The notes beneath the pieces were generated by a model. It was not told where the DNA came from. It searched no databases and worked only from the letters and a program-made list of their open reading frames with translations. From Pelomonas aquatica (GTDB taxonomy: Bacteria; Pseudomonadota; Gammaproteobacteria; Burkholderiales; Burkholderiaceae_C), in contig NZ_JAPPUW010000003.1 in assembly GCF_026712205.1 (NCBI RefSeq), positions 1-64,000 of the forward strand: 64,000 bases of DNA, read 5' to 3'. Of the stretch, positions 1-64,000 are shown piece by piece. The position numbers were made by a program, and so were the translations under genes. Within the stretch, counting starts at the first letter, position 1. Each line of letters begins with the position of its first letter.

Positions 1-121
1 TACATAAAGAGAATTCAAGGCATTTACATGCCTACAAAATGAAGTCCGATCAAAGGCCTAACTCGTTGATCTGCAAGGGATCAGTCGCCAATCTGACGGC
101 CTGATTGACCGGAACTTCGGG
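1..121. other. Non-coding left edge, AT-richer than the rest
   Basis: No convincing gene is seen here. The first 60 bases are clearly AT-richer than the window average, and around 65-85 there is a short inverted repeat (TGATC...GATCA). The stretch lies downstream of the minus-strand methyltransferase gene, so it may hold its terminator, the upstream region of a gene outside the window, or the edge of an inserted element. It is too short to decide. Confidence 0.3.
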
Positions 122-1360
122 CTAACCGGCCACCAGCAACTGCTCCAGCCGCTGCTCGCGCAGCCCGTAGAAGCGCTTGATCTCGGCGATCTGCGCCAGC
201 AGCTCGACCCGGCGCGCGGCCAGGGCCTCGGCCGCGGGCCCTTGCGCCTTCACGGCCAGGATCATCTTGTTCTTGCTGGTGTGCTCCAGCGCGATGAACT
301 CGAAGACCTGGGTGCGGTAGCCCTGGCTCTCAAGCAGCAGCGCACGCAACGAGTCGGTCACCATCTCGGCCTCCTGGCCGAGGTGGATGCCGTGCTGGAG
401 CATGGGGCGCAGCACCGCCGGCAGCGTCATCTGCGGGCGCAGCTCCTTGTGGCAGCAGGGCGAGCTCATGATGATGCGGGCGCCCGACTGCAGGCCGACG
501 TGCAGCGCATGGTCGGTCGCGATGTCGCAGGCGTGCAGCGCGATCATCAGGTCCAGCGGCTGCACGGCCTGGGTGCGCACGTCGCCCTGGTCAAACCGGA
601 TGCCGGCCAGCTGCTCCCCCTCGATGACCGCGTTGCACAGCCTGACCATGTCGTCGCGCAGCTCGATGCCGGTCACGCGCGGCTGCAGGCCCTGGGACTG
701 CAGCCAGTCGTGCACGGCAAAGGTCAGATAGCCCTTGCCCGAGCCGAAGTCGGCCACGCGCACCGGGCCGGCCAGGCCGGCCTCGTCGACGGCCGAGGAC
801 AGGATCTCGACGAAGCGGTTGATCTGCTTCCACTTGCGCGCCATCGCCGGCACCAGCGCCGGCTCGCCCTTCACCAGATGCGTCAGCCCCAGCGCCGACC
901 AGACCGTGTGCGCCATGTCCAGCGGCCGGTGCTTGGCCTTGTCGTGGGCGGCGGGCGCTGGCGCCTCGGCGTCGCCGTCACCGTCGACGCGCGTGACGCG
1001 CAGCGTCTCGCGGCCCTTGCGGCTGACGGCGAACTGCACCTCCTCGGTGGCCGTGTGCAGATGGGCATTGCGAAAGCGCGCGCCGAGCAGCGCGGCGATC
1101 TCGGCCAGGCCGGCCTCGGGCGCATGGTTCTTCGTGACGTCCCTGGTACGGTGCCGCCACAGGAAGCTCAGCGCCGCTTCGCCGCGCAGCTCGATGGCCC
1201 GCACGGTCAGGCGCTCGACCTCCTCGTCATCGCCGACCGGGCCGGACAGCAGCAGCTTGCCGAACCGGCCGCCGGCCAGCGCCAGGCGCACGAGATGCAG
1301 GAAGCGCTCGTGCGCGGGCGCGGTGGCGGCGGGGGGCGGGGTGATCAGGCTCGTGAACAT
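122..1360 (-). CDS. SAM-dependent methyltransferase, GSTCD/Methyltransf_32-like
   Basis: Encodes about 412 residues of a class I SAM-dependent methyltransferase. The SAM-binding loop is visible as VADFGSGKGYLTFAVHDWL in the middle of the protein, followed by GIELRDDMV (motif II acidic residue) and a Cys-rich SSPCCHKELRPQM segment. That segment is typical of proteins related to the C-terminal domain of GSTCD. The N-terminal ~170 residues are poorly characterised. The substrate is unknown; RNA or protein methylation is possible. I chose the ATG at 1360 (MFTSL) over a TTG 18 bases further out. The upstream phosphatase gene, same strand, stops 14 bases before this start, so the two are probably co-transcribed. 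Enzyme class is well supported, role is not. Confidence 0.85.
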   Translation of the reverse strand: MFTSLITPPPAATAPAHERFLHLVRLALAGGRFGKLLLSGPVGDDEEVERLTVRAIELRGEAALSFLWRHRTRDVTKNHAPEAGLAEIAALLGARFRNAHLHTATEEVQFAVSRKGRETLRVTRVDGDGDAEAPAPAAHDKAKHRPLDMAHTVWSALGLTHLVKGEPALVPAMARKWKQINRFVEILSSAVDEAGLAGPVRVADFGSGKGYLTFAVHDWLQSQGLQPRVTGIELRDDMVRLCNAVIEGEQLAGIRFDQGDVRTQAVQPLDLMIALHACDIATDHALHVGLQSGARIIMSSPCCHKELRPQMTLPAVLRPMLQHGIHLGQEAEMVTDSLRALLLESQGYRTQVFEFIALEHTSKNKMILAVKAQGPAAEALAARRVELLAQIAEIKRFYGLREQRLEQLLVAG

Positions 1361-1374
1361 CGAGCCGGATTGTC

Positions 1375-2046
1375 TCAAGCGTGAGTCATCAAGCCGCGCG
1401 CCTCGGCCGTGTCCAGATGCGGCAGCGCATTGAAGGTGACGAGGTGGTGGCGCTTGGGGTTGAACGCGAACTCGGTCAGCGCCGAGTTGCGGATGCGCAG
1501 GTTCAGCTCGACGACCGTCTCGGGCGGCGTGTCCAGCACCTGGCCCACCGCCGTCGAGATCGGGCCGCCGCTGGACACGATGAGCACATGCCGGCCCACG
1601 CCCAGCGCCAGCACGCGCGCGAGCACATCGGCCACGCCGGCCGCGAAGTCGGCATGCGCCGGCATGCCCACGGGCGCCGTCTCGCCGCGCATCCAGGCCA
1701 GCAGGCCCTGGCGCAGCAGCCGGAAATGCTGCTTGACCGTCTCGGGGTCGCTCGGTTTCCCCAGCGGCCCGGGGTGGATGGCGCGCACGACGGCCTCACT
1801 GTCGTACTCGTTCAAGCCCGGCAGCGCGACGGCGGGCAGGCCCTCGCCATAGCCTTCGACGATGCCGGCCAGCGACTGCGCGTGGCGGCGCAGCGTGCCG
1901 GTGAAGACGGCGTCGAAGCGCTGGCCGCGCTCGCGCCAGTAGGCGCCGAGGCGGCGGCATTGCTCATGGCCCTTGGCGCTGAGCTGGTCGTAGTCGGCCG
2001 CGCCGAAGCTGGCCTGGCCGTGGCGGACGAGGTAGAGGCTTCCCAT
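1375..2046 (-). CDS. Histidine phosphatase family protein
   Basis: A 223-residue member of the histidine phosphatase (phosphoglycerate mutase-like) superfamily. It starts directly with the catalytic motif LVRHGQASFG, where the His of RHG is phosphorylated during catalysis. It also has an internal FTGTLRRHAQSL segment and a late SSGGPIS motif that usually carries the second histidine region. The frame is open further upstream, but homologues begin at MGSLYLVRHG, so 2046 was chosen; an ATG at 2058 is possible. It is divergent from the GNAT gene beginning at 2099, leaving about 50 bases for both promoters. The substrate (small phosphate ester or phosphoprotein) cannot be told from sequence. Confidence 0.88.
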   Translation of the reverse strand: MGSLYLVRHGQASFGAADYDQLSAKGHEQCRRLGAYWRERGQRFDAVFTGTLRRHAQSLAGIVEGYGEGLPAVALPGLNEYDSEAVVRAIHPGPLGKPSDPETVKQHFRLLRQGLLAWMRGETAPVGMPAHADFAAGVADVLARVLALGVGRHVLIVSSGGPISTAVGQVLDTPPETVVELNLRIRNSALTEFAFNPKRHHLVTFNALPHLDTAEARGLMTHA

Positions 2047-2098
2047 AGCCGACATCATGACGGCGCGGGGCGCCGCCGGCTGTCGCGACAATGACGGG

Positions 2099-2545
2099 AT
2101 GTCACACCTCCGACAAGCCACCCGCGCCGACACCGCCGAACTCTGGCGCGTGCGCTATGCCGTCACCGAGAACACGCTGACGCCGGGCCGCATTGGCGAC
2201 GCCGAGCTGCACGCTCATCTCGAAGACCACGGCCGCGGCTGGGTCGTCGAGCTGGCGCCCGGGCACATTGCCGGCTTCTGCATCGGCGACGCGCGCGACG
2301 GCAATATCTGGGCGCTGTTCGTCGACCCCGCCCAGCACGGTCGCGGCCACGGCCGGCGGCTGCACGACGCGATGGTCGACTGGCTGTTCGCCACCGGCCT
2401 GCCGCGCCTGAGCCTGGGCACCCAGCCCGGTTCGCGCGCCGACGCCTTCTACCGCCGCGCCGGCTGGCGGCCGCTGCACATCGACGACCACGGCGAGCGC
2501 CGCTTCGAGCTCTTCGCCACCGACTGGACCTCCCGCCATGCTTGA
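2099..2545 (+). CDS. GNAT family N-acetyltransferase
   Basis: A 148-residue acetyltransferase of the GNAT fold. The acetyl-CoA binding motif A is seen as ALFVDPAQHGRGHGRRLHDAMVDWL (residues about 75-100), and the C-terminal AFYRRAGW motif B is present. The start is the ATG at 2099 (MSHLRQAT). The gene overlaps the following carboxylesterase by 8 bases (ATG at 2538, stop ending at 2545), which suggests translational coupling. Substrate unknown. Confidence 0.88.
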   Translation: MSHLRQATRADTAELWRVRYAVTENTLTPGRIGDAELHAHLEDHGRGWVVELAPGHIAGFCIGDARDGNIWALFVDPAQHGRGHGRRLHDAMVDWLFATGLPRLSLGTQPGSRADAFYRRAGWRPLHIDDHGERRFELFATDWTSRHA

Positions 2546-3197
2546 AACCCACGAGATCGAGACCGCCCCCGACCCGCGCACGACGCTGATCGTGCTGCAT
2601 GGCCTGGGCGCCGACGGGCACGACTTCGTGCCCATCTGCGGCGAGCTGGACCTGCGCGCCCTCGGGGCCGTGCGCTACGTCTTCCCGCATGCGCCCGAGC
2701 GGCCGGTGACGATCAACGGCGGCTATGTGATGCGGGCCTGGTACGACATCCTCGGCACCGACCTCGTGCGCCGCGAGGACGAGGCCGGGCTGCGCGAGTC
2801 GCAGGCCGCCATCGCGGCCCTGGTCGATCGCGAGCGCCGACGCGGCGTGGCGGCGCAGCGCATCGTGCTGATGGGCTTCTCGCAGGGCTGCGCGATGGCG
2901 CTGATGACGGCGCTGCGCTACCCCGAGCGCCTGGCGGGCGCCGTCGGGCTGTCGGGTTACTTGCCGCTGGCCGCCACGACGGCGGCGGAGCGCTCGACGG
3001 CCAACGCCGGCCTGCCCGTCTTCATGGCCCACGGCAGGCAGGACCCGGTCGTCGTGCCGGCGCGCGGCACGGCCAGCCGCGACGCGCTGCGCACCCTCGG
3101 CCACGACGTGGAGTGGCACGACTACCCGATGCAGCATTCGGTCTGCATGGAGGAGATCGAGGACCTGAACGCCTGGCTGCTGAAGCATCTGGGTTGA
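2538..3197 (+). CDS. Alpha/beta-hydrolase, phospholipase/carboxylesterase family
   Basis: A 219-residue alpha/beta-hydrolase close to bacterial carboxylesterases and acyl-protein thioesterase-like enzymes. The nucleophile elbow GFSQGCAMAL carries the serine. The acid is the Asp in HGRQDPVVVP and the base is the His in MQHSVCMEE near the C-terminus. An early VLHGLGADGHDF segment forms the oxyanion region. Length and motif order match the family exactly. It likely hydrolyses short to medium acyl esters in the cytoplasm; no signal peptide is seen. It is translationally coupled to the upstream GNAT gene. Confidence 0.92.
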   Translation: MLETHEIETAPDPRTTLIVLHGLGADGHDFVPICGELDLRALGAVRYVFPHAPERPVTINGGYVMRAWYDILGTDLVRREDEAGLRESQAAIAALVDRERRRGVAAQRIVLMGFSQGCAMALMTALRYPERLAGAVGLSGYLPLAATTAAERSTANAGLPVFMAHGRQDPVVVPARGTASRDALRTLGHDVEWHDYPMQHSVCMEEIEDLNAWLLKHLG

Positions 3198-3255
3198 TTT
3201 ACAGGCCCTGTTCCGGCCGCCGTTTGCGGGCCAACTAGAAGAAGATCGACAAGTC

Positions 3256-4464
3256 ATGGAGCGCCTGGCCGAACAGATCGTCGACTGGCACAACCGCCAC
3301 CCGCTGGCGCGCCGCATAGTCGTGGGCGATGTGCACACCCTCGGCGTCGTCGCCCTGCCCTTCGTGCGCGCGGACGCTCAGGCCGGCGGCATCGAGCCGG
3401 TGCTGACCGATGTCGTCAGCGCCTTCGACGCGATGCACGACCACCCGCCGCCGTCGCGCTGGTCCGTCATCGTGCAGCGCGTGTCGGGCCTGCTGGCCCG
3501 GCGGCTGAAGCGGCAGCCGCGAACGCAGTGGCGCGCCTTCAACGAGAAATTCCTGCCCGGCCTGAGCCCGGCGCGCATCGAGCGCTTCGCGCTGGCCCAC
3601 GGCTTCGCCGAGGCACCTGCGGAGCCCGAGGCCCGGCCCTGGCGGGTCATCGTCATCGACGAGTCGCTGGCCGGCGCGCATGGCGGCTGGCCCTTCGAGC
3701 TCTATCTGATGAGCGCCGGCATCGACGCCGGCCGGGGCCGCACGCGGGTGCTGGCGGGCCGCGGCATCCCGTCGCAGGTCATCGGCCGCCGCATCTGGGA
3801 TCCGCTGCGCTTCGGGCTGGCGGCCGGCGCGCTGGCCCTGCTCGCGGCGGCGCTGGCCTGGGCGCTGTGGCCGCGCCACGAGGCGCCGGCCCGGGCGGCG
3901 CCGGACGCGCCGGCATCGGCGCCGTCCGCACCGGCCCCCGCCTCCGCGGCGCTGCCGGCCTCCGCGGCCGAGCCGGCCTCGTCGCCCGCCGAACCCGCGG
4001 CGAGCGCGCCGCAGGCCGAGGCGGCGTCCCTGCCGGACATCCGCCCCCACCTCGTGCGCCGCGCCGACGGCATCGCCAGGCCGCCGCTGCATGCCGAGAA
4101 ACCTGGCGACGACAGGCCCGCCGAGAAACCCGCCGACAAGGCCTCCGAGGCCGGGCCGGCACAGGCCGGCAAGGCCACGCCCCCCGACCCGCGCCTGGAA
4201 CGCATGGCCGCCGCGCCGGGCCGGGCCGTCGTCGCCCTCGTCGGGCCGCCGGGCAGCAAGGCCGACGCCGAGGTGCTGCTGAAGAAGATGCAGGCCGGCC
4301 TCGCCGGCCTGCACAGCGATCCGGATGCGCTGCAGGCCGAGGTCATCCAGACGCCCGAGGGCTGGCGCGCGGCCGTCTGGCCCTTCCCGAGCCGCGAGCA
4401 GGCCCAGCTCATCAACGCGACGCTGGTGGCGCGCGGCTTCAAGACCAGGGCCGTGAACTTCTGA
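3256..4464 (+). CDS. Single-pass membrane protein with Ala/Pro-rich linker and SPOR-like C-terminus
   Basis: 402 residues of no recognised family. Residues 1-175 form a soluble N-terminal part, probably cytoplasmic. One strong membrane segment (FGLAAGALALLAAALAWALW) follows at about 192-211, then about 150 residues of Ala/Pro/Glu-rich low-complexity linker. The last ~75 residues (from RAVVALVGPPGSKADAEV to TLVARGFKTRAVNF) have the pattern of a SPOR-type peptidoglycan-binding domain: an opening strand, a helix with a spaced Lys, and a closing VARGFKTR strand. A role at the cell envelope is inferred. The gene stands alone, followed convergently by a GNAT gene six bases later. Confidence 0.7.
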   Translation: MERLAEQIVDWHNRHPLARRIVVGDVHTLGVVALPFVRADAQAGGIEPVLTDVVSAFDAMHDHPPPSRWSVIVQRVSGLLARRLKRQPRTQWRAFNEKFLPGLSPARIERFALAHGFAEAPAEPEARPWRVIVIDESLAGAHGGWPFELYLMSAGIDAGRGRTRVLAGRGIPSQVIGRRIWDPLRFGLAAGALALLAAALAWALWPRHEAPARAAPDAPASAPSAPAPASAALPASAAEPASSPAEPAASAPQAEAASLPDIRPHLVRRADGIARPPLHAEKPGDDRPAEKPADKASEAGPAQAGKATPPDPRLERMAAAPGRAVVALVGPPGSKADAEVLLKKMQAGLAGLHSDPDALQAEVIQTPEGWRAAVWPFPSREQAQLINATLVARGFKTRAVNF

Positions 4465-4470
4465 GCCGGC

Positions 4471-4917
4471 TCAGCCGGCCGGCCGGCGGATGACGAAGGC
4501 GCGCTTGTCGCCGCCGTCGAAGCCGCAGCGCTCGTAGAAGGCCCACACGGCCGGATCCTTGCGGCTGGTGGTCAGCACGACCTTGTAGCAACCGGCCGCC
4601 CAGGCCTGCGCTATGGCGTGCCGGATGACGGCCTGGCCGTGGCCCCGGCCGCGCCGGTCGGCATGGGTGACGACGTTCTCGATGACGCCATGGCTGCGCC
4701 CGCCGCGCGTCAGGTTGGGCAAGACGGCGAGGTTGCAGCTCGCCACCAGCGCGTCGCCGACGAACAGGCCGAAGTGGCGCAGGCCAGCATGCGCGAACAC
4801 CGCGCGCACCGCCTCGGGCGAGGGCGGCGCATCGCCGGCGTTCAGGTGCTGGTAGAGGGCCAGCAGGGCATCGGCATCGCCGGCGCCCAGGTCGCGGATG
4901 GCGGCCTCCGCCGTCAC
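4471..4917 (-). CDS. GNAT family N-acetyltransferase
   Basis: A 148-residue GNAT protein. The acetyl-CoA motif is VVTHADRRGRGHGQAVIRHAI, followed by VVLTTSRKDPAVWAFYERCGF. The start is a GTG at 4917 that overlaps the TGA of the upstream prolyl oligopeptidase gene (GTGA), indicating coupled translation. The reading frame stays open through the peptidase gene as a shadow, so naive start prediction would make it much too long. Substrate unknown. Confidence 0.85.
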   Translation of the reverse strand: MTAEAAIRDLGAGDADALLALYQHLNAGDAPPSPEAVRAVFAHAGLRHFGLFVGDALVASCNLAVLPNLTRGGRSHGVIENVVTHADRRGRGHGQAVIRHAIAQAWAAGCYKVVLTTSRKDPAVWAFYERCGFDGGDKRAFVIRRPAG

Positions 4918-7043
4918 TTGACTTCCAGTTTCATCGTGTTGGCGATGAAGGCCAGGATGTCGCCGCGCTCCTCGATGATCTTGGAGGTGGGCTTGCCGGC
5001 GCCGTGGCCGGCATTGGTCTCGATGCGGATCAGCTTGGGCGCCGGGCCGGTGTCGGCGGCCTGCAGCGTGGCGGCGTACTTGAAGCTGTGCGCCGGCACG
5101 ACGCGGTCGTCGTGGTCGCCGGTCGTGATCAGCACGGCCGGGTATTTCACGCCGCTCTTGATGGTGTGCACCGGCGAATAGGCATACAGCGCGTCGAACA
5201 TCTCCTTGCTGTCGGCGCCGGTGCCGTAGTCGGTGGCCCAGGCCCAGCCGATGGTGAAGTTCTGGTAGCGCAGCATGTCCATCACGCCGACCTGGGGCAC
5301 GGCCGCGGCAAACAGGTCGGGGCGCTGGTTGGTGACCGCGCCGACGAGCAGGCCGCCGTTGCTGCCGCCGTTGATGGCCAGGGTCGCCGGGCTGGCGACC
5401 TTGTTCTTGACCAGCCATTCGCCGGCGGCGATGAAGTCGTCGAAGACGTTCTGCTTCTTCAGCTTGGTGCCGGCCTCGTGCCAGGCCGAGCCGTACTCGC
5501 CGCCGCCGCGGAGGGAGGCGATGACGTAGACGCCGCCCATCTTCAGCCAGGTGGCCGCGGTGACGTTGTAGGCCGGCGTGATGGCGATGTCGAAGCCGCC
5601 GTAGCCGTAGAGCAGCGTCGGGTTGCTGCCGTCGAGCTTCAGGCCCTTCTTCGCGGCGATGAAGACGGGCAAGCGCGTGCCGTCCTTGCTCGTCACGAAC
5701 TCGCGGCGGGTCTCGAACTCGTCGGGGTTGAAGGCGGTCTTGGGCGCCTTGAACAGCTCGATCCTGCCGGTCTTGACGTCGTAGCGGTGGATCTCGGCCG
5801 GTGTCGTCAGGCTGGTGTAGCTGAAGAAGGTTTCCTGGTCGTCCCAATGGCCGCCGAAGCCGCTGGCCGTGCCGACGCCGGGCAGGGCCACCTCGGACAG
5901 GCGCCTGCCGTCGGCCCCGTGCACGCGCACCAGCGTCGCGGCGTCGTGCAGATAGCTCAGCAGATAGCGGCCGCCGACGGCCGACGCGCCGGTCATCGCG
6001 TCGGGGCCTTCGGCCACCAGCGTCTTCCAGCCCGCCGGGGCGGGGTTCTTCAGGTCGATGGCGACGAGGCGGCCGCGCGGCGCGCCCTTGTCGGTCTTGA
6101 CGACCAGCTTGCCGCCCACCGCGAGGATGGGCGTGTACTGCGCGTCGAAGTCCAGCGTGACGGGCCGGGGCTTGCCGCCGGCGAATACGCCCTTGGGCAG
6201 AGGCAGCACCATCAGGCCGTTCTTGCTGCCGGCGCTCTTCCAGACCGTGATGAGCAGCAGCTGGCCGTCGTCCGACACCTCGGCGCCGAAGCCCCATTCC
6301 TTGTCGTCGCGGTTCTCGGTGACGAGGACGTCGTCGGCCTGCGCGGTGCCGAGGCGGTGGTAGTAGAGCTTCTGGAAGTAGTTGGCGCCCTTGAGCGCGT
6401 CGCCTTCCTTGGGCGCGTCGTAGCGGGCGTAGAAGAAGCCCTTGCCGTCCGCCGTCCAGGCCGCGCTGCTGAACTTGACCCAGTCGATCCTGTCGGCGAG
6501 GTCCTGGCCGGTGGCGAGGTCGCGCACCTTCCAGACCTGCCAGTCCGAGCCCGCGCCGGCCACGCCATAGGCCAGCAGCCTGCCGTCGCGCGAGGGCACC
6601 ACGCCACCCAGCGCCACGGTGCCGTCCCGGCTGAGGGTGTTGGGATCCAGCGCGACCTGCGGCGCGTCCTTCAGCGACCTGGCCGTGTAGAGCACGTTCT
6701 GCTGCTGCAGGCCGTCGTTGCGGCTCCAGAAATAGCGCTCGCCCTCGTGGAAGGGGATGCCGAAGCGCTCGAAGTTGTAGAGCTCGGTGTAGATGCGCCG
6801 CACCGGCAGGCGCTGGGGCATGGCCGCGAGGAATTTGTCCGTGACCTCGTTCTGCTGCGCGACCCAGGCCTTGGTGTCGGCGCTGTTGTCGTCCTCCAGC
6901 CAGCGGTAGGGGTCGGCGACGGCGATGCCGTGGTAGGCGTCGATCTGTTCGATCTTGCGGGTGGCGGGGTAGCCGAGGCCCTGGGCCTGGGCGGTGGTGG
7001 AGAACACGGCGGCGAGCGAAAGAGCAGTCAGGCGGAGTTTCAT
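4914..7043 (-). CDS. Prolyl oligopeptidase, S9A family, exported
   Basis: A 709-residue serine peptidase that cleaves after proline in short peptides. A signal peptide (MKLRLTALSLAAVFSTTAQA) predicts export to the periplasm. The N-terminal beta-propeller starts with the family hallmark YHGIAVADPYRWLEDD. The catalytic domain has GGSNGGLLVGA (Ser), TTGDHDDRVVPAHSFK (Asp) and NAGHGAGKP (His), all in the expected order and spacing. The start at 7043 places the signal peptide at the N-terminus; an upstream in-frame ATG at 7109 would bury it. It is the first gene of a two-gene unit with the downstream GNAT gene. Confidence 0.95.
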   Translation of the reverse strand: MKLRLTALSLAAVFSTTAQAQGLGYPATRKIEQIDAYHGIAVADPYRWLEDDNSADTKAWVAQQNEVTDKFLAAMPQRLPVRRIYTELYNFERFGIPFHEGERYFWSRNDGLQQQNVLYTARSLKDAPQVALDPNTLSRDGTVALGGVVPSRDGRLLAYGVAGAGSDWQVWKVRDLATGQDLADRIDWVKFSSAAWTADGKGFFYARYDAPKEGDALKGANYFQKLYYHRLGTAQADDVLVTENRDDKEWGFGAEVSDDGQLLLITVWKSAGSKNGLMVLPLPKGVFAGGKPRPVTLDFDAQYTPILAVGGKLVVKTDKGAPRGRLVAIDLKNPAPAGWKTLVAEGPDAMTGASAVGGRYLLSYLHDAATLVRVHGADGRRLSEVALPGVGTASGFGGHWDDQETFFSYTSLTTPAEIHRYDVKTGRIELFKAPKTAFNPDEFETRREFVTSKDGTRLPVFIAAKKGLKLDGSNPTLLYGYGGFDIAITPAYNVTAATWLKMGGVYVIASLRGGGEYGSAWHEAGTKLKKQNVFDDFIAAGEWLVKNKVASPATLAINGGSNGGLLVGAVTNQRPDLFAAAVPQVGVMDMLRYQNFTIGWAWATDYGTGADSKEMFDALYAYSPVHTIKSGVKYPAVLITTGDHDDRVVPAHSFKYAATLQAADTGPAPKLIRIETNAGHGAGKPTSKIIEERGDILAFIANTMKLEVK

Positions 7044-7232
7044 GCGGGAGGACGGGCACCAGAAGAGCCGGGAATTGTCTGCGCCGCCGAGACGGCGACC
7101 GTTGGTCATGGCGGCGGCGAACGGCGGGCGGCAAGGAAAAGGCCCGTCGCGCGTCGCTTCATGACGCTGGGGCCGGACGCGACGAGCCAGTCCCTGCGCG
7201 ACATCGGTTCATGCGAAACGAGCCCATGAAAA

Positions 7233-7298
7233 CGGCGACCGGCGCAGCAGCTGCGCGGTCGCCGTCGGGAGGGCGGGCGCATCCGGCACGATGCGCCC
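7233..7298 (-). terminator. Double-hairpin intrinsic terminator after the S8 peptidase gene
   Basis: Two strong hairpins lie just after the stop of the S8 peptidase gene. Reading on the minus strand, the first has arms GGGCGCAT/ATGCGCCC (7275-7282 and 7291-7298). The second has arms CGGCGACC/GGTCGCCG (7233-7240 and 7257-7264), extended by GCGCAG/CTGCGC inside. The second is followed on the minus strand by TTTTCATG, fitting Rho-independent termination. Confidence 0.75.
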
Positions 7299-7311
7299 GC
7301 AGGGCTGGGGT

Positions 7312-9123
7312 TCAGTGGGTCAGCGCGTAGTTGACGGCCTCGCGCGCCATGACGAGGCCCGCACCGGAATCGCGGTCGATGCCCACGGCACGGATGTCCA
7401 GCGTCGTCTGCGTCAGCGCGTTCAGGATCTGCGCATTCGTGTAGTCGGGCCGCGCGCTCTTCACGAGGGCTGCGATGGCCGCGGCATGCGGCGCCGCCGC
7501 CGACGTGCCGAAGAACGGCAGGAAACCGGGCGTCCGCGTGGACACGCCGTCGGCAGCGGCGATGTCCGGCTTGTTCAGGGTCCGGCCCCCTCCGGTCCCG
7601 AACAGGTAGTTGCCCGGGGTGATGGGCGTGCCGTCGGGGCGGAAGAAGATCTTGCGCGGGCCGTCCGAGCTGAAGGTCTCGGTCGGGTTGGCCGCGCCGC
7701 CGACGAAGGGACGGGTGCCGGTTCTCGCGCTGTTCCAGTAGACGGCGGCCGTGCTGACGGTGCTGGCAGCGCCGTTGTGGCCGAACGTGGCCCCCGAGGT
7801 GGCGACGGCCAGGCGACCGCGCTGGGTGTCGATGTGGATGGCACGCGGCTCGGCACCGGCCTTCTTGCCGACCACGATACGGGAACCCGCGGGCCAGCCC
7901 TTGCTGTTGTAGCAGGCCTCGATGGAGTCGCCGCTGCCGGCCTGCACATCGGTCGATGCGCAGAGCACGGCCGTACCGGCCGCATTCAGCAGGAAGAGGT
8001 CGTAGTCGTTGGCGGAGCTGCCCCAGGCGTCGGACCAGTGCAGGCCGATCCACTTGCTGCCGGCGGTCAGGACGTTGTAATCCTGGCCCGGCTTGAACTG
8101 GTGCAGCGTATAGCCGGCGGGCAGCACGCCACCGCTGGCGCTGCCCGGCGTGAAGTCGCCTTCCCAGGTTCCCGAGGTTCCGGAGGTCAGGTTGCCGCTG
8201 TTGGCCGCCGCGGAGAAGTACAGGGCGCCCGACGCCACGACATCGTTCACCGCCTGCGCCACGACGCCGTCCTGGAAGACGGGCTCGTCGAAGTAGCTGA
8301 CGTCGTCCACGATGATGTCGCAGTGGTAGACGTCGCGCAGCGTGCGGATGTTGTTCGCGAAGCTCTGCTCGCCATTGAAGGCGGTGGCAAAGAACAGCTT
8401 GGCGCCGGGCGCGAGGTCGTAGACGATTTCCATCATCGCCGTCCCTTCGCTGGAGCCGGTGTTGCCGCTCTGGCCGGGCACCACCACGGCGTCGGCGGGC
8501 AGGTCGCCGGTGCCGATCAATGCCTGCAGATAGTCCACGGAATCGGAGATGACGCCGATGCGCACGCCGGTGCCGTCGTAACCCGAGGCCACCACCTGGT
8601 TGGCCTTGTGGCTGATATAGCCCTGGGAGGTCAGGGAGCCGGTATTGGTGCTGGCCGGCGCGGCCAGGCCGATGCGGCCCACGGCGGCGCTGCCGGCCAC
8701 GGCCTCCACGGCGCTCAGCGGCACGGAGACCAGGGCGCTCTGCCTGTTCCTGGCGACGTAGAGCACCTGGCCGCCCTGGGCCGCGATGAAGCTGGCGAGG
8801 CTGCCGTCGCCAAAGTCGCCGCGCACGCTCGCGCGGACCATGCCGTTCGCATCGGCCTTCACGGCATCCACGGCGCTGCCGTAGACGGTGAGTTGGGCGT
8901 CGTCGGACGGCACGCGGCCGGCCTGCAGGGCATACCAGAGCTGGGAGCCGATCTTGCTCTGCGTCGCGCTGCGCGCGTCCTTCTCGGCGAGCAGGCCGGC
9001 CATCTGGCTGGTGACTTGGGGATCGCTGGCCGTCTGGGCCTGGGCCACGCCCGCGAGGCTGGCGGCCAGGGCCACGGCGCCAAGGGCGAAGGCGGTGTTG
9101 CGGATCGAATTGCGCTTTGCCAT
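7312..9123 (-). CDS. Secreted S8 (subtilisin-like) peptidase with Glu at the catalytic His position
   Basis: 603 residues with a clear signal peptide (cleavage after about residue 29, AGVAQA). The subtilase fold is recognised from GTGVRIGVISDSVD (catalytic Asp about 194), SAAANSGN (oxyanion Asn about 308) and GTSAAAPHAAAIAALV (catalytic Ser about 541). Where classical subtilases have HGT, this protein reads SSEGTAMMEIVYDLAPG, so Glu226 takes the place of the histidine. I know this EGTAM variant from other bacterial S8-like proteins; whether it is active is uncertain. Residues 320-480 form an inserted beta-rich region. The C-terminus has no PEP-CTERM signal. It lies 86 bases downstream of a PEP-CTERM gene on the same strand. 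Confidence 0.9.
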   Translation of the reverse strand: MAKRNSIRNTAFALGAVALAASLAGVAQAQTASDPQVTSQMAGLLAEKDARSATQSKIGSQLWYALQAGRVPSDDAQLTVYGSAVDAVKADANGMVRASVRGDFGDGSLASFIAAQGGQVLYVARNRQSALVSVPLSAVEAVAGSAAVGRIGLAAPASTNTGSLTSQGYISHKANQVVASGYDGTGVRIGVISDSVDYLQALIGTGDLPADAVVVPGQSGNTGSSEGTAMMEIVYDLAPGAKLFFATAFNGEQSFANNIRTLRDVYHCDIIVDDVSYFDEPVFQDGVVAQAVNDVVASGALYFSAAANSGNLTSGTSGTWEGDFTPGSASGGVLPAGYTLHQFKPGQDYNVLTAGSKWIGLHWSDAWGSSANDYDLFLLNAAGTAVLCASTDVQAGSGDSIEACYNSKGWPAGSRIVVGKKAGAEPRAIHIDTQRGRLAVATSGATFGHNGAASTVSTAAVYWNSARTGTRPFVGGAANPTETFSSDGPRKIFFRPDGTPITPGNYLFGTGGGRTLNKPDIAAADGVSTRTPGFLPFFGTSAAAPHAAAIAALVKSARPDYTNAQILNALTQTTLDIRAVGIDRDSGAGLVMAREAVNYALTH

Positions 9124-9209
9124 GACTGGAATTCCTTATGAGGATCTCTGAGGGGGCGGCAGGCGCTCGTCGCCGGTCCAGCGACGCAGCCTGCCTCAGA
9201 TGACGGGGC

Positions 9210-9857
9210 TCAGCCCCTGCGTCGGCGGCCGACCGCGCCGGCGCTCACCAATGCACCGAAGCACAGCGCCATGGAGCCGGGCTCGGGCAGTTCCCCGAAG
9301 TTGGCGTTCTGGAAGGCCTCGACGGTGACCGTCCCATGCTGGTTGACGCCGGCCCCCGCCGCCGACGTGTCGTTGAGAACGAGCAGCAGATGCGAGTTCT
9401 GCGGCACATAGACCTGGAAGAACAGCGGGTCGGTCCCGAAATAGTTTCCGCTGGTGCCGGGATCGCCCAGCCAGGTGGAGGCCATCGTGGCGGCGGAGGT
9501 CGGGTCGTAGCTGTCGAGGTAGGCGGCCAGGAAGGTGTTGAGCGAAAGGGAGTCGAAGCTGACCTGGACAAAGCCGCCGTAGTAGGACGACACCTTGCCC
9601 TCCAGCGAGGTCAGGTCCAGGTCGTAGGTGTGGTAGCGGTAGGCGACGCCGGGGTTGACCACCCCGCCGAAGGCCTCACCGCCCGCCCAGTCCTGAGGAA
9701 CCTGGTTGCGGGCGATGCGCCCGTGCTGGACCGCGTCGCCGGCGGCGACGAAGGCATCGAAGGTGGAGACCAATGCGGCGCTGGCCGTGCCGGAGGCCAG
9801 GGACAGCGCAGCGGCCAACGGCAGCGCGCGGGAGAGCAGCTTGTCGAGAAACGACAT
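9210..9857 (-). CDS. PEP-CTERM sorting domain protein
   Basis: 215 residues with an N-terminal signal peptide (ending SLASGTASA). The C-terminal PEP-CTERM tail reads LPEPGSMALC, then a short hydrophobic stretch, then the basic end GRRRRG. The family is recognised by exosortase/archaeosortase-type enzymes that process proteins for export to the surface or into exopolysaccharide. The central ~150 residues are unrecognised and Ser/Thr/Tyr/Asn-rich. The start at 9857 is preceded by AAAGGT as ribosome binding site; the frame continues upstream without support. It is followed by the S8 peptidase gene, a possible operon partner. No exosortase gene lies in the window. Confidence 0.85.
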   Translation of the reverse strand: MSFLDKLLSRALPLAAALSLASGTASAALVSTFDAFVAAGDAVQHGRIARNQVPQDWAGGEAFGGVVNPGVAYRYHTYDLDLTSLEGKVSSYYGGFVQVSFDSLSLNTFLAAYLDSYDPTSAATMASTWLGDPGTSGNYFGTDPLFFQVYVPQNSHLLLVLNDTSAAGAGVNQHGTVTVEAFQNANFGELPEPGSMALCFGALVSAGAVGRRRRG

Positions 9858-10060
9858 CGGGACCTTTCTCAGGGTGAACGAAGGCCAGCAGACTGCGTCC
9901 CAATGCTGGGCGCCGGCAGATCGCCGGCACCTGTCGGATCGGAGGCTGGTGGCCACCAAAGGCCGCGAGGGTAGTGGCCTCACCCAGGCTCAAACAACCC
10001 CCGGGCAGGGGCAGCAAAAACCCCGAGAGCTCGCTGGGCGAGGTCAGTGCAGAAGTCCCG

Positions 10061-11290
10061 TCAGCTGCGATAGTCGGCGTTGATGCTGACGTAGTCGTGG
10101 CTGAGGTCGCAGGTCCAGACGGTGGCGCCGGCCGCGCCGCGGTTCAGGCCGACGCGGATCGTGATCTCGGTCTGCCGCATCACGCGCTGGCCGTCCTCCT
10201 CGCGGTACTCGGGCCGGCGGCCGCCGCGGCTGACGACGTGCACGTCGTCCAGGTGCAGGTCGATCAGGCCCTGGTCCAGGTCGGCGATGCCGGCGTAGCC
10301 GACGGCGGCCAGGATGCGGCCCAGATTGGGGTCGCTGGCGAAGAAGGCCGTCTTGACCAGCGGCGAGTGGGCGATGGCATAGGCCGCCAGCTTGCACTCG
10401 GCCTCGTCGCGGCCGCCCTCGACGGTGACGGTGATGAACTTGGTCGCGCCCTCGCCGTCGCGGACGATGGCCTGGGCCAGCTCCTGGGCCAGCGAGACCA
10501 GCGCGTCGCGCAGCGCGCGGGCCTCGGCGCCGTCCAGCGACGTGATCTCGGCATGCCTGGCCCTGCGGCTGGCGATCAGCATGAAGCAGTCGTTGGTCGA
10601 CGTGTCGCCGTCGATGGTGATGCGGTTGAAGGACGCGTCGGCGGCCTCCTTCACCAGCGGCTGCAGCAGGGCCGGCGCGATGTTGGCGTCGGTCGCGACG
10701 AAGCCCAGCATCGTCGCCATATTGGGGCGGATCATGCCGGCGCCCTTGGAGATGCCGGTCAGCGTGACCTCCACGCCGCCGATCCGGATGCGGCGCGACG
10801 CGGCCTTCGGGACCGTGTCCGTCGTCATGATGCCGGCCGCGGCCTCGGCCCAGTGGTCGGCCTTCAGCGCGGCCAGCGCGGCGGGCAGGCCGGCGACGAT
10901 GCGGTCGACGGGCAGCGTCTCCATGATGACGCCCGTCGAGAAAGGCAGTACCTGGGCGGGCGCGCAGCCGAGCAGGTCGGCCAGCGCCTTGCAGGTCGCG
11001 CGGGCACGGGCCAAGCCGTCGGCGCCGGTGCCGGCGTTGGCATTGCCGGTGTTGATGACGAGAGCACGGATGGACGAGCCGGCGGCCAGGTGCTCGCGGC
11101 AGACCTGCACCGGCGCGGCGCAGAAGCGGTTGGTCGTGAACACGCCGGCCACGGCCGCGCCCTCGTCCAGCGCGATGACGCTGAGGTCGCGCCGGTTGGC
11201 CTTGCGCACACCCGCCATCGCCACGCCGAGGCGCACGCCCGGCACGGGCAACAGAGAGGCGGGGTCGGGGGCGAAGAGATTGACGGGCAT
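10061..11290 (-). CDS. argJ: Bifunctional glutamate N-acetyltransferase / N-acetylglutamate synthase
   Basis: 409 residues, full length for ArgJ. The enzyme moves the acetyl group from N-acetylornithine to glutamate (cyclic arginine pathway) and in bifunctional forms also makes N-acetylglutamate from acetyl-CoA. The self-cleavage region is [16 protein letters not shown], with the conserved Ala-Thr junction whose Thr becomes the N-terminal nucleophile of the beta chain. Also visible are the N-terminal [13 protein letters not shown] and the [11 protein letters not shown] block. It is monocistronic on the minus strand between PEP-CTERM genes. argB, another arginine gene, is 23 kb away, so arginine genes are dispersed. 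Confidence 0.96.
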
Positions 11291-11341
11291 GGCGCGCTCG
11301 ATGGAGAAAGTTCGGGAAAGCGCGCGGATTGTAGAAATGAC

Positions 11342-11363
11342 AAAGGCTCCCGAAGGAGCCTTT
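11342..11363 (-). terminator. Intrinsic terminator hairpin
   Basis: A perfect 9-base inverted repeat, AAAGGCTCC-CGAA-GGAGCCTTT, lies 19 bases after the stop of the thioester PEP-CTERM gene. The AT-rich ends of the arms supply the U-rich side on the minus strand (TTTGTCATTTC). Confidence 0.8.
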
Positions 11364-11382
11364 GCAAGGATTTGCGGCGCAA

Positions 11383-12072
11383 TCAGCGCGGCATGCGGCG
11401 GCGGGCCAGCAGGCCGACGACGCCCAGGCCGCTCAGGAACAGCGCATAGCTCTCGGGCTCGGGCACGGCGCTCAGCGGCGTGGCCGTGACCAGGTCCTGC
11501 AGCTGCGGGTTGGTCAGCTTGGTGAGGGTGTACAGCGCCGGGCCCTTGTAGGCCAGGGCGTTCGCCAGAAAGGAGTTGGCTTCGCTGGCGACCGCGGCGC
11601 TGGTGGTGTCGGTGCTGGAAAGGTGGAAGCTGCCGGTGGTCACGTCTAGCGCGCTGCCGGTTTCAAGCACCATTTCCCACACGGCGAGCTGGAAGGCCGC
11701 CTTGTCGTTGTAGGTCGACAGGCCGGCGTAGGCCGTGGAGAACAGGCCCTGCAGATTCTGGGCCTGCACGCCGGTGAAGCTCTCGACGCCGTAGCTGCGG
11801 GTGATGTTGGCGCGGCCGTTGCCCTGGCTGGGTTCGATGCAATAGGCGATGAAGCTCGTACCCGTATCGGCGTAGCTGTAGTTCAAGGCCGTCGTCGCAT
11901 AGTTGCTCGTGACCGGCACGGTGCTGGACAGCGTGGTGTCCATCGTGCTGAGCTTCACGCCCGAAGTGTCCAGCCCCTGCCACTTGATGTTGACGGTGGT
12001 CGCGGCATCCGCGGCCTGGGCGGCCAGAGCGCCCGCGGCGAAGAGGCCTGCAACTACGATGCTTTTCATCAT
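11383..12072 (-). CDS. PEP-CTERM protein with a probable thioester domain
   Basis: 229 residues. It has a signal peptide (ending AAQAADA) and a C-terminal PEP-CTERM tail ([15 protein letters not shown], hydrophobic stretch, ARRRMPR). In between, [10 protein letters not shown] (Cys78) and [11 protein letters not shown] (Gln128) match the Cys...Gln pair and the QxAVW motif of thioester (TED) domains. In these an intramolecular Cys-Gln bond allows covalent attachment to targets, as known from Gram-positive adhesins. The thioester is an inference from motif spacing. The gene follows another PEP-CTERM gene with a 27-base gap, so both are probably one transcript ending at the hairpin at 11342. Confidence 0.85.
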
Positions 12073-12099
12073 GTCGGTCTTCCGATGCCTCCGGAGGGC

Positions 12100-12591
12100 T
12101 CAGGCCTTGCGGCGGCGGGTGCTCGTCAGGCCGGCGCCGGCCAAGGCCAGCGCAGCCAGTGCCACGCTGCCGGGCTCCGGCAGCTCGACGTTGGCGACAT
12201 AGCCGTTGCCGGTCTTGTCGGCGTAGGACGTGCCGACCACCTCAAGCGTCCACTGGCCAGCACCCAGCGACTGGGGCGCCAACGCCCATTGCTCGACGCC
12301 GTCGGGCGCGACGTTCCAATCGATATTGAGCGTCTCCTGCCAGGTAATGCTGTTACCCAGGTGGCTCAGCGTCACCTGCCGGATGTCGATGGCCGGTGCA
12401 TTGCCCAGCAGCGTACCGGTCGTCAGCAGCCCGCTGACCCAGGTGTTGCCGGCCAGGTCGAACGTGTAGATGTCGTCAAAGTCCTGGCCAAGCCCGGTGA
12501 GGTCCTGGTGACCGTAGTTGCTGAAGCTGACCGTGTTGGCCGACGCACCGGTGGCCAGGACGATTGCAGCAGCTGCGAACAGGGCTTTCAT
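12100..12591 (-). CDS. Short PEP-CTERM protein, FxDxF-like
   Basis: 163 residues. A short signal peptide (ending ATGASA) precedes about 115 residues of beta-rich sequence containing DFDDIYTFDLAGNTWVSG, which resembles the FxDxF subgroup of PEP-CTERM proteins. The tail LPEPGSVALAALALAGAG is followed by TSTRRRKA. It is the first gene of a pair with the thioester PEP-CTERM protein downstream. A 170-base region upstream, shared with the end of secA, may hold its promoter. The function is unknown; a surface or matrix role is inferred only from the sorting signal. Confidence 0.8.
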   Translation of the reverse strand: MKALFAAAAIVLATGASANTVSFSNYGHQDLTGLGQDFDDIYTFDLAGNTWVSGLLTTGTLLGNAPAIDIRQVTLSHLGNSITWQETLNIDWNVAPDGVEQWALAPQSLGAGQWTLEVVGTSYADKTGNGYVANVELPEPGSVALAALALAGAGLTSTRRRKA

Positions 12592-12744
12592 AACATGCTT
12601 TCTGATATTTCTATCGGGTTAACCCCGAGTTTGGGGCTGTCTTGGACTGCACTCTAGGGGGATGCGCGCGGGGTGAGCACCCCCCATGCGCGTGGCCCAG
12701 GCCGCCGACCGTGCCCAAACGCACGGATTTCCCCCTGGATAAGC

Positions 12745-12796
12745 GAGGCGCCCGACAGCGCCTCCCCATGAAAACGGGCCGGCTGAGCCGGCCCGT
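12745..12796 (-). terminator. Tandem hairpins, intrinsic terminator of secA
   Basis: Downstream of secA there is a 10-base perfect hairpin ACGGGCCGGC-TGA-GCCGGCCCGT (12774-12796) followed on the minus strand by TTTTCATGGGG. A second hairpin GAGGCGC-CCGACA-GCGCCTC follows at 12745-12764. Position and U-run fit a Rho-independent terminator. Confidence 0.85.
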
Positions 12797-12819
12797 GCAG
12801 GGGTTCGGGCGCCCGGCCG

Positions 12820-15564
<2,745 letters not shown>

Positions 15565-15692
15565 GCTGCGATGAATGAGGCTGACGGGCGGCCGGCGGGG
15601 CGGCCGGCGCGAGGCGCGAATCTGGGGTCGCGGCGGGGCATTGCAAGAAGGGCCTGCCCGGCCGCGCAAAACGGCGCAGTTTAGCAGTGGGG

Positions 15693-15732
15693 CAGGGCGC
15701 GACGCCCTGGCGCAGGGCGCGACGCCCTGGCG
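15693..15732. repeat. Two tandem copies of a 20-base palindromic unit
   Basis: The unit CAGGGCGCGACGCCCTGGCG occurs twice head to tail (15693-15712, 15713-15732). Each copy contains an inverted repeat (CAGGGCG/CGCCCTG). It sits between the divergent secA and DUF721 genes, about 40 bases before the latter's start, so it could be a pair of hairpins or of protein-binding sites. Confidence 0.8.
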
Positions 15733-15769
15733 CAGCCCGCGGCGCCAGCCGGCTGACTACACTCCGGCC

Positions 15770-16108
15770 ATGTCCACCGCGCCCCGCTATCTCGCCCCCC
15801 GGAGCCAGCGCGCCAGCGTGCCGTCGCCGATGCCGGTGGCCGACGCCCTGCGCGCCCACGAGGGCCTGAACCAGCTCGGCGCGCGGCTTGAAGCCTCGCG
15901 GCGGCGCCTGCGCGTCATCGCACCGGCCCTGCCCGGAACGCTGCTGGCCAGCCTGCAGCCGGGGCCGATCGACGAGGACGGCTGGAGCCTGCTGGCCGCC
16001 AACGCCGCCGTCGCGGCCAAGCTGCGGCATCTGCTGCCGCGCCTGGAGGGCCTGCTGGCCCAGGCCGGGTTGCCCGGACGCATCCGTTTGAAGCTGATGC
16101 AGAAGTGA
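15770..16108 (+). CDS. DUF721 (DciA-like) protein
   Basis: 112 residues of the DUF721 family. Family members often lie next to secA in betaproteobacteria. Some related proteins (DciA) interact with the replicative helicase DnaB; this shorter form is only DciA-like, and its role is an inference. The conserved core is LGARLEASRRRLRVIAPALPGTLLASLQPGPIDEDGWSLLAANAAVAAKLRHLLPRLEG. The start at 15770 follows the tandem repeat; longer upstream frames cross the secA promoter and are rejected. It ends just before a strong bidirectional terminator. Confidence 0.85.
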   Translation: MSTAPRYLAPRSQRASVPSPMPVADALRAHEGLNQLGARLEASRRRLRVIAPALPGTLLASLQPGPIDEDGWSLLAANAAVAAKLRHLLPRLEGLLAQAGLPGRIRLKLMQK

Positions 16109-16112
16109 AAAA

Positions 16113-16140
16113 CCCACTGCCGTCGGGCAGTGGGTCGCTT
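16113..16140 (+). terminator. Bidirectional intrinsic terminator
   Basis: A perfect 9-base hairpin CCCACTGCC-GTCG-GGCAGTGGG (16113-16134) stands between the convergent DUF721 gene and tRNA-Thr. It is followed on the plus strand by TCGCTTTT and on the minus strand by TTTTTCACTTC, so it can end transcription from both sides. Confidence 0.85.
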
Positions 16141-16141
16141 T

Positions 16142-16217
16142 TGGTGCCGGCTATCGGATTCGAACTGATGACCTACCGCTTACAAGGCGGTTGCTCTACC
16201 AACTGAGCTAAGCCGGC
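16142..16217 (-). tRNA. tRNA-Thr (anticodon TGT)
   Basis: A 76-nucleotide cloverleaf on the minus strand. The acceptor stem is GCCGGCT/AGCCGGC, the D-loop is AGCTCAGTTGGTAGAGC, the anticodon stem is ACCGC/GCGGT with loop CTTGTAA (anticodon TGT, reading ACA and related Thr codons), and the T-arm contains TTCGAATC. The 3' CCA is encoded. The gene lies between sspB and the DUF721 gene. Confidence 0.96.
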
Positions 16218-16270
16218 GAAAAACAGGGCGCGATTCTAGGCGCTTGCCGCACGCTCTTCGCGCAGGAGCG

Positions 16271-16771
16271 TCATTTCACGCGCTTCAGCGCAGGGCGCGC
16301 ACCACCACCAGGCGTTTCGGGCGGCGGTTCGTCGTCGGGCTCGCCTTCGTGGCTCTCGGATGCGAGGCGCAGCCCACGGCGAGGCTCGGCCGCGGGCAGG
16401 GGCGGCGGCGGCGCGCCCTCCTGCGGCGACTCCGGCGCCGGGAAGGCCATGCCCTGGCCGTTTTCGCGGGCGTAGATGGCGACGACATGGCCCACCGGCA
16501 CGACGATCTCGCGCGCGACACCGCCGAAGCGGGCCTTGAACTGGATGAACTCGTTGCCGAGGTCCAGGCCGCTGGTCGCGTCGAAGCCGATGTTCAGCAC
16601 GATCTCGTTGTTGGACACGTATTCCATCGGCACCTGCACCGAGCGGTCGACGTGGACCGCGATATAGGGCGTGAAGCCGTTGTCCGTGCACCAGTCGTGC
16701 AGCGCGCGAATCAGGTAGGGGCGGGTGGACGTGCCCCCACCCGCGCCGCCGGAAGCGGGGGTCTGGTCCAT
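16271..16771 (-). CDS. sspB: ClpXP protease specificity-enhancing factor SspB
   Basis: 166 residues. SspB is an adaptor that tethers ssrA-tagged and other substrates to the ClpXP protease. The N-terminal substrate-binding domain is recognised from RPYLIRALHDWCTDNGFTPYIAVHVD and VSNNEIVLNIGFDATSGLDLGNEFIQFKARFGG, followed by REIVVPVGHVVAIYARENGQGM. A flexible Pro/Glu-rich linker leads to the C-terminal peptide RPALKRVK, the equivalent of the ClpX-binding XB tail. The start at 16771 overlaps the stop of sspA (ATGA), so the pair is translationally coupled. Confidence 0.95.
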   Translation of the reverse strand: MDQTPASGGAGGGTSTRPYLIRALHDWCTDNGFTPYIAVHVDRSVQVPMEYVSNNEIVLNIGFDATSGLDLGNEFIQFKARFGGVAREIVVPVGHVVAIYARENGQGMAFPAPESPQEGAPPPPLPAAEPRRGLRLASESHEGEPDDEPPPETPGGGARPALKRVK

Positions 16772-17388
16772 CAGCGGCGCATGACCTTTTCGGACGGCGT
16801 CAGCGCCTCGATGTAGGCCGGACGGCTGAAGATGCGCTCGGCGTACTTCAACAGCGGCAGCGCGTTCTTGGACATGTCGATGCCGTAGTAGTCCAGGCGC
16901 CACAGCAGCGGGGCGATGGCCACGTCGAGCATCGAGAAGTCGTCGCCCAGCATGTACTTGTTCTTCAGGAAGATGGGCGCGAGCTGGGTCAGGCGGTCGC
17001 GGATCTGCGAGCGGGCCTTTTCCAGCTGCTTGTCCGTCGCCTTGGTCGTCGTGCCGCGGCCTTCGAGGATGTTCACGTGGGCGAACAGCTCCTTCTCGAA
17101 GTTCAGCAGGAACAGGCGCACGCGGGCGCGGGCGACCGGGTCGCCGGGCATCAGCTGCGGGTGCGGGAAGCGCTCGTCGATGTACTCGTTGATGATGTGC
17201 GATTCGTACAGGATGAGGTCGCGCTCGACGAGGATGGGCACCTCGTTGTACGGGTTCATCAGAGCGATGTCTTCAGGCTTCGCGAACAGGTCAACGTCGC
17301 GGATCTCGAAGTCCATGCCTTTCTCGAACAGCACGAAACGGCAGCGGTGCGAGTAGGGGTCGGTGGTTCCAGAGTAGAGGACCATCAT
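16771..17388 (-). CDS. sspA: Stringent starvation protein A
   Basis: 205 residues of the glutathione S-transferase fold, acting as an RNA polymerase-associated transcription factor in starvation and stress responses. The GST N-terminal domain starts MMVLYSGTTDPYSHRCRFVLFEKGMDFEI, and the helical C-terminal domain contains MLGDDFSMLDVAIAPLLWRLDYYGI. The start at 17388 has a GGGAG ribosome binding site seven bases upstream. It lies between petC and sspB on the same strand, the usual petABC-sspAB order of betaproteobacteria. Confidence 0.96.
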   Translation of the reverse strand: MMVLYSGTTDPYSHRCRFVLFEKGMDFEIRDVDLFAKPEDIALMNPYNEVPILVERDLILYESHIINEYIDERFPHPQLMPGDPVARARVRLFLLNFEKELFAHVNILEGRGTTTKATDKQLEKARSQIRDRLTQLAPIFLKNKYMLGDDFSMLDVAIAPLLWRLDYYGIDMSKNALPLLKYAERIFSRPAYIEALTPSEKVMRR

Positions 17389-17525
17389 GGCTTGGGCTCC
17401 CGAGGGGTCAGTCAATCAAAACGCGCGACGGCTGCCGCGCTGAAAAAGCAAACGCAGTGGGTGGCCGAGGCGCGCCCCACTGCGTGGTTCGGCGCCGCCT
17501 GAGGCGGTGCCGGGAAGGACGGTGC

Positions 17526-18296
17526 TTACTTCACGTCCTTCCAGAACGAGGCGTTCAGCCGCCACGCAAATACGGTCAGGAGGCCGAGGAAGATCAGCAC
17601 GACCACGCCCAGCTGGAAGCGCTGGCCCTGGGCCGGCTCACCCATCCACTGCAGATAGGCGACGAGGTCGGCCACCGCCTCGTCGTACTGGTGCTCGGTC
17701 AGCTTGCCGGGCGTCAGCTGCTCGTAGCCGGCGAAGACATGGACCTTCTTTTCATGGTCGTGCGGGTCGGCGGCTTCCTCGAACCTGGCGGCGCGCTGGC
17801 CCTGCAATTCCCACATCACATGCGGCATCGCGACGCTCGGGAAGGCCAGGTTGTTCCAGCCGGTGGCCTTGGTGTCGTCGCGGTAGAAGCTCCGCATATA
17901 GGTGTAGAGGTAGTCTGCACCCGAGCCCTTGGCGCCGTCGGCACGCGAGCGGGCGATGACGGACAGGTCCGGCGGGTTGGCGCCAAACCAGGCCTTGGCT
18001 TCCCTGGGATCGAGGCTGACCTTCATGGTCTCGCCGACCTTGTCGGCGGCGAACAGCAGGTTGTTCTTGATCTCGACTTCCGTCAGGCCGATGTCGCGCA
18101 TGCGGTTGTAGCGCATGTAGGCGGCGGAATGGCAGTTCAGGCAGTAGTTGACGAACAGCTTGGCGCCGGTCTGCAGCGCGGCCATGTCCGACATCTTCTC
18201 CTTCGGGAACTTGTCCCACTCCATGCCACCGGTATTGGCCTGGACGGCGCCGGCAAGGCTCAGGGAGGCCAGCAGCAGGGCGATCAGCTTTTTCAT
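17526..18296 (-). CDS. petC: Cytochrome c1 of the bc1 complex
   Basis: 256 residues with signal peptide (MKKLIALLLASLSLAGAVQA). The heme c attachment motif CLNCH is at residues 52-56, the Met axial ligand region is AFPSVAMPHVMWELQG, and the C-terminal anchor helix FQLGVVVLIFLGLLTVFAWRL keeps the protein in the membrane facing the periplasm. It accepts electrons from the Rieske protein and passes them to soluble or membrane cytochromes c. The start at 18296 (MKKLI) removes ten non-conserved residues and has GGAG upstream. Third gene of petABC. Confidence 0.97.
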   Translation of the reverse strand: MKKLIALLLASLSLAGAVQANTGGMEWDKFPKEKMSDMAALQTGAKLFVNYCLNCHSAAYMRYNRMRDIGLTEVEIKNNLLFAADKVGETMKVSLDPREAKAWFGANPPDLSVIARSRADGAKGSGADYLYTYMRSFYRDDTKATGWNNLAFPSVAMPHVMWELQGQRAARFEEAADPHDHEKKVHVFAGYEQLTPGKLTEHQYDEAVADLVAYLQWMGEPAQGQRFQLGVVVLIFLGLLTVFAWRLNASFWKDVK

Positions 18297-18315
18297 GGAT
18301 GTTCTGCTCCGCGGC

Positions 18316-19722
18316 TCAATGGGCATGGAAGGTCACGCGGTCGGGCACCGGCTTGGGCGTCCCGAGGCGGCTCCACCAGGGCATCAGCAGGAAGAAGCCG
18401 AAATAGAACAGCGTGCCGGCCTGGGCCACCAGCGTGCCCATGTCGCTCGGCGGCTGGATGCCGAGATAGCCGAGCACGAGGAAGAACACCACGAAGACGG
18501 CGTAGACGTATTTGTGCCAGTCGGGCCGGTAGCGGATGGACTTGACCGGGCTGTGATCCAGCCAGGGCAGGAAGAACAGGATGATGACGGCGCCGCCCAT
18601 GACGACGACGCCCCAGAACTTGGCGTCGAAGACCTTGAGCAGAAAGATCAGCGCGACCGCAGCCACCAGCAGCGCCACCTTCGCCGCGCCGCCGAATCTG
18701 CCCTTCAGGAAGCTCACGACGGCCGCGATGCCGACGACGCCCACGAGCACGTTGACCATCACGTCGGTCGTCGCGCGCAGCATCGAGTAGTAGGGCGTGA
18801 AGTACCAGACCGGCGCGATGTGAGGCGGCGTCTTCAGCGGGTCGGCCGGGATGAAGTTGTTGTACTCCAGGAAATAGCCACCGAACTCGGGCGCGAAGAA
18901 GAGGATGGCGGTGAACACCATCAGGAACAGGCAGACGCCGTAGATGTCGTGCACCGTGTAGAACGGGTGGAAGGGCACGCCGTCCAGCGGCTTGCCGTTC
19001 GCGTCCTTGGGGCCTTTCTTGATCTCGACGCCGTCGGGGTTGTTGGAGCCGACGTCGTGGAGGGCCAGCAGGTGGGCCACCACCAGGCCCAGCAGCACCA
19101 GCGGCACCGCGATGACGTGGAAGCTGAAGAAGCGGTTCAGCGTCGCATCGCCGACGACGTAGTCGCCGCGGATCATCAGCGCCAGGTCCGGGCCGACGAA
19201 GGGCACGGCGGCGAACAGGTTCACGATGACCTGGGCGCCCCAGTAGGACATCTGGCCCCAGGGCAGCAGATAGCCCATGAAGGCCTCGGCCATCAGGCAC
19301 AGGAAGATCGCGCAGCCGAAGATCCAGACCAGCTCGCGCGGCTTGCGGTAGCTGCCATAGATCAGGCCGCGGAACATGTGCAGGTAGACGACCACGAAGA
19401 AGGCCGAGGCGCCCGTGCTGTGCATATAGCGGATCAACCAGCCCCAGGGCACGTCGCGCATGATGTACTCGACCGACGCGAAGGCCAGGCCCGCGTCCGG
19501 CTTGTAGTGCATCACCAGGAAGATGCCGGTGACGATCTGGATCACCAGCACCAGCAGCGCCAGCGAGCCGAAGATGTACCACCAGTTGAAGTTCTTCGGC
19601 GCGTAATACTCCGACATGTGGACCTTGTAGGCGTCGAACGCGGTCGGGAACCGGTTCTCCAGCCAGGTCACGGTCTTCACGCCCATCGAGGCGCCTGCGG
19701 GAGCTTCCTTGAATTCAGCCAT
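18316..19722 (-). CDS. petB: Cytochrome b of the bc1 complex
   Basis: 468 residues, the full-length fused form with about eight or nine membrane helices. Heme ligand histidines occur in the second and fourth helices (YLHMFRGLIYGSYRKPRE and FFSFHVIAVPLVLLGLVVAHLLALH). The quinol-oxidation site, PEWY in mitochondria, reads PVWY here (IAPVWYFTPYYSMLRA), a variant known from beta- and gammaproteobacteria. It oxidises ubiquinol and drives the Q cycle with petA and petC. Start ATG at 19722, 25 bases after petA. Confidence 0.98.
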   Translation of the reverse strand: MAEFKEAPAGASMGVKTVTWLENRFPTAFDAYKVHMSEYYAPKNFNWWYIFGSLALLVLVIQIVTGIFLVMHYKPDAGLAFASVEYIMRDVPWGWLIRYMHSTGASAFFVVVYLHMFRGLIYGSYRKPRELVWIFGCAIFLCLMAEAFMGYLLPWGQMSYWGAQVIVNLFAAVPFVGPDLALMIRGDYVVGDATLNRFFSFHVIAVPLVLLGLVVAHLLALHDVGSNNPDGVEIKKGPKDANGKPLDGVPFHPFYTVHDIYGVCLFLMVFTAILFFAPEFGGYFLEYNNFIPADPLKTPPHIAPVWYFTPYYSMLRATTDVMVNVLVGVVGIAAVVSFLKGRFGGAAKVALLVAAVALIFLLKVFDAKFWGVVVMGGAVIILFFLPWLDHSPVKSIRYRPDWHKYVYAVFVVFFLVLGYLGIQPPSDMGTLVAQAGTLFYFGFFLLMPWWSRLGTPKPVPDRVTFHAH

Positions 19723-19747
19723 GTCTCGTCGTCCCGTTTTGTTCTGG

Positions 19748-20344
19748 TCAGGCCTTCTTGTCCTCGCCGATCAGCAGGCGGCTGTCGGTCAGGTACATGT
19801 GGGGCGGCACTTCGAGGTTGTCGGGCGCCGGCTTGTTCTTGAAGACGCGGCCGGCCATGTCGAAGGTCGAGCCGTGGCAGGGGCAGAGGAAGCCGCCGTT
19901 CCAGTCGTCCGGCAGCGAGGGCTGGGGACCGGCGGCGAATTTGTCGCTGGGCGAGCAGCCCAGATGCGAGCAGATGCCGACGACGACGAGGTACTCGGGC
20001 TTGATCGAGCGGCCCTCGTTCTTCGCATAGTCGGGGATGGGGTAGGCCTTGCGCTCGGAATTCGGGTCGGCCAGCTGGATGTCGTTCTTCTTCAGGGCCT
20101 CGATCTGCTCGGGCGTGCGGCGCACGATCCAGACCGGCTTGCCGCGCCACTCGACGGTCAGCTTCTCGCCGGGCTTGATGGCGCCGATGTCCACCTCGAC
20201 CGGGGCGCCGGCCGCCTTGGCACGCTCACTGGGCGCGAAGGTGCTGACGAAGGGCACGGCAGTCGCGACACCGCCGACGGCGCCGGTCACACCGGTCGCG
20301 ATCAGCCATGTGCGTTTGCCTTGGTCCACTTGCTGGTCACTCAT
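19748..20344 (-). CDS. petA: Rieske iron-sulfur subunit of the bc1 complex
   Basis: 198 residues. One N-terminal membrane helix (WLIATGVTGAVGGVATAVPFV) precedes the 2Fe-2S cluster motifs CSHLGC and CPCHGSTFD, whose two Cys and two His bind the cluster. Rieske proteins are normally Tat substrates. Here the signal has KR (QGKRTWL) rather than RR before the helix, a tolerated variant. First gene of the petABC-sspAB unit; its promoter must lie in the ~190-base region shared with divergent mscL. Confidence 0.97.
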   Translation of the reverse strand: MSDQQVDQGKRTWLIATGVTGAVGGVATAVPFVSTFAPSERAKAAGAPVEVDIGAIKPGEKLTVEWRGKPVWIVRRTPEQIEALKKNDIQLADPNSERKAYPIPDYAKNEGRSIKPEYLVVVGICSHLGCSPSDKFAAGPQPSLPDDWNGGFLCPCHGSTFDMAGRVFKNKPAPDNLEVPPHMYLTDSRLLIGEDKKA

Positions 20345-20538
20345 GAGGGTCCTCTAAAGAGACTTCGAATCCGAGACTTCTGATCAGGGGCAGCCGAGAA
20401 TTCTAACGGACGCCGCTTCGCGCCCCGGCCATGCCGGACCGGCCAGGGACCGCAGGTTTACCCGCCTTCTACACTCCCACCCTTGCCGACAATATCGGCG
20501 CCCTTCTCTCCCCCCAAACGATCCCAAAGGAGCCCCGG

Positions 20539-20961
20539 ATGAGTTTCTTTTCCGAATTCAAGGAGTTCGCCGTCAAAGGCAATGTCGTCGACCTCGCGGT
20601 CGGCGTGATCATCGGCGGCGCCTTCGGCAAGATCGTCGACTCGCTGGTGGGCGACGTCATCATGCCGGTCGTCAGCAAGATCTTCGGCGGGCTGGACTTC
20701 AGCAACTACTTCGTGCCGCTGGCCGGCCAGACGGCCCAGACGCTGGCCGAGGCCAAGAAGGCCGGCGCCGTGCTGGCCTACGGCAGCTTCATCACCGTGT
20801 CGCTGAACTTCATCATCCTGGCCCTCGTGATCTTCCTGATGATCAAGCAGATCAACCGCCTCAAGCGCGAGCCCGAGGCCGCGCCCGCGCCGGCCGAGCC
20901 GCCCCCGACGCCCGAAGACATCCAGCTGCTGCGCGAGATCCGCGATTCGCTCAAGCGCTGA
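20539..20961 (+). CDS. mscL: Large-conductance mechanosensitive channel MscL
   Basis: 140 residues forming a homopentameric channel that opens under membrane tension and protects against osmotic downshock. The signature [39 protein letters not shown] is the N-terminal amphipathic helix plus TM1. TM2 is [21 protein letters not shown], and the C-terminal cytoplasmic helix ([15 protein letters not shown]) ends the protein. The ATG at 20539 is preceded by AAAGGAG. A strong terminator follows. Confidence 0.98.
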
Positions 20962-20980
20962 GTCCCCTGTCCTCAGAAAT

Positions 20981-21011
20981 GCCCGGTAAGTAATGGTTAC
21001 CGGGCTTTTTT
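20981..21011 (+). terminator. Intrinsic terminator of mscL
   Basis: Nine-base perfect hairpin GCCCGGTAA-loop-TTACCGGGC followed by a run of six T, 20 bases after the mscL stop. A textbook Rho-independent terminator. Confidence 0.92.
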
Positions 21012-21092
21012 CTGCCACGAAGTTGGCAACCTGCTGGAAACCCGGACTTGTTGCTCGCGCGATACTTTCGGTGACGCCCGCGGCCCTTGTTG

Positions 21093-23441
21093 ATGAACGC
21101 GCCCGAAATACGCCTGAATCCGCATCTCGAAGCCTCGCTGACCCGCATCCGCCTTGCGGGTGAGCAGGCGGCCGAGCGCTGCGCGGAAGGCCTGGGCCTG
21201 TCGGCGCTGTCGGCCGGGCAGATCAAACGCCGCGATGCGCTGCTGGCGGCGCAGTTCGTGTTCCGCCAGCAGCAGGGCATCTTTTCGCAACGCTTCGTGC
21301 AGGGGCTGCGCAGGCAGGTCGCGGCCGAGCAGGCCGACACCAGGCCCGTGCAGAGCGGCGCGAAGAAGACGGCCTGGGGCGAGCTCTCGCTGATGGACGA
21401 CGACCAGGTCAACAACCTCGTCGCGGCCGACCGCATCGGCCTGGCCATCGGCCATCACAGCGAATGGGAGCTGCGCGAGGTCGAGTCCTACGTCTCGGGC
21501 ATCCAGGTCGGCGAGCGCAACCCGCTGCGGCCCGAACTGATCGGCCAGGCCCTGCTCGACGCGGTGCAGTCCATCACCGACGACCCGCAGACCCGCCAGA
21601 CGCTGACCGACGAGCTGACCCGCGCGCTGGCCCAGGAAATGCGCGCCTGCTATGCCGACATCGCCGAGCTGCTGCGCTCGCGCGGCCTGCGCCCGCAGGA
21701 CTTGCGCGTGCGCGCGACACCGGATGGCGGCGTGTCGCGCTACGGCGGCCTGGGCCCTTCCACGCAGCCGGGCGAGCTCGACTCCGGCCATGGCGGCGTG
21801 TCGACGCGGGCCGGCGGCTACGGCGGCTCGGGCCATGGCGGCCTGGGCCGCAGCGGCGGCTTCGGCCGGGGCGGCGGCATCGGCCGCGTCGACCCGCAGA
21901 TGATGGACCTGCTGCGCCAGCTCGCGCAGGCGCCGGCCGCCTACGAGGCCGGCTACGACAGCCATGGCCAGTCCGGCCGCATGGGCCTGGACACGCTCGG
22001 CGGCGACTCGCCCAGCGCCTGGGGCCAGTTGCCGCTGCCGGCCAACCTGATCCACCAGCACCGCGACGAGCTGCGCCAGGCCGCGACAGGCCGGCTGGAC
22101 CACATGGTCATCGACGTCGTCGCGGGCCTGTTCGACCAGATCCTGTCCGACCCCAAGGTACCGCCGCAGATGGCGCGCCTGCTGGCCCGGCTGCAGCTGC
22201 CGGTGCTGCGCGTGGCCCTGGGCGACGAAACCTTCTTCTCGTCGCGCCGCCACCCGGTGCGCCAGTTCGTCAACCGCATGGCCTCGCTGGCCTGCGCCTT
22301 CGACGATTTCAGCGACGACCCGGGCCGCTCCTTCCTGGCCCATGTGCGCGACCTCGTGCAGGACGTGGCCCAGGGCGACTTCGACCGCATGGACGTCTAC
22401 ACGGCCAAGCTGGACGCCCTCGAAGCCTTCATCGCCGAGCAGACCCGCGCGACGCTGAAGGCCGCCGGCGACGCAGCCGCCGTCGTCGAGCGCCGCGAGA
22501 CCGACCTGCGCCTGCAGCAGCGCTATGCGCTGCAACTGCAGCAGGCCCTGGCCAAGGTGCCGATGCAGGACTTCCTGCGCAGCTTCCTGGCCCAGGTCTG
22601 GAGCCAGGCCATCGTGCTGGCCTCGCGCGAAGGCGCCCCCGAGCGCGCGCTGCGGCTGCGCCAACTCGGCCGCAGCCTGGTCATGAGCGTGCAGCCCAAG
22701 GGCGGCACGGCGGCGCGCGCCGACTTCCTGCGCGAGCTGCCCAATCTGATGCGCACCCTCAACGAGGGCATGGACCTGATCCGCTGGCCGGATGCGCCGC
22801 GCAAGGACTTCTTCGGTGCGCTGCTGCCGGCCCACGCCGAATCGCTGAAGGGCGCCGCGCCCAGCGCCCTCGACACCAATCTGCTGGTCAGGCAGCTCGA
22901 CCAGATCTTCGGCGTGCCGCCGCCGGCCGAGGCCGACCTCGGCAAGCCCATGGCCGGCGAGACCGCCCCCGGCGACCTCGATGCCAGCCAGCGCCTGACG
23001 CCGAACGAGGCCAAGAGCCTGGGCCTGGTCGAGGACGCCAGCGTCGACTGGAACGGCGAACTCGACCTGGACCTGTCGGGCAACGACGAGGCCGCGGCGC
23101 CGCTGGAAGCGGTGGACATCTCCATCGATGGCCTGCCCGCCGCCGAGAGCGCACCCGAGCCCAGCAGCGGCGCGCTGCTGATGGACAACATGCAGCTCGG
23201 CTTCGCCTATCAGATGCACACGGGCAGCGAGTGGCAGAAGATGCGCCTGGCCCATGTCAGCGCCGGGCGCAGCTTCTTCATCTTCACGCACGGCAGCCGC
23301 CACCAGGAGACGGTGACGATGACGGCGCGCATGCTGAGGAAGCTCTGCGAGGCCGGCCGCATGCGGGCCTACGAGCAGGCCTATCTGCTGGAGCGCGCCA
23401 CCGCGCGCACGCGGGCGCAGCTGGCGGCGCTCAGGGGGTGA
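21093..23441 (+). CDS. DUF1631 family protein
   Basis: 782 residues, a large cytoplasmic protein of the DUF1631 family found mainly in beta- and gammaproteobacteria; its function is unknown. It is predicted to be mostly helical. A Gly/His/Ser-rich low-complexity linker at about residues 210-265 (repeats of GHGG, GGYGGSG and GGFGRGG) separates the N-terminal from the central DUF region. The C-terminal ~100 residues (LGFAYQMHTGSEWQKMRLAHVSAGRSFFIFTHGSRHQETVTMTARML) resemble a PilZ-like beta-barrel, which could mean c-di-GMP-related function, but this is weak. The ATG at 21093 was chosen. The gene end overlaps the convergent pdxA by 11 bases. Confidence 0.88.
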   Translation: MNAPEIRLNPHLEASLTRIRLAGEQAAERCAEGLGLSALSAGQIKRRDALLAAQFVFRQQQGIFSQRFVQGLRRQVAAEQADTRPVQSGAKKTAWGELSLMDDDQVNNLVAADRIGLAIGHHSEWELREVESYVSGIQVGERNPLRPELIGQALLDAVQSITDDPQTRQTLTDELTRALAQEMRACYADIAELLRSRGLRPQDLRVRATPDGGVSRYGGLGPSTQPGELDSGHGGVSTRAGGYGGSGHGGLGRSGGFGRGGGIGRVDPQMMDLLRQLAQAPAAYEAGYDSHGQSGRMGLDTLGGDSPSAWGQLPLPANLIHQHRDELRQAATGRLDHMVIDVVAGLFDQILSDPKVPPQMARLLARLQLPVLRVALGDETFFSSRRHPVRQFVNRMASLACAFDDFSDDPGRSFLAHVRDLVQDVAQGDFDRMDVYTAKLDALEAFIAEQTRATLKAAGDAAAVVERRETDLRLQQRYALQLQQALAKVPMQDFLRSFLAQVWSQAIVLASREGAPERALRLRQLGRSLVMSVQPKGGTAARADFLRELPNLMRTLNEGMDLIRWPDAPRKDFFGALLPAHAESLKGAAPSALDTNLLVRQLDQIFGVPPPAEADLGKPMAGETAPGDLDASQRLTPNEAKSLGLVEDASVDWNGELDLDLSGNDEAAAPLEAVDISIDGLPAAESAPEPSSGALLMDNMQLGFAYQMHTGSEWQKMRLAHVSAGRSFFIFTHGSRHQETVTMTARMLRKLCEAGRMRAYEQAYLLERATARTRAQLAALRG

Positions 23442-24432
23442 GCCGCCGCGCCATCGCCAGCGCCGCGCCCAAGCTGGCCGGGTCGGCGATGCCGCGCCCG
23501 GCGATGTCGAAGGCGGTGCCGTGGTCGGGGCTGGTGCGCACGAAGGGCAGGCCCAGCGTCACGTTCACGCCCTGCTCCACGCCCAGATACTTCACCGGGA
23601 TCAGCCCGTGGTCGTGCGTCATCGCGACGACGACATCGAACTCGCCGCGGCGGGCGCGCATGAAGACCGTGTCGGGCGCATAGGGGCCGCTGGCCTCCCA
23701 GCCGGCCGCGCGCGCGTCGGCGATGGCGGGCGCGATGTGCCGGATCTCCTCGTCGCCGAACAGGCCGCCCTCGCCGGCATGCGGGTTCAGCCCGGCCACC
23801 GCGATGCGCGGCGCCTGCAGCCCCATGCGCCGCAGCGCCGCGCCGGTGATGTGCAGCGTCTCCAGCACGGCCTCGCGCGTGACGCGCGTGATCGCGTCGC
23901 GCAGCGAGCAGTGGATCGTGACCAGCACCGTGCGCAGTTCCTCGTTGGCCAGCATCATGCGCACCGGCACCCCGCCGGCCAGGGCCTGCAGCATCTCGGT
24001 GTGACCCGGGTAGGGCGAGCCGGCCGCGTGCAGCGCCTCCTTGTGGATGGGCGCCGTGACGAGGGCCCGCGCCCGGCCGGCCTGAATCTCAGCCACGGCC
24101 GCCTCGATGCAGCGGGCCGCGGCCGCACCGGCGCGCGCATCGACGCGACCCAGCGGCGCATCGACGAGGCCGGCCGGCAGCCCCGCAGGCTGCCAGACCG
24201 GCAGGCAGCGCGGCGGCACGCGGTCCAGTTCGTCCAGACCCTGCAACTCGGCTACTGCGAGGCCACCGCCGATCGCCGCGACGGCCCGCCTCAGCACGGC
24301 CACGTCGCCCACGACGACGGCATCGCGCGGGACCTCGCGCCGCCACAGGCTGGCAATGATCTCGGGGCCGATGCCGCAGGCATCGCCCATCGTGACGGCC
24401 AGGGGCAGGCCTGGCGAATGTTCCGGGGTCAT
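23431..24432 (-). CDS. pdxA: 4-hydroxythreonine-4-phosphate dehydrogenase
   Basis: 333 residues of the PdxA family, which oxidises 4-phosphohydroxy-L-threonine in pyridoxal 5'-phosphate synthesis (DXP-dependent route). The N-terminus reads LPLAVTMGDACGIGPEII. Metal/substrate motifs are TAPIHKEALHAAG, YPGHTEMLQ, VTIHCSLRDA and AGLNPHAGEGGLFGDEE. Starts at 24432 or 24447 are possible. In E. coli pdxA lies next to rsmA (ksgA); here it stands alone, divergent from an M14 peptidase gene. A PdxA-like paralogue of other substrate range cannot be excluded. Confidence 0.92.
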   Translation of the reverse strand: MTPEHSPGLPLAVTMGDACGIGPEIIASLWRREVPRDAVVVGDVAVLRRAVAAIGGGLAVAELQGLDELDRVPPRCLPVWQPAGLPAGLVDAPLGRVDARAGAAAARCIEAAVAEIQAGRARALVTAPIHKEALHAAGSPYPGHTEMLQALAGGVPVRMMLANEELRTVLVTIHCSLRDAITRVTREAVLETLHITGAALRRMGLQAPRIAVAGLNPHAGEGGLFGDEEIRHIAPAIADARAAGWEASGPYAPDTVFMRARRGEFDVVVAMTHDHGLIPVKYLGVEQGVNVTLGLPFVRTSPDHGTAFDIAGRGIADPASLGAALAMARRLTP

Positions 24433-24481
24433 GCGGCATTCTTTCATCACCCGGCCGCTTCGCTGGCAGACTGCGGCCGCC

Positions 24482-25408
24482 ATGAACCAAGACCACACCC
24501 CTTATCCCATCGGCACGCCCGGCCAGGCCTGGGGCGCCGCCGAAATCGCCACCTGGCACGCCCGCCAGACCCGGCAGCGCAGCCATGCCCAGGACGTACT
24601 CGCCGCGATCGAGCCGCTGCGGCAGGACTTCGACGTCTTCGACTACGGCGCGCTGGACTACGACGGCGAGCGCTTCCCGCTGCGCGCCATCCGCAGCCGC
24701 GGCTGGCGCGACGATCTGCCGACGCTGGTCGTGACCGGCGGCGTGCACGGCTACGAGACCAGCGGCGTGCATGGCGCTTTACAGTTCGTCCGCGACCACG
24801 GGCTGGAGCAGGCCGGCCGTGCCAACCTGCTGGTCGTGCCCTGCATCAGCCCCTGGGCCTACGAGCGCGTGCAGCGCTGGAACCCGGCCGCGCTCGACCC
24901 CAACCGCAACTTCCGCGACGCCAGCTCCGCCGGCGAATCGGCCGCGCTGGTGGCCCTGCTGGCGCCGCTGCGCGGCCGGGTGCTGATGCACATCGACCTG
25001 CATGAGACGACGGACTCGGACGAGTCGGAGTTCCGCCCGGCGCTGGCGGCGCGCGACGGCGAGGCCTTCACGCCCGACACCGTGCCCGACGGCTTCTACC
25101 TGGTCGACGACGTGGACCGGCCGCAGCCCGGCTTCCAGCGCGCCGTCATCGATGCGGTGGCTCGCGTGACCCATATCGCGGAGCCCGACGCCAACGGCCA
25201 GATCATCGAATGCCCGCTGCAGCAGCACGGCGTCATCAGCTTCGAGGTCGGCCGTCGCGGCCTGTGCGCCGCCATCACGGGTGCGCGCTTCAGCACGACG
25301 ACCGAGGTCTACCCGGACAGCGCCCGCACGACGCCCCAGCAGTGCCTGGCGGCCCAGGTCACCGCCGTGCGCGCGGCCATCGCCTACGCGCTCGCAAACG
25401 CCGCCTAA
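24482..25408 (+). CDS. M14-type zinc peptidase / succinylglutamate desuccinylase-like
   Basis: 308 residues. Zinc-binding HxxE is in TGGVHGYETSGVHGALQF, the third ligand region is HIDLHETTDSDESEF, and an NPAALDPNRNFRD block binds the substrate carboxylate. The glutamate base is probably in ISFEVG near the C-terminus. It belongs to the M14 carboxypeptidase / AstE-aspartoacylase superfamily. No signal peptide is seen, so it is cytoplasmic. The substrate is unknown; a peptidoglycan peptide or an acylated amino acid are options. It ends in a 4-base convergent overlap with the NIF3 gene. Confidence 0.85.
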   Translation: MNQDHTPYPIGTPGQAWGAAEIATWHARQTRQRSHAQDVLAAIEPLRQDFDVFDYGALDYDGERFPLRAIRSRGWRDDLPTLVVTGGVHGYETSGVHGALQFVRDHGLEQAGRANLLVVPCISPWAYERVQRWNPAALDPNRNFRDASSAGESAALVALLAPLRGRVLMHIDLHETTDSDESEFRPALAARDGEAFTPDTVPDGFYLVDDVDRPQPGFQRAVIDAVARVTHIAEPDANGQIIECPLQQHGVISFEVGRRGLCAAITGARFSTTTEVYPDSARTTPQQCLAAQVTAVRAAIAYALANAA

Positions 25409-26151
25409 GCCGGGTTGTCCACGTCGATGAACTGCCAGCTCAGGCCCAGGTCCTGCGCGACCCGGGCGCTCAGGCCCTGCACGCCGTAGCGCTCGGTCGC
25501 GTGGTGGCCGGCCGCGACGAAGGCGACGCCGGTCTCGCGGGCGTAGTGGGCCTGGGGCTCGGAGATCTCGCCGGTGACGAAGACATCGGCGCCGGCTGCG
25601 ATGGCCGATTCGAAATAGCCCTGGGCGCCGCCCGTGCACCAGGCGACGCGGCGCAGCGGCCGGCCGTCGCCGGGCACGGCGGTCACGTCGCGGCCCAGCA
25701 CGTCGCGCAGCCGGGCGGTCAGCGCCGGCAGTTCGGTGGGCTCGATCGCGGCGCTGAAGCCCAGGTCCTGCTCGCCGAAGCGCCGGTCCGCGGTCCAGCC
25801 GAAGCGCGCGCCGAGCTGGGCGTTGTTGCCCAGCGTCGGGTGGGCGTCCAGCGGCAGGTGGTAGGCCAAGAGGTTGATGTCATGGGCCAGCAGCCGCGCC
25901 AGGCGCTGCTTCATCCAGCCGGTGACGCGGCCGTCGTGGCCGCGCCAGAACAGGCCGTGGTGCACGAGGATGGCGTCGGCCCGGGCCGCGATGGCGGCGT
26001 CGATCAGCGCCAGGCTGGCCGTGACCCCGCAGACCAGATGGCGGACCTCGGCGCGGCCCTCGACCTGCAGACCGTTCGGCCCATAATCCTTGAAGCGCCC
26101 AGGCTCCAGCAACTCGTTGAGGCGGAGCTCCAGCGCGGCGCGATCGGTCAT
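25405..26151 (-). CDS. Nif3-like dinuclear metal centre hexameric protein
   Basis: 248 residues of the NIF3/YbgI (DUF34) family. It is recognised from FKDYGPNGLQVEGRAEVRHLVCGVTASLALIDAAI, the metal-binding ILVHHGLFW, the Asp/His-containing LLAYHLPLDAHPTLGNN, and VTGEISEPQAHYARETGVAFVAAGHHATERYGVQGL. Structures show a toroidal hexamer with two metal ions per subunit; proposed activities (GTP cyclohydrolase I type 2, carbinolamine repair) are not settled. Its start is only 19 bases from the start of the divergent protease gene, so the two promoters must overlap the opposite coding regions. Confidence 0.95.
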   Translation of the reverse strand: MTDRAALELRLNELLEPGRFKDYGPNGLQVEGRAEVRHLVCGVTASLALIDAAIAARADAILVHHGLFWRGHDGRVTGWMKQRLARLLAHDINLLAYHLPLDAHPTLGNNAQLGARFGWTADRRFGEQDLGFSAAIEPTELPALTARLRDVLGRDVTAVPGDGRPLRRVAWCTGGAQGYFESAIAAGADVFVTGEISEPQAHYARETGVAFVAAGHHATERYGVQGLSARVAQDLGLSWQFIDVDNPA

Positions 26152-26170
26152 GGCTTGAGAAGGAATTGGG

Positions 26171-27348
<1,178 letters not shown>

Positions 27349-27352
<4 letters not shown>

Positions 27353-28140
27353 GCCGCGGGCGGCTCGTCCTCGGGCGCCTTGGTGCTGCGGATGAAGTAG
27401 CCGGCCGCCAGCAGGCCCAGCTCGTAGAGCAGGCACATCGGGATGGCCAGCGCGAGCTGCGAGACGATGTCGGGCGGCGTGATGACGGCGGCGACGATGA
27501 AGGCCACGACGATGAAGTAGCCGCGCCATTCGCGCAACTTGTCCACCGACACGACGCCGATGCGCGCCAGCACGACGACGATGACCGGCACCTCGAAGGC
27601 CGCGCCGAAGGCGATGAACATATTCATCACGAAGCCCAGGTAGGCCTCGATGTCCGGCGCCGCCGTGATGCTCTTGGGCGCGAAGTTCTGGATGAACTTG
27701 AAGACCTGGCCGAAGACGAAGAAATAGCAGAAGGCCACGCCGGCGAAGAACAGCAGCGTGCTCGACACGACCAGCGGCAGCACGAGGCGCTTCTCGTGCG
27801 AATACAGGCCCGGCGCGACGAAGGCCCAGGCCTGGTAGAGCACCACCGGCAGGGCCAGCAGGAAGCCGGCCAGCAGCGTGATCTTCAGCGGCACGAAGAA
27901 GGGCGCGATGACATTGGTGGCGATCAGCTTGGTGCCGACCGGCAGATGCGACACCAGCGGCGCGGCCAGCAGGTCGTAGAGCGGGCCGGGGCCGGGGTAG
28001 ATGACCAGGATGCCGAAGCAGATGCCGATGGCCAGGATGGCGCGCAGCAGCCGGTCGCGCAGCTCCATCAGGTGGGCGACGAAGGGCTGCTCGGTGCCGG
28101 CCAGTTCGTCGTGGTCGGGTTTCTGGAAGGAGGAGCTCAT
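27349..28140 (-). CDS. tatC: Sec-independent protein translocase TatC
   Basis: 263 residues with six predicted membrane helices. TatC binds twin-arginine signal peptides together with TatB. Visible hallmarks are the cytoplasmic N-terminal [17 protein letters not shown], the [10 protein letters not shown] loop, the FKIT-type [37 protein letters not shown] and the YFVVAF segment. Its start codon overlaps the stop of tatB by four bases. Last gene of tatABC. Confidence 0.98.
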
Positions 28141-28619
28141 TTCCGCAGGCCGGGCGGCCTAAAGCGCGCGACGCGCGCGGCGCCGGACTGGGTGTGGCGG
28201 CGCACGCCGGCCTGCTGCTTGAACCACAGCGGCGTCGCGCCGCGCTTGAGCCTCCAGTTCTTCTTCGGGTGGCGGTACTCGGGCGGCGGCGGCGCGATGG
28301 CCGAGGCGGCCTCGTAGGACGAGCCCTCCCCGGTCACATCGCGCCAGGTCTGGTCGAAGACCTGGGTGGCCGAGTCGACCTCCTGGCGCACGCTCTGCTC
28401 GACGTCGCGCGCCGCCGTCTCGAACTGGGACTTCATCTTCTGAAGCTCCTCCAGCTCGATGGAGCGGTTGACCTCGGCCTTCACGTCGGCCACATAGCGC
28501 TGCGCCTTGCCGAGCAGGGTGCCCACCGTGCGGGCGACGCGCGGCAGCTTCTCGGGGCCGATGACGATCAAGGCCACCGCGCCGATCAGCGCGAGCTTGT
28601 CGAAGCCGAAGTCAAGCAC
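28137..28619 (-). CDS. tatB: Sec-independent protein translocase TatB
   Basis: 160 residues. The N-terminal helix [33 protein letters not shown] (TatB type with GPEKLP) is followed by an amphipathic helix and a long coiled charged region to about residue 100. A basic, Pro-rich tail ends the protein. TatB forms the substrate receptor with TatC. The gene is 9 bases after tatA and overlaps tatC. Confidence 0.97.
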
Positions 28620-28628
28620 TCGTCGGGC

Positions 28629-28862
28629 TCAGGACTTGGTCTTGGCGTCGACGTCGACCGTGTTGGGGTCGTGGGCCTTGCCGGCCGTGACCTGCTGGGT
28701 CGGCGCGGCCGGCGCATCGGCGGCACCGTCCTTCATGCCGTCCTTGAAGCCCTTGACCGCGGCGCCGAGGTCGGAACCGACGTTGCGCAGCTTCTTGGTG
28801 CCGAAGATCGCGATGACGACGACGAGGACGATCAGCCAGTGCCAGATGCTGAATGAACCCAT
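28629..28862 (-). CDS. tatA: Sec-independent protein translocase TatA
   Basis: 77 residues. One membrane helix ([25 protein letters not shown]) precedes an amphipathic helix ([21 protein letters not shown]) and a polar tail, the standard TatA form that assembles into the transport pore. First gene of tatABC; its promoter should lie in 28863-28913, upstream of a hairpin block that separates it from the HIT gene. Confidence 0.97.
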
Positions 28863-28913
28863 GATGCTTACTCCTTGAGGACTGGCTCAAATTCTAGGTG
28901 ACAGGTGCCTCAT

Positions 28914-28974
28914 GCCCGACTCCCTGCAGGGAGTCGGGCCTTCGCCGGGCGTCACGCAGTGCGCAGGCACTGCG
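28914..28974 (-). terminator. Two hairpins between the HIT gene and tatA
   Basis: A perfect 26-base palindrome (28914-28939, arm GCCCGACTCCCTG) and an 8-base hairpin CGCAGTGC-GCAG-GCACTGCG (28955-28974) lie in the 124-base gap after the HIT gene. No long U-run follows, so termination is plausible but not certain; a repeat element is the alternative. Confidence 0.5.
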
Positions 28975-28986
28975 CTCGGTGCCGGC

Positions 28987-29334
28987 TCAGCCCTTCAACC
29001 ACGGCCTCGGCCCGCCCATCACATGCAGATGCAGGTGGTACACCTCCTGGCCGCCGTCCGGGCCGGTGTTGATGACGTGGCGGAAGCCGTTGCTCACGCC
29101 CAGCTCCTTCATCAGCTGGGTGCCGAGTGCCGTCATCTTGCCCAGCAGGGCCGCCTCGGCCTCGGTCACGTCGGCCATCGACGCGATGTGGCGCTTGGGG
29201 ATGATGAGGACGTGGACGGGCGCCCAGGGGTGGATGTCGTGGAAGGCCAGGACGTCTTCGTCCTCGTAGGCCTTCCGGCTCGGGATCTGGCCGGCAACGA
29301 TCTTGCAGAAGATGCAGCTGGGGTCGTGACTCAT
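28987..29334 (-). CDS. HIT family nucleotide-binding protein (HinT-like)
   Basis: 115 residues of the histidine triad family. CIFCKIVAGQIPSRKAYEDEDVLAFHDIHPWAPVHVLIIPKRHI is the N-terminal half and the catalytic triad is YHLHLHVMGG. HinT enzymes hydrolyse purine nucleoside phosphoramidates and aminoacyl-adenylates. The position after hisI-hisE is usual in Burkholderiales, where it is often annotated as histidine triad protein. Confidence 0.95.
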   Translation of the reverse strand: MSHDPSCIFCKIVAGQIPSRKAYEDEDVLAFHDIHPWAPVHVLIIPKRHIASMADVTEAEAALLGKMTALGTQLMKELGVSNGFRHVINTGPDGGQEVYHLHLHVMGGPRPWLKG

Positions 29335-29347
29335 CGCGGGCCTCGCT

Positions 29348-29716
29348 TCAGACCGACATGGGTTTGCCGTCGTTCCAGTTCAGGAAGCCCTTGACGATGC
29401 GGTAGAGCACCCAGATCCCGTCGATGGCGAGGATCAGGAAGCCCACGCCGACGATCATCGTGGCGAAGCCCAGGACCGCCCACACCAGGCTCCACCAGAA
29501 GGTGCGGATCTGCCAGGTGAAGTGGCTGGCGTAGATCGTGCCGGCCGTGTCCTCGCGCTTGATGTAGTTGATGATGATCGCGACGATGCCGGTGAAGCCG
29601 GTGAACGTGCTCAGCGCGTAGAGGATGTAGGTGACCATCGTCAGCTGCTTGAGGCTTTCCAGCTTCTGTGCGGGCACGGCAGCGTCGAGGGTCGCGGGGC
29701 TCGGGTTGTCGCTCAT
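29348..29716 (-). CDS. DUF4870-type small membrane protein
   Basis: 122 residues with three predicted membrane helices ([28 protein letters not shown]; a Trp-rich second helix [45 protein letters not shown]). The pattern matches the DUF4870/TMEM family commonly found next to hisE in betaproteobacteria. No function is known. Its start overlaps the stop of hisE by four bases, so it is translated with the histidine genes. Confidence 0.88.
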
Positions 29717-30051
29717 GGGTTTTTCCTCCCTGGGGTGTTGCGGGCCGCGAATTCTTCCAGGCCCGACAGCCCTTCGCGACGCGCGAGTTCCCTAAGTACG
29801 TCCTCGGGCTTGAGGCCGAAGTGGGCCAGCGCCACCATGCTGTGGAACCACAGGTCGGCCACCTCGTAGACAAGCTTCTGCGGATCGCCATCCTTGGCGG
29901 CCATGACGGTCTCGGTGGCTTCCTCGCCGACCTTCTTCAGGATGCTGTCCAGGCCCTTGTCGAAGAGCTTGGCGACGTAGCTGGTGGCGGGGTCGGCGCC
30001 CTTGCGGGACTCGATGACGGCGCCGATGCGGGAGAGGATGTCGTCAGTCAT
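29713..30051 (-). CDS. hisE: Phosphoribosyl-ATP diphosphatase
   Basis: 112 residues of the all-alpha MazG-like HisE family, which removes pyrophosphate from phosphoribosyl-ATP in histidine synthesis. The conserved block is [52 protein letters not shown], with the EExxE and ExxD metal motifs. It overlaps hisI by 8 bases; the two steps are separate genes here rather than the fused hisIE of enterobacteria. Confidence 0.97.
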
Positions 30052-30445
30052 AAATCTTCTTCGGGTCCTTCAGCACCGGCTCGACGGCGCTCCAGACGCC
30101 GTTCTCCAGCTTCTGGAAGAAACAGCTGTGGCGGCCGGTGTGGCAGGCTATCCCAGGTTCATCGGGCTCGTGCCCGAGCTGGGTGACGGTCAGCAGCACG
30201 ACGTCGTTGTCGCAGTCCATGCGGATGGCGTGCACCTGCTGGAAATGCCCGCTCTCCTCGCCCTTGTGCCAGAGCTTGTTGCGCGAACGGCTGAAGTAGA
30301 CCGCCTGGCCGCGCTCCGCCGTCAGCGCCAGCGCCTCGCGGTTCATCCACGCGAACATCAGCACGTCGCCCGTGCCCTGCTCCTGGGCGATGACAGGCAC
30401 CAGGCCCTTGTCGTCCCACTTCACTTCGTCCAACCAGTTGCTCAT
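30044..30445 (-). CDS. hisI: Phosphoribosyl-AMP cyclohydrolase
   Basis: 133 residues. HisI opens the purine ring of phosphoribosyl-AMP. Hallmarks are [29 protein letters not shown], the metal-binding [10 protein letters not shown] and the Cys-rich [11 protein letters not shown]. Start ATG at 30445, directly after the Nudix gene. The rest of the his operon is not seen upstream, so hisI-hisE are at the end of a split locus or stand alone. Confidence 0.97.
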
Positions 30446-30449
30446 GGTT

Positions 30450-30878
30450 TCAGTCTAGGTGAGTCGGGCCGGCATGGTGGCGCTCCTCGGCAAACCACTT
30501 CAGCACGGGGATGGTGCCCGGCAGCACGGGCTGGACCCGCACCGGCAGCCCGGCCCAGGCCATCCGCTGGCCTTCCAGCATCTGGAACTCGCCCTGCCAG
30601 TCGAAGACCTTGCAGAAGTTCAGCCGCACCAGCGCGTGGGGGTAGTCGAAGATCTCGGTCTTCCACGGGTGGGCCTGGCCGATCTCGATGCCGATTTCCT
30701 CGCGCAGTTCGCGCGCCAGCGCCTGCTCGACGCTTTCGCCGGCCTCGACCTTGCCGCCCGGGAACTCCCAGTAGCCGGCGTAGACCTTGCCCTCGGGTCG
30801 CGTGGTCAGCAGGAACTGGCCGTCCGGCGCGATGAGCACGCCGACGGCGACCTCGGTGAGGGGGCGTTGACTGCTCAT
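30450..30878 (-). CDS. Nudix hydrolase, MutT-like
   Basis: 142 residues. The Nudix box [25 protein letters not shown] fits GX5EX7REUXEEXGU completely. The preceding [13 protein letters not shown] and the following [24 protein letters not shown] match MutT (8-oxo-dGTP pyrophosphatase), which prevents A:T to C:G transversions. The ATG at 30878 overlaps the stop of the upstream ATPase (ATGA). MutT itself is the likely identity, but other Nudix substrates remain possible. Confidence 0.92.
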
Positions 30879-31741
30879 TCCGTGCGCCCCGCCAGGTCGC
30901 GCGCGAACTGGAAGGCCACGCGGCCCGAGCGCGAACCGCGCTCCAGCGCCCAGATCAGCGCCGGCTGGCGCGCCGCCGCGATGGCCGCGTCGTCCAGCCC
31001 GAAATGGCGCAGCCATTGCGCGACGATGGCCAGGTATTCGTTCTGGCTGAAGGGGTAGAAGCTGATCCACAGGCCGAAGCGCTCGGACAGCGAGATCTTT
31101 TCCTCCACCGCCTCGCCCGGATGGATCTCGCCGTGCTCGCCGTGCGTGCCGCCGAGGTTGTCCGCCATCTTCTCGGGCAGCAGGTGGCGGCGGTTGCTGG
31201 TCGCGTAGACAGCCACGTTGTCGCTCGCCGCGGCCACCGAGCCGTCGAGCACGCTCTTCAGCGCCTTGTAGCCGGCCTCGCCTTCGTCGAAGCTCAGGTC
31301 GTCGCAGAAAACGACGAAGCGCTCCGGCCGGCCCTGGACCTGCTCGACGAGGTCCGGCAGGTCGACGAGGTCGGCCTTGTCGACCTCGATCAGGCGCAGG
31401 CCCCGGCCCGAGAACTCGTTCAGCACGGCCTTGATCAGCGAGCTCTTGCCGGTGCCCTTGGCGCCCGTCAGCAGCACGTTGTTGGCCGGCCGGCCGGCGA
31501 CGAACTGGGCCGTGTTGCGCAGCAGCTTCTCCTTCTGCGGCTCGACCTCCTGCAGGTCGGCCAGACGGATGCGACTGACCGAGCGCACCGGCTCCAGGCA
31601 CAGCGCGCCGTGGCGGCGGCGGGCGCGGAAGGCGGTGGACGCGGCCCAGTCGGGCGGCGTGGCGGCATGGGGCAGCACGGCCTCCAGCCGGGTCAGCAGG
31701 CCCTCGGCACGGGCGATCAGGGATTCAAGCGCGGCAGACAT
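30875..31741 (-). CDS. DUF815-type AAA+ ATPase
   Basis: 288 residues. Walker A is LLTGAKGTGKSSLIKAVLNEF, Walker B is FVVFCDDLSFDEGEAGYKALKS, sensor 1 is VAVYATSNRRHLLPEKM, and a GEIHPGEAVEEKISLSERFGLWISFYPFSQNEYL segment is typical of the DUF815 family. Found widely in proteobacteria beside mutT-like genes; the client is unknown. Cytoplasmic. Translationally coupled to the downstream Nudix gene. Confidence 0.92.
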   Translation of the reverse strand: MSAALESLIARAEGLLTRLEAVLPHAATPPDWAASTAFRARRRHGALCLEPVRSVSRIRLADLQEVEPQKEKLLRNTAQFVAGRPANNVLLTGAKGTGKSSLIKAVLNEFSGRGLRLIEVDKADLVDLPDLVEQVQGRPERFVVFCDDLSFDEGEAGYKALKSVLDGSVAAASDNVAVYATSNRRHLLPEKMADNLGGTHGEHGEIHPGEAVEEKISLSERFGLWISFYPFSQNEYLAIVAQWLRHFGLDDAAIAAARQPALIWALERGSRSGRVAFQFARDLAGRTE

Positions 31742-31803
31742 CCGCGCAGTTTAGGTGGCGGTCACTTCACGCAAGCTTCACGGCCCCGCCCCCTGCCACG
31801 CAG

Positions 31804-32442
31804 CTACTGCGCCAGCGCCCTTAGCGAGGCTTCGAGCTGCTCGGTCGGCAGGCGCTTGAAGCCCGAGCGGGCATAGCGCTGCAGGCGGCCGATGATGAAG
31901 CTGACCCAGACCGAGGCCTGGGCATTGGCCTGCACGGTCGGCGTCAGCGAGCCCTGGGCCTCGGCGGCGGCGCGCAGCGCCTGGCGCAGCGAGGACTCGA
32001 TGCGGTCGAAGAACTGGTTCATGCGGGCCACCAGCCGCTCGTTCTCGTAGACCAGCGCGTCGCCGACCATGAGCCGCGTCATGCCGGGGTTCTTCTCGCC
32101 GAACTGCAGCATGACGCTGGTAATGCGCGCGGCCTTGCCCGGCGGCGGCAGCGGATGCGGGTTGTCGACGATCTGGTTGACGAGGCCGAAGACGCTGGTC
32201 TCGATGAAGTCGATCAGCGCCTCGAACATCTGCGCCTTGCTGGCGAAGTGGCGGTAGAGCGCCGCCTCGCTGACGTCCAGCTTCGCCGCCAGCGCGGCCG
32301 TCGTGATGCGGTCGGCGCCGGGCTGCTCCAGCATGCCGGCCAGCACCTGCAGGATCTGCGTGCGGCGCTCGCCGGGCTTGGGGCGCTTCCTGGCAGCGGG
32401 GCCGGGGCTGGGGCTGGCGGTGGCGGGCAGGTCGGCGTCCAT
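31804..32442 (-). CDS. slmA: Nucleoid occlusion factor SlmA (TetR family)
   Basis: 212 residues. The TetR-type helix-turn-helix is ITTAALAAKLDVSEAALYRHFASKAQMFEALIDFIE. The C-terminal part (LMVGDALVYENERLVARMNQFFDRIESSLRQALR, GRLQRYARSGFKRLPTEQLEASL) matches SlmA, which binds chromosomal sites and blocks FtsZ ring assembly over the nucleoid. A 40-residue Pro/Ala-rich N-terminal extension is present. The argB-HAD-slmA neighbourhood is typical for Burkholderiales; here a response regulator is inserted between. Confidence 0.93.
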   Translation of the reverse strand: MDADLPATASPSPGPAARKRPKPGERRTQILQVLAGMLEQPGADRITTAALAAKLDVSEAALYRHFASKAQMFEALIDFIETSVFGLVNQIVDNPHPLPPPGKAARITSVMLQFGEKNPGMTRLMVGDALVYENERLVARMNQFFDRIESSLRQALRAAAEAQGSLTPTVQANAQASVWVSFIIGRLQRYARSGFKRLPTEQLEASLRALAQ

Positions 32443-32452
32443 GGCCGGGATG

Positions 32453-33205
32453 CTAGTCCCTCAGCCAGCCGAGGCGCCGCGCCTCGTAGATGGCTTCCAC
32501 CTTGGAGCGCACATGCAGCTTGCGGTAGACGCGCTTCACATAGGTCATCACCGTGTGCGGCGACACGTGCATGAACTGTGCGATCTCGTCGAAGGTGAAG
32601 CCCTTGGCCGCCAGGTGCAGCACGCGCGACTCCTGCTCGGACAGCGCGACGACTTCCTCGTCGGCCATCGTCGCGGCCATGGCCTCGGGCGACGGGCCGG
32701 TGGCGCCCTGCGCGCCGGGCGCCAGCCGCACCAGCAGGCGGCGCGCGATGACGGGGCTGATCGGGCTGCCGCCGGCGCGCAGCGAGCGCAGCTGGCCGGG
32801 CAGGTCCAGCGCGAGGCTGTCCTTCAGCAGATAGCCGGTGGCGCCGGCCTCGATGCTGGCGACGACATGCTGCTCGTCGCCGAACACGGAGATGACCATG
32901 ACCTCGCACTGCGGGCGCGTCTGCGCCGCGTGGCGGATCAGCTCGATGCCGCTGCCGCCGGGCAGGTCCAGGTCGACGAGCAGCACGTCGGGCTGGAGCT
33001 GGTCGAACATGCGCCGGCCCTGGGGCAGGTCGGGCGCGATGCCGAGCAGTTCGATGTCGGGCACGCTGCCCAGGGCGTGGGTGAAGGCCTCCCGGAAGCG
33101 GGCTTGGTCTTCGACGATCAGGACCGAGAACGGGGTCATGCCTTCAGCGGGACTCTTCAAAAGCGCGGAGTTGGGATTCTCGGCCGAGGATACCCCCTCG
33201 GCCAT
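32453..33205 (-). CDS. Response regulator with LuxR-type DNA-binding domain
   Basis: 250 residues. The receiver domain has the acidic pair in VLIVEDQ, the phosphorylated Asp in LLVDLDLPGGSG and the Lys in GYLLKDSL. The C-terminal LuxR helix-turn-helix is LSEQESRVLHLAAKGFTFDEIAQFMHVSPHTVMTYVKRVYRKLHV (NarL/FixJ type). The start at 33205 has a good AAGGAAG ribosome binding site and is preferred to an internal ATG at 33139. No sensor kinase gene is nearby, so the partner is unknown. It lies between the HAD gene and slmA with gaps of about 10-12 bases, hence probably in the same transcript. Confidence 0.92.
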   Translation of the reverse strand: MAEGVSSAENPNSALLKSPAEGMTPFSVLIVEDQARFREAFTHALGSVPDIELLGIAPDLPQGRRMFDQLQPDVLLVDLDLPGGSGIELIRHAAQTRPQCEVMVISVFGDEQHVVASIEAGATGYLLKDSLALDLPGQLRSLRAGGSPISPVIARRLLVRLAPGAQGATGPSPEAMAATMADEEVVALSEQESRVLHLAAKGFTFDEIAQFMHVSPHTVMTYVKRVYRKLHVRSKVEAIYEARRLGWLRD

Positions 33206-33217
33206 CCGCGTCTTCCT

Positions 33218-33898
33218 TCAGAAATGGGGAGAACGGGCCAGCGCCGCCAGCGAACCGACCCGCCGGCTCACATAGGCCGGCCGCCGGTGCAGCCGCGCCG
33301 CGCCCGCCCGGCGCAGCCAGCGCTGCATCCAGACCGTGGCCATGCCCAGGCCGTGGGCGGTCTTCTGGTGGACCAGCGTGTCCTCGACGAGCACGCACTG
33401 CGCCGGCCGCAGCCCCAGCCTGGCCAGCACGATGCGGAACATGCGCGCATCCGGCTTGGGCCGCGACTGGCCGAAGCAGGCCATGTCCTCGACGCAGACC
33501 AGCCCCTCGAAGACGCCGCCCAGGCCCACGGCCGCCAGCACGCGCTCGGCATAGCGGCGCGGCGCGTTCGTCATCAGAAACTTGCGGCCCGGCAGCCGGC
33601 GCAGCGCGGCCAGATCATGGGCATGGCCGTGCAGATGCGCCTCCAGCCCGGGCAGCAGATGGGTCTCGTGCAGGAAATGCGCCGGCTTGACGCCGTGATG
33701 GCGCTGCAGCCCGGTCAGCGTCGCGCCATAGCGCGTCCAGTAGCGGTGGCGCAGCGCGACGGCCTCCTCGGTCGTCAAGCCGAGATGGGTCTCGATATAG
33801 GCCGTCATCGACGCGTTCAGCTCCCTGAACGCGCGGTGCGAGGCGTTGTGCAGCGTGTCGTCAAGGTCGAACAGCCAGACCCGGTCGCGTGGACTCAT
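33218..33898 (-). CDS. HAD-family pyrimidine 5'-nucleotidase
   Basis: 226 residues. Motif I is [13 protein letters not shown] (nucleophile DLDDT), motif II is FLMTNAP, motif III Lys is in [14 protein letters not shown] and motif IV is [10 protein letters not shown]. The cap domain in residues 20-100 matches the SDT1/YjjG-like pyrimidine 5'-nucleotidase group (TIGR01993). It probably dephosphorylates UMP/CMP or damaged nucleotides. The ATG at 33898 overlaps the argB stop (ATGA). Confidence 0.9.
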
Positions 33899-34800
33899 CG
33901 GGAGGAAATCATCGTCCCGTAGGCCTGATCGGTCAGCACCTCCAGCAGCATCGCGTGCGGCACGCGGCCGTCGATGATGTGGACGGCGTTGACGCCGCTC
34001 TTGGCCGCGTCGATGGCACCGGCGATCTTGGGGATCATGCCGCCGCTGATCGTGCCGTCGGCCACCAGCTCGTCGATGCGGCGCGGCGTCAGCTCGGTCA
34101 GCAGCTCGCCGGCCTTGTCCAGCACGCCGCGGATATTGGTCAGCATCAGCAGCTTCTCGGCCTGCAGCACGGTGGCCAGCTTGGCGGCCACGACGTCGGC
34201 GTTGATGTTGTAGCTCTCGTTGCCCTCGCCGAAGCCGATGGGGCTGACGACCGGGATGAACTGGTCGTCCTGCAGCGCCTTCACGACGCTGGGGTCGATG
34301 GAGACGATGTCGCCGACCTGGCCGATGTCGTGCTCCTTGCTGGGGTCGTCCTTGTCCAGCATCTTCAGCTTCTTCGCGCGGATCATGCCGCCGTCGCGGC
34401 CGGTCAGGCCCACGGCCTTGCCGCCGGCGGCGTTGATCAGGCCGACGATGTCCTGCTGCACCTCGCCGGCCAGCACCCATTCGACGACGCCCATGGTCTC
34501 GGCGTCGGTGACGCGCATGCCCTGGATGAAATGGCCCTTCTTGCCCAGCTTGTTCAGCGCATCCTCGATCTGCGGCCCGCCGCCGTGCACGACGACGGGG
34601 TTCAGGCCCACGAGCTTCAGCAGCACCACGTCCTCGGCGAAGTCCTGCTGCAGCTCCGGGTCGGTCATCGCATTGCCGCCGTACTTGATGACGATGGTCT
34701 TGCCGTGGAATTTGCGGATATAGGGCAGGGCCTGGGACAGGATCTCGGCCTTCTCGCGCGGGGCGATGTGGGCGACGTCGGGGGTGTGGGAGGTGGTCAT
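33895..34800 (-). CDS. argB: N-acetylglutamate kinase
   Basis: 301 residues. It phosphorylates N-acetylglutamate, second step of arginine synthesis and the usual site of arginine feedback. Hallmarks are [11 protein letters not shown] (phosphate loop), [19 protein letters not shown], the [29 protein letters not shown] block, [12 protein letters not shown], and [22 protein letters not shown]. The N-terminal extension (~25 residues) is the type associated with hexameric, arginine-sensitive enzymes. Its start is 53 bases from the divergent CDF transporter start. Confidence 0.98.
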
Positions 34801-34853
34801 GCGCGGGCTCCGGGAATGGCGGGCATTCTAGGAAGGCTGGCGACAATGCCGCC

Positions 34854-35747
34854 ATGCAAGCCAGCGCCTACCTCAAGCTCTCGGTTGCGACCGCGCTCGT
34901 GACCATCGTGCTGAAGACCGCCGCCTGGTGGTGGACCGGCTCGGTCAGCCTGGCGGCCGACGCGCTGGAGTCCCTCGTCAACCTGGCCGGCGCCGTGTTC
35001 GCCCTCGTCATGGTCACGCTGGCGGCCCAGCCGCCGGATGCCGAGCACCCCTACGGCCACCACAAGGCCGAGTATTTCTCCAGCGGCTTCGAGGGCATCC
35101 TCATCATTGCCGCGGCCATCGGCATCCTGTGGGGCGCCTTCGACCGCTGGCGCCACCCGGAGCCGCTGGAGTCGGTGGGCGTGGGCGTCGCGCTGGCCGT
35201 CGTCAGTTCGGCGCTGAACGGCGGCCTGGCCTGGGCCATGCTGCGCAAGGCGCGCGAGCTGCGCTCGGCCGCACTGGAGGGCGATGCGCGCCACCTGATC
35301 ACCGACGTCTGGACCTCGGCCGGCGTCGTCGTCGGCCTGCTCGGCGTGATGGCCACGGGCTGGCAGTGGCTGGACCCGCTGCTGGCCGTGATAGTGGCGC
35401 TGAACATCCTGCGCGAGGGCGTGCACCTGATGCGCGAGTCCACGCGCGGCCTGATGGACGAGGCGCTGGACGCCGACAGCCTGGCCCGCGTGCAGGCCGT
35501 GCTGGAGGAGTTCCGCCACCCGCACACCATCCGCTTCGACCACATCGCCAGCCGCGTCGCCGGCCAGCGCCGCTTCATCGACCTGCATATGCATATGCCG
35601 TCGGCCTGGACGCTGGGCCGCGCCGCGGCGCTGCGCGCCTCGGTCGAGCAGGCGCTGATGAGCGCCGTGCCGGGCCTGCGCGCCAGCATCCAGCTGCTGC
35701 CGATGGACGTGGAGGCGCATTTCGACGACCCCAGGGACCTGCTGTGA
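34854..35747 (+). CDS. Cation diffusion facilitator (CDF) metal transporter
   Basis: 297 residues: six membrane helices then a ~80-residue cytoplasmic metal-binding domain ([32 protein letters not shown]). Helix 5 carries the classic HxxxD ([12 protein letters not shown]). Helix 2 reads [18 protein letters not shown], so the two Asp of the E. coli YiiP site A are replaced by Glu and Asn, a subgroup feature that may change metal choice. CDF proteins export divalent cations against protons. The last base triplet overlaps the dtd start (GTGA), coupling the two genes. Confidence 0.93.
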
Positions 35748-36184
35748 TCGCACTGCTGCAGCGCGTCCGCGAGGCCCGCGTGGAAGTGGCCGGGCAGGTC
35801 GTCGGCCGGATCGGCCCGGGCCTGCTGATGCTGGTCTGCGCCGAGCCCGCCGACACCGAGGCGACGGCCGGGAAGCTGGTCGCCAAGGTGCTGAAGCTGC
35901 GCGTCTTCAGCGATGCCGCGGGCAAGATGAACCTCAGCCTGCAGGACGTGGCCGGCGGCCTGCTCGTCGTCAGCCAGTTCACGCTGGCGGCCGACACGGC
36001 GGGCGGCAACCGGCCGAGCTTCTCCGGCGCCGCGCCGGCCGATCTGGGCCGGCGGCTCTACGAGCACACGCTGGCGGTCGCGCGCCGCCAGCATCCGGTG
36101 GTCGCCAGCGGCGAGTTCGGCGCCGACATGCAGGTGCACCTCGTCAACGACGGGCCGGTGACCATTCCGATGCGGGTCGCCTGA
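35744..36184 (+). CDS. dtd: D-aminoacyl-tRNA deacylase
   Basis: 146 residues. DTD removes D-amino acids (and glycine) wrongly attached to tRNA. Conserved motifs are [15 protein letters not shown] at the N-terminus, the [17 protein letters not shown] active-site block with SQxT, and the cross-subunit NDGPVTIPM Gly-cisPro motif. The GTG start at 35744 overlaps the CDF stop. It is followed convergently by the ligase-like gene after 37 bases. Confidence 0.97.
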
Positions 36185-36221
36185 CCAGGCGGTCGCCCGC
36201 CGCATCGGCCGAAGCCGCGCC

Positions 36222-37454
36222 TCATTCGACGGGCCGCCGGTCCTCGATGACGCGGCCATCGTTGGGCAGGCTGCCGGGCGCGACCAGCTCGACCTCGCCG
36301 CGCAGCTTGGTGACGTCGCGCAGCGCGGCCTGCAGGCGCTCTGCGAGGCCCTCGTCGGCCCGGGCCTCGACCCGCAGGCACATGCGGTCGTTGGCCAGCT
36401 CGCCGTCGACGACGAGGCGGGCCCGGCCGCGCTGGCCGCAGCGCGCCAGCACCTCGGCCACCTGGCCGGCATGCACGAACATGCCGCGCACCTTGGCCGA
36501 CTGGTCGGCCCGGCCCAGCCAGCCGCGCAGGCGCTGGTTGCTGCGGCCGCAGGGGCTGGCGCCCGGCAGCACGGCGGACAGGTCGCCGGTGGCGAAACGG
36601 ATCAGCGGGTAGCCGGGGCTCAGCGTCGTCACGACGACCTCGCCGACCTCTCCGTCGGGCAAAGGCTCGCCCGTGCCCGGCCGCACGATCTCGACGATGA
36701 CGCCCTCGTCGACGACCAGGCCCTCGCGCGCCTCGGTCTGGTAGGCGATGAGGCCGAGGTCGGCCGTCGCATAGCACTGGAAGGCGTCGACGCCGCGCTC
36801 GGCGAACCAGGCCACCAGGGCCGGCGGGCAGGCCTCGCCGCTGACCAGCGCGCGCCGCAGCGACAGCGCCTGGCCGGCCTCGAGCGCCCTCTCTAACAGG
36901 ATGCGCAGCAGGCTGGGCGTGCCGGCATAGGCCTCGGGCTGCAGGTCCTGCAGGGCCTGCAGCTGCAGCTCGGTGTTGCCGACGCCGCCGGGGAAGCTGG
37001 CCGCGCCCAGCGTGTGCAGGCCGGCTTCCATCATCGCGCCGGCCGGCGTCAGGTGGTAGCTGAAGCCGACGTGGGCGAGCTGGCCCGCGCGGATGCCGGC
37101 CGCGTGCAGCGCGCGCGCGATGCGCCAGGGGTCCGCGCCAACGGCATCGGGCTCGGGCTCGTAGAGCGGCCCGGGCGACTGGAAGATGCGCCGCGGCATG
37201 CCGGCCGCATAGCCCCCAAGGCGCAGTGCGCGCCGCGCGGCCTGGGCGGCGGCGAGGCTGCTCTTGCGCGTCAGCGGCAGCCGGGCCAGCGCGGCGCGGG
37301 AGGTGATCGCGGCCGCGTCGACATCGGCCAGCAGCGCCGTGTAGGCCGGGCTGCTGGCCTGAGCATGGGCGATCTGGGCCGGCAGCGCGGCCATCAGCGC
37401 GGCCTCGCGCGTGGCCGGGTCGCGGGCTTCCAGTGCGTCGAAGAAGTCGGTCAC
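36222..37454 (-). CDS. Phenylacetate-CoA ligase-like AMP-forming enzyme
   Basis: 410 residues of the PaaK-related branch of the adenylate-forming superfamily. Visible are YAGTPSLLRILLERALEAGQ, the A5-type CYATADLGLIAYQTE, VVVTTLSPGYPLIRFATGDLSAVLPG and a C-terminal PaaK-type domain (VFVHAGQVAEVL...FKARGEVE-like region). The substrate, probably an aromatic or other carboxylic acid, is not determined. Its stop overlaps the upstream small gene, and the chain continues into livF, linking it to the Liv importer and a second ligase: uptake and CoA activation of one substrate class is inferred. Confidence 0.85.
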   Translation of the reverse strand: MTDFFDALEARDPATREAALMAALPAQIAHAQASSPAYTALLADVDAAAITSRAALARLPLTRKSSLAAAQAARRALRLGGYAAGMPRRIFQSPGPLYEPEPDAVGADPWRIARALHAAGIRAGQLAHVGFSYHLTPAGAMMEAGLHTLGAASFPGGVGNTELQLQALQDLQPEAYAGTPSLLRILLERALEAGQALSLRRALVSGEACPPALVAWFAERGVDAFQCYATADLGLIAYQTEAREGLVVDEGVIVEIVRPGTGEPLPDGEVGEVVVTTLSPGYPLIRFATGDLSAVLPGASPCGRSNQRLRGWLGRADQSAKVRGMFVHAGQVAEVLARCGQRGRARLVVDGELANDRMCLRVEARADEGLAERLQAALRDVTKLRGEVELVAPGSLPNDGRVIEDRRPVE

Positions 37455-37750
37455 TCGTCGCCCTTCCAGCGCATCAAACGGCGCTTGATCTCGTCCTGCA
37501 GCTTGCGCGAGTCAGGTGCCGACTTCAGCGTGAAACCATCCCACTCGGGCGTGCGCGCCGGCCGCCTGGCCAGCCGGGCCTGCACGGCCCCGCCGTCGAC
37601 GCCGAGCTGGATCACGAGCTGGCCGTTCAGCATCCAGCCCTCGCTGCGCTCGGCCAGCACCTGCTGGTCGCGCAGGAAGCGCTTCAGCGCCAGCAGCGCG
37701 TTGTCCGCGTTGAAGGGCGGCGGCGCGATGTCCCAGCCGTCGTCGCTCAC
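37451..37750 (-). CDS. Conserved hypothetical protein, translationally coupled to livF
   Basis: 99 residues, no family recognised. It has a short acidic N-terminus (MSDDGWDIAPPPFNADNAL), a helix ALKRFLRDQQVLAERSEG, two strands (WMLNGQLVIQLGVDGGAVQARLA) and a basic C-terminal helix (RKLQDEIKRRLMRWK). Soluble. The start is GTG at 37750 overlapping the livF stop (GTGA), and its own end overlaps the ligase gene start by four bases. It is therefore squeezed into the operon and is very probably a real gene connected with the transporter or ligase. Confidence 0.78.
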   Translation of the reverse strand: MSDDGWDIAPPPFNADNALLALKRFLRDQQVLAERSEGWMLNGQLVIQLGVDGGAVQARLARRPARTPEWDGFTLKSAPDSRKLQDEIKRRLMRWKGDE

Positions 37751-38559
37751 GCCAGCCACCTCTTGCGGCGCTTGTAGGACTTCACGTCCTTGAAGCTGCG
37801 CCGTCCTTCGCCGCCGACGCCGAGGTAGAACTCCTTGACGTCCTCGTTCTCGCGCAGCGCGGCGGCGGCGCCGTCCATGACGACGCGGCCGTTCTCGAGG
37901 ATGTAGCCGTAGTCGGCATAGCGCAGCGCCATGCCGGTGTTCTGCTCGGCCAGCAGGAAGGTCGTGCCCTCCTGGGTGTTGAGGTCGCGCACGATCTCGA
38001 ACACCTCCTCGACGATCTGCGGCGCCAGGCCCATCGAGGGCTCGTCCAGCAGCACCATCTTCGGGTTGGCCATCAGCGCGCGGCCGATGGCGCACATCTG
38101 CTGCTCGCCGCCCGAGGTGTAGGCGGCCTGGCTGGTACGGCGGGTCTTCAGGCGCGGGAAGTAGGAGTAGACCTTGTCCAGCGTCGCGGCAACAGCCGCG
38201 CGGCCGTCCTTGCGCGTGTAGGCACCGGTCATCAGGTTCTCTTCGATGCTCAGGTGGGCGAAGCAGTGCCGGCCCTCCATGACCTGCACCACGCCGCGCT
38301 CCACCATGGCCGCCGTGGACAGCTTCTCGATGCGCTCGCCGCGCAGCTCGATGGCCCCCTTGGTGACCTCACCGCGCTCGCCTTCAAGCAGGTTGGACAC
38401 GGCCCGCAGCGTCGTCGTCTTGCCGGCGCCGTTGCCGCCGAGCAGGGCCACGACGCTGCCTTCGCGCACCTGCAGGGACACGCCCTTGAGCACGAGGATC
38501 ACATGGTTGTAGATGACCTCGATGCCGTTGACGTTGAGGAGAGATGCGGTGGTGTTCAT
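37747..38559 (-). CDS. livF: Branched-chain-type ABC transporter ATPase LivF
   Basis: 270 residues. Walker A is LGGNGAGKTTTLRAVSNLL, the signature is YTSGGEQQMCAIGRALM and Walker B is MVLLDEPSMGLAP, of the LivF subgroup. It energises uptake with LivG through LivH/LivM. The C-terminus has an extra basic tail (FKDVKSYKRRKRWLA) beyond the usual length, a feature common in LivF proteins tied to acyl-CoA ligase clusters. The ATG at 38559 fits homologues; the frame upstream runs through a repeat element and is not coding. Confidence 0.95.
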   Translation of the reverse strand: MNTTASLLNVNGIEVIYNHVILVLKGVSLQVREGSVVALLGGNGAGKTTTLRAVSNLLEGERGEVTKGAIELRGERIEKLSTAAMVERGVVQVMEGRHCFAHLSIEENLMTGAYTRKDGRAAVAATLDKVYSYFPRLKTRRTSQAAYTSGGEQQMCAIGRALMANPKMVLLDEPSMGLAPQIVEEVFEIVRDLNTQEGTTFLLAEQNTGMALRYADYGYILENGRVVMDGAAAALRENEDVKEFYLGVGGEGRRSFKDVKSYKRRKRWLA

Positions 38560-38575
38560 CGGGTAAAGAAAAATT

Positions 38576-38655
38576 CGACCACAGAGACACAGAGGCGCAG
38601 AGGAACAGCCCACAGAGGTTTGACGCCCTCTGTGCCTCCGTGCCTCAGTGGTTGC
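38576..38655. repeat. Palindromic repeat element, copy 1 (ACAGAGG family)
   Basis: Imperfect inverted repeat of about 28 bases: left arm 38576-38603 (core CCACAGAGACACAGAGG), right arm 38627-38655 (core CCTCTGTGCCTCCGTG), loop about 23 bases. It fills the gap between livK and livF. A second copy with the same arms and the same AACAGCC in the loop lies at 56861-56933. Such ACAGAG-rich palindromes resemble mobile non-coding repeats seen in several bacterial phyla. Confidence 0.85.
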
Positions 38656-38662
38656 ATTTCCA

Positions 38663-39979
38663 TCAGCTTTGGCATTCCGCCGGCGTGCGCCGCGTCAGCT
38701 TCTTTTCCGCCGCGTACTTGTCCGCAGCCGCCTTGACCATGGGCTTCAGGATCTGCTCGTCGGCCTGATACCAGTCGCTGCTGAAGTTCCACTTCGCGCC
38801 GTCCCAGGTGTGGATGCGCGCCCAGGTCGAGCCCTGGTGGTCGCTGCAGCTGGTGCCGATCGGGCGGATCACGCCGGTCAAGCCGAGGGCTGCGAGCTTC
38901 TTGTCGTCCAGAGCCAGGTTCTCCAGGCCCCAGCGCACCTGCTCGCCCGTCATGATCTTGCCCTTGCCGAAGCGCTCCTGCGCGCGCCGCACGGCCTCGA
39001 CGGCCAGCGCCTGGATGACGAGGCCGCGCGTGTAGAGCACGGAGCCGACCTCGTCCCTGGGCCCGCTGCCCTGGCCCTTGGCGTGCACGAGCTTCAGGAT
39101 GTCCTGGATGACCTTCGGCGCCTGGCCCGAGGTGTTGAGGTTCAGCGCGTTGTAGCCCTTGGCGCCTTCGCCCACGTCCTTCACATCGGGCTCGGCGCCC
39201 GACCACCAGACGCCGTACATCTTCTCGCGCGGGTAGCCGGTGGCCTGGGCCTCCTTCAGCGCGGTGGAGTTCATGACGCCCCAGCCCCACAGCAGCACGT
39301 AGTCGGGCCGCTGCTTGCGCACCTCCAGCCAGGCCGACTTCTGCTCGACGCCCGGCGCCGTGACCGGGATCTTGATGAGCTCGAAGCCGTGCATCTTCTG
39401 GCGCTCCTCCAGCAGCGGGATGGGCTCTTTGCCGAAGGGGCTGTCGTGGTAGACCAGCGCGATCTTCTTGCCCTTGAGCTTGTCCAGGCCGCCCTCCTTC
39501 CTGCCGATGTGCTGGATCAGGATGTCGGCCGCGGTCCAATAGCTGCCCATCAGCGGGAAGTTCCAGGCGAACACGCCGCCGTCGGCCGAGGCCGACAGGC
39601 CATAGCCCAGCGTGATCAGCGGGATCTTGTCGGCGGCGACCTTGTCCGTCAGCGCGAAGGTGATGCCGGTGGCTTGCGGGTCGAAGACGCTGGCGCCCTT
39701 GCCCTTCAGCCGTTCGTAGCACTCCACGCCCTTGTCGGTCGCGTAGCCGGTCTCGCATTCCTCGTAGCTCAGCTTCACGCCGTTGACGCCGCCGTCGCGC
39801 GCATTGATGAGCTTGATGTAGTCCTGCTTGCCGTTGGCCCAGGGCGTGCCGTTGGGCGAATAGGGCCCGGTGCGATACACCAGCAAGGGAAAGAACTGCT
39901 CCTTGGCCTGGGCCACGGCGGCCGGCGCCGCGACGAGTTGAAGGGCGGCCAGGGCCGCGCAGGTGATGAGGGCTTTCAT
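38663..39979 (-). CDS. livK: Branched-chain-type ABC transporter substrate-binding protein
   Basis: 438 residues. Signal peptide ending VAQA, then a periplasmic type I binding protein (LVYRTGPYSPNGTPWANGKQDYIKLINARDGGVNGVKLSYEECETGYATDKGVECYERLKGKGA). Its sequence is closer to binding proteins that lie next to acyl-CoA ligases than to true Leu/Ile/Val-binding proteins, so the ligand is more probably an organic acid. One Cys pair is expected between ECETG and VECYERL. Transcribed after livM with a 39-base gap; copy 1 of the palindromic repeat separates it from livF. Confidence 0.93.
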   Translation of the reverse strand: MKALITCAALAALQLVAAPAAVAQAKEQFFPLLVYRTGPYSPNGTPWANGKQDYIKLINARDGGVNGVKLSYEECETGYATDKGVECYERLKGKGASVFDPQATGITFALTDKVAADKIPLITLGYGLSASADGGVFAWNFPLMGSYWTAADILIQHIGRKEGGLDKLKGKKIALVYHDSPFGKEPIPLLEERQKMHGFELIKIPVTAPGVEQKSAWLEVRKQRPDYVLLWGWGVMNSTALKEAQATGYPREKMYGVWWSGAEPDVKDVGEGAKGYNALNLNTSGQAPKVIQDILKLVHAKGQGSGPRDEVGSVLYTRGLVIQALAVEAVRRAQERFGKGKIMTGEQVRWGLENLALDDKKLAALGLTGVIRPIGTSCSDHQGSTWARIHTWDGAKWNFSSDWYQADEQILKPMVKAAADKYAAEKKLTRRTPAECQS

Positions 39980-40018
39980 GAGCAGTGGTCTCCGGTCGCT
40001 GTGGGTATCAATGCGGAA

Positions 40019-41083
40019 TCAATGAGGAAAGGGCCAGAGGCGCAGCTTCTCTTTGGCGGTGGCCCAGAGCCGCGCCAGGCCATGGGGTTCCTTGATGAGG
40101 AAGAAGACGATCAGCGCGCCGAAGATCATCAGCGCGAGGTGCGAGGCGGTGGCGGTGTCGATGGGCAGGCCCGTCCAGTAGGGCAGCTTGTCCAGCAGCA
40201 GCGGCAGCACGACGATGAAGGCTGCGCCGAAGAAGGCGCCCGAGATCGAGCCCAGGCCGCCGATGATGACCATGAAGAGCAGGTCGAAGGATCGGGTAAT
40301 GCCGAAGGCCGCCGGCTCCCAGGAGCCGAGGTGGATGAAGCCCCACAGCGCGCCGGCCACGCCGATGATGAAGCTCGACACCGCGAACGCGCTCAACTTG
40401 GCCTGCATCGGCCGGATGCCGATGACGGCGGCCGCGACGTCCATGTCGCGCATGGCCATCCACGAGCGGCCGATGTGGCCGCGCACGAGGTTCTTGGTGG
40501 CCAGCGCGAAGACGACGACGAAGCTCAGGCACAGCAGATAGCGCGCCGCCGGCGACTCGATGCTGATGCCCGCGATTTTCAAGTTAGCGACACCGACCGA
40601 GCCCGAGGTCGAGTCGTTGGTGACCCACTTCAACCGCAGGCAGGCCCAGTCGACGAAGAACTGCGCCGCCAGCGTCGCGACCGCGAGGTAGAGGCCCTTG
40701 ATGCGCAGCGACGGCAGGCCGAATGCCACACCCAGCACCGTCGCACCCAGGCCGCCGGCCAGCAGCGACACGATCAGCGGCATGCCCTCGAAGCGCGCCT
40801 GGCAGTTGTAGGCCACATAGGCGCCCACGGCCATGAAGGCACCCGAGCCCAGCGAGATCTGGCCGCAATAGCCCACCAGCACATTCAGGCCCAGCGCGGC
40901 GAGCGAGAGGATCAGGAAGGGGATGAAGATGGCGCGCAGCAGGTACTCGCTGGATGCCATCGGCACGACGACGAAGGCGAGCGCCAGCAGCACGGCAAAA
41001 GCGATGCGGTCCTGGCGGATGGGCAGGATCTGGCTGTCCGCCGCGTACGAGGTTTTGAACTGGCCGTTTTCGCGGTAGAGCAT
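40019..41083 (-). CDS. livM: Branched-chain-type ABC transporter permease LivM
   Basis: 354 residues with about nine membrane helices. The motif ALGLNVLVGYCGQISLGSGAFMAVGAYVAYN is typical of LivM, and the EAA-like cytoplasmic loop is GHIGRSWMAMRDMDVAAAVIGIRPMQAKLSAFAVSS. It forms the heterodimeric pore with LivH. A hydrophilic 22-residue N-terminus (MLYRENGQFKTSYAADSQIL) is usual in this ligase-linked subgroup. Four bases after livH. Confidence 0.94.
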   Translation of the reverse strand: MLYRENGQFKTSYAADSQILPIRQDRIAFAVLLALAFVVVPMASSEYLLRAIFIPFLILSLAALGLNVLVGYCGQISLGSGAFMAVGAYVAYNCQARFEGMPLIVSLLAGGLGATVLGVAFGLPSLRIKGLYLAVATLAAQFFVDWACLRLKWVTNDSTSGSVGVANLKIAGISIESPAARYLLCLSFVVVFALATKNLVRGHIGRSWMAMRDMDVAAAVIGIRPMQAKLSAFAVSSFIIGVAGALWGFIHLGSWEPAAFGITRSFDLLFMVIIGGLGSISGAFFGAAFIVVLPLLLDKLPYWTGLPIDTATASHLALMIFGALIVFFLIKEPHGLARLWATAKEKLRLWPFPH

Positions 41084-41086
41084 GTT

Positions 41087-42016
41087 CTAGACCCGATCAA
41101 TGATCTTTTCGCCGAAGAGCCCCTGCGGCCTGACCAGCAGCACGACCAGCACCAGCACATAGCCGAACCAGTATTCGATGCCGCCGCCCAACGCCGGGCC
41201 GAGATAGGCCTCGGACAGCTTCTCGCCCACGCCGATCAGCAGGCCGCCGACGATGGCGCCGGGCACGCTGGTCAGCCCACCGAGGATGACCACCGGCAAC
41301 GCCTTCAGCGCGACCAGCGACAGCGAGAACTGCACGCCCAGCTTGCTGCCCCAGATCATGCCGGCCACCAGCGCGACGAAGCCGGCCACGCTCCAGACGA
41401 TGACCCAGATGCGCGACAGCGGGATGCCGATGCTCTGCGCGGCCTGGTGGTCGTCGGCCACGGCGCGCAGCGCGCGGCCGGTGGCGGTCTTCTGGAAGAA
41501 CAGCGACAGGCCCGCGACCAGGGCCGCCGCGATCAGCGCCGCGTAAAGGTCTTCCTTGCTGACGAGGACGCCGCCCTCGAAGGTTTTTTCGAACAGGAAC
41601 ATCGGATCCTTGGGCAGGCCGATGTCGATCTTGTAGATGTCGTTGCCGAACAGCATCTGGCCCGCGCCTTCGAGCAGGTAGGCGATGCCGAGCGTGGCCA
41701 TCAGCAGCGTGATGCCCTCCTGGTTGACGAGCCGGGACAGGGCCAGCCGCTCGACCAGCCAGGCCACGACGACCATCACCGCCAGCGCGCCGGCAAAGGC
41801 CAGCAGGTTCACGACGAGCTTGCCGTCCAGGCCCGTGTATTTCGGGATCCATTCGGCCAGGCGGGCCATCGCCAGCGCCGCAAACAGCACCATCGCGCCC
41901 TGCGCGAAGTTGAAGACGCCGCTGGCCTTGAAGATCAGCACGAAGCCGAGGGCGATCAGCGAATACAGCATGCCGGACATCAGCCCGCCGATCAGGGTTT
42001 CGAGGAAGGGGCCCAT
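41087..42016 (-). CDS. livH: Branched-chain-type ABC transporter permease LivH
   Basis: 309 residues with about eight membrane helices. The N-terminus ETLIGGLMSGMLYSLIALGFVLIFKASGVFNFAQGAM is the LivH hallmark. The EAA-like loop is TATGRALRAVADDHQAAQSIGIPLSRIWVIVWSVAGFVA, and the helix VVILGGLTSVPGAIVGGLLIGVGE follows. The start codon shares one base with the livG stop (TGATG), indicating coupled translation. Confidence 0.95.
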   Translation of the reverse strand: MGPFLETLIGGLMSGMLYSLIALGFVLIFKASGVFNFAQGAMVLFAALAMARLAEWIPKYTGLDGKLVVNLLAFAGALAVMVVVAWLVERLALSRLVNQEGITLLMATLGIAYLLEGAGQMLFGNDIYKIDIGLPKDPMFLFEKTFEGGVLVSKEDLYAALIAAALVAGLSLFFQKTATGRALRAVADDHQAAQSIGIPLSRIWVIVWSVAGFVALVAGMIWGSKLGVQFSLSLVALKALPVVILGGLTSVPGAIVGGLLIGVGEKLSEAYLGPALGGGIEYWFGYVLVLVVLLVRPQGLFGEKIIDRV

Positions 42017-42804
42017 CAGTGGCTGGCTCCGAGATAAGCACGGATGACGTCTTCGTTGCTGCGGACCTCGTCGGGCGCGCCGTCGCCGATCTTCTTGCCA
42101 TAGTCCAGCACGACGACGCGGTCCGAGATGTCCATGACGACGCCCATGTCGTGCTCGATCAGCACGATGGTGGTGCCGAACTCATCGTTCACGTCGAGGA
42201 TGAAGCGGCACATGTCCTGCTTCTCCTCGACGTTCATGCCGGCCATGGGTTCGTCCAGCAGCAGCAGGCTGGGCTCCATCGCCAGCGCGCGGCCGAGGTC
42301 GACGCGCTTCTGCAGGCCGTAGGGCAGGCGGCCGACCGGCGTCTTGCGGTGGGCCTGGATCTCGAGGAAATCGATGATGTGTTCGACGACGGCGCGCTGC
42401 TCGGTCTCCTCGCGCCGCGCCGGGCCGAGGTTCAGCGCCTGCCAGAACAGGCCGCGCTTCATGCGCAGGTTGCGGCCGGTCATGATGTTGTCCAGCACGC
42501 TCATGCCCTTGAACAGGGCCAGGTTCTGGAAGGTGCGCGCCACGCCCATCTCGGCGACCTGGCGCGGCTTCATGTGGTGGTAGTGGCGGCCGCGCAGCGT
42601 GATCTCGCCCTGCCGCGGCTGGTAGACGCCGTTGATGCAGTTCAGCATCGAGCTCTTGCCGGCGCCGTTGGGGCCGATGATGGCGCGGATCTCGTGCTCG
42701 CGAACGTTGAAGCTGATGTCGGTCAGCGCCTTCACGCCACCGAAGGCCAGCGAGATGTTCTTCACGTCGAGGATGACGTCGCCGATCTTTTTTGTCGCGC
42801 TCAT
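42016..42804 (-). CDS. livG: Branched-chain-type ABC transporter ATPase LivG
   Basis: 262 residues. Walker A is IIGPNGAGKSSMLNCINGVY. The signature region is unusual but complete (GRLPYGLQKRVDLGRALAM, with PYGLQ in place of LSGGQ, normal for LivG). Walker B is LLLLDEPMAGMN and the switch His lies in VLIEHDMGVVMDISDRVVVLDYG. The ATG overlaps the ligase stop (ATGA). Partner of LivF. Confidence 0.96.
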   Translation of the reverse strand: MSATKKIGDVILDVKNISLAFGGVKALTDISFNVREHEIRAIIGPNGAGKSSMLNCINGVYQPRQGEITLRGRHYHHMKPRQVAEMGVARTFQNLALFKGMSVLDNIMTGRNLRMKRGLFWQALNLGPARREETEQRAVVEHIIDFLEIQAHRKTPVGRLPYGLQKRVDLGRALAMEPSLLLLDEPMAGMNVEEKQDMCRFILDVNDEFGTTIVLIEHDMGVVMDISDRVVVLDYGKKIGDGAPDEVRSNEDVIRAYLGASH

Positions 42805-44750
42805 GCGGCCTGCCCTTTGACGGCCGGGAAAGTTCGCGCTTCCATGATGCGCAGGTCAGCGGCAACCATCGAGGTGCGGCCGTCCTCGAACTTGACCTGC
42901 GTCTCGATGTATTGCGAGACCTTGCCCGCGTAGAGCGCATCGATCAGCACGCCGTACTTCTCGGCGATGGCGCCGCGGCGCACCTTGCGCGTGCGGGTCA
43001 GTTCGCCGTCGTCGGCATCCAGCTCCTTGTGCAGCACGAGGAAGCGGCTGATCTGGCTGCCGGCCAGCAGCTCGTCCTGGGCCAGGTCGGCATTGACCTT
43101 CTCGACGCAGTCGAGGATGAGGTCGTAGACCTCGGCGCGGCTGGCCAGGTCGGTGTAGCCGGCATAGGGCAGGTTGCGCCGCTCGGCCCAGTTGCCAACG
43201 GCCTCGAAATCGATGTTGATGAAGGCGCAGACCTTCTCGCGCCGGTCGCCGAAGCAGACCGCCTCCTTGATGTGCGGGAAGAACTTCAGCTTGTTCTCGA
43301 CGTATTTGGGCGCAAACATCGCACCGTCGAAGGCGCCGCCCGACAGCCGCCCCACGTCCTTGGCACGGTCGATGATCTTGACGTGGCCGCCGGGGGTCAG
43401 GAAGCCGGCGTCGCCGGTGTGGAACCAGCCGTCCGCCGTCAGCGCCTCCCGCGTGGCGGCGTCGTTCTTGTAATAGCCCTTGAGCAGGCCGGGCGAGCGC
43501 ACCAGCAGTTCGCCGCTGTCGGCCAGCTTGATCTCCACGCCCTCGATGGGCACGCCCACCGTGTCGGCGCGGGCCTCGTGGTCAGGCTGCAGGCAGACGA
43601 AGACGGCCGTCTCGGTGGAGCCGTAGAGCTGCTTCAGATTGATGCCGATGGCGCGGTAGAAGCTGAACAAATCGGGCCCGATGGCCTCGCCGGCCGTGTA
43701 GGCGACCCGCACGCGCGAGAAGCCCAGCGTGTTGCGCAGCGGGCCGTAGATGAGCAGGTCGCCCAGCGCATAGCCGAGGCGGTCCGGCAGGCTCGCGGGC
43801 TGGCCGTCCATCAGCTTCGTGCCGACGCGACGCGCGAGCTTCATGCAGCGGTCGAACAGCCAGCGCTTGGGTGCCGCTGCGTCTTCCATGCGGATCATCA
43901 CCGTCGTCAGCAGACCCTCGAAGACCCGCGGCGGCGCGAAGTAATAGGTCGGGCCGATCTCCTTCAGGTCGATGCCGACCGTGGAGGCCGACTCCGGGCA
44001 GTTGACGACATAGCCCACGGCCAGCCACTGCGAGAAGCTGAAGATGTTCTGGCCGATCCAGGCCGGCGGCAGATAGGCCAGCACCTCCTCGTCGGCCGTC
44101 AGCCTGTCGAAGCGCTGGCCGGCGCGGGCGCGGTCGATCAGCGTCGCATGCGTGTGAATGACGCCCTTGGGGTTGCCCGTCGTGCCGGACGTGAAGAACA
44201 GCGCGGCCACGTCGTCGGGCGTGCCGGCGGCGACCTCGGCGGCGAAGCAGTCCGGCCGCTCGGCCCGCGCGGCCCGACCCTGCTCGACCAGCCCGTCCAG
44301 CGCAGCCAGGCCGGGCTCGTCGTAGTTGCGCAGGCCGCGCGGGTCGTCGAACCAGATGCGCTTGAGCTGCGGGCAGCGCTCGCGCAGCTCCAGCAGCTTG
44401 TCAACCTGCTCCTGGTCCTCGACGACGGCGAACGCGATCTCGGCATTGTTCAGCGGGAACACGAACTCGGCCGCGACGGCGTCCTGGTAGAGCGGCACCG
44501 GCACGGCGCCAAGCGACTGGGCGGCCAGCATCGTCGCGTACAGGCGCGGCCGGTTCTCGCCGACGACGACGAGGTGCTCGCCGCGGCGCAGACCCGCGGC
44601 GGACAGGCCCAGCGCGAGCTCCTGCACCAGGGTCGCCAGCTGCGCCCAGCTCAGCGTCTGCCAGACGCCGAACGCCTTTTCGCGCAACGCCGGCGCCTGG
44701 GGTCGCCGCGCCGCGTGGTCGAGCAGGAGCCGAGGGAAGGTGTCCACCAA
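42801..44750 (-). CDS. AMP-dependent acyl-CoA synthetase/ligase
   Basis: 649 residues of the long-chain fatty-acid-CoA ligase type. The ATP/AMP signature is FFTSGTTGNPKGVIHTHATLID, A5 is QLYGSTETAVFVCLQ, and A7 and A8 are DGWFHTGDAGFLTPGGHVKIIDRAKD. A long C-terminal part contains FPHIKEAVCFGDRREKVCAFINID. First gene of a tightly overlapping unit ligase-livG-livH-livM-livK-(repeat)-livF-hypothetical-PaaK-like ligase. The substrate is a carboxylic acid (fatty or aromatic), delivered by the Liv importer if the operon is functional as one. Its promoter region is shared with the divergent Crp/Fnr gene. Confidence 0.92.
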   Translation of the reverse strand: MVDTFPRLLLDHAARRPQAPALREKAFGVWQTLSWAQLATLVQELALGLSAAGLRRGEHLVVVGENRPRLYATMLAAQSLGAVPVPLYQDAVAAEFVFPLNNAEIAFAVVEDQEQVDKLLELRERCPQLKRIWFDDPRGLRNYDEPGLAALDGLVEQGRAARAERPDCFAAEVAAGTPDDVAALFFTSGTTGNPKGVIHTHATLIDRARAGQRFDRLTADEEVLAYLPPAWIGQNIFSFSQWLAVGYVVNCPESASTVGIDLKEIGPTYYFAPPRVFEGLLTTVMIRMEDAAAPKRWLFDRCMKLARRVGTKLMDGQPASLPDRLGYALGDLLIYGPLRNTLGFSRVRVAYTAGEAIGPDLFSFYRAIGINLKQLYGSTETAVFVCLQPDHEARADTVGVPIEGVEIKLADSGELLVRSPGLLKGYYKNDAATREALTADGWFHTGDAGFLTPGGHVKIIDRAKDVGRLSGGAFDGAMFAPKYVENKLKFFPHIKEAVCFGDRREKVCAFINIDFEAVGNWAERRNLPYAGYTDLASRAEVYDLILDCVEKVNADLAQDELLAGSQISRFLVLHKELDADDGELTRTRKVRRGAIAEKYGVLIDALYAGKVSQYIETQVKFEDGRTSMVAADLRIMEARTFPAVKGQAA

Positions 44751-44786
44751 GCTGTCTCCGTTGCGAAGGCTCAGGCCCCCGTCTGT

Positions 44787-44837
44787 GAATGCATTCTGGT
44801 CAGGACTTTGACGCCCATCTGTCGGTGCGACGACAAT
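44787..44837. promoter_or_regulatory. Divergent promoter region of the ligase-liv operon and the Crp/Fnr gene
   Basis: The 123-base gap contains a perfect palindrome GAATGCATTC (44787-44796), a possible operator. Downstream is a sigma-70-like promoter toward the regulator: TTGACG (44808-44813), 18-base spacer, GACAAT (44832-44837), ATG at 44874. The palindrome lies just upstream of this -35 and about 40 bases before the ligase start, suited to control either side. Binding by the neighbouring regulator is a guess from position. Confidence 0.4.
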
Positions 44838-44873
44838 CTACGGGCTTTCACGGGCCAGACTTTCCCGCATCCC

Positions 44874-45584
44874 ATGGGCGACCTGCCACTGACACTGCGC
44901 CAGCGCGCCCGCAGGCCCACCGCCGCGGAGCTGGACGCCATCCCCTGGCTGAAGCTGCTGGACGGCAGCCAGCGCTCGCGCGCCATCGTCACGCTGGAGG
45001 TGGCCGACGCCGAGCCCGGCGAGCGCCTGTGCCGCATCGGCCGGCCGGCGAACTTCTGGTTCGGCGTCGTCGGCGGGCTGCTGAAGATGAACAACGACGA
45101 CTCCCTCGGCCAGGCCATCACCTTCACCGGCATCCCGCCGGGCGGCTGGTTCGGCGAGGGCACGCTGATCAAGCGCGAGAGCTACCGCTACAACGTGCAG
45201 GCGCTGCGGCCCAGCGTCGTCGCCGGCCTGCCCATCGACAGCTTCCATGCGCTGCTGGACGGCAGCATCGCCTTCAACCGCTTCGTGCTGGACCAGCTGA
45301 ACGAGCGGTTAGGCCAGTTCATCGCGGCCCGCGAGACCGACCGCATCCACGACCCCGACGTGCGCGTCGCGCGCAACCTGGCCGCCCTCTTCCACCCGCG
45401 GCTCTACCCGGGCGTGGGCAACTGGCTGCGCATCACGCAGCAGGAACTCGGCTACTTGGTGGGGCTGTCGCGCCAACGCGTGAACCAGGCGTTGCGCCGG
45501 CTGGGCGACGCGAAGCTGATCCGCATCGAGTACGGCGGCCTGCGGGTGCTGGACCTCGCCGGGCTGCGCCGCTTCGGCGGCTGA
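44874..45584 (+). CDS. Crp/Fnr family transcriptional regulator
   Basis: 236 residues. The N-terminal cyclic-nucleotide-like beta-barrel is GERLCRIGRPANFWFGVVGGLLKMNND...GWFGEGTLIKRESYRYNVQAL. The C-terminal winged helix is ITQQELGYLVGLSRQRVNQALRRLGDAKLIRIEYGGLRVLDLAGL, with recognition helix SRQRVNQALR. The N-terminal domain has no Cys cluster of the Fnr type. The effector pocket matches neither CRP nor FNR well, so the signal is unknown; an acyl-CoA made by the divergent ligase is an attractive guess. The start is ATG at 44874 (MGDLPLT). Confidence 0.9.
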   Translation: MGDLPLTLRQRARRPTAAELDAIPWLKLLDGSQRSRAIVTLEVADAEPGERLCRIGRPANFWFGVVGGLLKMNNDDSLGQAITFTGIPPGGWFGEGTLIKRESYRYNVQALRPSVVAGLPIDSFHALLDGSIAFNRFVLDQLNERLGQFIAARETDRIHDPDVRVARNLAALFHPRLYPGVGNWLRITQQELGYLVGLSRQRVNQALRRLGDAKLIRIEYGGLRVLDLAGLRRFGG

Positions 45585-45586
45585 CG

Positions 45587-45859
45587 CTCAGAACCTGTTC
45601 AAGGTCTCCCCATGGTGCTCGCAAGGCATCCCCGGGCCGCAATCAAGGCGCACGCCGCCGGCCAGGCTCATGCCTGGCCAAGGTGGGTAACGCAGAGTGC
45701 CGCCCGGGGATGCCTTGCCCTTCGGGTTGCCCCGCAAAAACAGCGTCTGCGGCGTTGCAAATCCTCGCCGGGCACCCAGCCCGTCTCCGGTTTGCGCCTT
45801 GCAGCCCCTGCTTTTGCGGGGCAACGGGCGCCATGGGGAAACCTTGAACAGGTTCTCAG
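45587..45859. repeat. 273-base element of nested inverted repeats
   Basis: It exactly fills the space between the convergent Crp/Fnr and GNAT genes. Outer arms of 29 bases (45587-45615, core CAGAACCTGTTCAAGGT; 45831-45859) match at 27 positions as an inverted repeat. Inside are a perfect 17-base inverted repeat GCAAGGCATCCCCGGGC (45621-45637 with 45702-45718), a perfect hairpin GGCCAGGC-TCAT-GCCTGGCC (45660-45679), and a third pair GTTGCCCCGCAAAAACAG (45726-45743) with 45808-45825 (17 of 18). No convincing protein gene. The right end covers the GNAT stop codon. Probably a MITE-like or other mobile non-coding element. Confidence 0.85.
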
Positions 45860-46464
45860 GCCGCGAAGGCGACGGCCTCGGGCTCGGCGCGCGGCAGGGT
45901 CGCCCAGCGATCCGCGCCCAGCTCGTACAGCAATGCGGCGGCACTGCCAGGACCGTCGGACAGCGTGCCCTTCAGCCGCAGGCCCAGGCCCTCCAGCGTC
46001 TTGCGCGTGGGCGCGTTGCTGGGCAGCACGGCGGCCACGACGCTGGGCTCCTGGCGCTGCTCGAAGACCTGTGCAAAGGCGTGCTGCGCCATCTCGGACG
46101 CCAGCCCGCGCCCCCAGGCCTGGGGCGTGATCCGGTAGTAGAGGAAGAGCCCGGCATGGCCGGCGACGCTGCGGTGCATCAGGCCGCCGAAGCCGATCAG
46201 GTCCTCGGGCCGTTCGCGCTCGGCAATGGCCCAGTGGCCGAAGCCGCGGGCCTGCCAGTGGTCCATCCAGGCCTGGAGCTGGTTCCGCGTCGCGTCGCGG
46301 CCCTGCGGCGTCGCGGCGGCACAGAAGCGCGTCACGGCCGGGTCGGCGTAGAGCGCCACCAGGGCATCCAGATCGCCGTCCCGCGGAGGGCGCAGCACCA
46401 GGCGGCGGGTAACCATGGCTGCCGGCACGGCGGCGACGGGCTCGCGGGACTCACTCAGAACCAT
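45856..46464 (-). CDS. GNAT family N-acetyltransferase (RimJ/RimL type)
   Basis: 202 residues. RLVLRPPRDGDLDALVALYADPAVTRF at the N-terminus, GHWAIAERERPEDLIGFGGL and the acetyl-CoA motif ITPQAWGRGLASEMAQHAFAQVFEQ are typical of the RimJ/RimL group (Acetyltransf_3). The C-terminal NAPTRKTLEGLGLRLKG corresponds to motif B. The start may be 46464 or the internal ATG at 46416. The stop codon lies inside the end of the inverted-repeat element, so the last residues may have been altered by its insertion. Substrate unknown. Confidence 0.87.
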   Translation of the reverse strand: MVLSESREPVAAVPAAMVTRRLVLRPPRDGDLDALVALYADPAVTRFCAAATPQGRDATRNQLQAWMDHWQARGFGHWAIAERERPEDLIGFGGLMHRSVAGHAGLFLYYRITPQAWGRGLASEMAQHAFAQVFEQRQEPSVVAAVLPSNAPTRKTLEGLGLRLKGTLSDGPGSAAALLYELGADRWATLPRAEPEAVAFAA

Positions 46465-46579
46465 GGAACGGCGCGAAACTCGGTGAAAACCCTAGGGTAT
46501 CCACGAGAGGCGCCGGGGGGAAGCCCGCGATGACGGGTGTTGTCGCATTCCCGTCACAAATGCACACAATCGGCGCCGG

Positions 46580-46816
46580 TCAGTCGCGCGTCTCCACCTT
46601 CACGCGCTTGAACCGCGAGCCGCCGCCGCTGTGGATGTCGACGGCGGACTTGGCCACGCCGAAGTGCTTGGCCACCAGCGCGATCAGCTCGGCATTCGCC
46701 TTGCCGTCCACCGGCGGCGACTTGAGCCAGGCCGTCCAGCTGCCGTCGGCCTCCTGGACCAGCGCGGACCGCGAGGATCCGGGCTTGGCCTTGAGCTGCA
46801 GCGTGGTCGTGCTCAT
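46580..46816 (-). CDS. DUF167 (YggU) family protein
   Basis: 78 residues. The compact alpha/beta fold is recognised by LQLKAKPGSSRSAL, WLKSPPVDGKANAELIALVAKHFGVAKSAVDIHSGGGSRFKRVKV. Structures are known for the family but no clear function. The start at 46816 (MSTTTLQ) matches homologues; the upstream open frame crosses a hairpin block. It is 142 bases after htpG on the same strand. Confidence 0.9.
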   Translation of the reverse strand: MSTTTLQLKAKPGSSRSALVQEADGSWTAWLKSPPVDGKANAELIALVAKHFGVAKSAVDIHSGGGSRFKRVKVETRD

Positions 46817-46873
46817 TGGTGCACCCTTCGCGCTGCGCGCTTGCCTGGCCGAGCCGGACAGGCGTTTGCCAGG

Positions 46874-46927
46874 CTTGCGATGCCCACAGGGCATCGCAAG
46901 TCCGGGCGCACTCCCGCCAAGCGGGAG
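46874..46927 (-). terminator. Hairpin block between htpG and the DUF167 gene
   Basis: A perfect 12-base hairpin CTTGCGATGCCC-ACA-GGGCATCGCAAG (46874-46900) and a 7-base hairpin CTCCCGC-CAA-GCGGGAG (46911-46927) follow the htpG stop. No clear U-run, so Rho-independent termination is only possible; the larger hairpin could also be a repeat of the REP type. Confidence 0.45.
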
Positions 46928-46958
46928 CGAGCTTGCTTGGGGCGGCCCGGCGCGGCGC

Positions 46959-48839
46959 TCAACCAATCAGCAGCGCGTTGACGCGGCGCACATAGGCGGC
47001 CGGGTCTTCCAGGTGGCCGCCCTCGGCCAGCACGGCCTGGTCGAACAGCACCTGGGCCAGGTCGTCGAAGCGGCTGCTGCCGTCGAGCTTCTTCACGAGG
47101 GCATGCTCGGCGTTGATCTCCAGCGTGGGCTTGCTCTCGGGGGCGGCCTGGCCGGCCTGCTTCAGCAGCCGCGCCAGGTGGCCGCTCACGTCGCCCTCTT
47201 CCACGACGATGCAGGCGGGTGAATCAACCAGGCGGGTCGTGACGCGCACGTCCTTGGCGCGGTCCTTCAGCGATTCCTTGAGCTTGTCGATCAGCGGCTT
47301 CAGGCTCTCGGCGACTTCCTCGGCCTTCTTCTTTTCGTCCTCGTCCTGCAGCTTGCCCAGGTCCACGGCGCCCTTGGCGACCGACTGCAGCGGCTTGCCC
47401 TCGAACTCGTAGAGGTGGCTCAGCATCCACTCGTCCACGCGGTCCACCAGCAGTAGCACCTCGATGCCCTTCTTGCGGAAGATCTCCAGCTGCGGGCTGT
47501 GCTTGGCCGCGGCCAGGGAGTCGGCGGTGATGTAGTAGACGGCCTCCTGGCCTTCCTTCATGCGGCCGACGTAGTCCGCCAGGCTCACGCCCTCGTCGGC
47601 CTGCGTGGACGCGAAGCGGAACAGCTTGGCCAGGCGCTCCTGGTTGGCGTGGTCTTCGCCGATGCCTTCCTTCAGCACCTGGCCGAAGTCCTTCCAGAAG
47701 TCGGCGTACTTCTGCTTCTCGGCGGCGTCCTCGCTGTTGGCCAGGCTCTCCAGCATGCCCAGCACGCGCTTGGTCGAGCCCTCGCGGATGGCGCGCACGT
47801 CGCGGCTTTCCTGCAGCAGCTCGCGGCTGACGTTCAGCGGCAGATCGGCCGAATCGATGACGCCCTTGACGAAGCGCAGGTAGACCGGCATCAGCGCCTC
47901 GGCGTCGTCCATGATGAAGACGCGCTTCACGTACAGCTTCACGCCGCCGCGCTTGTCGCGGTTCCACAGGTCGAAGGGCGCCTTGGCCGGGATGTAGAGC
48001 AGCTGGGTGTACTCGCTGCGGCCCTCAACGCGGTTGTGCGTGTAGGCCAGCGGCGCCTCGCTGTCGTGGCTGATCTGCTTGTAGAACTCCTCGTATTGCT
48101 CTTGCGTGACCTCGCTCTTGCTGCGGCTCCAAAGCGCCGAGGCCTTGTTCACCGGCTCCCACTCGTCGGTGACGACCTGCTTGGCCGCCTCGGCGTCCCA
48201 GGTCTCCTTCTTCATCAGGATGGGCAGGGAGATGTGGTCGCTGTATTTGCTGACCGTGGACTTGACGCGCCAGGTCTTCAGGAACTCCTGCTCGTCCTCG
48301 CGCAGGTGCAGGATCACGTCGGTGCCGCGGCCGGGCTTGGTGATGGCCTCGATCTCGTATTCACCCGTGCCCTCGCTGCTCCAGCGCACGCCCTGGTCCG
48401 CGGGCAGGCCCGCGCGGCGGGTCTCGACGGTGATGCGGTCGGCGACGATGAAGCCGGAGTAGAAGCCCACGCCGAACTGGCCGATGAGCTGGGCATCCTT
48501 CTTCTGGTCGCCTTCGAGCCGGGCCATGAACTCGCGCGTGCCGCTCTTGGCGATGGTGCCGAGATGCGCGGCGGCCTCGTCGGCGCTCATGCCGATGCCG
48601 TTGTCGCTGATGGTCAGCGTCCTGGCGGCCTCGTCGAAGCTGATGCGCACCTCCAGGTTGGGCGCGTCCTCGAACAGCGCGGCCTTGTCCAGCGCCTCGA
48701 AGCGCAGTTTGTCGCAGGCGTCGCTGGCGTTGCTCACCAGCTCGCGCAGGAAGATCTCCTTGTTCGAGTACAGCGAATGGGTGACGAGGTGCAGGATCTG
48801 CTTGACTTCGGCCTGGAAGGCGTGGGTTTGCTTGGTCAT
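46959..48839 (-). CDS. htpG: Molecular chaperone HtpG (Hsp90)
   Basis: 626 residues, usual length. The N-terminal ATPase has the Hsp90 motifs [49 protein letters not shown] and [22 protein letters not shown]. The middle domain has the [28 protein letters not shown] block, and the C-terminal dimerisation domain ends near [10 protein letters not shown] stress chaperone acting with DnaK. A sigma-32 promoter lies immediately upstream at 48872-48899. Confidence 0.98.
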
Positions 48840-48871
48840 GGCGGGTGGGGTCAGAAAGCGCGACGCGGCCG

Positions 48872-48899
48872 AAGTGAGGCCGCGTCCAGGGGTTTCAAG
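48872..48899 (-). promoter_or_regulatory. Sigma-32 (heat-shock) promoter of htpG
   Basis: On the minus strand, CTTGAAA (48899-48893) is a perfect -35 of the sigma-32 class. After a 13-base spacer comes CCTCACTT (48879-48872) as -10, against the consensus CCCCATTT. Transcription would begin about 25 bases before the htpG ATG. An 8-base inverted repeat ACGCGGCC/GGCCGCGT (48863-48870, 48878-48885) overlaps the -10. Confidence 0.75.
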
Positions 48900-48905
48900 T
48901 GAGGG

Positions 48906-49217
48906 TCAGTAAGACACGGCAAGCCGGGGCACGTCGATTTTGACCAGCGCCTTGGACAAGGCGCCGGCCGCCGCGCGGGCATAGTCCAGCGCCCAGGCCG
49001 CATCGGCAAAGCCGGCCGGCCCGGCCGCGGCGGCGACCTGGATGAGCTTGTCCGCCAGCAGCACCTTGCCGGAGCCGCGCAGGGGCTCGCACTCCAGCCG
49101 GACGAAGGCCTCGTCCAGCCAGCGGCGGGCGGCGTCGAAACTCAGCACCTCGGCGCCGTCGAGCTGCAGCTCGATGGGCGCGGCGCTGTCGAAGAGGACG
49201 GTGATCCGGGCTTGCAT
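48906..49217 (-). CDS. Conserved hypothetical protein
   Basis: 103 residues, no recognised family, no membrane segment. The N-terminus (MQARITVLFDSAAPIELQLDGAEVLSFDAARRWLDEAF) is a predicted strand-strand-helix; the C-terminal half is helical and Ala-rich. It lies between aroG (13 bases) and the htpG promoter on the same strand and could be the second gene of the aroG transcript. Codon use looks like that of its neighbours, so it is likely real. No function can be offered. Confidence 0.7.
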   Translation of the reverse strand: MQARITVLFDSAAPIELQLDGAEVLSFDAARRWLDEAFVRLECEPLRGSGKVLLADKLIQVAAAAGPAGFADAAWALDYARAAAGALSKALVKIDVPRLAVSY

Positions 49218-49230
49218 GGCCCGGATTGTG

Positions 49231-50358
49231 TCAGCGCCGCGCCTTCACCGCCTGCGACAGCACGTCCAGCACCGCCAGCGAGTCGTCCCAGCCCAGGCAG
49301 GCGTCGGTGATGCTCTTGCCGTATTCGAGCTTGGCGGCATCGTCCTTGCCCGGCGTGAACTTCTGGGCGCCGTCGTGCAGATGGCTCTCGACCATCACGC
49401 CGAAGATGCTCCTGCTGCCTTCGCGCAGCTGGCCGGCGATGTCGCGCGCCACGTCCAGCTGGCGCTGGTGCTGCTTGCTGCTGTTGGCGTGCGAGCAGTC
49501 CACCATCAGGCGCTGCGGCAGCTTGGCCTTGTCCAGGTCGGCGCAGGCCGCGGCGACGCTCTGCGCGTCGTAGTTGGGCGCCTTGCCGCCGCGCAGGATG
49601 ACGTGGCAGTCCTCGTTGCCGCGCGTCTCGACGATGGCGACCTGGCCGTTCTTGTGCACAGACAGGAAGTGGTGGCCGCGCGCCGCGGCCTGGATGGCGT
49701 CGGTCGCGATCTTGATGTTGCCGTCGGTGCCGTTCTTGAAGCCGATGGGCGCCGACAGGCCCGAGGCCAGCTCGCGATGCACCTGGCTCTCGGTCGTGCG
49801 CGCGCCGATGGCGCCCCAGGCGATCAGGTCGCCGATGTACTGCGGCGAGATCACGTCCAGGAACTCGCTGCCGGCCGGCATGCCCAGGCGGTTGATCTCC
49901 AGCAGCAGCTGGCGGGCGATGCGCAGGCCCTCGTCGATGCGATAGCTCTCGTCCAGGTAGGGGTCGTTGATGAGGCCCTTCCAGCCCACCGTCGTGCGCG
50001 GCTTCTCGAAGTAGACGCGCATGACGATCTCCAGCGTGTCGGCGTACTTCTCGCGCTGAGCCTTGAGCTTGCGGGCGTAGTCGATGGCGGCCGTCGGGTC
50101 GTGGATGGAGCAGGGGCCGATGACGACGAGCAGCCGGTCGTCCTGGCTGCCCATGATCCTGCGGATACTCTGGCGCGTCTGGCTGATGAGGCCTTCCATC
50201 GCGGTGCCGCGGATCGGGAAGAAGCGGATCAGGTGCTCCGGCGGCGGCAGCGGCGTGATGTCGAGGATGCGCTCGTCATCGGTGGCGCTGGTCTTGTCGT
50301 CCTGCGAGTACCAGCGCTGGGCTTCGGGTTCGACGGACTGGAGCTTGGTTGCATTCAT
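49231..50358 (-). CDS. aroG: 3-deoxy-7-phosphoheptulonate (DAHP) synthase, class I
   Basis: 375 residues of the AroFGH type, which joins phosphoenolpyruvate and erythrose 4-phosphate as the first step of aromatic amino acid synthesis. Conserved blocks are LLVVIGPCSIHDPTAAIDYARKL, MRVYFEKPRTTVGWKGLINDP, GARTTESQVHRELASGLSAPIGFKNGTDG, the metal and substrate region VMVDCSHANSSKQ and FGVMVESHL. It is probably feedback-sensitive to one aromatic amino acid. The leader upstream (50378-50502) has all parts of a transcription attenuator with a Phe/Tyr/Trp-rich leader peptide, pointing to control by phenylalanine. Confidence 0.97.
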   Translation of the reverse strand: MNATKLQSVEPEAQRWYSQDDKTSATDDERILDITPLPPPEHLIRFFPIRGTAMEGLISQTRQSIRRIMGSQDDRLLVVIGPCSIHDPTAAIDYARKLKAQREKYADTLEIVMRVYFEKPRTTVGWKGLINDPYLDESYRIDEGLRIARQLLLEINRLGMPAGSEFLDVISPQYIGDLIAWGAIGARTTESQVHRELASGLSAPIGFKNGTDGNIKIATDAIQAAARGHHFLSVHKNGQVAIVETRGNEDCHVILRGGKAPNYDAQSVAAACADLDKAKLPQRLMVDCSHANSSKQHQRQLDVARDIAGQLREGSRSIFGVMVESHLHDGAQKFTPGKDDAAKLEYGKSITDACLGWDDSLAVLDVLSQAVKARR

Positions 50359-50381
50359 CTTCGGGACCTCGGAAATGAAAA

Positions 50382-50410
50382 AACCGCCGGGCTTTTGGGG
50401 CCCGGCGGTT
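50382..50410 (-). terminator. Attenuator terminator in the aroG leader
   Basis: On the minus strand, AACCGCCGGGC-CCCAAAA-GCCCGGCGGTT followed by a T-run (six T from the arm end on) forms a perfect 11-base terminator 24 bases before the aroG start. Its 5' arm (50402-50409) is exactly complementary over 8 bases to the end of the upstream leader peptide gene (50452-50459), which can form the competing antiterminator. Confidence 0.88.
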
Positions 50411-50439
50411 CTTGGGGAGTCTGGGTTCGGCGCGCGCGC

Positions 50440-50502
50440 TCAGGACTCTCCACCGCCGGAGCGGGGAAAAAACCAAAAGCGAAAGTAAGCGGCGCGGGAC
50501 AT
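50440..50502 (-). CDS. aroG leader peptide (attenuation)
   Basis: A 20-codon reading frame from ATG at 50502 to TGA at 50440-50442. Residues 6-12 read YFRFWFF: six aromatic codons (four Phe, one Tyr, one Trp) in seven, followed by PRSGGGES. It is followed by the terminator at 50382-50410 before aroG. Stalling of the ribosome on the Phe codons would leave codons 15-17 (CCGGCGGT) free to pair with the terminator's 5' arm; completing translation would mask them and allow termination. The Shine-Dalgarno sequence is weak, so translation may be leaderless or begin at the in-frame GTG two codons upstream. Identity as a regulatory leader is an inference from these parts. Confidence 0.78.
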   Translation of the reverse strand: MSRAAYFRFWFFPRSGGGES

Positions 50503-50560
50503 GGGCACGGAATCTAGCACGGCGGCAGGCATGGGCTTTCGCGAGACGCCAAGGATCGCT

Positions 50561-52024
50561 TCAGGCCGTGCCGCCTACCGTCAGGCCGTCGATGCGCAGC
50601 GTCGGCTGGCCCACGCCCACCGGCACGCTCTGCCCCTCCTTGCCGCAGACGCCCACGCCGGTGTCGAGCTGCATGTCGTTGCCGATCATGCTGACGCGGG
50701 TCAGCGCGTCCGGCCCGTTGCCGATCAGGGTGGCGCCCTTGACGGGGTAAAGGATCCTGCCGTTCTCGACCCAGTAGGCCTCGCTGGCCGAGAACACGAA
50801 CTTGCCGCTCGTGATGTCGACCTGGCCGCCGCCGAAGTTGGTGGCGTACAGGCCCTTCTTGATGGACGCGACGATCTCCTTCGGGTCGTTCTTGCCGCCC
50901 AGCATGTAGGTGTTGGTCATGCGCGGCATGGGCACATGGGCATAGCTCTCGCGGCGGCCGTTGCCGGTCGGGGCGGTCTTCATCAGCCGCGCGTTCATCG
51001 CGTCCTGGATATAGCCCTTCAGGATGCCGTCCTCGATCAGCACATTGCGCTGGCTGGCGCAGCCCTCGTCGTCGACGTTGAGCGAGCCGCGGCGGTCGGG
51101 CAGCGTGCCGTCGTCCAGCACGGTGACGCCCTTGGCCGCGACGCGCTGGCCGATGCGGCCCGAGAAGGCGCTGGAGCCCTTGCGGTTGAAGTCGCCCTCC
51201 AGCCCATGGCCGACGGCCTCGTGCAGCAGCACGCCGGGCCAGCCGGGGCCGACGACGACGGTCATCTCGCCGGCCGGCGCGGGGCGGCTGTCGAGATTGG
51301 TCAGCGCCGCATGCACGGCCTGCTCGACATAGCTCGCGATCATCTCGTCCGTGAAAAGCCCCAAGCCGAAGCGGCCGCCGCCGCCGCCCGAGCCTACCTC
51401 GCGGCGGCCGTTGCTCTCGGCGATGACGGTGATGGACAGGCGCACCAGCGGGCGCACGTCGGCGGCCAGCGTGCCGTCGGCGCGGGCGATCAGCACGACC
51501 TCGTGCTCGGCGGCCAGGCCGGCCATGACCTGGGCGACGCGCGGGTCCTTGGCGCGCGCCAGCTTCTCGGTGCGCTCCAGCAGCGCGACCTTGGCCGCGC
51601 TGTCCAGGCTGGCGATGGGGTCGGCCACGCCGTAGAGCTCGCGGCTGCCGGCCACGCGGCTCTGGCTCGGCACCTTGACCTTCTTGCTCTGGCCGGCGGC
51701 AGCGATGGTGCGCACGGTGCGGGCGGCGTCCAGCAGCGAATCCAGGGAGATGTCGTCGGAGTAGGCGAACGCCGTCTTCTCGCCCGCCACGGCGCGCACG
51801 CCGACACCCTGGTCGATGCTGAAGGACCCGCTCTTCACGATGCCCTCCTCCAGGCTCCAGCCCTCGGCGCGCGTGGTCTGGAAGTAGAGGTCGGCGTCGT
51901 CGACCCGATGCTCGGTGATGAGGCGCAACGCCTGCGTGAGCGAAGCCTCGCTCAGGCCAAAGGGCTCCAGCAGCGCGGCGCGGGCGGTGGCGAGACGGGC
52001 AAGGGTGGGTTCGACGGCGATCAT
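50561..52024 (-). CDS. tldD: Metalloprotease TldD
   Basis: 487 residues of the TldD/PmbA family. The zinc motif HEAVGHGLEGDFN (HExxxH) is at about residues 245-257, with the conserved Asn/Asp-rich GCASQRNVLIEDGILKGYIQD, ESYAHVPMPRMTNTYMLGGKNDPKEI, NFGGGQVDITSGKFVFSASEAYWVENG and TLIGNGPDALTRVSMIGNDM blocks. TldD works with PmbA (TldE) as a heteromeric peptidase that degrades unfolded peptides and matures some RiPPs; PmbA is not in the window. Its stop is 58 bases before the aroG leader peptide ATG. Confidence 0.97.
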   Translation of the reverse strand: MIAVEPTLARLATARAALLEPFGLSEASLTQALRLITEHRVDDADLYFQTTRAEGWSLEEGIVKSGSFSIDQGVGVRAVAGEKTAFAYSDDISLDSLLDAARTVRTIAAAGQSKKVKVPSQSRVAGSRELYGVADPIASLDSAAKVALLERTEKLARAKDPRVAQVMAGLAAEHEVVLIARADGTLAADVRPLVRLSITVIAESNGRREVGSGGGGGRFGLGLFTDEMIASYVEQAVHAALTNLDSRPAPAGEMTVVVGPGWPGVLLHEAVGHGLEGDFNRKGSSAFSGRIGQRVAAKGVTVLDDGTLPDRRGSLNVDDEGCASQRNVLIEDGILKGYIQDAMNARLMKTAPTGNGRRESYAHVPMPRMTNTYMLGGKNDPKEIVASIKKGLYATNFGGGQVDITSGKFVFSASEAYWVENGRILYPVKGATLIGNGPDALTRVSMIGNDMQLDTGVGVCGKEGQSVPVGVGQPTLRIDGLTVGGTA

Positions 52025-52039
52025 GGGCGGGATTCTGCG

Positions 52040-52129
52040 TCAAGGCGCCGCGAAAGCCGCCGCCAGCGCATCGAAGACCCGGCGCAGGCGCGGGGTGTCG
52101 CGCAGCTCGCGGTGGGCCGCCAACTGCAT
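52040..52129 (-). pseudogene. C-terminal remnant of a LysR-type regulator
   Basis: 29 codons ending in TGA read MQLAAHRELRDTPRLRRVFD then ALAAAFAAP. This is the typical C-terminal end of LysR-family regulators (HxELRxTPRxRxxFDxL). Nothing of the helix-turn-helix or effector domain remains, and the frame is open back to the rsmI stop codon. An 8-base tandem duplication CTCTCAAC (52140-52155) marks the junction. It is best read as the leftover of a deleted gene. Confidence 0.6.
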
Positions 52130-52150
52130 GGGCGAAAGACTCTCAACCTC

Positions 52151-53104
52151 TCAACACTCGCGCTTCAGCAGCAGCCCGGCGTCGTAGAGCGCATTGCGCG
52201 GCGCGCCGCTGATCTGAGCCGCCAGCGCGACCGCCTGCTTCAGCGGCAGCTCGGCCATCAGCAGCTTCAGCACACGCAGGGCCTCGTCGTCGAGGGCCGC
52301 GTCGCCGCGGGCCGCCGCCTCGGCATGGATGGCCAGCGCGAATTCGCCGCGCTGGCGCTGCGCATCTGCCGCCAGCCAGGCGGGCAGCTCAGCGGCCGGC
52401 GCCGTGTGCACGGTCTCGAACTGCTTGGTCAGCTCGCGGCCCAGCGTCACGCGGCGCGCGGGCGCCAGCTCGGCCAGCAAGCTCACGAGGTCGGCGATGC
52501 GGTGCGGTGCCTCGAAGAGGATCTGGCTCTGCTCGGCCTGGGCCAGCAGGCCCTGCAGCCGCGTGCGGCGCTCGCCGCCCTTGGTGGGCAGGAAGCCGGC
52601 GAAGGCAAAGCCCTGGGCCGCCGCGTCGCCCGCCACGCTGAGCAGGGTGACCGCGCTGCTGGCGCCCGGGATGGGCAGAATCCGGCATCCGGCCGCCGCG
52701 GCGCGGGACACCAGCACGGCGCCCGGGTCTGACACGGCCGGCGTGCCGGCGTCCGACACATAGGCCACGCGCTCGCCGGCCGCCAGCCGCGCGAGCACGG
52801 CGCCGGAGGCCTCCTGCTCGTTGTGCTGGTGCAGCGCGATCAGCGGCTTGTGCAGGCCCAGGTGGCGCAGCAGCACGGCGCTCTGGCGCGTGTCCTCGCA
52901 GGCCACGGCGTCCACCAGGCCCAGCACATGGATGGCGCGCAGGCTGAGGTCGGCCAGGTTGCCGATGGGCGTGGCGACGACATAGAGCGCCGCGGCGGGA
53001 TACTGCTGGCCGCCGGCCGCGGCCTGCGCGGCCTGACGCAGCAAAGGGGAGTCGGCGTTGTTCAACTGGGGGTCTCGATCTGGGGCGCGGGCGGCCACCG
53101 GCAC
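52151..53104 (-). CDS. rsmI: 16S rRNA (cytidine(1402)-2'-O)-methyltransferase RsmI
   Basis: 317 residues in the longest form. The enzyme methylates the 2'-OH of C1402 in 16S rRNA. Hallmarks: ALYVVATPIGNLADLSLRAIHVL, VACEDTRQSAVLLRHLGL, VAYVSDAGTPAVSDPGAVLV and FAFAGFLPTKGGERRTRLQ of the tetrapyrrole-methylase fold. The ATG start at 53104 overlaps the divergent yraN start by 47 bases; a TTG at 53044 (just before the conserved core) would avoid this. In E. coli the order rsmI(yraL)-lpoA-yraN-diaA-dolP is known; here lpoA is missing and rsmI is divergent. Confidence 0.95.
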   Translation of the reverse strand: MPVAARAPDRDPQLNNADSPLLRQAAQAAAGGQQYPAAALYVVATPIGNLADLSLRAIHVLGLVDAVACEDTRQSAVLLRHLGLHKPLIALHQHNEQEASGAVLARLAAGERVAYVSDAGTPAVSDPGAVLVSRAAAAGCRILPIPGASSAVTLLSVAGDAAAQGFAFAGFLPTKGGERRTRLQGLLAQAEQSQILFEAPHRIADLVSLLAELAPARRVTLGRELTKQFETVHTAPAAELPAWLAADAQRQRGEFALAIHAEAAARGDAALDDEALRVLKLLMAELPLKQAVALAAQISGAPRNALYDAGLLLKREC

Positions 53105-53447
53105 CGCGGGTGAGGATGCCGCGCTGGCTCATCTGCAGCGCGCCGGGTTGAAGCTGCTGGAGCGGAATTATCGAGTCGCCGCCGGCCCCAGCCGCCGCGC
53201 CGGCGAGGTGGACCTGATCCTGCGCGACCGCGACGGCACGCTGGTCTTCGTCGAGGTGAGGGCGCGGGCCGATGCCTCGCACGGCGGCGCGGCGGCCAGC
53301 GTGACGGCGCGCAAGCAGCGCAGCCTGATCTACGCCGCCCGGCACTACCTGCTGCGCCACGCCAGCCCGCCGCCCTGCCGCTTCGACGTCGTCGCCATCG
53401 ACGGCGCCGAACTCACTTGGTTACAAGGGGCCTTCGACGCGGGGTGA
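53058..53447 (+). CDS. yraN: YraN/UPF0102 family endonuclease-like protein
   Basis: 129 residues of the UPF0102 family with a Holliday-junction-resolvase-like nuclease fold. Conserved: GEDAALAHLQRAGLKLLERNYR, the catalytic AGEVDLILRDRDGTLVFVEVRARADASHGGAAASVTARKQRSLIYAARHYL (Glu, Asp, ExK-like ExR) and CRFDVVAID. The start is a TTG at 53058; a later start is possible. It is followed by the diaA-like gene after 16 bases. Confidence 0.92.
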   Translation: MFNWGSRSGARAATGTAGEDAALAHLQRAGLKLLERNYRVAAGPSRRAGEVDLILRDRDGTLVFVEVRARADASHGGAAASVTARKQRSLIYAARHYLLRHASPPPCRFDVVAIDGAELTWLQGAFDAG

Positions 53448-53463
53448 CTATGATTTGTTCCAC

Positions 53464-54033
53464 ATGATCGAACAACGCATCCAGCAGCAGTTTTTCGAAA
53501 GCGCGGACCTGCTCTACCAGGCCGCCGAACAACTGGCCCGCCCCCTCGCGATGGCCGCGCAGATGGTGGTGGACGCCATCACCGGCGGCAACCGCATCCT
53601 CTGTGCCGCCCAGGGCCTCGCCGCGCTGGACGCCGACTACCTCGCCGCCCGCCTGGCCGGCCGCTTCGAGCAGGAGAGGCCCGGCCTGGCCGCCTGGAGC
53701 CTGGCCGCCCAGGCCCGCGACGCCGCCGGCCTGGACATCGCCCGCCTGCTGCAGGCCCACGGCCACCCGGGCGACGTGCTGGTCATGGTCGAGCCGCTGC
53801 GCGAGCAGCGCGACGCCTGGGCCAACGCGGTGGCCGCCGCCCATGCGCAGGAGATGAGCATCATCGCGCTGACCGGCGGCACGACGGACGAGTGGCGCGG
53901 CCTGCTGCAGGACACCGACATCCAGATCCGCGTCAGCCACGGCCGCGAGCCGCGCGTTGTGGAGGCCCAGCGCGTGCTGCTGCATGCGCTGGCCGATGCC
54001 GTCGACCTGCAACTGCTCGGCAGCGACGAATAA
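53464..54033 (+). CDS. DiaA-like SIS-domain protein with degenerate sugar-binding motifs
   Basis: 189 residues aligned by context and sequence with DiaA/GmhA-type proteins: N-terminal helix IEQRIQQQFFESADLLYQAAEQLARPLAMAAQMVVDAI, GRFEQERPGLAAWSL, PGDVLVMV, AAHAQEMSIIALTGG. DiaA binds DnaA and promotes initiation of replication. The usual phosphosugar motifs GNGGSAA and STSGNS are here AAQGLAA and EPLREQ, and about ten residues are missing in the middle. It therefore cannot bind phosphosugars in the normal way and more likely works by protein contacts. The ATG at 53464 was chosen. Confidence 0.8.
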   Translation: MIEQRIQQQFFESADLLYQAAEQLARPLAMAAQMVVDAITGGNRILCAAQGLAALDADYLAARLAGRFEQERPGLAAWSLAAQARDAAGLDIARLLQAHGHPGDVLVMVEPLREQRDAWANAVAAAHAQEMSIIALTGGTTDEWRGLLQDTDIQIRVSHGREPRVVEAQRVLLHALADAVDLQLLGSDE

Positions 54034-54050
54034 CCCCGATTGGAAATCCG

Positions 54051-54665
54051 ATGATGAAGAAGCTCTCCCTGACCCTGACCGCCGCCGCCCTCGCCGGCCT
54101 GCTCGCCAGCGGCTGCGCGCCGCTGATCATCGGCGGCGCCATGGTGGGCGGCGTGAGCGTCGCGACCGACCGCCGCACCTCGGGCACCCAGCTCGAAGAC
54201 CAGACCATCGAGGTCAAGGCCGGCGCCCGCATCCGCGAGCAGCTCGGCGACAAGGTGCACGCCAGCGTCAACAGCTACAACCGCGTCGCGCTGGTCACCG
54301 GCGAGGCCACGACGGAGGAGGCCCGCGCCGCGCTGGACGGCATCGTCGGCGGCGTCGAGAACGTGCAGAAGGTGCTGAACGAGGTGGCCGTGGGCCCGGC
54401 CAGCTCGCTGGGCAGCCGCTCCGGCGACGTCGTCATCCAGGGCAAGGTCAAGGCCAAGCTGATCGATGCGCGCGACCTGCTGAGCAACGCCTTCTACATC
54501 GTCGTCGAGCGCGGCAACGTCTACCTGATGGGCCGCGTGACCGAGCGCGAGGCCGACCGCGCGACCGAGATCGCGCGCCAGATCAGCGGCGTCAGCAAGG
54601 TCGTGCGGGCCTTCGAGATCATCAGCGAAGACGAACTTGCTCGGACCGTGCCGAAGAAGCAGTGA
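54051..54665 (+). CDS. dolP: Outer-membrane lipoprotein with two BON domains, DolP (YraP)-like
   Basis: 204 residues. A lipobox (LASGC) at about residue 23 predicts a lipoprotein. Two BON domains follow: about 55-110 (GARIREQLGDKVHASVNSYNRVALVTGEATTEEARAALDGIVGGVENVQKVLNEV) and about 130-195 (KVKAKLIDARDLLSNAFYIVVERGNVYLMGRVTEREADRATEIARQISGVSKVVRAFEI). DolP supports outer-membrane integrity and BAM folding. The order yraN-diaA-dolP matches enterobacteria, strengthening the name. Confidence 0.93.
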   Translation: MMKKLSLTLTAAALAGLLASGCAPLIIGGAMVGGVSVATDRRTSGTQLEDQTIEVKAGARIREQLGDKVHASVNSYNRVALVTGEATTEEARAALDGIVGGVENVQKVLNEVAVGPASSLGSRSGDVVIQGKVKAKLIDARDLLSNAFYIVVERGNVYLMGRVTEREADRATEIARQISGVSKVVRAFEIISEDELARTVPKKQ

Positions 54666-54673
54666 TCTCCCGA

Positions 54674-54784
54674 CTCAAGCGCGCCGCCGGGCCGCCCCAA
54701 GGCGCGCTTGAGCCGATGTGCTCGGGGGCCATCGCCCGCGAGCATCGGCGTCCCCTCGGGGGACCGACCAGCGCCTCAGCGCTG
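54674..54784 (+). terminator. Series of hairpins after dolP
   Basis: After dolP come a perfect 12-base inverted repeat CTCAAGCGCGCC/GGCGCGCTTGAG (54674-54685, 54701-54712), GTCCCC-TCG-GGGGAC (54750-54764) and CAGCGC-CTCA-GCGCTG (54769-54784). An imperfect pair around 54713-54748 (CCGATG...CATCGG) lies between. The block lies between convergent dolP and the dehydrogenase gene and probably ends transcription from one or both sides; no U-run is seen. Confidence 0.5.
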
Positions 54785-54804
54785 GGCGAGGGGCCAACGA
54801 CAGT

Positions 54805-55695
54805 TCAGAGCCTCTTGATGAGGCTCGACGTATCCCAGCGGTTCCCGCCCAGCGCCTGCACGTCGGCATAGAACTGGTCGACCAGGGCCGTCAGCGGCAG
54901 GCGCGAGCCGTTGCGGCGGGCCTCGTCGAGCACGAGGCCGAGATCCTTGCGCATCCAGTCCACCGCGAAGCCGAAGTCGAAACTGTCCTCGACCATGGTC
55001 TTGCCGCGGTTGTCCATCTGCCAGCTCTGGGCCGCGCCCTTGCCGATGACGTCGAGCACCTGGGCCATGTCCAGGCCCGCGTTCTGGCCGAAGCGCACGG
55101 CCTCGGCCAGGCCCTGCACGACGCCGGCGATGCAGATCTGGTTGACCATCTTGGCCAGCTGGCCCGAGCCGGGGCCGCCGAGCAGCGTCACGGCCTTGGC
55201 AAAGGCCAGCGCGATGGGCCTGGCCGCGTCGAAGGCCGCCGCATCGCCGCCGCACATGACGGTCAGCGCGCCGTTGACCGCGCCGGCCTGGCCGCCCGAC
55301 ACCGGCGCGTCGATGAAGGCGACGCCGCGCTTCGCCGCCTCGGCATGCAGCTCGCGCGCGACGGCCGCCGACGCGGTCGTGTGGTCCACGAAGCAGGTGC
55401 CCGGAGCCATGCCAGCCAGCGCGCCGCTGTCTCCCAGCACCACCGAACGCAGGTCGTCATCGTTGCCGACGCAACAGAACACGAACTCCGCGCCCTTCGC
55501 TGCTTCGGCGGGTGTCGCGACAAAGGCGCCGCCGCACTCCTTCACCCAGGCCTGGGCCTTGGCCGCCGTGCGGTTGTAGACCGTGACCTGATGGCCGGCG
55601 CGCGCCAGGTGGCCGGCCATGGGATGGCCCATGACGCCGAGGCCCAGGAAGGCGACGCGGCGCGGGGGAATGGGGTCGTAGCTGCGGGTGCTCAT
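54805..55695 (-). CDS. NAD(P)-dependent 3-hydroxyisobutyrate dehydrogenase-like oxidoreductase
   Basis: 296 residues of the beta-hydroxyacid dehydrogenase family. The Rossmann motif VAFLGLGVMGHPMAGHL is at the N-terminus, the substrate-binding FIDAPVSGGQAGAVNGALTVMCGG follows, and the catalytic Lys is in SGQLAKMVNQ. The substrate may be 3-hydroxyisobutyrate, tartronate semialdehyde/glycerate or a similar short acid. The ATG at 55695 lies just after the pilU stop; the longer TTG start at 55707 would overlap pilU. Possibly co-transcribed with pilTU. Confidence 0.92.
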   Translation of the reverse strand: MSTRSYDPIPPRRVAFLGLGVMGHPMAGHLARAGHQVTVYNRTAAKAQAWVKECGGAFVATPAEAAKGAEFVFCCVGNDDDLRSVVLGDSGALAGMAPGTCFVDHTTASAAVARELHAEAAKRGVAFIDAPVSGGQAGAVNGALTVMCGGDAAAFDAARPIALAFAKAVTLLGGPGSGQLAKMVNQICIAGVVQGLAEAVRFGQNAGLDMAQVLDVIGKGAAQSWQMDNRGKTMVEDSFDFGFAVDWMRKDLGLVLDEARRNGSRLPLTALVDQFYADVQALGGNRWDTSSLIKRL

Positions 55696-55699
55696 GGGG

Positions 55700-56836
55700 T
55701 CAGACAATCGTGAGGTGCTCGGTGCCGGAGGACAGGTCGCCGCTGCGCGCGCGCTCGCTGTTCAGCTTGATCTGCAGGCGCAGGTCGTTGACCGAGTCGG
55801 CATTGCGCAGCGCGTCTTCATAGGTGACCTTGCCGGCCTCGTAGAGGTCGAAGAGAGCCTGGTCGAAGGTCTGCATGCCCTGCTCGCGGGAGCGCTTCAT
55901 CAGCTCCTTGATCTCGCTGATCTCGCCCTTGAAGATCAGGTCGGAGATCAGCGGCGTGTTCAGCATGATCTCGACGGCCGCGACCCGTCCCTTGCCCTCG
56001 CGGCGCGGCAGCAGGCGCTGGCTGATGAGGGCACGCATGTTCAGCGACAGGTCCATCAGCAGCTGCTGGCGGCGGTCTTCCGGGAAGAAGTTGATGATGC
56101 GGTCCAGTGCCTGGTTGGCGCTGTTGGCGTGCAGCGTGGCCATGCACAGGTGGCCGGTCTCGGCGAAGGCGATGGCGTGGTCCATGGTCTCGCGGTCGCG
56201 CAGCTCGCCCATCAGGATGACGTCGGGCGCCTGGCGCAGCGAGTTCTTCAGCGCGGCCTCCCAGCTGTCGGTGTCCAGGCCCAGCTCGCGCTGCGTGACG
56301 ATGCAGTTCTTGTGCGGGTGCACGAACTCGATCGGATCCTCGATGGTCACGATGTGGCCATAGGTCGTCTCGTTGCGCTCGTCGATCATCGCGGCCAGCG
56401 ACGTGCTCTTGCCCGAGCCTGTAGCGCCCACGACGATGACCAGGCCGCGCTTGTTCTGCACGATCTCGCGCAGCACCGGCGGCAGGTCCAGCGACTGGAT
56501 GGTGGGCAGCGTGGACGGGATGGTCCGCAGCACCAGGCCGACCTGGCCCTGCTGCAGGAAGGCGTTCACGCGGAAGCGCCCGATGCCGTGCGGCGAGATC
56601 GCGAAATTGCACTCCTTGCTGCGCTCGAACTCGGCCGCCTGCTTGTCGTTCATGATGGCCCGCGCGAGCTGCAGCGTGTGCTGGCCCGACAGCGGCTGGG
56701 GGCTCACCTTGGTCATCTTGCCGTCCACCTTGATGGCGGGCGGGAACTCGGCCGTCAGGAAGAGGTCGGAGCCCTTGCGCGACAGCATCAGCCGCAGCAG
56801 GTCGTTGATGAATTTCGAGGCCTGGTCGCGTTCCAT
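55700..56836 (-). CDS. pilU: Twitching motility ATPase PilU
   Basis: 378 residues. A PilT-like retraction ATPase that assists PilT in depolymerising type IV pili. Walker A is VVGATGSGKSTSLAAMI, the Asp box is IVTIEDPIEFVHPHKN, Walker B is VILMGELRDRETMDHAIAFAETGHL and the His box is MATLHANSANQALDRIINFFPEDRR. The C-terminal extension (NSERARSGDLSSGTEHLTIV) distinguishes PilU from PilT. It follows pilT; the 113-base gap between them holds copy 2 of the palindromic repeat. Confidence 0.97.
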   Translation of the reverse strand: MERDQASKFINDLLRLMLSRKGSDLFLTAEFPPAIKVDGKMTKVSPQPLSGQHTLQLARAIMNDKQAAEFERSKECNFAISPHGIGRFRVNAFLQQGQVGLVLRTIPSTLPTIQSLDLPPVLREIVQNKRGLVIVVGATGSGKSTSLAAMIDERNETTYGHIVTIEDPIEFVHPHKNCIVTQRELGLDTDSWEAALKNSLRQAPDVILMGELRDRETMDHAIAFAETGHLCMATLHANSANQALDRIINFFPEDRRQQLLMDLSLNMRALISQRLLPRREGKGRVAAVEIMLNTPLISDLIFKGEISEIKELMKRSREQGMQTFDQALFDLYEAGKVTYEDALRNADSVNDLRLQIKLNSERARSGDLSSGTEHLTIV

Positions 56837-56860
56837 ATGCGGTCCTAGGAAATTTCAAAT

Positions 56861-56933
56861 GCAACCACAGAGGCACAGAGGCACGGAGGAAACAGCCATG
56901 AACTCCTCTGTGTCTCTGTGCCTCTGCGGTTGC
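56861..56933. repeat. Palindromic repeat element, copy 2 (ACAGAGG family)
   Basis: 29-base arms as inverted repeat: 56861-56889 (core CCACAGAGGCACAGAGG) and 56905-56933 (core CCTCTGTGTCTCTGTGCC), with only a few mismatches and a 15-base loop containing AAACAGCC. Same family as 38576-38655. It sits between pilT and pilU and would form a long hairpin in the transcript. Confidence 0.88.
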
Positions 56934-56949
56934 CTTTTGATTGAGCCGT

Positions 56950-57993
56950 TCAGCCCGGGAAGTTCTCGGGGAATTTCGCCTTCGAGCGGGCTTCCGCGGG
57001 CGAGATGATGTTGCGGCGGACGAGATCCGTGAGGTTCTGGTCCAACGTCTGCATGCCCTGCGAATTGCCGGTCTGGATGGACGAATACATCTGCGCGACC
57101 TTGTTCTCGCGGATCAGGTTGCGGATGGCCGAGGTGCCCAGCATGATCTCGTGGGCCGCGACGCGGCCGGTGCCGTCCTTGAGCTTGCACAGGCTCTGCG
57201 AGATGACGGCGACGAGGGATTCCGACACCATCGCCCGCACCATCTCCTTTTCGGCCGCCGGGAAGACGTCGACGATGCGGTCCACCGTCTTGGCGGCCGA
57301 CGAGGTGTGCAGCGTGCCGAACACCAGGTGGCCCGTCTCGGCCGCGGTCAGCGCGAGGCGGATGGTTTCGAGGTCGCGCATTTCGCCGACCAGCACCGCG
57401 TCCGGGTCCTCGCGCAGCGCCGAGCGCAGCGCGTTCGCGAACGAATGCGTGTGCGGGCCGACCTCACGCTGGTTGATGAGGCTCTTCTTGCTCTCGTGCA
57501 CGAATTCGATCGGATCCTCGATGGTCAGGATGTGGCCGTACTCGTTCTCGTTGAGGTGGTTGACCATGCCCGCCAGCGTCGTGCTCTTGCCCGAGCCCGT
57601 CGGGCCGGTCACCAGCACCATGCCGCGCGGCTTCAGCGCCAGGTCGGCGAAGACCTTGGGCGCGTTGAGTTGCTCCAGGCTGAGGATCTTGCTCGGAATG
57701 GTCCGGAACACGGCGCCGGCGCCGCGGTTCTGGTTGAAGGCGTTGACCCGGAAGCGCGCCAGGCCCTGGATCTCGAACGAGAAGTCGACCTCCAGCGTCT
57801 CCTCGTACACCTTGCGCTGGGAGTCGTTCATGATGTCGTAGACCATGTCGTGGACCGCGCGGTGGTCCAAGGCCTCGACATTGATGCGGCGCACGTCGCC
57901 ATGCACGCGGATCATCGGCGGCAGGCCGGCCGAGAGGTGCAGGTCGGAGGCCTTGTTCTTGACCGAAAATGCCAGCAGCTGAGTGATGTCCAT
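56950..57993 (-). CDS. pilT: Type IV pilus retraction ATPase PilT
   Basis: 347 residues, typical length. N-terminal MDITQLLAFSVKNKASDLHLSAGLPPMIRVHGDV, Walker A LVTGPTGSGKSTTLAGMVNHLN, Asp box ILTIEDPIEFVHESKKSLINQREVG, Walker B AVLVGEMRDLETIRLALTAAETGHLVFGTLHTSSA and the AIRNLIRE motif needed for retraction are all present. It powers pilus retraction for twitching and DNA uptake. The start is 27 bases from the divergent yggS start. Confidence 0.98.
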   Translation of the reverse strand: MDITQLLAFSVKNKASDLHLSAGLPPMIRVHGDVRRINVEALDHRAVHDMVYDIMNDSQRKVYEETLEVDFSFEIQGLARFRVNAFNQNRGAGAVFRTIPSKILSLEQLNAPKVFADLALKPRGMVLVTGPTGSGKSTTLAGMVNHLNENEYGHILTIEDPIEFVHESKKSLINQREVGPHTHSFANALRSALREDPDAVLVGEMRDLETIRLALTAAETGHLVFGTLHTSSAAKTVDRIVDVFPAAEKEMVRAMVSESLVAVISQSLCKLKDGTGRVAAHEIMLGTSAIRNLIRENKVAQMYSSIQTGNSQGMQTLDQNLTDLVRRNIISPAEARSKAKFPENFPG

Positions 57994-58020
57994 GGTGCGT
58001 GTAAGAGTGCTCGGCTGATT

Positions 58021-58698
58021 ATGGCCATCCCAGATTCCCTCCAAGCCGTCAAAACCCGCATCGCTGCGGCATGTGTCGCAGCTGGCCGTCCCGCCGATGC
58101 GGTACACCTCCTCGTCGTCAGCAAGACCTTCCCCGGCTCGGCCGTCCGCGAGGCCTTCGCGGCCGGCGCCCGCGCCTTCGGCGAAAACTATGTGCAGGAA
58201 GGCCTGGCCAAGGTCGGCGAGCTGATCGACCTGCGCGGCCGGATCGAATGGCATCTGATCGGGCCGCTGCAGTCCAACAAGACCAAGCCGGTGGCCGAGC
58301 AGTTCGACTGGGTGCATTCGGTGGACCGGCTCAAGGTCGCCCAGCGCCTGTCCGAGCAGCGCCCGGCAAACCTGCCGCCGCTGAACATCTGCTTGCAAGT
58401 CAATATCAGCGCCGAGGCCAGCAAGAGCGGCCTGCTGCCGGGCGAGGTCGCCGCGCTGGCTCGTGATGTCGCCGCGCTGCCGCGGCTGAAGCTGCGCGGG
58501 CTGATGGCCATCCCCGAGCCCGGCCCCGGCGCGCCGGCCCAGCACCAGGCCATGGCCCGGCTGTTCGCGGCGCTGCAGGCCGGGGGCCTGGCGCTGGACA
58601 CGCTGTCGCTGGGCATGAGCGCCGACCTGGAAGACGCCGTCGCCGCCGGCTCGACGATGGTGCGCGTGGGCAGCGCCATCTTCGGGGCGCGCGGGTGA
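58021..58698 (+). CDS. yggS: YggS family pyridoxal phosphate-binding protein
   Basis: 225 residues of the PLPBP family, which keeps PLP and amino acid pools balanced. Conserved: HLLVVSKTFPGSAVREAFAAGARAFGENYVQEGLAKV (PLP-binding Lys in VSKT), WHLIGPLQSNKTKPVAEQFDWVHSVDR, NISAEASKSGL, LRGLMAIP and LSLGMSADLEDAVAAGSTMVRVGSAIFG. It is usually a neighbour of pilT in proteobacteria. Its stop overlaps the GTG start of the following cytochrome gene. Confidence 0.97.
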   Translation: MAIPDSLQAVKTRIAAACVAAGRPADAVHLLVVSKTFPGSAVREAFAAGARAFGENYVQEGLAKVGELIDLRGRIEWHLIGPLQSNKTKPVAEQFDWVHSVDRLKVAQRLSEQRPANLPPLNICLQVNISAEASKSGLLPGEVAALARDVAALPRLKLRGLMAIPEPGPGAPAQHQAMARLFAALQAGGLALDTLSLGMSADLEDAVAAGSTMVRVGSAIFGARG

Positions 58699-59372
58699 AG
58701 CCCGTCTGGCTGCTGGCCGCGCTGGTCGCCGTGGCACAGGCCCAGCCCGTGCCCGACACGCTCGCCCAGCGGGCCCTGGCCTGCACCGGCTGTCACGGCA
58801 GGCAGGGCCGCGCCGCGCCCGACGGCTACTACCCGCGCCTGGCCGGCAAGCCCGCCGGTTATCTCTACAGCCAGCTGCTGAACTTCCGCGACGGCCGGCG
58901 CGACTACGGGCTGATGAGCGAGCTGATCGCGCCGCTGTCTGACGCCTACCTGCAGGAACTGGCCGGCCACTTCGCAGCGCTGGACCTGCCCTACCCGCCG
59001 CCGCAGGCCGCCACGCTGCCGGCGCCCGAGCTGGCGCGGGCCGAGGCGCTGGTCCGCCACGGCGACGACACGCGCCGGCTACCCGCTTGCACCGCCTGCC
59101 ACGGCGAACGCCTGACCGGCACCCAGCCCGGCGTGCCGGGCCTGCTCGGCCTGTCGCGCGACTATCTGAACGGCCAGCTCGGTGCCTGGCGCAGCGGCCA
59201 GCGCCGTGCCCAGGAGCCCGACTGCATGGCCCGCATCGCCAGGACGCTGACCGACGCGGAGATCAACGCCCTGACGCAGTTCCTGGCCAGCCGGGCCATG
59301 CCGGCGGATTCGCACCCCGCGCCAGCCCTGGCCGCGCCCGCGCCGCTGCGCTGCGGCGGGCTGTGGCCGTGA
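58695..59372 (+). CDS. Diheme cytochrome c, c4-like, periplasmic
   Basis: 225 residues. Short signal peptide (MKPVWLLAALVAVAQA, cleavage about residue 16). Two heme c sites CTGCH and CTACH, each opening a homologous ~95-residue domain, as in cytochromes c4. Each domain has Met candidates for the distal ligand (DYGLMSELIAP; EPDCMARIARTL). An electron carrier in the periplasm, possibly fed by the bc1 complex coded at 17.5-20.3 kb. The start is GTG overlapping the yggS stop, and its own stop overlaps the next GTG start. Confidence 0.92.
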   Translation: MKPVWLLAALVAVAQAQPVPDTLAQRALACTGCHGRQGRAAPDGYYPRLAGKPAGYLYSQLLNFRDGRRDYGLMSELIAPLSDAYLQELAGHFAALDLPYPPPQAATLPAPELARAEALVRHGDDTRRLPACTACHGERLTGTQPGVPGLLGLSRDYLNGQLGAWRSGQRRAQEPDCMARIARTLTDAEINALTQFLASRAMPADSHPAPALAAPAPLRCGGLWP

Positions 59373-60643
59373 AGCGGGCGGCGGTCGGGCTGGTGCTGCT
59401 GGCCGGGCTCGCCGCGGCCGCGGGCTCGGCGCTGCTGGCCTGGCAGCGCGGCCTGCAAGACGCCACGCCGCCCTCCGCCGCACCCGTCAGCCTGGAACGT
59501 GGCGCCTATCTGGTCGCGGTGGGCAATTGCGCCGGCTGCCACACGGCGCGCGGCGGTGCACGGCTGGCCGGCGGCCGGCCCATCCCGACGCCCTTCGGCA
59601 TCGCCTTCTCGCCCAATCTGACGCCCGACGCGACCGGCCTGGCCGGCTGGAGGGCCGACGACTTCTGGCGCGCGCTGCACTTCGGCCAGGGCCGCGACGG
59701 CCGGCTGCTGCTGCCGGCCCACCCGATCACGAACACGAGCCTCGTGAGCCGCGAGGACGCCGACGCGCTGCACGCCTGGCTGCAGGCCCAGGCCCCCGTG
59801 GCCGCGCCGCGCCGCGAACACCAGCTGCGCGGGCTCTACGGCAGCCAGCTCGCCATCGCCGCCTGGCGGGCGCTGTACTTCCGGCCCGGCGTCTACCGGC
59901 CCGACCCGGCCCGCGACGCGGCCTGGAACCGCGGCGCCTACCTGAGCCAGGGCCTGGCCCATTGCAGCGCCTGCCATGCCGGGCGCGATGCACTCGGCGG
60001 CGACCAGGGCGCGGCCGACTTCCGCGGCGGCCTGCTGGCCGGCCTGGGCTGGGTTGCGCCCTCGCTGCATGACCCGGCCGAGGCCGGCGTGCAGCGCTGG
60101 ACGCCCGAGGCCCTGCAGCGCTGGCTGCGCGACGGGCAGGCCGAAGGGCACTCCGCCCTCGGGCCGATGGCCGAGGTGGTGCTGGGCAGCACCGCGGCGC
60201 TGGACGCCGCCGACCGCGCCGCGATGGGCGCCTATCTGCGCGCGCTGCCCGAGCAGGCCGTGGCGCGGCCCGAGCCCGCCGAGCCCAGCCCGCGGCGCCG
60301 CGAGCGCGGCGCCGGCCTCTACCGCGAGCATTGCGCCGCCTGCCACGGCGAGCACGGCGAGGGCCGGCATGACGACGGCGGCGCCCCGGCCTACCCGGCC
60401 CTGGCCGGCAGCCGCATCGTCACCCAGGCCAGCGCGGCGAACCTGCTGCGCGTCATCGAGCGCGGCGGCTTCGCGCCGGCCACGCCCGGCCACCCGCGGC
60501 CCTACGGCATGCCGCCGTTCGCCGGCGTGCTGGCGCCGGAAGACCTGGCCGCGCTGGCCAGCCATCTGCGCCAGTCCTTCGGCCACCAGGCCGGCGAGAT
60601 CGATGCGGTCGAGGTGCTGCGCCTGCGGGCCGCGGCCCATTGA
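59369..60643 (+). CDS. Triheme cytochrome c, alcohol/gluconate dehydrogenase cytochrome subunit-like
   Basis: 424 residues. N-terminal hydrophobic segment (AVGLVLLAGLAAAAGSALLAW) as uncleaved anchor or signal. Three heme motifs occur at about 54-58 (CAGCH), 201-205 (CSACH) and 328-332 (CAACH). The sequence GAYLVAVGNCAGCHTARGGARLAGGRPIPTPFGIAFSPNLTPDATGL is typical of cytochrome subunits of membrane alcohol, aldehyde or gluconate dehydrogenases. No matching dehydrogenase subunit is present nearby, so it probably serves as an electron carrier for a partner elsewhere. Coupled to the diheme cytochrome by a GTGA overlap. Confidence 0.9.
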   Translation: MKRAAVGLVLLAGLAAAAGSALLAWQRGLQDATPPSAAPVSLERGAYLVAVGNCAGCHTARGGARLAGGRPIPTPFGIAFSPNLTPDATGLAGWRADDFWRALHFGQGRDGRLLLPAHPITNTSLVSREDADALHAWLQAQAPVAAPRREHQLRGLYGSQLAIAAWRALYFRPGVYRPDPARDAAWNRGAYLSQGLAHCSACHAGRDALGGDQGAADFRGGLLAGLGWVAPSLHDPAEAGVQRWTPEALQRWLRDGQAEGHSALGPMAEVVLGSTAALDAADRAAMGAYLRALPEQAVARPEPAEPSPRRRERGAGLYREHCAACHGEHGEGRHDDGGAPAYPALAGSRIVTQASAANLLRVIERGGFAPATPGHPRPYGMPPFAGVLAPEDLAALASHLRQSFGHQAGEIDAVEVLRLRAAAH

Positions 60644-60797
60644 CGCTTCAAGCCGCAGGCGAAGAGGCGACGTGAACGACTTCACGCGAGGGCCGCGGAC
60701 CCTGGATGCAAATCGTCACAGGTCGCGACACACTGCGCGCCAGCCGCCGGCCGAGGCCACAAAAACCGGGCCGGGCGGCCTACAGTCATCGCTGCAA

Positions 60798-60824
60798 TGA
60801 AGATCGGCCGCCTGATGCCGATCC
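60798..60824 (+). promoter_or_regulatory. FliA (sigma-28)-type promoter of the chemoreceptor gene
   Basis: TGAA (60798-60801), 15-base spacer, GCCGATCC (60817-60824), against the sigma-28 consensus TAAA-N15-GCCGATAA: nine of twelve positions match at exact spacing. The transcript would start about 25 bases before the chemoreceptor ATG at 60856, with AAGGAC as ribosome binding site at 60841. Confidence 0.6.
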
Positions 60825-60855
60825 CCGAGGATCACCGGACAAGGACCTGAACCGC

Positions 60856-62403
60856 ATGAACTTCCTGACCCAACTGCGCATCGGCCAAAGGCTGGCCGTG
60901 AGCTTCGGCCTCCTGATCCTGCTGCTGGTGGCCATCGGCGTCTTCGGCGCATCGAACGCCAACAGCCTGGCCAAGGACCTGGACCGCACCGCGAACTCCA
61001 GCCTCGTGAAGATCGCCGCCGCCAACGGCCTGGACAGCCAGATCAACATCATCTCGCGCGCCGTGCGCGACCTGCTGCTGCTGGATACCGCCGGCGCGAT
61101 CAAGAAGCAGAAGAAGGCCATCGCCGATGCGCTGGACGAGGGCGAGAAGCAGCTCGCCAGCCTCGAGGGCGCCGTCTCGGGCGATACGGAGAAGGCCGCC
61201 GTCTCCGAGGTGCGCGAGCGCAAGACCAAGTTCCTGGCCGCGCTGGAGAAGTTCCAGAAGGTGCAGGCCGACGGCAGCCCCGACGAGGCCCGCGAGAGCC
61301 TCATCACCGACCTGCGCCCCGCCCAGTCCGCGCTGCAGGAGGGCCTGAAGAAGCTGGTCGACATGCAGTTCGACAGCGGCAAGGCGCTGGCCACCTCCGG
61401 CAACGAGCGGGCGCGCTCGTCGGTCGTGCTGACCTTCGTACTCGTCGCCGTGGCCGTGGCCCTGGGCGTCGGCGGCTTCCTGGTGATCTCCCGCTCCATC
61501 GTCGGCCCGGCCCGCCAGGCCCAGGCCGCCGCCGAAGCCATCCGCGCCGGCGACCTGACGCAGGACATCCAGGTCGCGGGCCGCGACGAGCTGAGCCAGA
61601 TGCTGCAGGCCATGAAGGACATGCAGAACGCGCTGTCCGGCGTCGTGCGCGACGTGTCCACCGCCGCCAGCGAGGTGGCCGAGAACTCCGGCTCCATCGC
61701 CGACAGCAACGCCAACCTGGCCGACCGCACGACGCGCTCCGCCGCCAGCCTGCAGAACACCGCCGCATCGGTGGAAGAGATCGCGTCGACGCTCAAGGGC
61801 GCCAGCGACCTGACCCGCCGCGCCGCCGGCATCGCCGTGACGGCCCGCCAGGCCGCCAGCAACGGCGGCGCCGTGGTCTCCAAGGTCGTCGAGACGATGG
61901 AAGAGATCAGCGCCAGCTCCAAGAAGATCGGCGACATCATCGGCGTCATCGACGGCATCGCCTTCCAGACCAACATCCTGGCGCTGAACGCCGCCGTGGA
62001 AGCGGCCCGCGCCGGCGAGCATGGCCGCGGCTTCGCGGTCGTGGCCGCCGAGGTGCGCGCGCTGGCCCAGCGCTCGGCCGGCGCCGCCAAGGAGATCAAG
62101 GTGCTGATCCAGGAATCGACCGTCAAGGTCGAGAACGGCACGACGCTGGTCAACAACGCCGGCGTGACCATCCGCAGCGTCGTCGACGAAGTCAACAACA
62201 TGGGCCAGTTGATCGAGGAGATCTCGCACTCCGCGCAGGAGCAGGCCACCGGCGTCGGCGTCGTCAACGGCGCGATGAACGAGCTCGACAAGGCAACGCA
62301 GCAGAACACCAGTCTGGTCGGCGAGCTCAGCCGCTCGGCCGACGCGCTGCGCGACAGCTCCACCCGCCTGATCGAAGCGGTCGGCTTCTTCCGCGCCGCC
62401 TGA
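60856..62403 (+). CDS. Methyl-accepting chemotaxis protein
   Basis: 515 residues, Tar-type topology: TM1 ([17 protein letters not shown]), a ~160-residue helical periplasmic domain (four-helix bundle type), TM2 ([22 protein letters not shown]), HAMP ([26 protein letters not shown]) and a signalling domain with the hairpin tip [54 protein letters not shown] that binds CheA/CheW. No C-terminal NWETF-type CheR-binding pentapeptide; the end is VGFFRAA. Methylation helices flank the tip. The ligand is unknown. A FliA-type promoter upstream places it in the motility regulon. Confidence 0.96.
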
Positions 62404-62434
62404 ACCTCATCCCCACTTTCCTAGGGTCGCCGCC

Positions 62435-62752
62435 ATGTCCATCCTGCGTTCCGCCACCGTGCTTGCCGCCAGCCTGATGCTGGCCCTGGCCGCCCACGCC
62501 ACGCCCAAGGTCGTCAAGAAGGTGCCGCCCGACTTCCCGCGCGAGGCAAGCCAGAAGGGCATCTCCACCGGCGTCGTCAAGGCCAAGCTGACCATCGAGG
62601 CCGACGGCAAGGTCAGCGACGTCGAGATTGTCGAAGCCGAGCCCAAGCGCGTCTTCGACCGCGCCGTGAAGCAGGCGCTGATGGAGTGGAAGTTCGAGCC
62701 GGGCGAAAAGGCCACCCACGAGGTCAAGCTCGTCTTCAAGAACGAAGACTAG
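62435..62752 (+). CDS. Periplasmic TonB C-terminal-domain protein
   Basis: 105 residues: signal peptide (MSILRSATVLAASLMLALAAHA) followed by a single TonB C-terminal domain (VVKKVPPDFPREASQKGISTGVVKAKLTIEADGKVSDVEIVEAEPKRVFDRAVKQALMEWKFEPGEKATHEVKLVF). It lacks the N-terminal membrane anchor and Pro-rich spacer of TonB, so it cannot transmit proton-motive force by itself. Stand-alone TonB_C proteins are common in Burkholderiales; their role is unclear. It is 31 bases after the chemoreceptor gene. Confidence 0.88.
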   Translation: MSILRSATVLAASLMLALAAHATPKVVKKVPPDFPREASQKGISTGVVKAKLTIEADGKVSDVEIVEAEPKRVFDRAVKQALMEWKFEPGEKATHEVKLVFKNED

Positions 62753-62769
62753 CCGGCGGCAGGCGGCGG

Positions 62770-63165
62770 CTAGCGCCCCGCGCGGACAGGGCCGTCCGCC
62801 GTGGCGTGGGGCCACCAGTGTGCCCCGCCGGCCACCAGGAGCAGCAGCACGACAACGGCGCCGGCCGCCAGGCCCAGGCGTCGTTTCCTTTTGGCCTGGC
62901 GCACGCGCAGGCTGCCGACGCCGGCGGCCTCGCGCAGCGCCGGGTTCAGCTGCGGGCTGGGCAGGCGCCTGAGGTTCACGGCCTGCTTGCGGCCGTCACG
63001 GCCGGTCACAATTTCAAAGCTCAGCGGCTCGTCCAGCTGCGGGCCGTCGCCATCGGTCGGGAAGGCCGGCAGCGCCACGAACACCTCTTCGCCCCCGCCC
63101 AGCGGGCGGATCGTGCCGTAGCCGGCATCGTGGTTCCACGCGCTCAAAACACCTTCGAATCTCAT
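62770..63165 (-). CDS. Cold-shock-domain-like protein with a C-terminal membrane segment
   Basis: 131 residues. The N-terminus MRFEGVLSAWNHDAGYGTIRPLGGGEEVFVALPAFP resembles a cold-shock domain (G-x-L-x-x-W-x-x-x-x-G-x-G-x-I in place of KWFNxxKGFGFI). The family is often followed by a DUF1294 membrane domain. Here only one helix (RRLGLAAGAVVVLLLLVAGGAHWW) follows a basic stretch, so the protein is a shortened version. The start at 63165 was chosen; it is divergent from ylqF and convergent with the TonB-domain gene. Function unknown. Confidence 0.82.
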   Translation of the reverse strand: MRFEGVLSAWNHDAGYGTIRPLGGGEEVFVALPAFPTDGDGPQLDEPLSFEIVTGRDGRKQAVNLRRLPSPQLNPALREAAGVGSLRVRQAKRKRRLGLAAGAVVVLLLLVAGGAHWWPHATADGPVRAGR

Positions 63166-63272
63166 ACTGCCCTCAGACGCAAGCTTGTGATCCTGCGGGC
63201 AGCCCGAACAGCGCACGCAACCGGATGTAAGCCCGACAATCCACTTTTCGCAAGCCCCAAACTCGTCAGCGC

Positions 63273-64000
63273 ATGCCCATCAACTGGTTCCCCGGCCACA
63301 TGAACTCCACCCGCCAGGCGATCAAGGATCGCGTGAAGGCGGGGCTGGACGTGGTCATCGAGCTGCTCGACGCGCGCCTGCCGGGCTCCAGCAGCAACCC
63401 GCTGCTGGCCGCGCTCACCACCGGCCGGCCGGCGCTGAAGGTGCTGAACAAGCAGGACCTGGCCGACCCCGCCGTCACGGCCGACTGGCTGGCCCACTAC
63501 AACGCCCAGCCGCACACGCGCGCCATCCCGCTGGACGCGGGTGACAAGTCGCCGGCCCGCGCCATCGTCAAGGCCTGCCGCGAGCTGGCGCCGCAGCGCG
63601 GCGACATGCACAAGCCGCTGCGCGTGCTGATCTGCGGCATCCCCAATGTCGGCAAGAGCACGCTGATCAACACCCTGGTTGGCCGCAAGGCCGCCAAGAC
63701 GGGCGACGAGCCGGGCATCACCAAGATCGAGCAGAAGATCGTGCTGGAGAACGGCTTCTACCTGTTCGACACACCCGGCATGCTGTGGCCGCGCATCGGC
63801 ATCGAGCAGAGCGGCTACCACCTGGCCGCCAGCGGCGCCATCGGCCGCAATGCCTTCGACGAGGCCGAGGTGGCGCTGGAACTGATCGCCGTGCTGAAGC
63901 GCCGCTACCCGGACCGCCTGCAGGAGCGCTACGGCCTGGCCGAACTGGGCGCCGAGGACGCCGTGCTCGAGGCCATCGGCCTCAAGCGCGGCGCCAAGAT
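63273..64000 (+). CDS. ylqF: Ribosome biogenesis GTPase YlqF/RbgA (partial, runs off the window)
   Basis: The first 242 codons are present; the gene continues past the right edge. A circularly permuted GTPase: MPINWFPGHMNSTRQAIKDRVKAGLDVVIELLDARLPGSSSNPLL at the N-terminus, G4 LNKQD before G1 GIPNVGKSTLINTLVG, G2 Thr in GDEPGITK and G3 DTPGMLWP. Family members act in late 50S ribosomal subunit assembly. The start at 63273 matches the conserved family start. Confidence 0.95.
   Translation, partial: MPINWFPGHMNSTRQAIKDRVKAGLDVVIELLDARLPGSSSNPLLAALTTGRPALKVLNKQDLADPAVTADWLAHYNAQPHTRAIPLDAGDKSPARAIVKACRELAPQRGDMHKPLRVLICGIPNVGKSTLINTLVGRKAAKTGDEPGITKIEQKIVLENGFYLFDTPGMLWPRIGIEQSGYHLAASGAIGRNAFDEAEVALELIAVLKRRYPDRLQERYGLAELGAEDAVLEAIGLKRGAK

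Follow-up and report, generated by a model that had tools for sequence, protein, structure and literature searches.

The window, by which we mean the whole 64,000-nucleotide stretch of Pelomonas aquatica DNA that was analysed, carries on its minus strand aroG, a gene for a type I 3-deoxy-7-phosphoheptulonate (DAHP) synthase whose product matches PF00793 at 1.4e-93 and TIGR00034 aroFGH at 1.7e-160. A pmbA/tldD-family gene on the same strand precedes aroG, and the space between the two genes is occupied by a 20-codon leader open reading frame (ORF), which begins with an ATG at 50502-50500 and ends with a TGA at 50442-50440, and by a hairpin with a T-run. The features of this region, all on the minus strand, are given below in 5' to 3' order.

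50561-52024, minus strand: pmbA/tldD-family gene, upstream of the leader and aroG.
50511-50519, minus strand: extended -10 box TGCTAGATT, 8 nt before the leader ATG (sequence; motif in relatives).
50440-50502, minus strand: leader ORF with Tyr, Phe and Trp codons, peptide MSRAAYFRFWFFPRSGGGES (sequence; aromatic-ORF scan; leaders of relatives).
50467-50487, minus strand: aromatic codon cluster TAC TTT CGC TTT TGG TTT TTT (Y F R F W F F) (sequence).
50452-50459, minus strand: segment 2, the putative antiterminator 5' strand CCGGCGGT, inside the leader ORF (sequence, folds, relatives).
50444-50451, minus strand: 5' side (GG and GAGTC) of a second antiterminator helix, its partner stretch ending at about 50414 (predicted fold of 50466-50402).
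50400-50410, minus strand: segment 3, the terminator 5' arm AACCGCCGGGC, able to pair with segment 2 or segment 4 (sequence, folds).
50382-50392, minus strand: segment 4, the terminator 3' arm GCCCGGCGGTT (sequence, folds).
50378-50383, minus strand: T-run of the intrinsic terminator, overlapping the last two stem bases (sequence).
49231-50358, minus strand: aroG, the regulated gene in our reading (domain matches).

The leader is the sole ORF of 8-40 codons with at least six F, Y or W in eight on either strand of the 64 kb, counted as a single ORF with four nested starts, and the same criterion yields none in 20 mononucleotide-shuffled windows. Direct reading of the sequence bears out three statements of the initial annotation: a 20-codon leader with six aromatic codons in seven (YFRFWFF), a perfect 11-base terminator with a T-run 24 bases before the aroG ATG (from the stem end to the ATG at 50358), and an 8-base segment at 50459-50452 complementary to the terminator 5' arm, where the match to ACCGCCGG (50409-50402) is exact.

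The two 11-bp stem arms of the terminator enclose the loop CCCAAAA. In the last leader codons, CCGGCGGT is a repeat of the hairpin 3' arm and can therefore pair with the 5' arm. The predicted fold of leader and terminator together is better than that of all 200 dinucleotide shuffles (z -4.3), and the terminator segment of the window reaches -28.1 kcal/mol (z -3.7). The antiterminator segment is predicted at -26.0 kcal/mol with a z of -1.55, and 17 of 200 shuffles are as good, so its stability is unremarkable for its composition. In the minimum-energy fold of the full-length element the terminator forms and segment 2 is taken up by a local hairpin. A simple consensus scan reported neither a promoter nor a terminator at the element; our guess is that the terminator escapes the scan because the stem takes up the A/T run, and that the promoter does so because its extended -10 is not accompanied by a matching -35.

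Relatives of aroG, which are found on viral contigs and plasmids as well, allow the arrangement to be followed across 88 loci, 80 from named contigs and 8 from genomes (L001 was dropped as a duplicate of L002). A sense ORF with at least five aromatic codons in eight lies within 400 nt upstream in 66 of the 88, as against two on the antisense strand of the same loci and none on either strand 400-800 nt upstream. The 66 have in common a short leader ORF rich in codons for the products of the pathway, a mark of leader-peptide attenuators. The 22 loci that lack a leader include Polynucleobacter, two Cupriavidus copies, Thauera, Azoarcus, Methylotenera, Dechloromonas, Enterovibrio and Chitinimonas, and one of the leader-negative loci, L027, falls barely below the five-in-eight threshold. 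Three Polynucleobacter loci (L033-L035) and a betaproteobacterial bin (L057) have aroG without the aromatic leader, and the element may have been lost in these four. Our own scan detected a terminator in 64 of the 66 leader-bearing loci and none in L081 and L084 (Oxalobacteraceae bacterium AB_14 and Rugamonas rivuli). Both have clear aromatic leaders about 55 nt before the aroG match, and their true aroG start may lie further downstream; with no terminator found, they were left out of the pairing, 1:2-hairpin and later counts.

Two further loci deserve separate mention. On a contig labelled Anaerolineae (L088, about 1281-1457), an aromatic leader (MSRYFSFFSWYGYFAAGQ...) and a long hairpin stand before aroG, the hairpin arm being without the CCGCC core; either the contig is mis-binned or this attenuator is put together differently. 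L088 is included in the leader:arm pairing, 1:2-hairpin, codon and promoter counts and excluded from the footprint, column and codon-position, GGYGG-frame and stall counts and from the tips of the AroG tree. In the 420 nt ahead of the Pfam match of the host genome's second DAHP synthase (G000:C21:14914-15807, L091), about 240 nt when counted from the likely gene start, neither an aromatic leader nor a terminator is seen, and on this ground only one of the host's two DAHP synthase isoenzymes appears to be attenuated.

The leaders are accompanied by a promoter motif. Of 104 distinct leaders, 64 are preceded by an extended -10 box, TGNTANNNT, that stops 6-9 nt short of the ATG, where 0.5 would be expected by shuffling; the 104 include near relatives and are not independent. 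An SD-like tetramer stands upstream of the leader ATG in only three of the 104, compared with 62 of 95 at the aroG starts of the same loci (a start was found for 95 of the 104). The usual distance from a -10 box to the start of transcription places that start at or beside the leader AUG. We infer that transcription begins at or next to the leader ATG, and the leader mRNA is probably leaderless, because the box lies 6-9 nt before the ATG and the SD-like motif is nearly absent; the initial annotation had overlooked this probable leaderless start. Burkholderia- and Massilia-type leaders have, by eye, TATAAA or TATAGT further upstream and no SD, and these leaders probably carry a short untranslated stretch.

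For wider searches, a covariance model (R1) was built from an alignment of 56 of the 64 leaders (L008, L038, L047, L053, L055, L064, L076 and L088 were left out); it models mostly sequence, along with 9 base pairs, and in a few cases its leaders came from genomes that were then searched. R1 matches 146 of 150 genomes of the host's family, the weakest best E-value being 1.7e-14, and all four family genomes without a match are known from incomplete or fragmented assemblies, with 210-700 contigs and a completeness of 55-90%. Among the matches listed, 92 genomes have both an aroG match and an R1 match, and in all 92 the R1 match lies 24-123 nt upstream of the aroG match on the same strand. Across the host's order, which the named relatives suggest to be Burkholderiales, full-length matches were found in 77 of 300 genomes, from 14 families among the matches listed, and 30 of these 77 were examined for an adjoining aroG. 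A second family, f13, gave full-length matches in 14 of 60 genomes. We take f13 to be Xanthomonadaceae-like because its leaders (e.g. MNASCRSFYFWYYGFPMPLAEEGSRSP) resemble the leader of Xanthomonas bonasiae (L087), and aroG follows the element in 11 of 11 further f13 loci. The class-wide search matched 36 of 274 genomes at E 0.001; among the matches listed, five cover the whole model at E <1e-12, three of them in the host's family and two in f13. Partial matches in the order and class searches, always towards the terminator end, were excluded from the element counts, and the large searches ran with stricter filters that lose weak matches. When 69 loci were checked, all 44 with a full-length match at E <1e-12, the window's own included, were found to precede aroG, and aroG was absent from all 25 weak-match loci (24 partial matches and the full-length match in G470 at 1.2e-5, locus L114).

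The part of the leader that would form the antiterminator is strongly conserved. A GGYGG core, whose partner is CCGCC in the terminator 5' arm, occurs no more than 30 nt past the last aromatic codon in 101 of 103 leader tails, with 19.5 expected. It is read in frame 0 in 44 leaders, in frame 1 in two and in frame 2 in 55, and it encodes Gly-Gly in some leaders and an Ala-centred pair in others. Since this segment-2 core stands in two main reading frames, it is kept for its bases, as RNA, and not as peptide. Next to the core, in columns counted without L071, L103, L152 and L088, position -1 is C:G:C in 47 rows of 100 and T:A:T in another 24, and 2:3 pairing is possible there in 81, above all 2000 shuffles. 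The next position outward, -2, shows no excess of 2:3 pairing (74 of 100 rows, 75.0 by shuffling), and position -3 pairs in 41 of 100 rows, where shuffling gives 29.1 on average and 42 at most. Over the 101 tips of an AroG tree there are only three changes of the arm letter, one of which coincides with a change in segment 2 (P 0.24); the compensatory pattern at position -1 is lineage-bound and therefore not independent evidence. The comparison of orthologues that the initial annotation named as a possible refutation did not refute it: the aromatic leaders and the terminator/antiterminator pairing turned up in most loci. The predicted compensatory changes come down to a one-position lineage pattern that is unreplicated on the tree.

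It might be argued that the hairpin merely closes the upstream pmbA/tldD transcript and that the Phe-rich ORF is there by chance; the pmbA/tldD-family gene ends at 50561 on the same strand, and intergenic terminators are ordinary. Such a transcript end would not, however, account for a promoter box between that gene and the hairpin at a near-fixed distance from the leader ATG, for an aromatic ORF that is absent in shuffled windows and nearly absent in control regions, for the retention of segment 2 in nearly every leader tail, or for the position of the element directly before aroG in every genome compared. We regard this explanation as very improbable, and leader-peptide attenuation of aroG remains the preferred reading.

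Pairing between the leader tail and the terminator arm is consistent with attenuation. For 50 of 64 loci, no more than 5 of 100 shuffled tails give a predicted duplex as good as the real one. The mean pairing of a leader with its own arm (-14.7 kcal/mol) is only slightly better than that across species (-13.8 kcal/mol), because the core is nearly invariant. With leader, terminator and pairing each recovered in most of the loci that could show them, the proposal of the initial annotation that aroG is under leader-peptide attenuation stands in outline, with its details on codons and on novelty corrected below. When segment 4 is omitted, as in the nascent RNA, the predicted fold has all five 2:3 core pairs for 55 of 56 relatives and four for the remaining one, and in 55 of 56 it also has a further helix, of three pairs or more, inside the core pairs. 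These are counts of per-sequence folds, used in place of an RNAalifold consensus; RNAalifold on the segment 2-3 region of a MAFFT alignment gave no consensus pairing, and the GGCGG core is shifted by one base in some rows. The modelled antiterminator would exclude the terminator, and it overlaps the end of the leader.

A 1:2 pause hairpin and a leader with its own SD characterize the four-segment attenuators of E. coli; the aroG element has neither as a general feature. A 1:2 pause or protector hairpin reached the level of at most 5 in 100 shuffles in 12 of 64 loci, with a median shuffle rank of 40.5 of 100. Pairing of the leader start with segment 2 was accordingly rejected as a general feature; it is clear mainly in Burkholderia-type leaders. 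In that group (L050-L064) the leader start TCCGCCA is complementary to TGGCGGA in segment 2, a candidate for a lineage-specific 1:2 hairpin.

The codon content of the leaders points to all three aromatic amino acids. Phe is present in all 104 distinct leaders, Tyr in 101, Trp in 80, and all three in 77. Phe, at whose codons the initial annotation places the stalling, is therefore found throughout, usually together with Tyr and Trp and not alone. Within the eight-codon cluster, TGG occurs in 75 of 101 leaders (5.6 expected) and a Tyr codon in 98 of 101 (34.8 expected), where the expectation comes from nucleotide shuffling, a mild control; the leaders are, moreover, related. Over 5253 pairs, differences between clusters number 6853, 16954 and 17121 at the first, second and third codon positions, a count of little value, since it is position 2 that distinguishes the codons of Phe, Tyr and Trp from one another; the 131 pairs with an identical hexapeptide have 163 differences, all in the third position as must be, which is no test.

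The order of the cluster and the residues around it differ widely among leaders, some orders such as F.YFWF recurring, and the peptide tail is not conserved. These observations bear on the idea that the nascent leader peptide senses a free aromatic amino acid in the ribosome tunnel, in the manner of TnaC arrest, and not charged tRNA. Tryptophan-dependent arrest peptides do exist, TnaC being described as one (PMC8429421, PMC12566513), and the recurrent orders could be taken in the same sense. A specific arrest sequence is nevertheless ill served by a variable order with variable flanks and by a segment-2 part read in differing frames, and sensing of scarcity through codons requires nothing more than what is present, so that we allow tunnel sensing only a slim chance.

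We conclude that the element is very probably a ribosome-mediated transcription attenuator, through which aroG is probably switched on when aromatic amino acids run short. In the mechanism that we propose from the sequence, transcription would begin at or beside the leader AUG, and the leader would be translated as a leaderless mRNA. With Phe, Tyr and Trp tRNAs charged, the ribosome would reach the leader stop codon and cover segment 2, segments 3 and 4 would pair, and RNA polymerase would terminate at about 50378. With any of these tRNAs scarce, the ribosome would stall on the aromatic cluster and leave segment 2 free to pair with segment 3 as soon as the latter has emerged, and aroG would be transcribed.

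The geometry of the leaders is compatible with this scheme if the ribosome footprint is assumed to extend to 15 nt past the first P-site base. In the window, a stall at five of the six aromatic codons would leave segment 2 free, and a ribosome at the leader stop codon would cover it. With the same fixed footprint, contact between a terminating ribosome and the core is predicted for 50 of 63 leaders, and full coverage for 23. Among 101 leaders, stalls that leave segment 2 free fall on 393 of 446 Phe, 171 of 186 Tyr and 73 of 77 Trp codons, and in 69 of the 101, Phe, Tyr and Trp are each represented by at least one such codon. Because stalls at Phe, Tyr and Trp codons mostly free segment 2, starvation for any single one of them should give read-through into aroG.

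E. coli has three DAHP synthase isoenzymes and two repressors. A far-reaching version of our reading, which we rate a little below an even chance, is that a leaderless attenuator reads all three aromatic tRNAs, so that a lone shortage of Phe, Tyr or Trp opens the entry to the shikimate pathway, and that this is an old control, in at least 14 families of the host's order and a Xanthomonas-like family, in which one RNA does the work of E. coli's three isoenzymes and two repressors. This three-way gate is a prediction, because Tyr availability is described as without effect on the comparable aroR-aroF of C. glutamicum (PMC11802643).

Attenuation of a DAHP synthase, which the initial annotation saw as a different logic, is not new as such, since aroR-aroF of C. 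glutamicum has already been reported (Neshat 2014, via PMC11802643, PMC4046766). Both systems place an aromatic-codon leader peptide before DAHP synthase, and the two would work alike. Stalling on aroR (Phe-Tyr-Phe) is said to raise transcription under Phe limitation (PMC11802643, PMC4046766); that system is actinobacterial and, in the passages of these sources that concern it, has Phe-Tyr-Phe with no mention of a Trp codon, in contrast to six aromatic codons here. RNA-level control has likewise been predicted for other DAHP synthase or shikimate genes, in other lineages or with the hosts unstated in the passages cited: the Acholeplasma uORFC-13-1 before aroF, a predicted leader with an RBS and at least one Phe (PMC8632094), the Shewanella aroF and aroH motifs (PMC2659441) and uORFs of shikimate genes as computational candidates (PMC6429828 Fig. 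6). An attenuator of E. coli aroF was once hypothesised (cited in PMC8632094). Close parallels in construction are pheL-pheA, pheST and trpL of E. coli (PMC11802643, PMC5343134), each with a leader ORF of cognate codons, a terminator and a competing antiterminator; unlike the aroG element, the pheA, pheST and trp attenuators control terminal-branch enzymes or a tRNA synthetase.

For the probable leaderless start, the parallel is trpL of S. meliloti, whose RNA begins at the ATG of the leader ORF and whose leader peptide is leaderless; it differs from the aroG element in regulating trpE(G) through Trp codons, in its alphaproteobacterial host and in its reported roles in trans (PMC7298713). Another explanation would be that the main product is the short terminated transcript, some 125 nt long, or the peptide encoded by it, acting in trans as rnTrpL and peTrpL do in S. 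meliloti, and that control of aroG is secondary. The predicted leaderless mRNA starting with the leader AUG is indeed the layout of rnTrpL (PMC7298713). Against a main function in trans, aroG follows every strong full-length match that was followed up and the tail of the leader peptide is not conserved, and we give this explanation the least credence of those considered; control of aroG in cis is preferred. In B. cenocepacia, 82 short 5' UTRs have been reported (PMC5688073).

Among the literature matches listed, none described an aroG leader from Burkholderiales or Xanthomonas, and an earlier mention in Vitreschak 2004 or Neshat 2014 is possible. Rfam 15 at gathering score reports only a tRNA in the window; with matches up to E 1 admitted, the best at the element has an E-value of 0.17 and 16.1 bits, to be compared with a gathering score of 46.6, and nothing relevant appears. 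NCBIfam 20 has no match for six leader peptides. As neither Rfam 15 nor NCBIfam 20 matches it, annotation pipelines probably overlook the element. What is new is the case, a widespread putative aroG attenuator in Burkholderiales and Xanthomonas-like bacteria, and not DAHP synthase attenuation, which was already known.

The flow into every aromatic amino acid is set by DAHP synthase, and what textbooks say of its control, with TyrR, TrpR and isoenzymes, is based on enterobacteria. An RNA control conserved before aroG would explain how DAHP synthase is adjusted in many Burkholderiales and some Xanthomonas-like bacteria. To our knowledge, few leaderless attenuators have been recognized, and the aroG element adds a likely one to them. 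It also offers a simple model of how one leader may integrate three amino acids.
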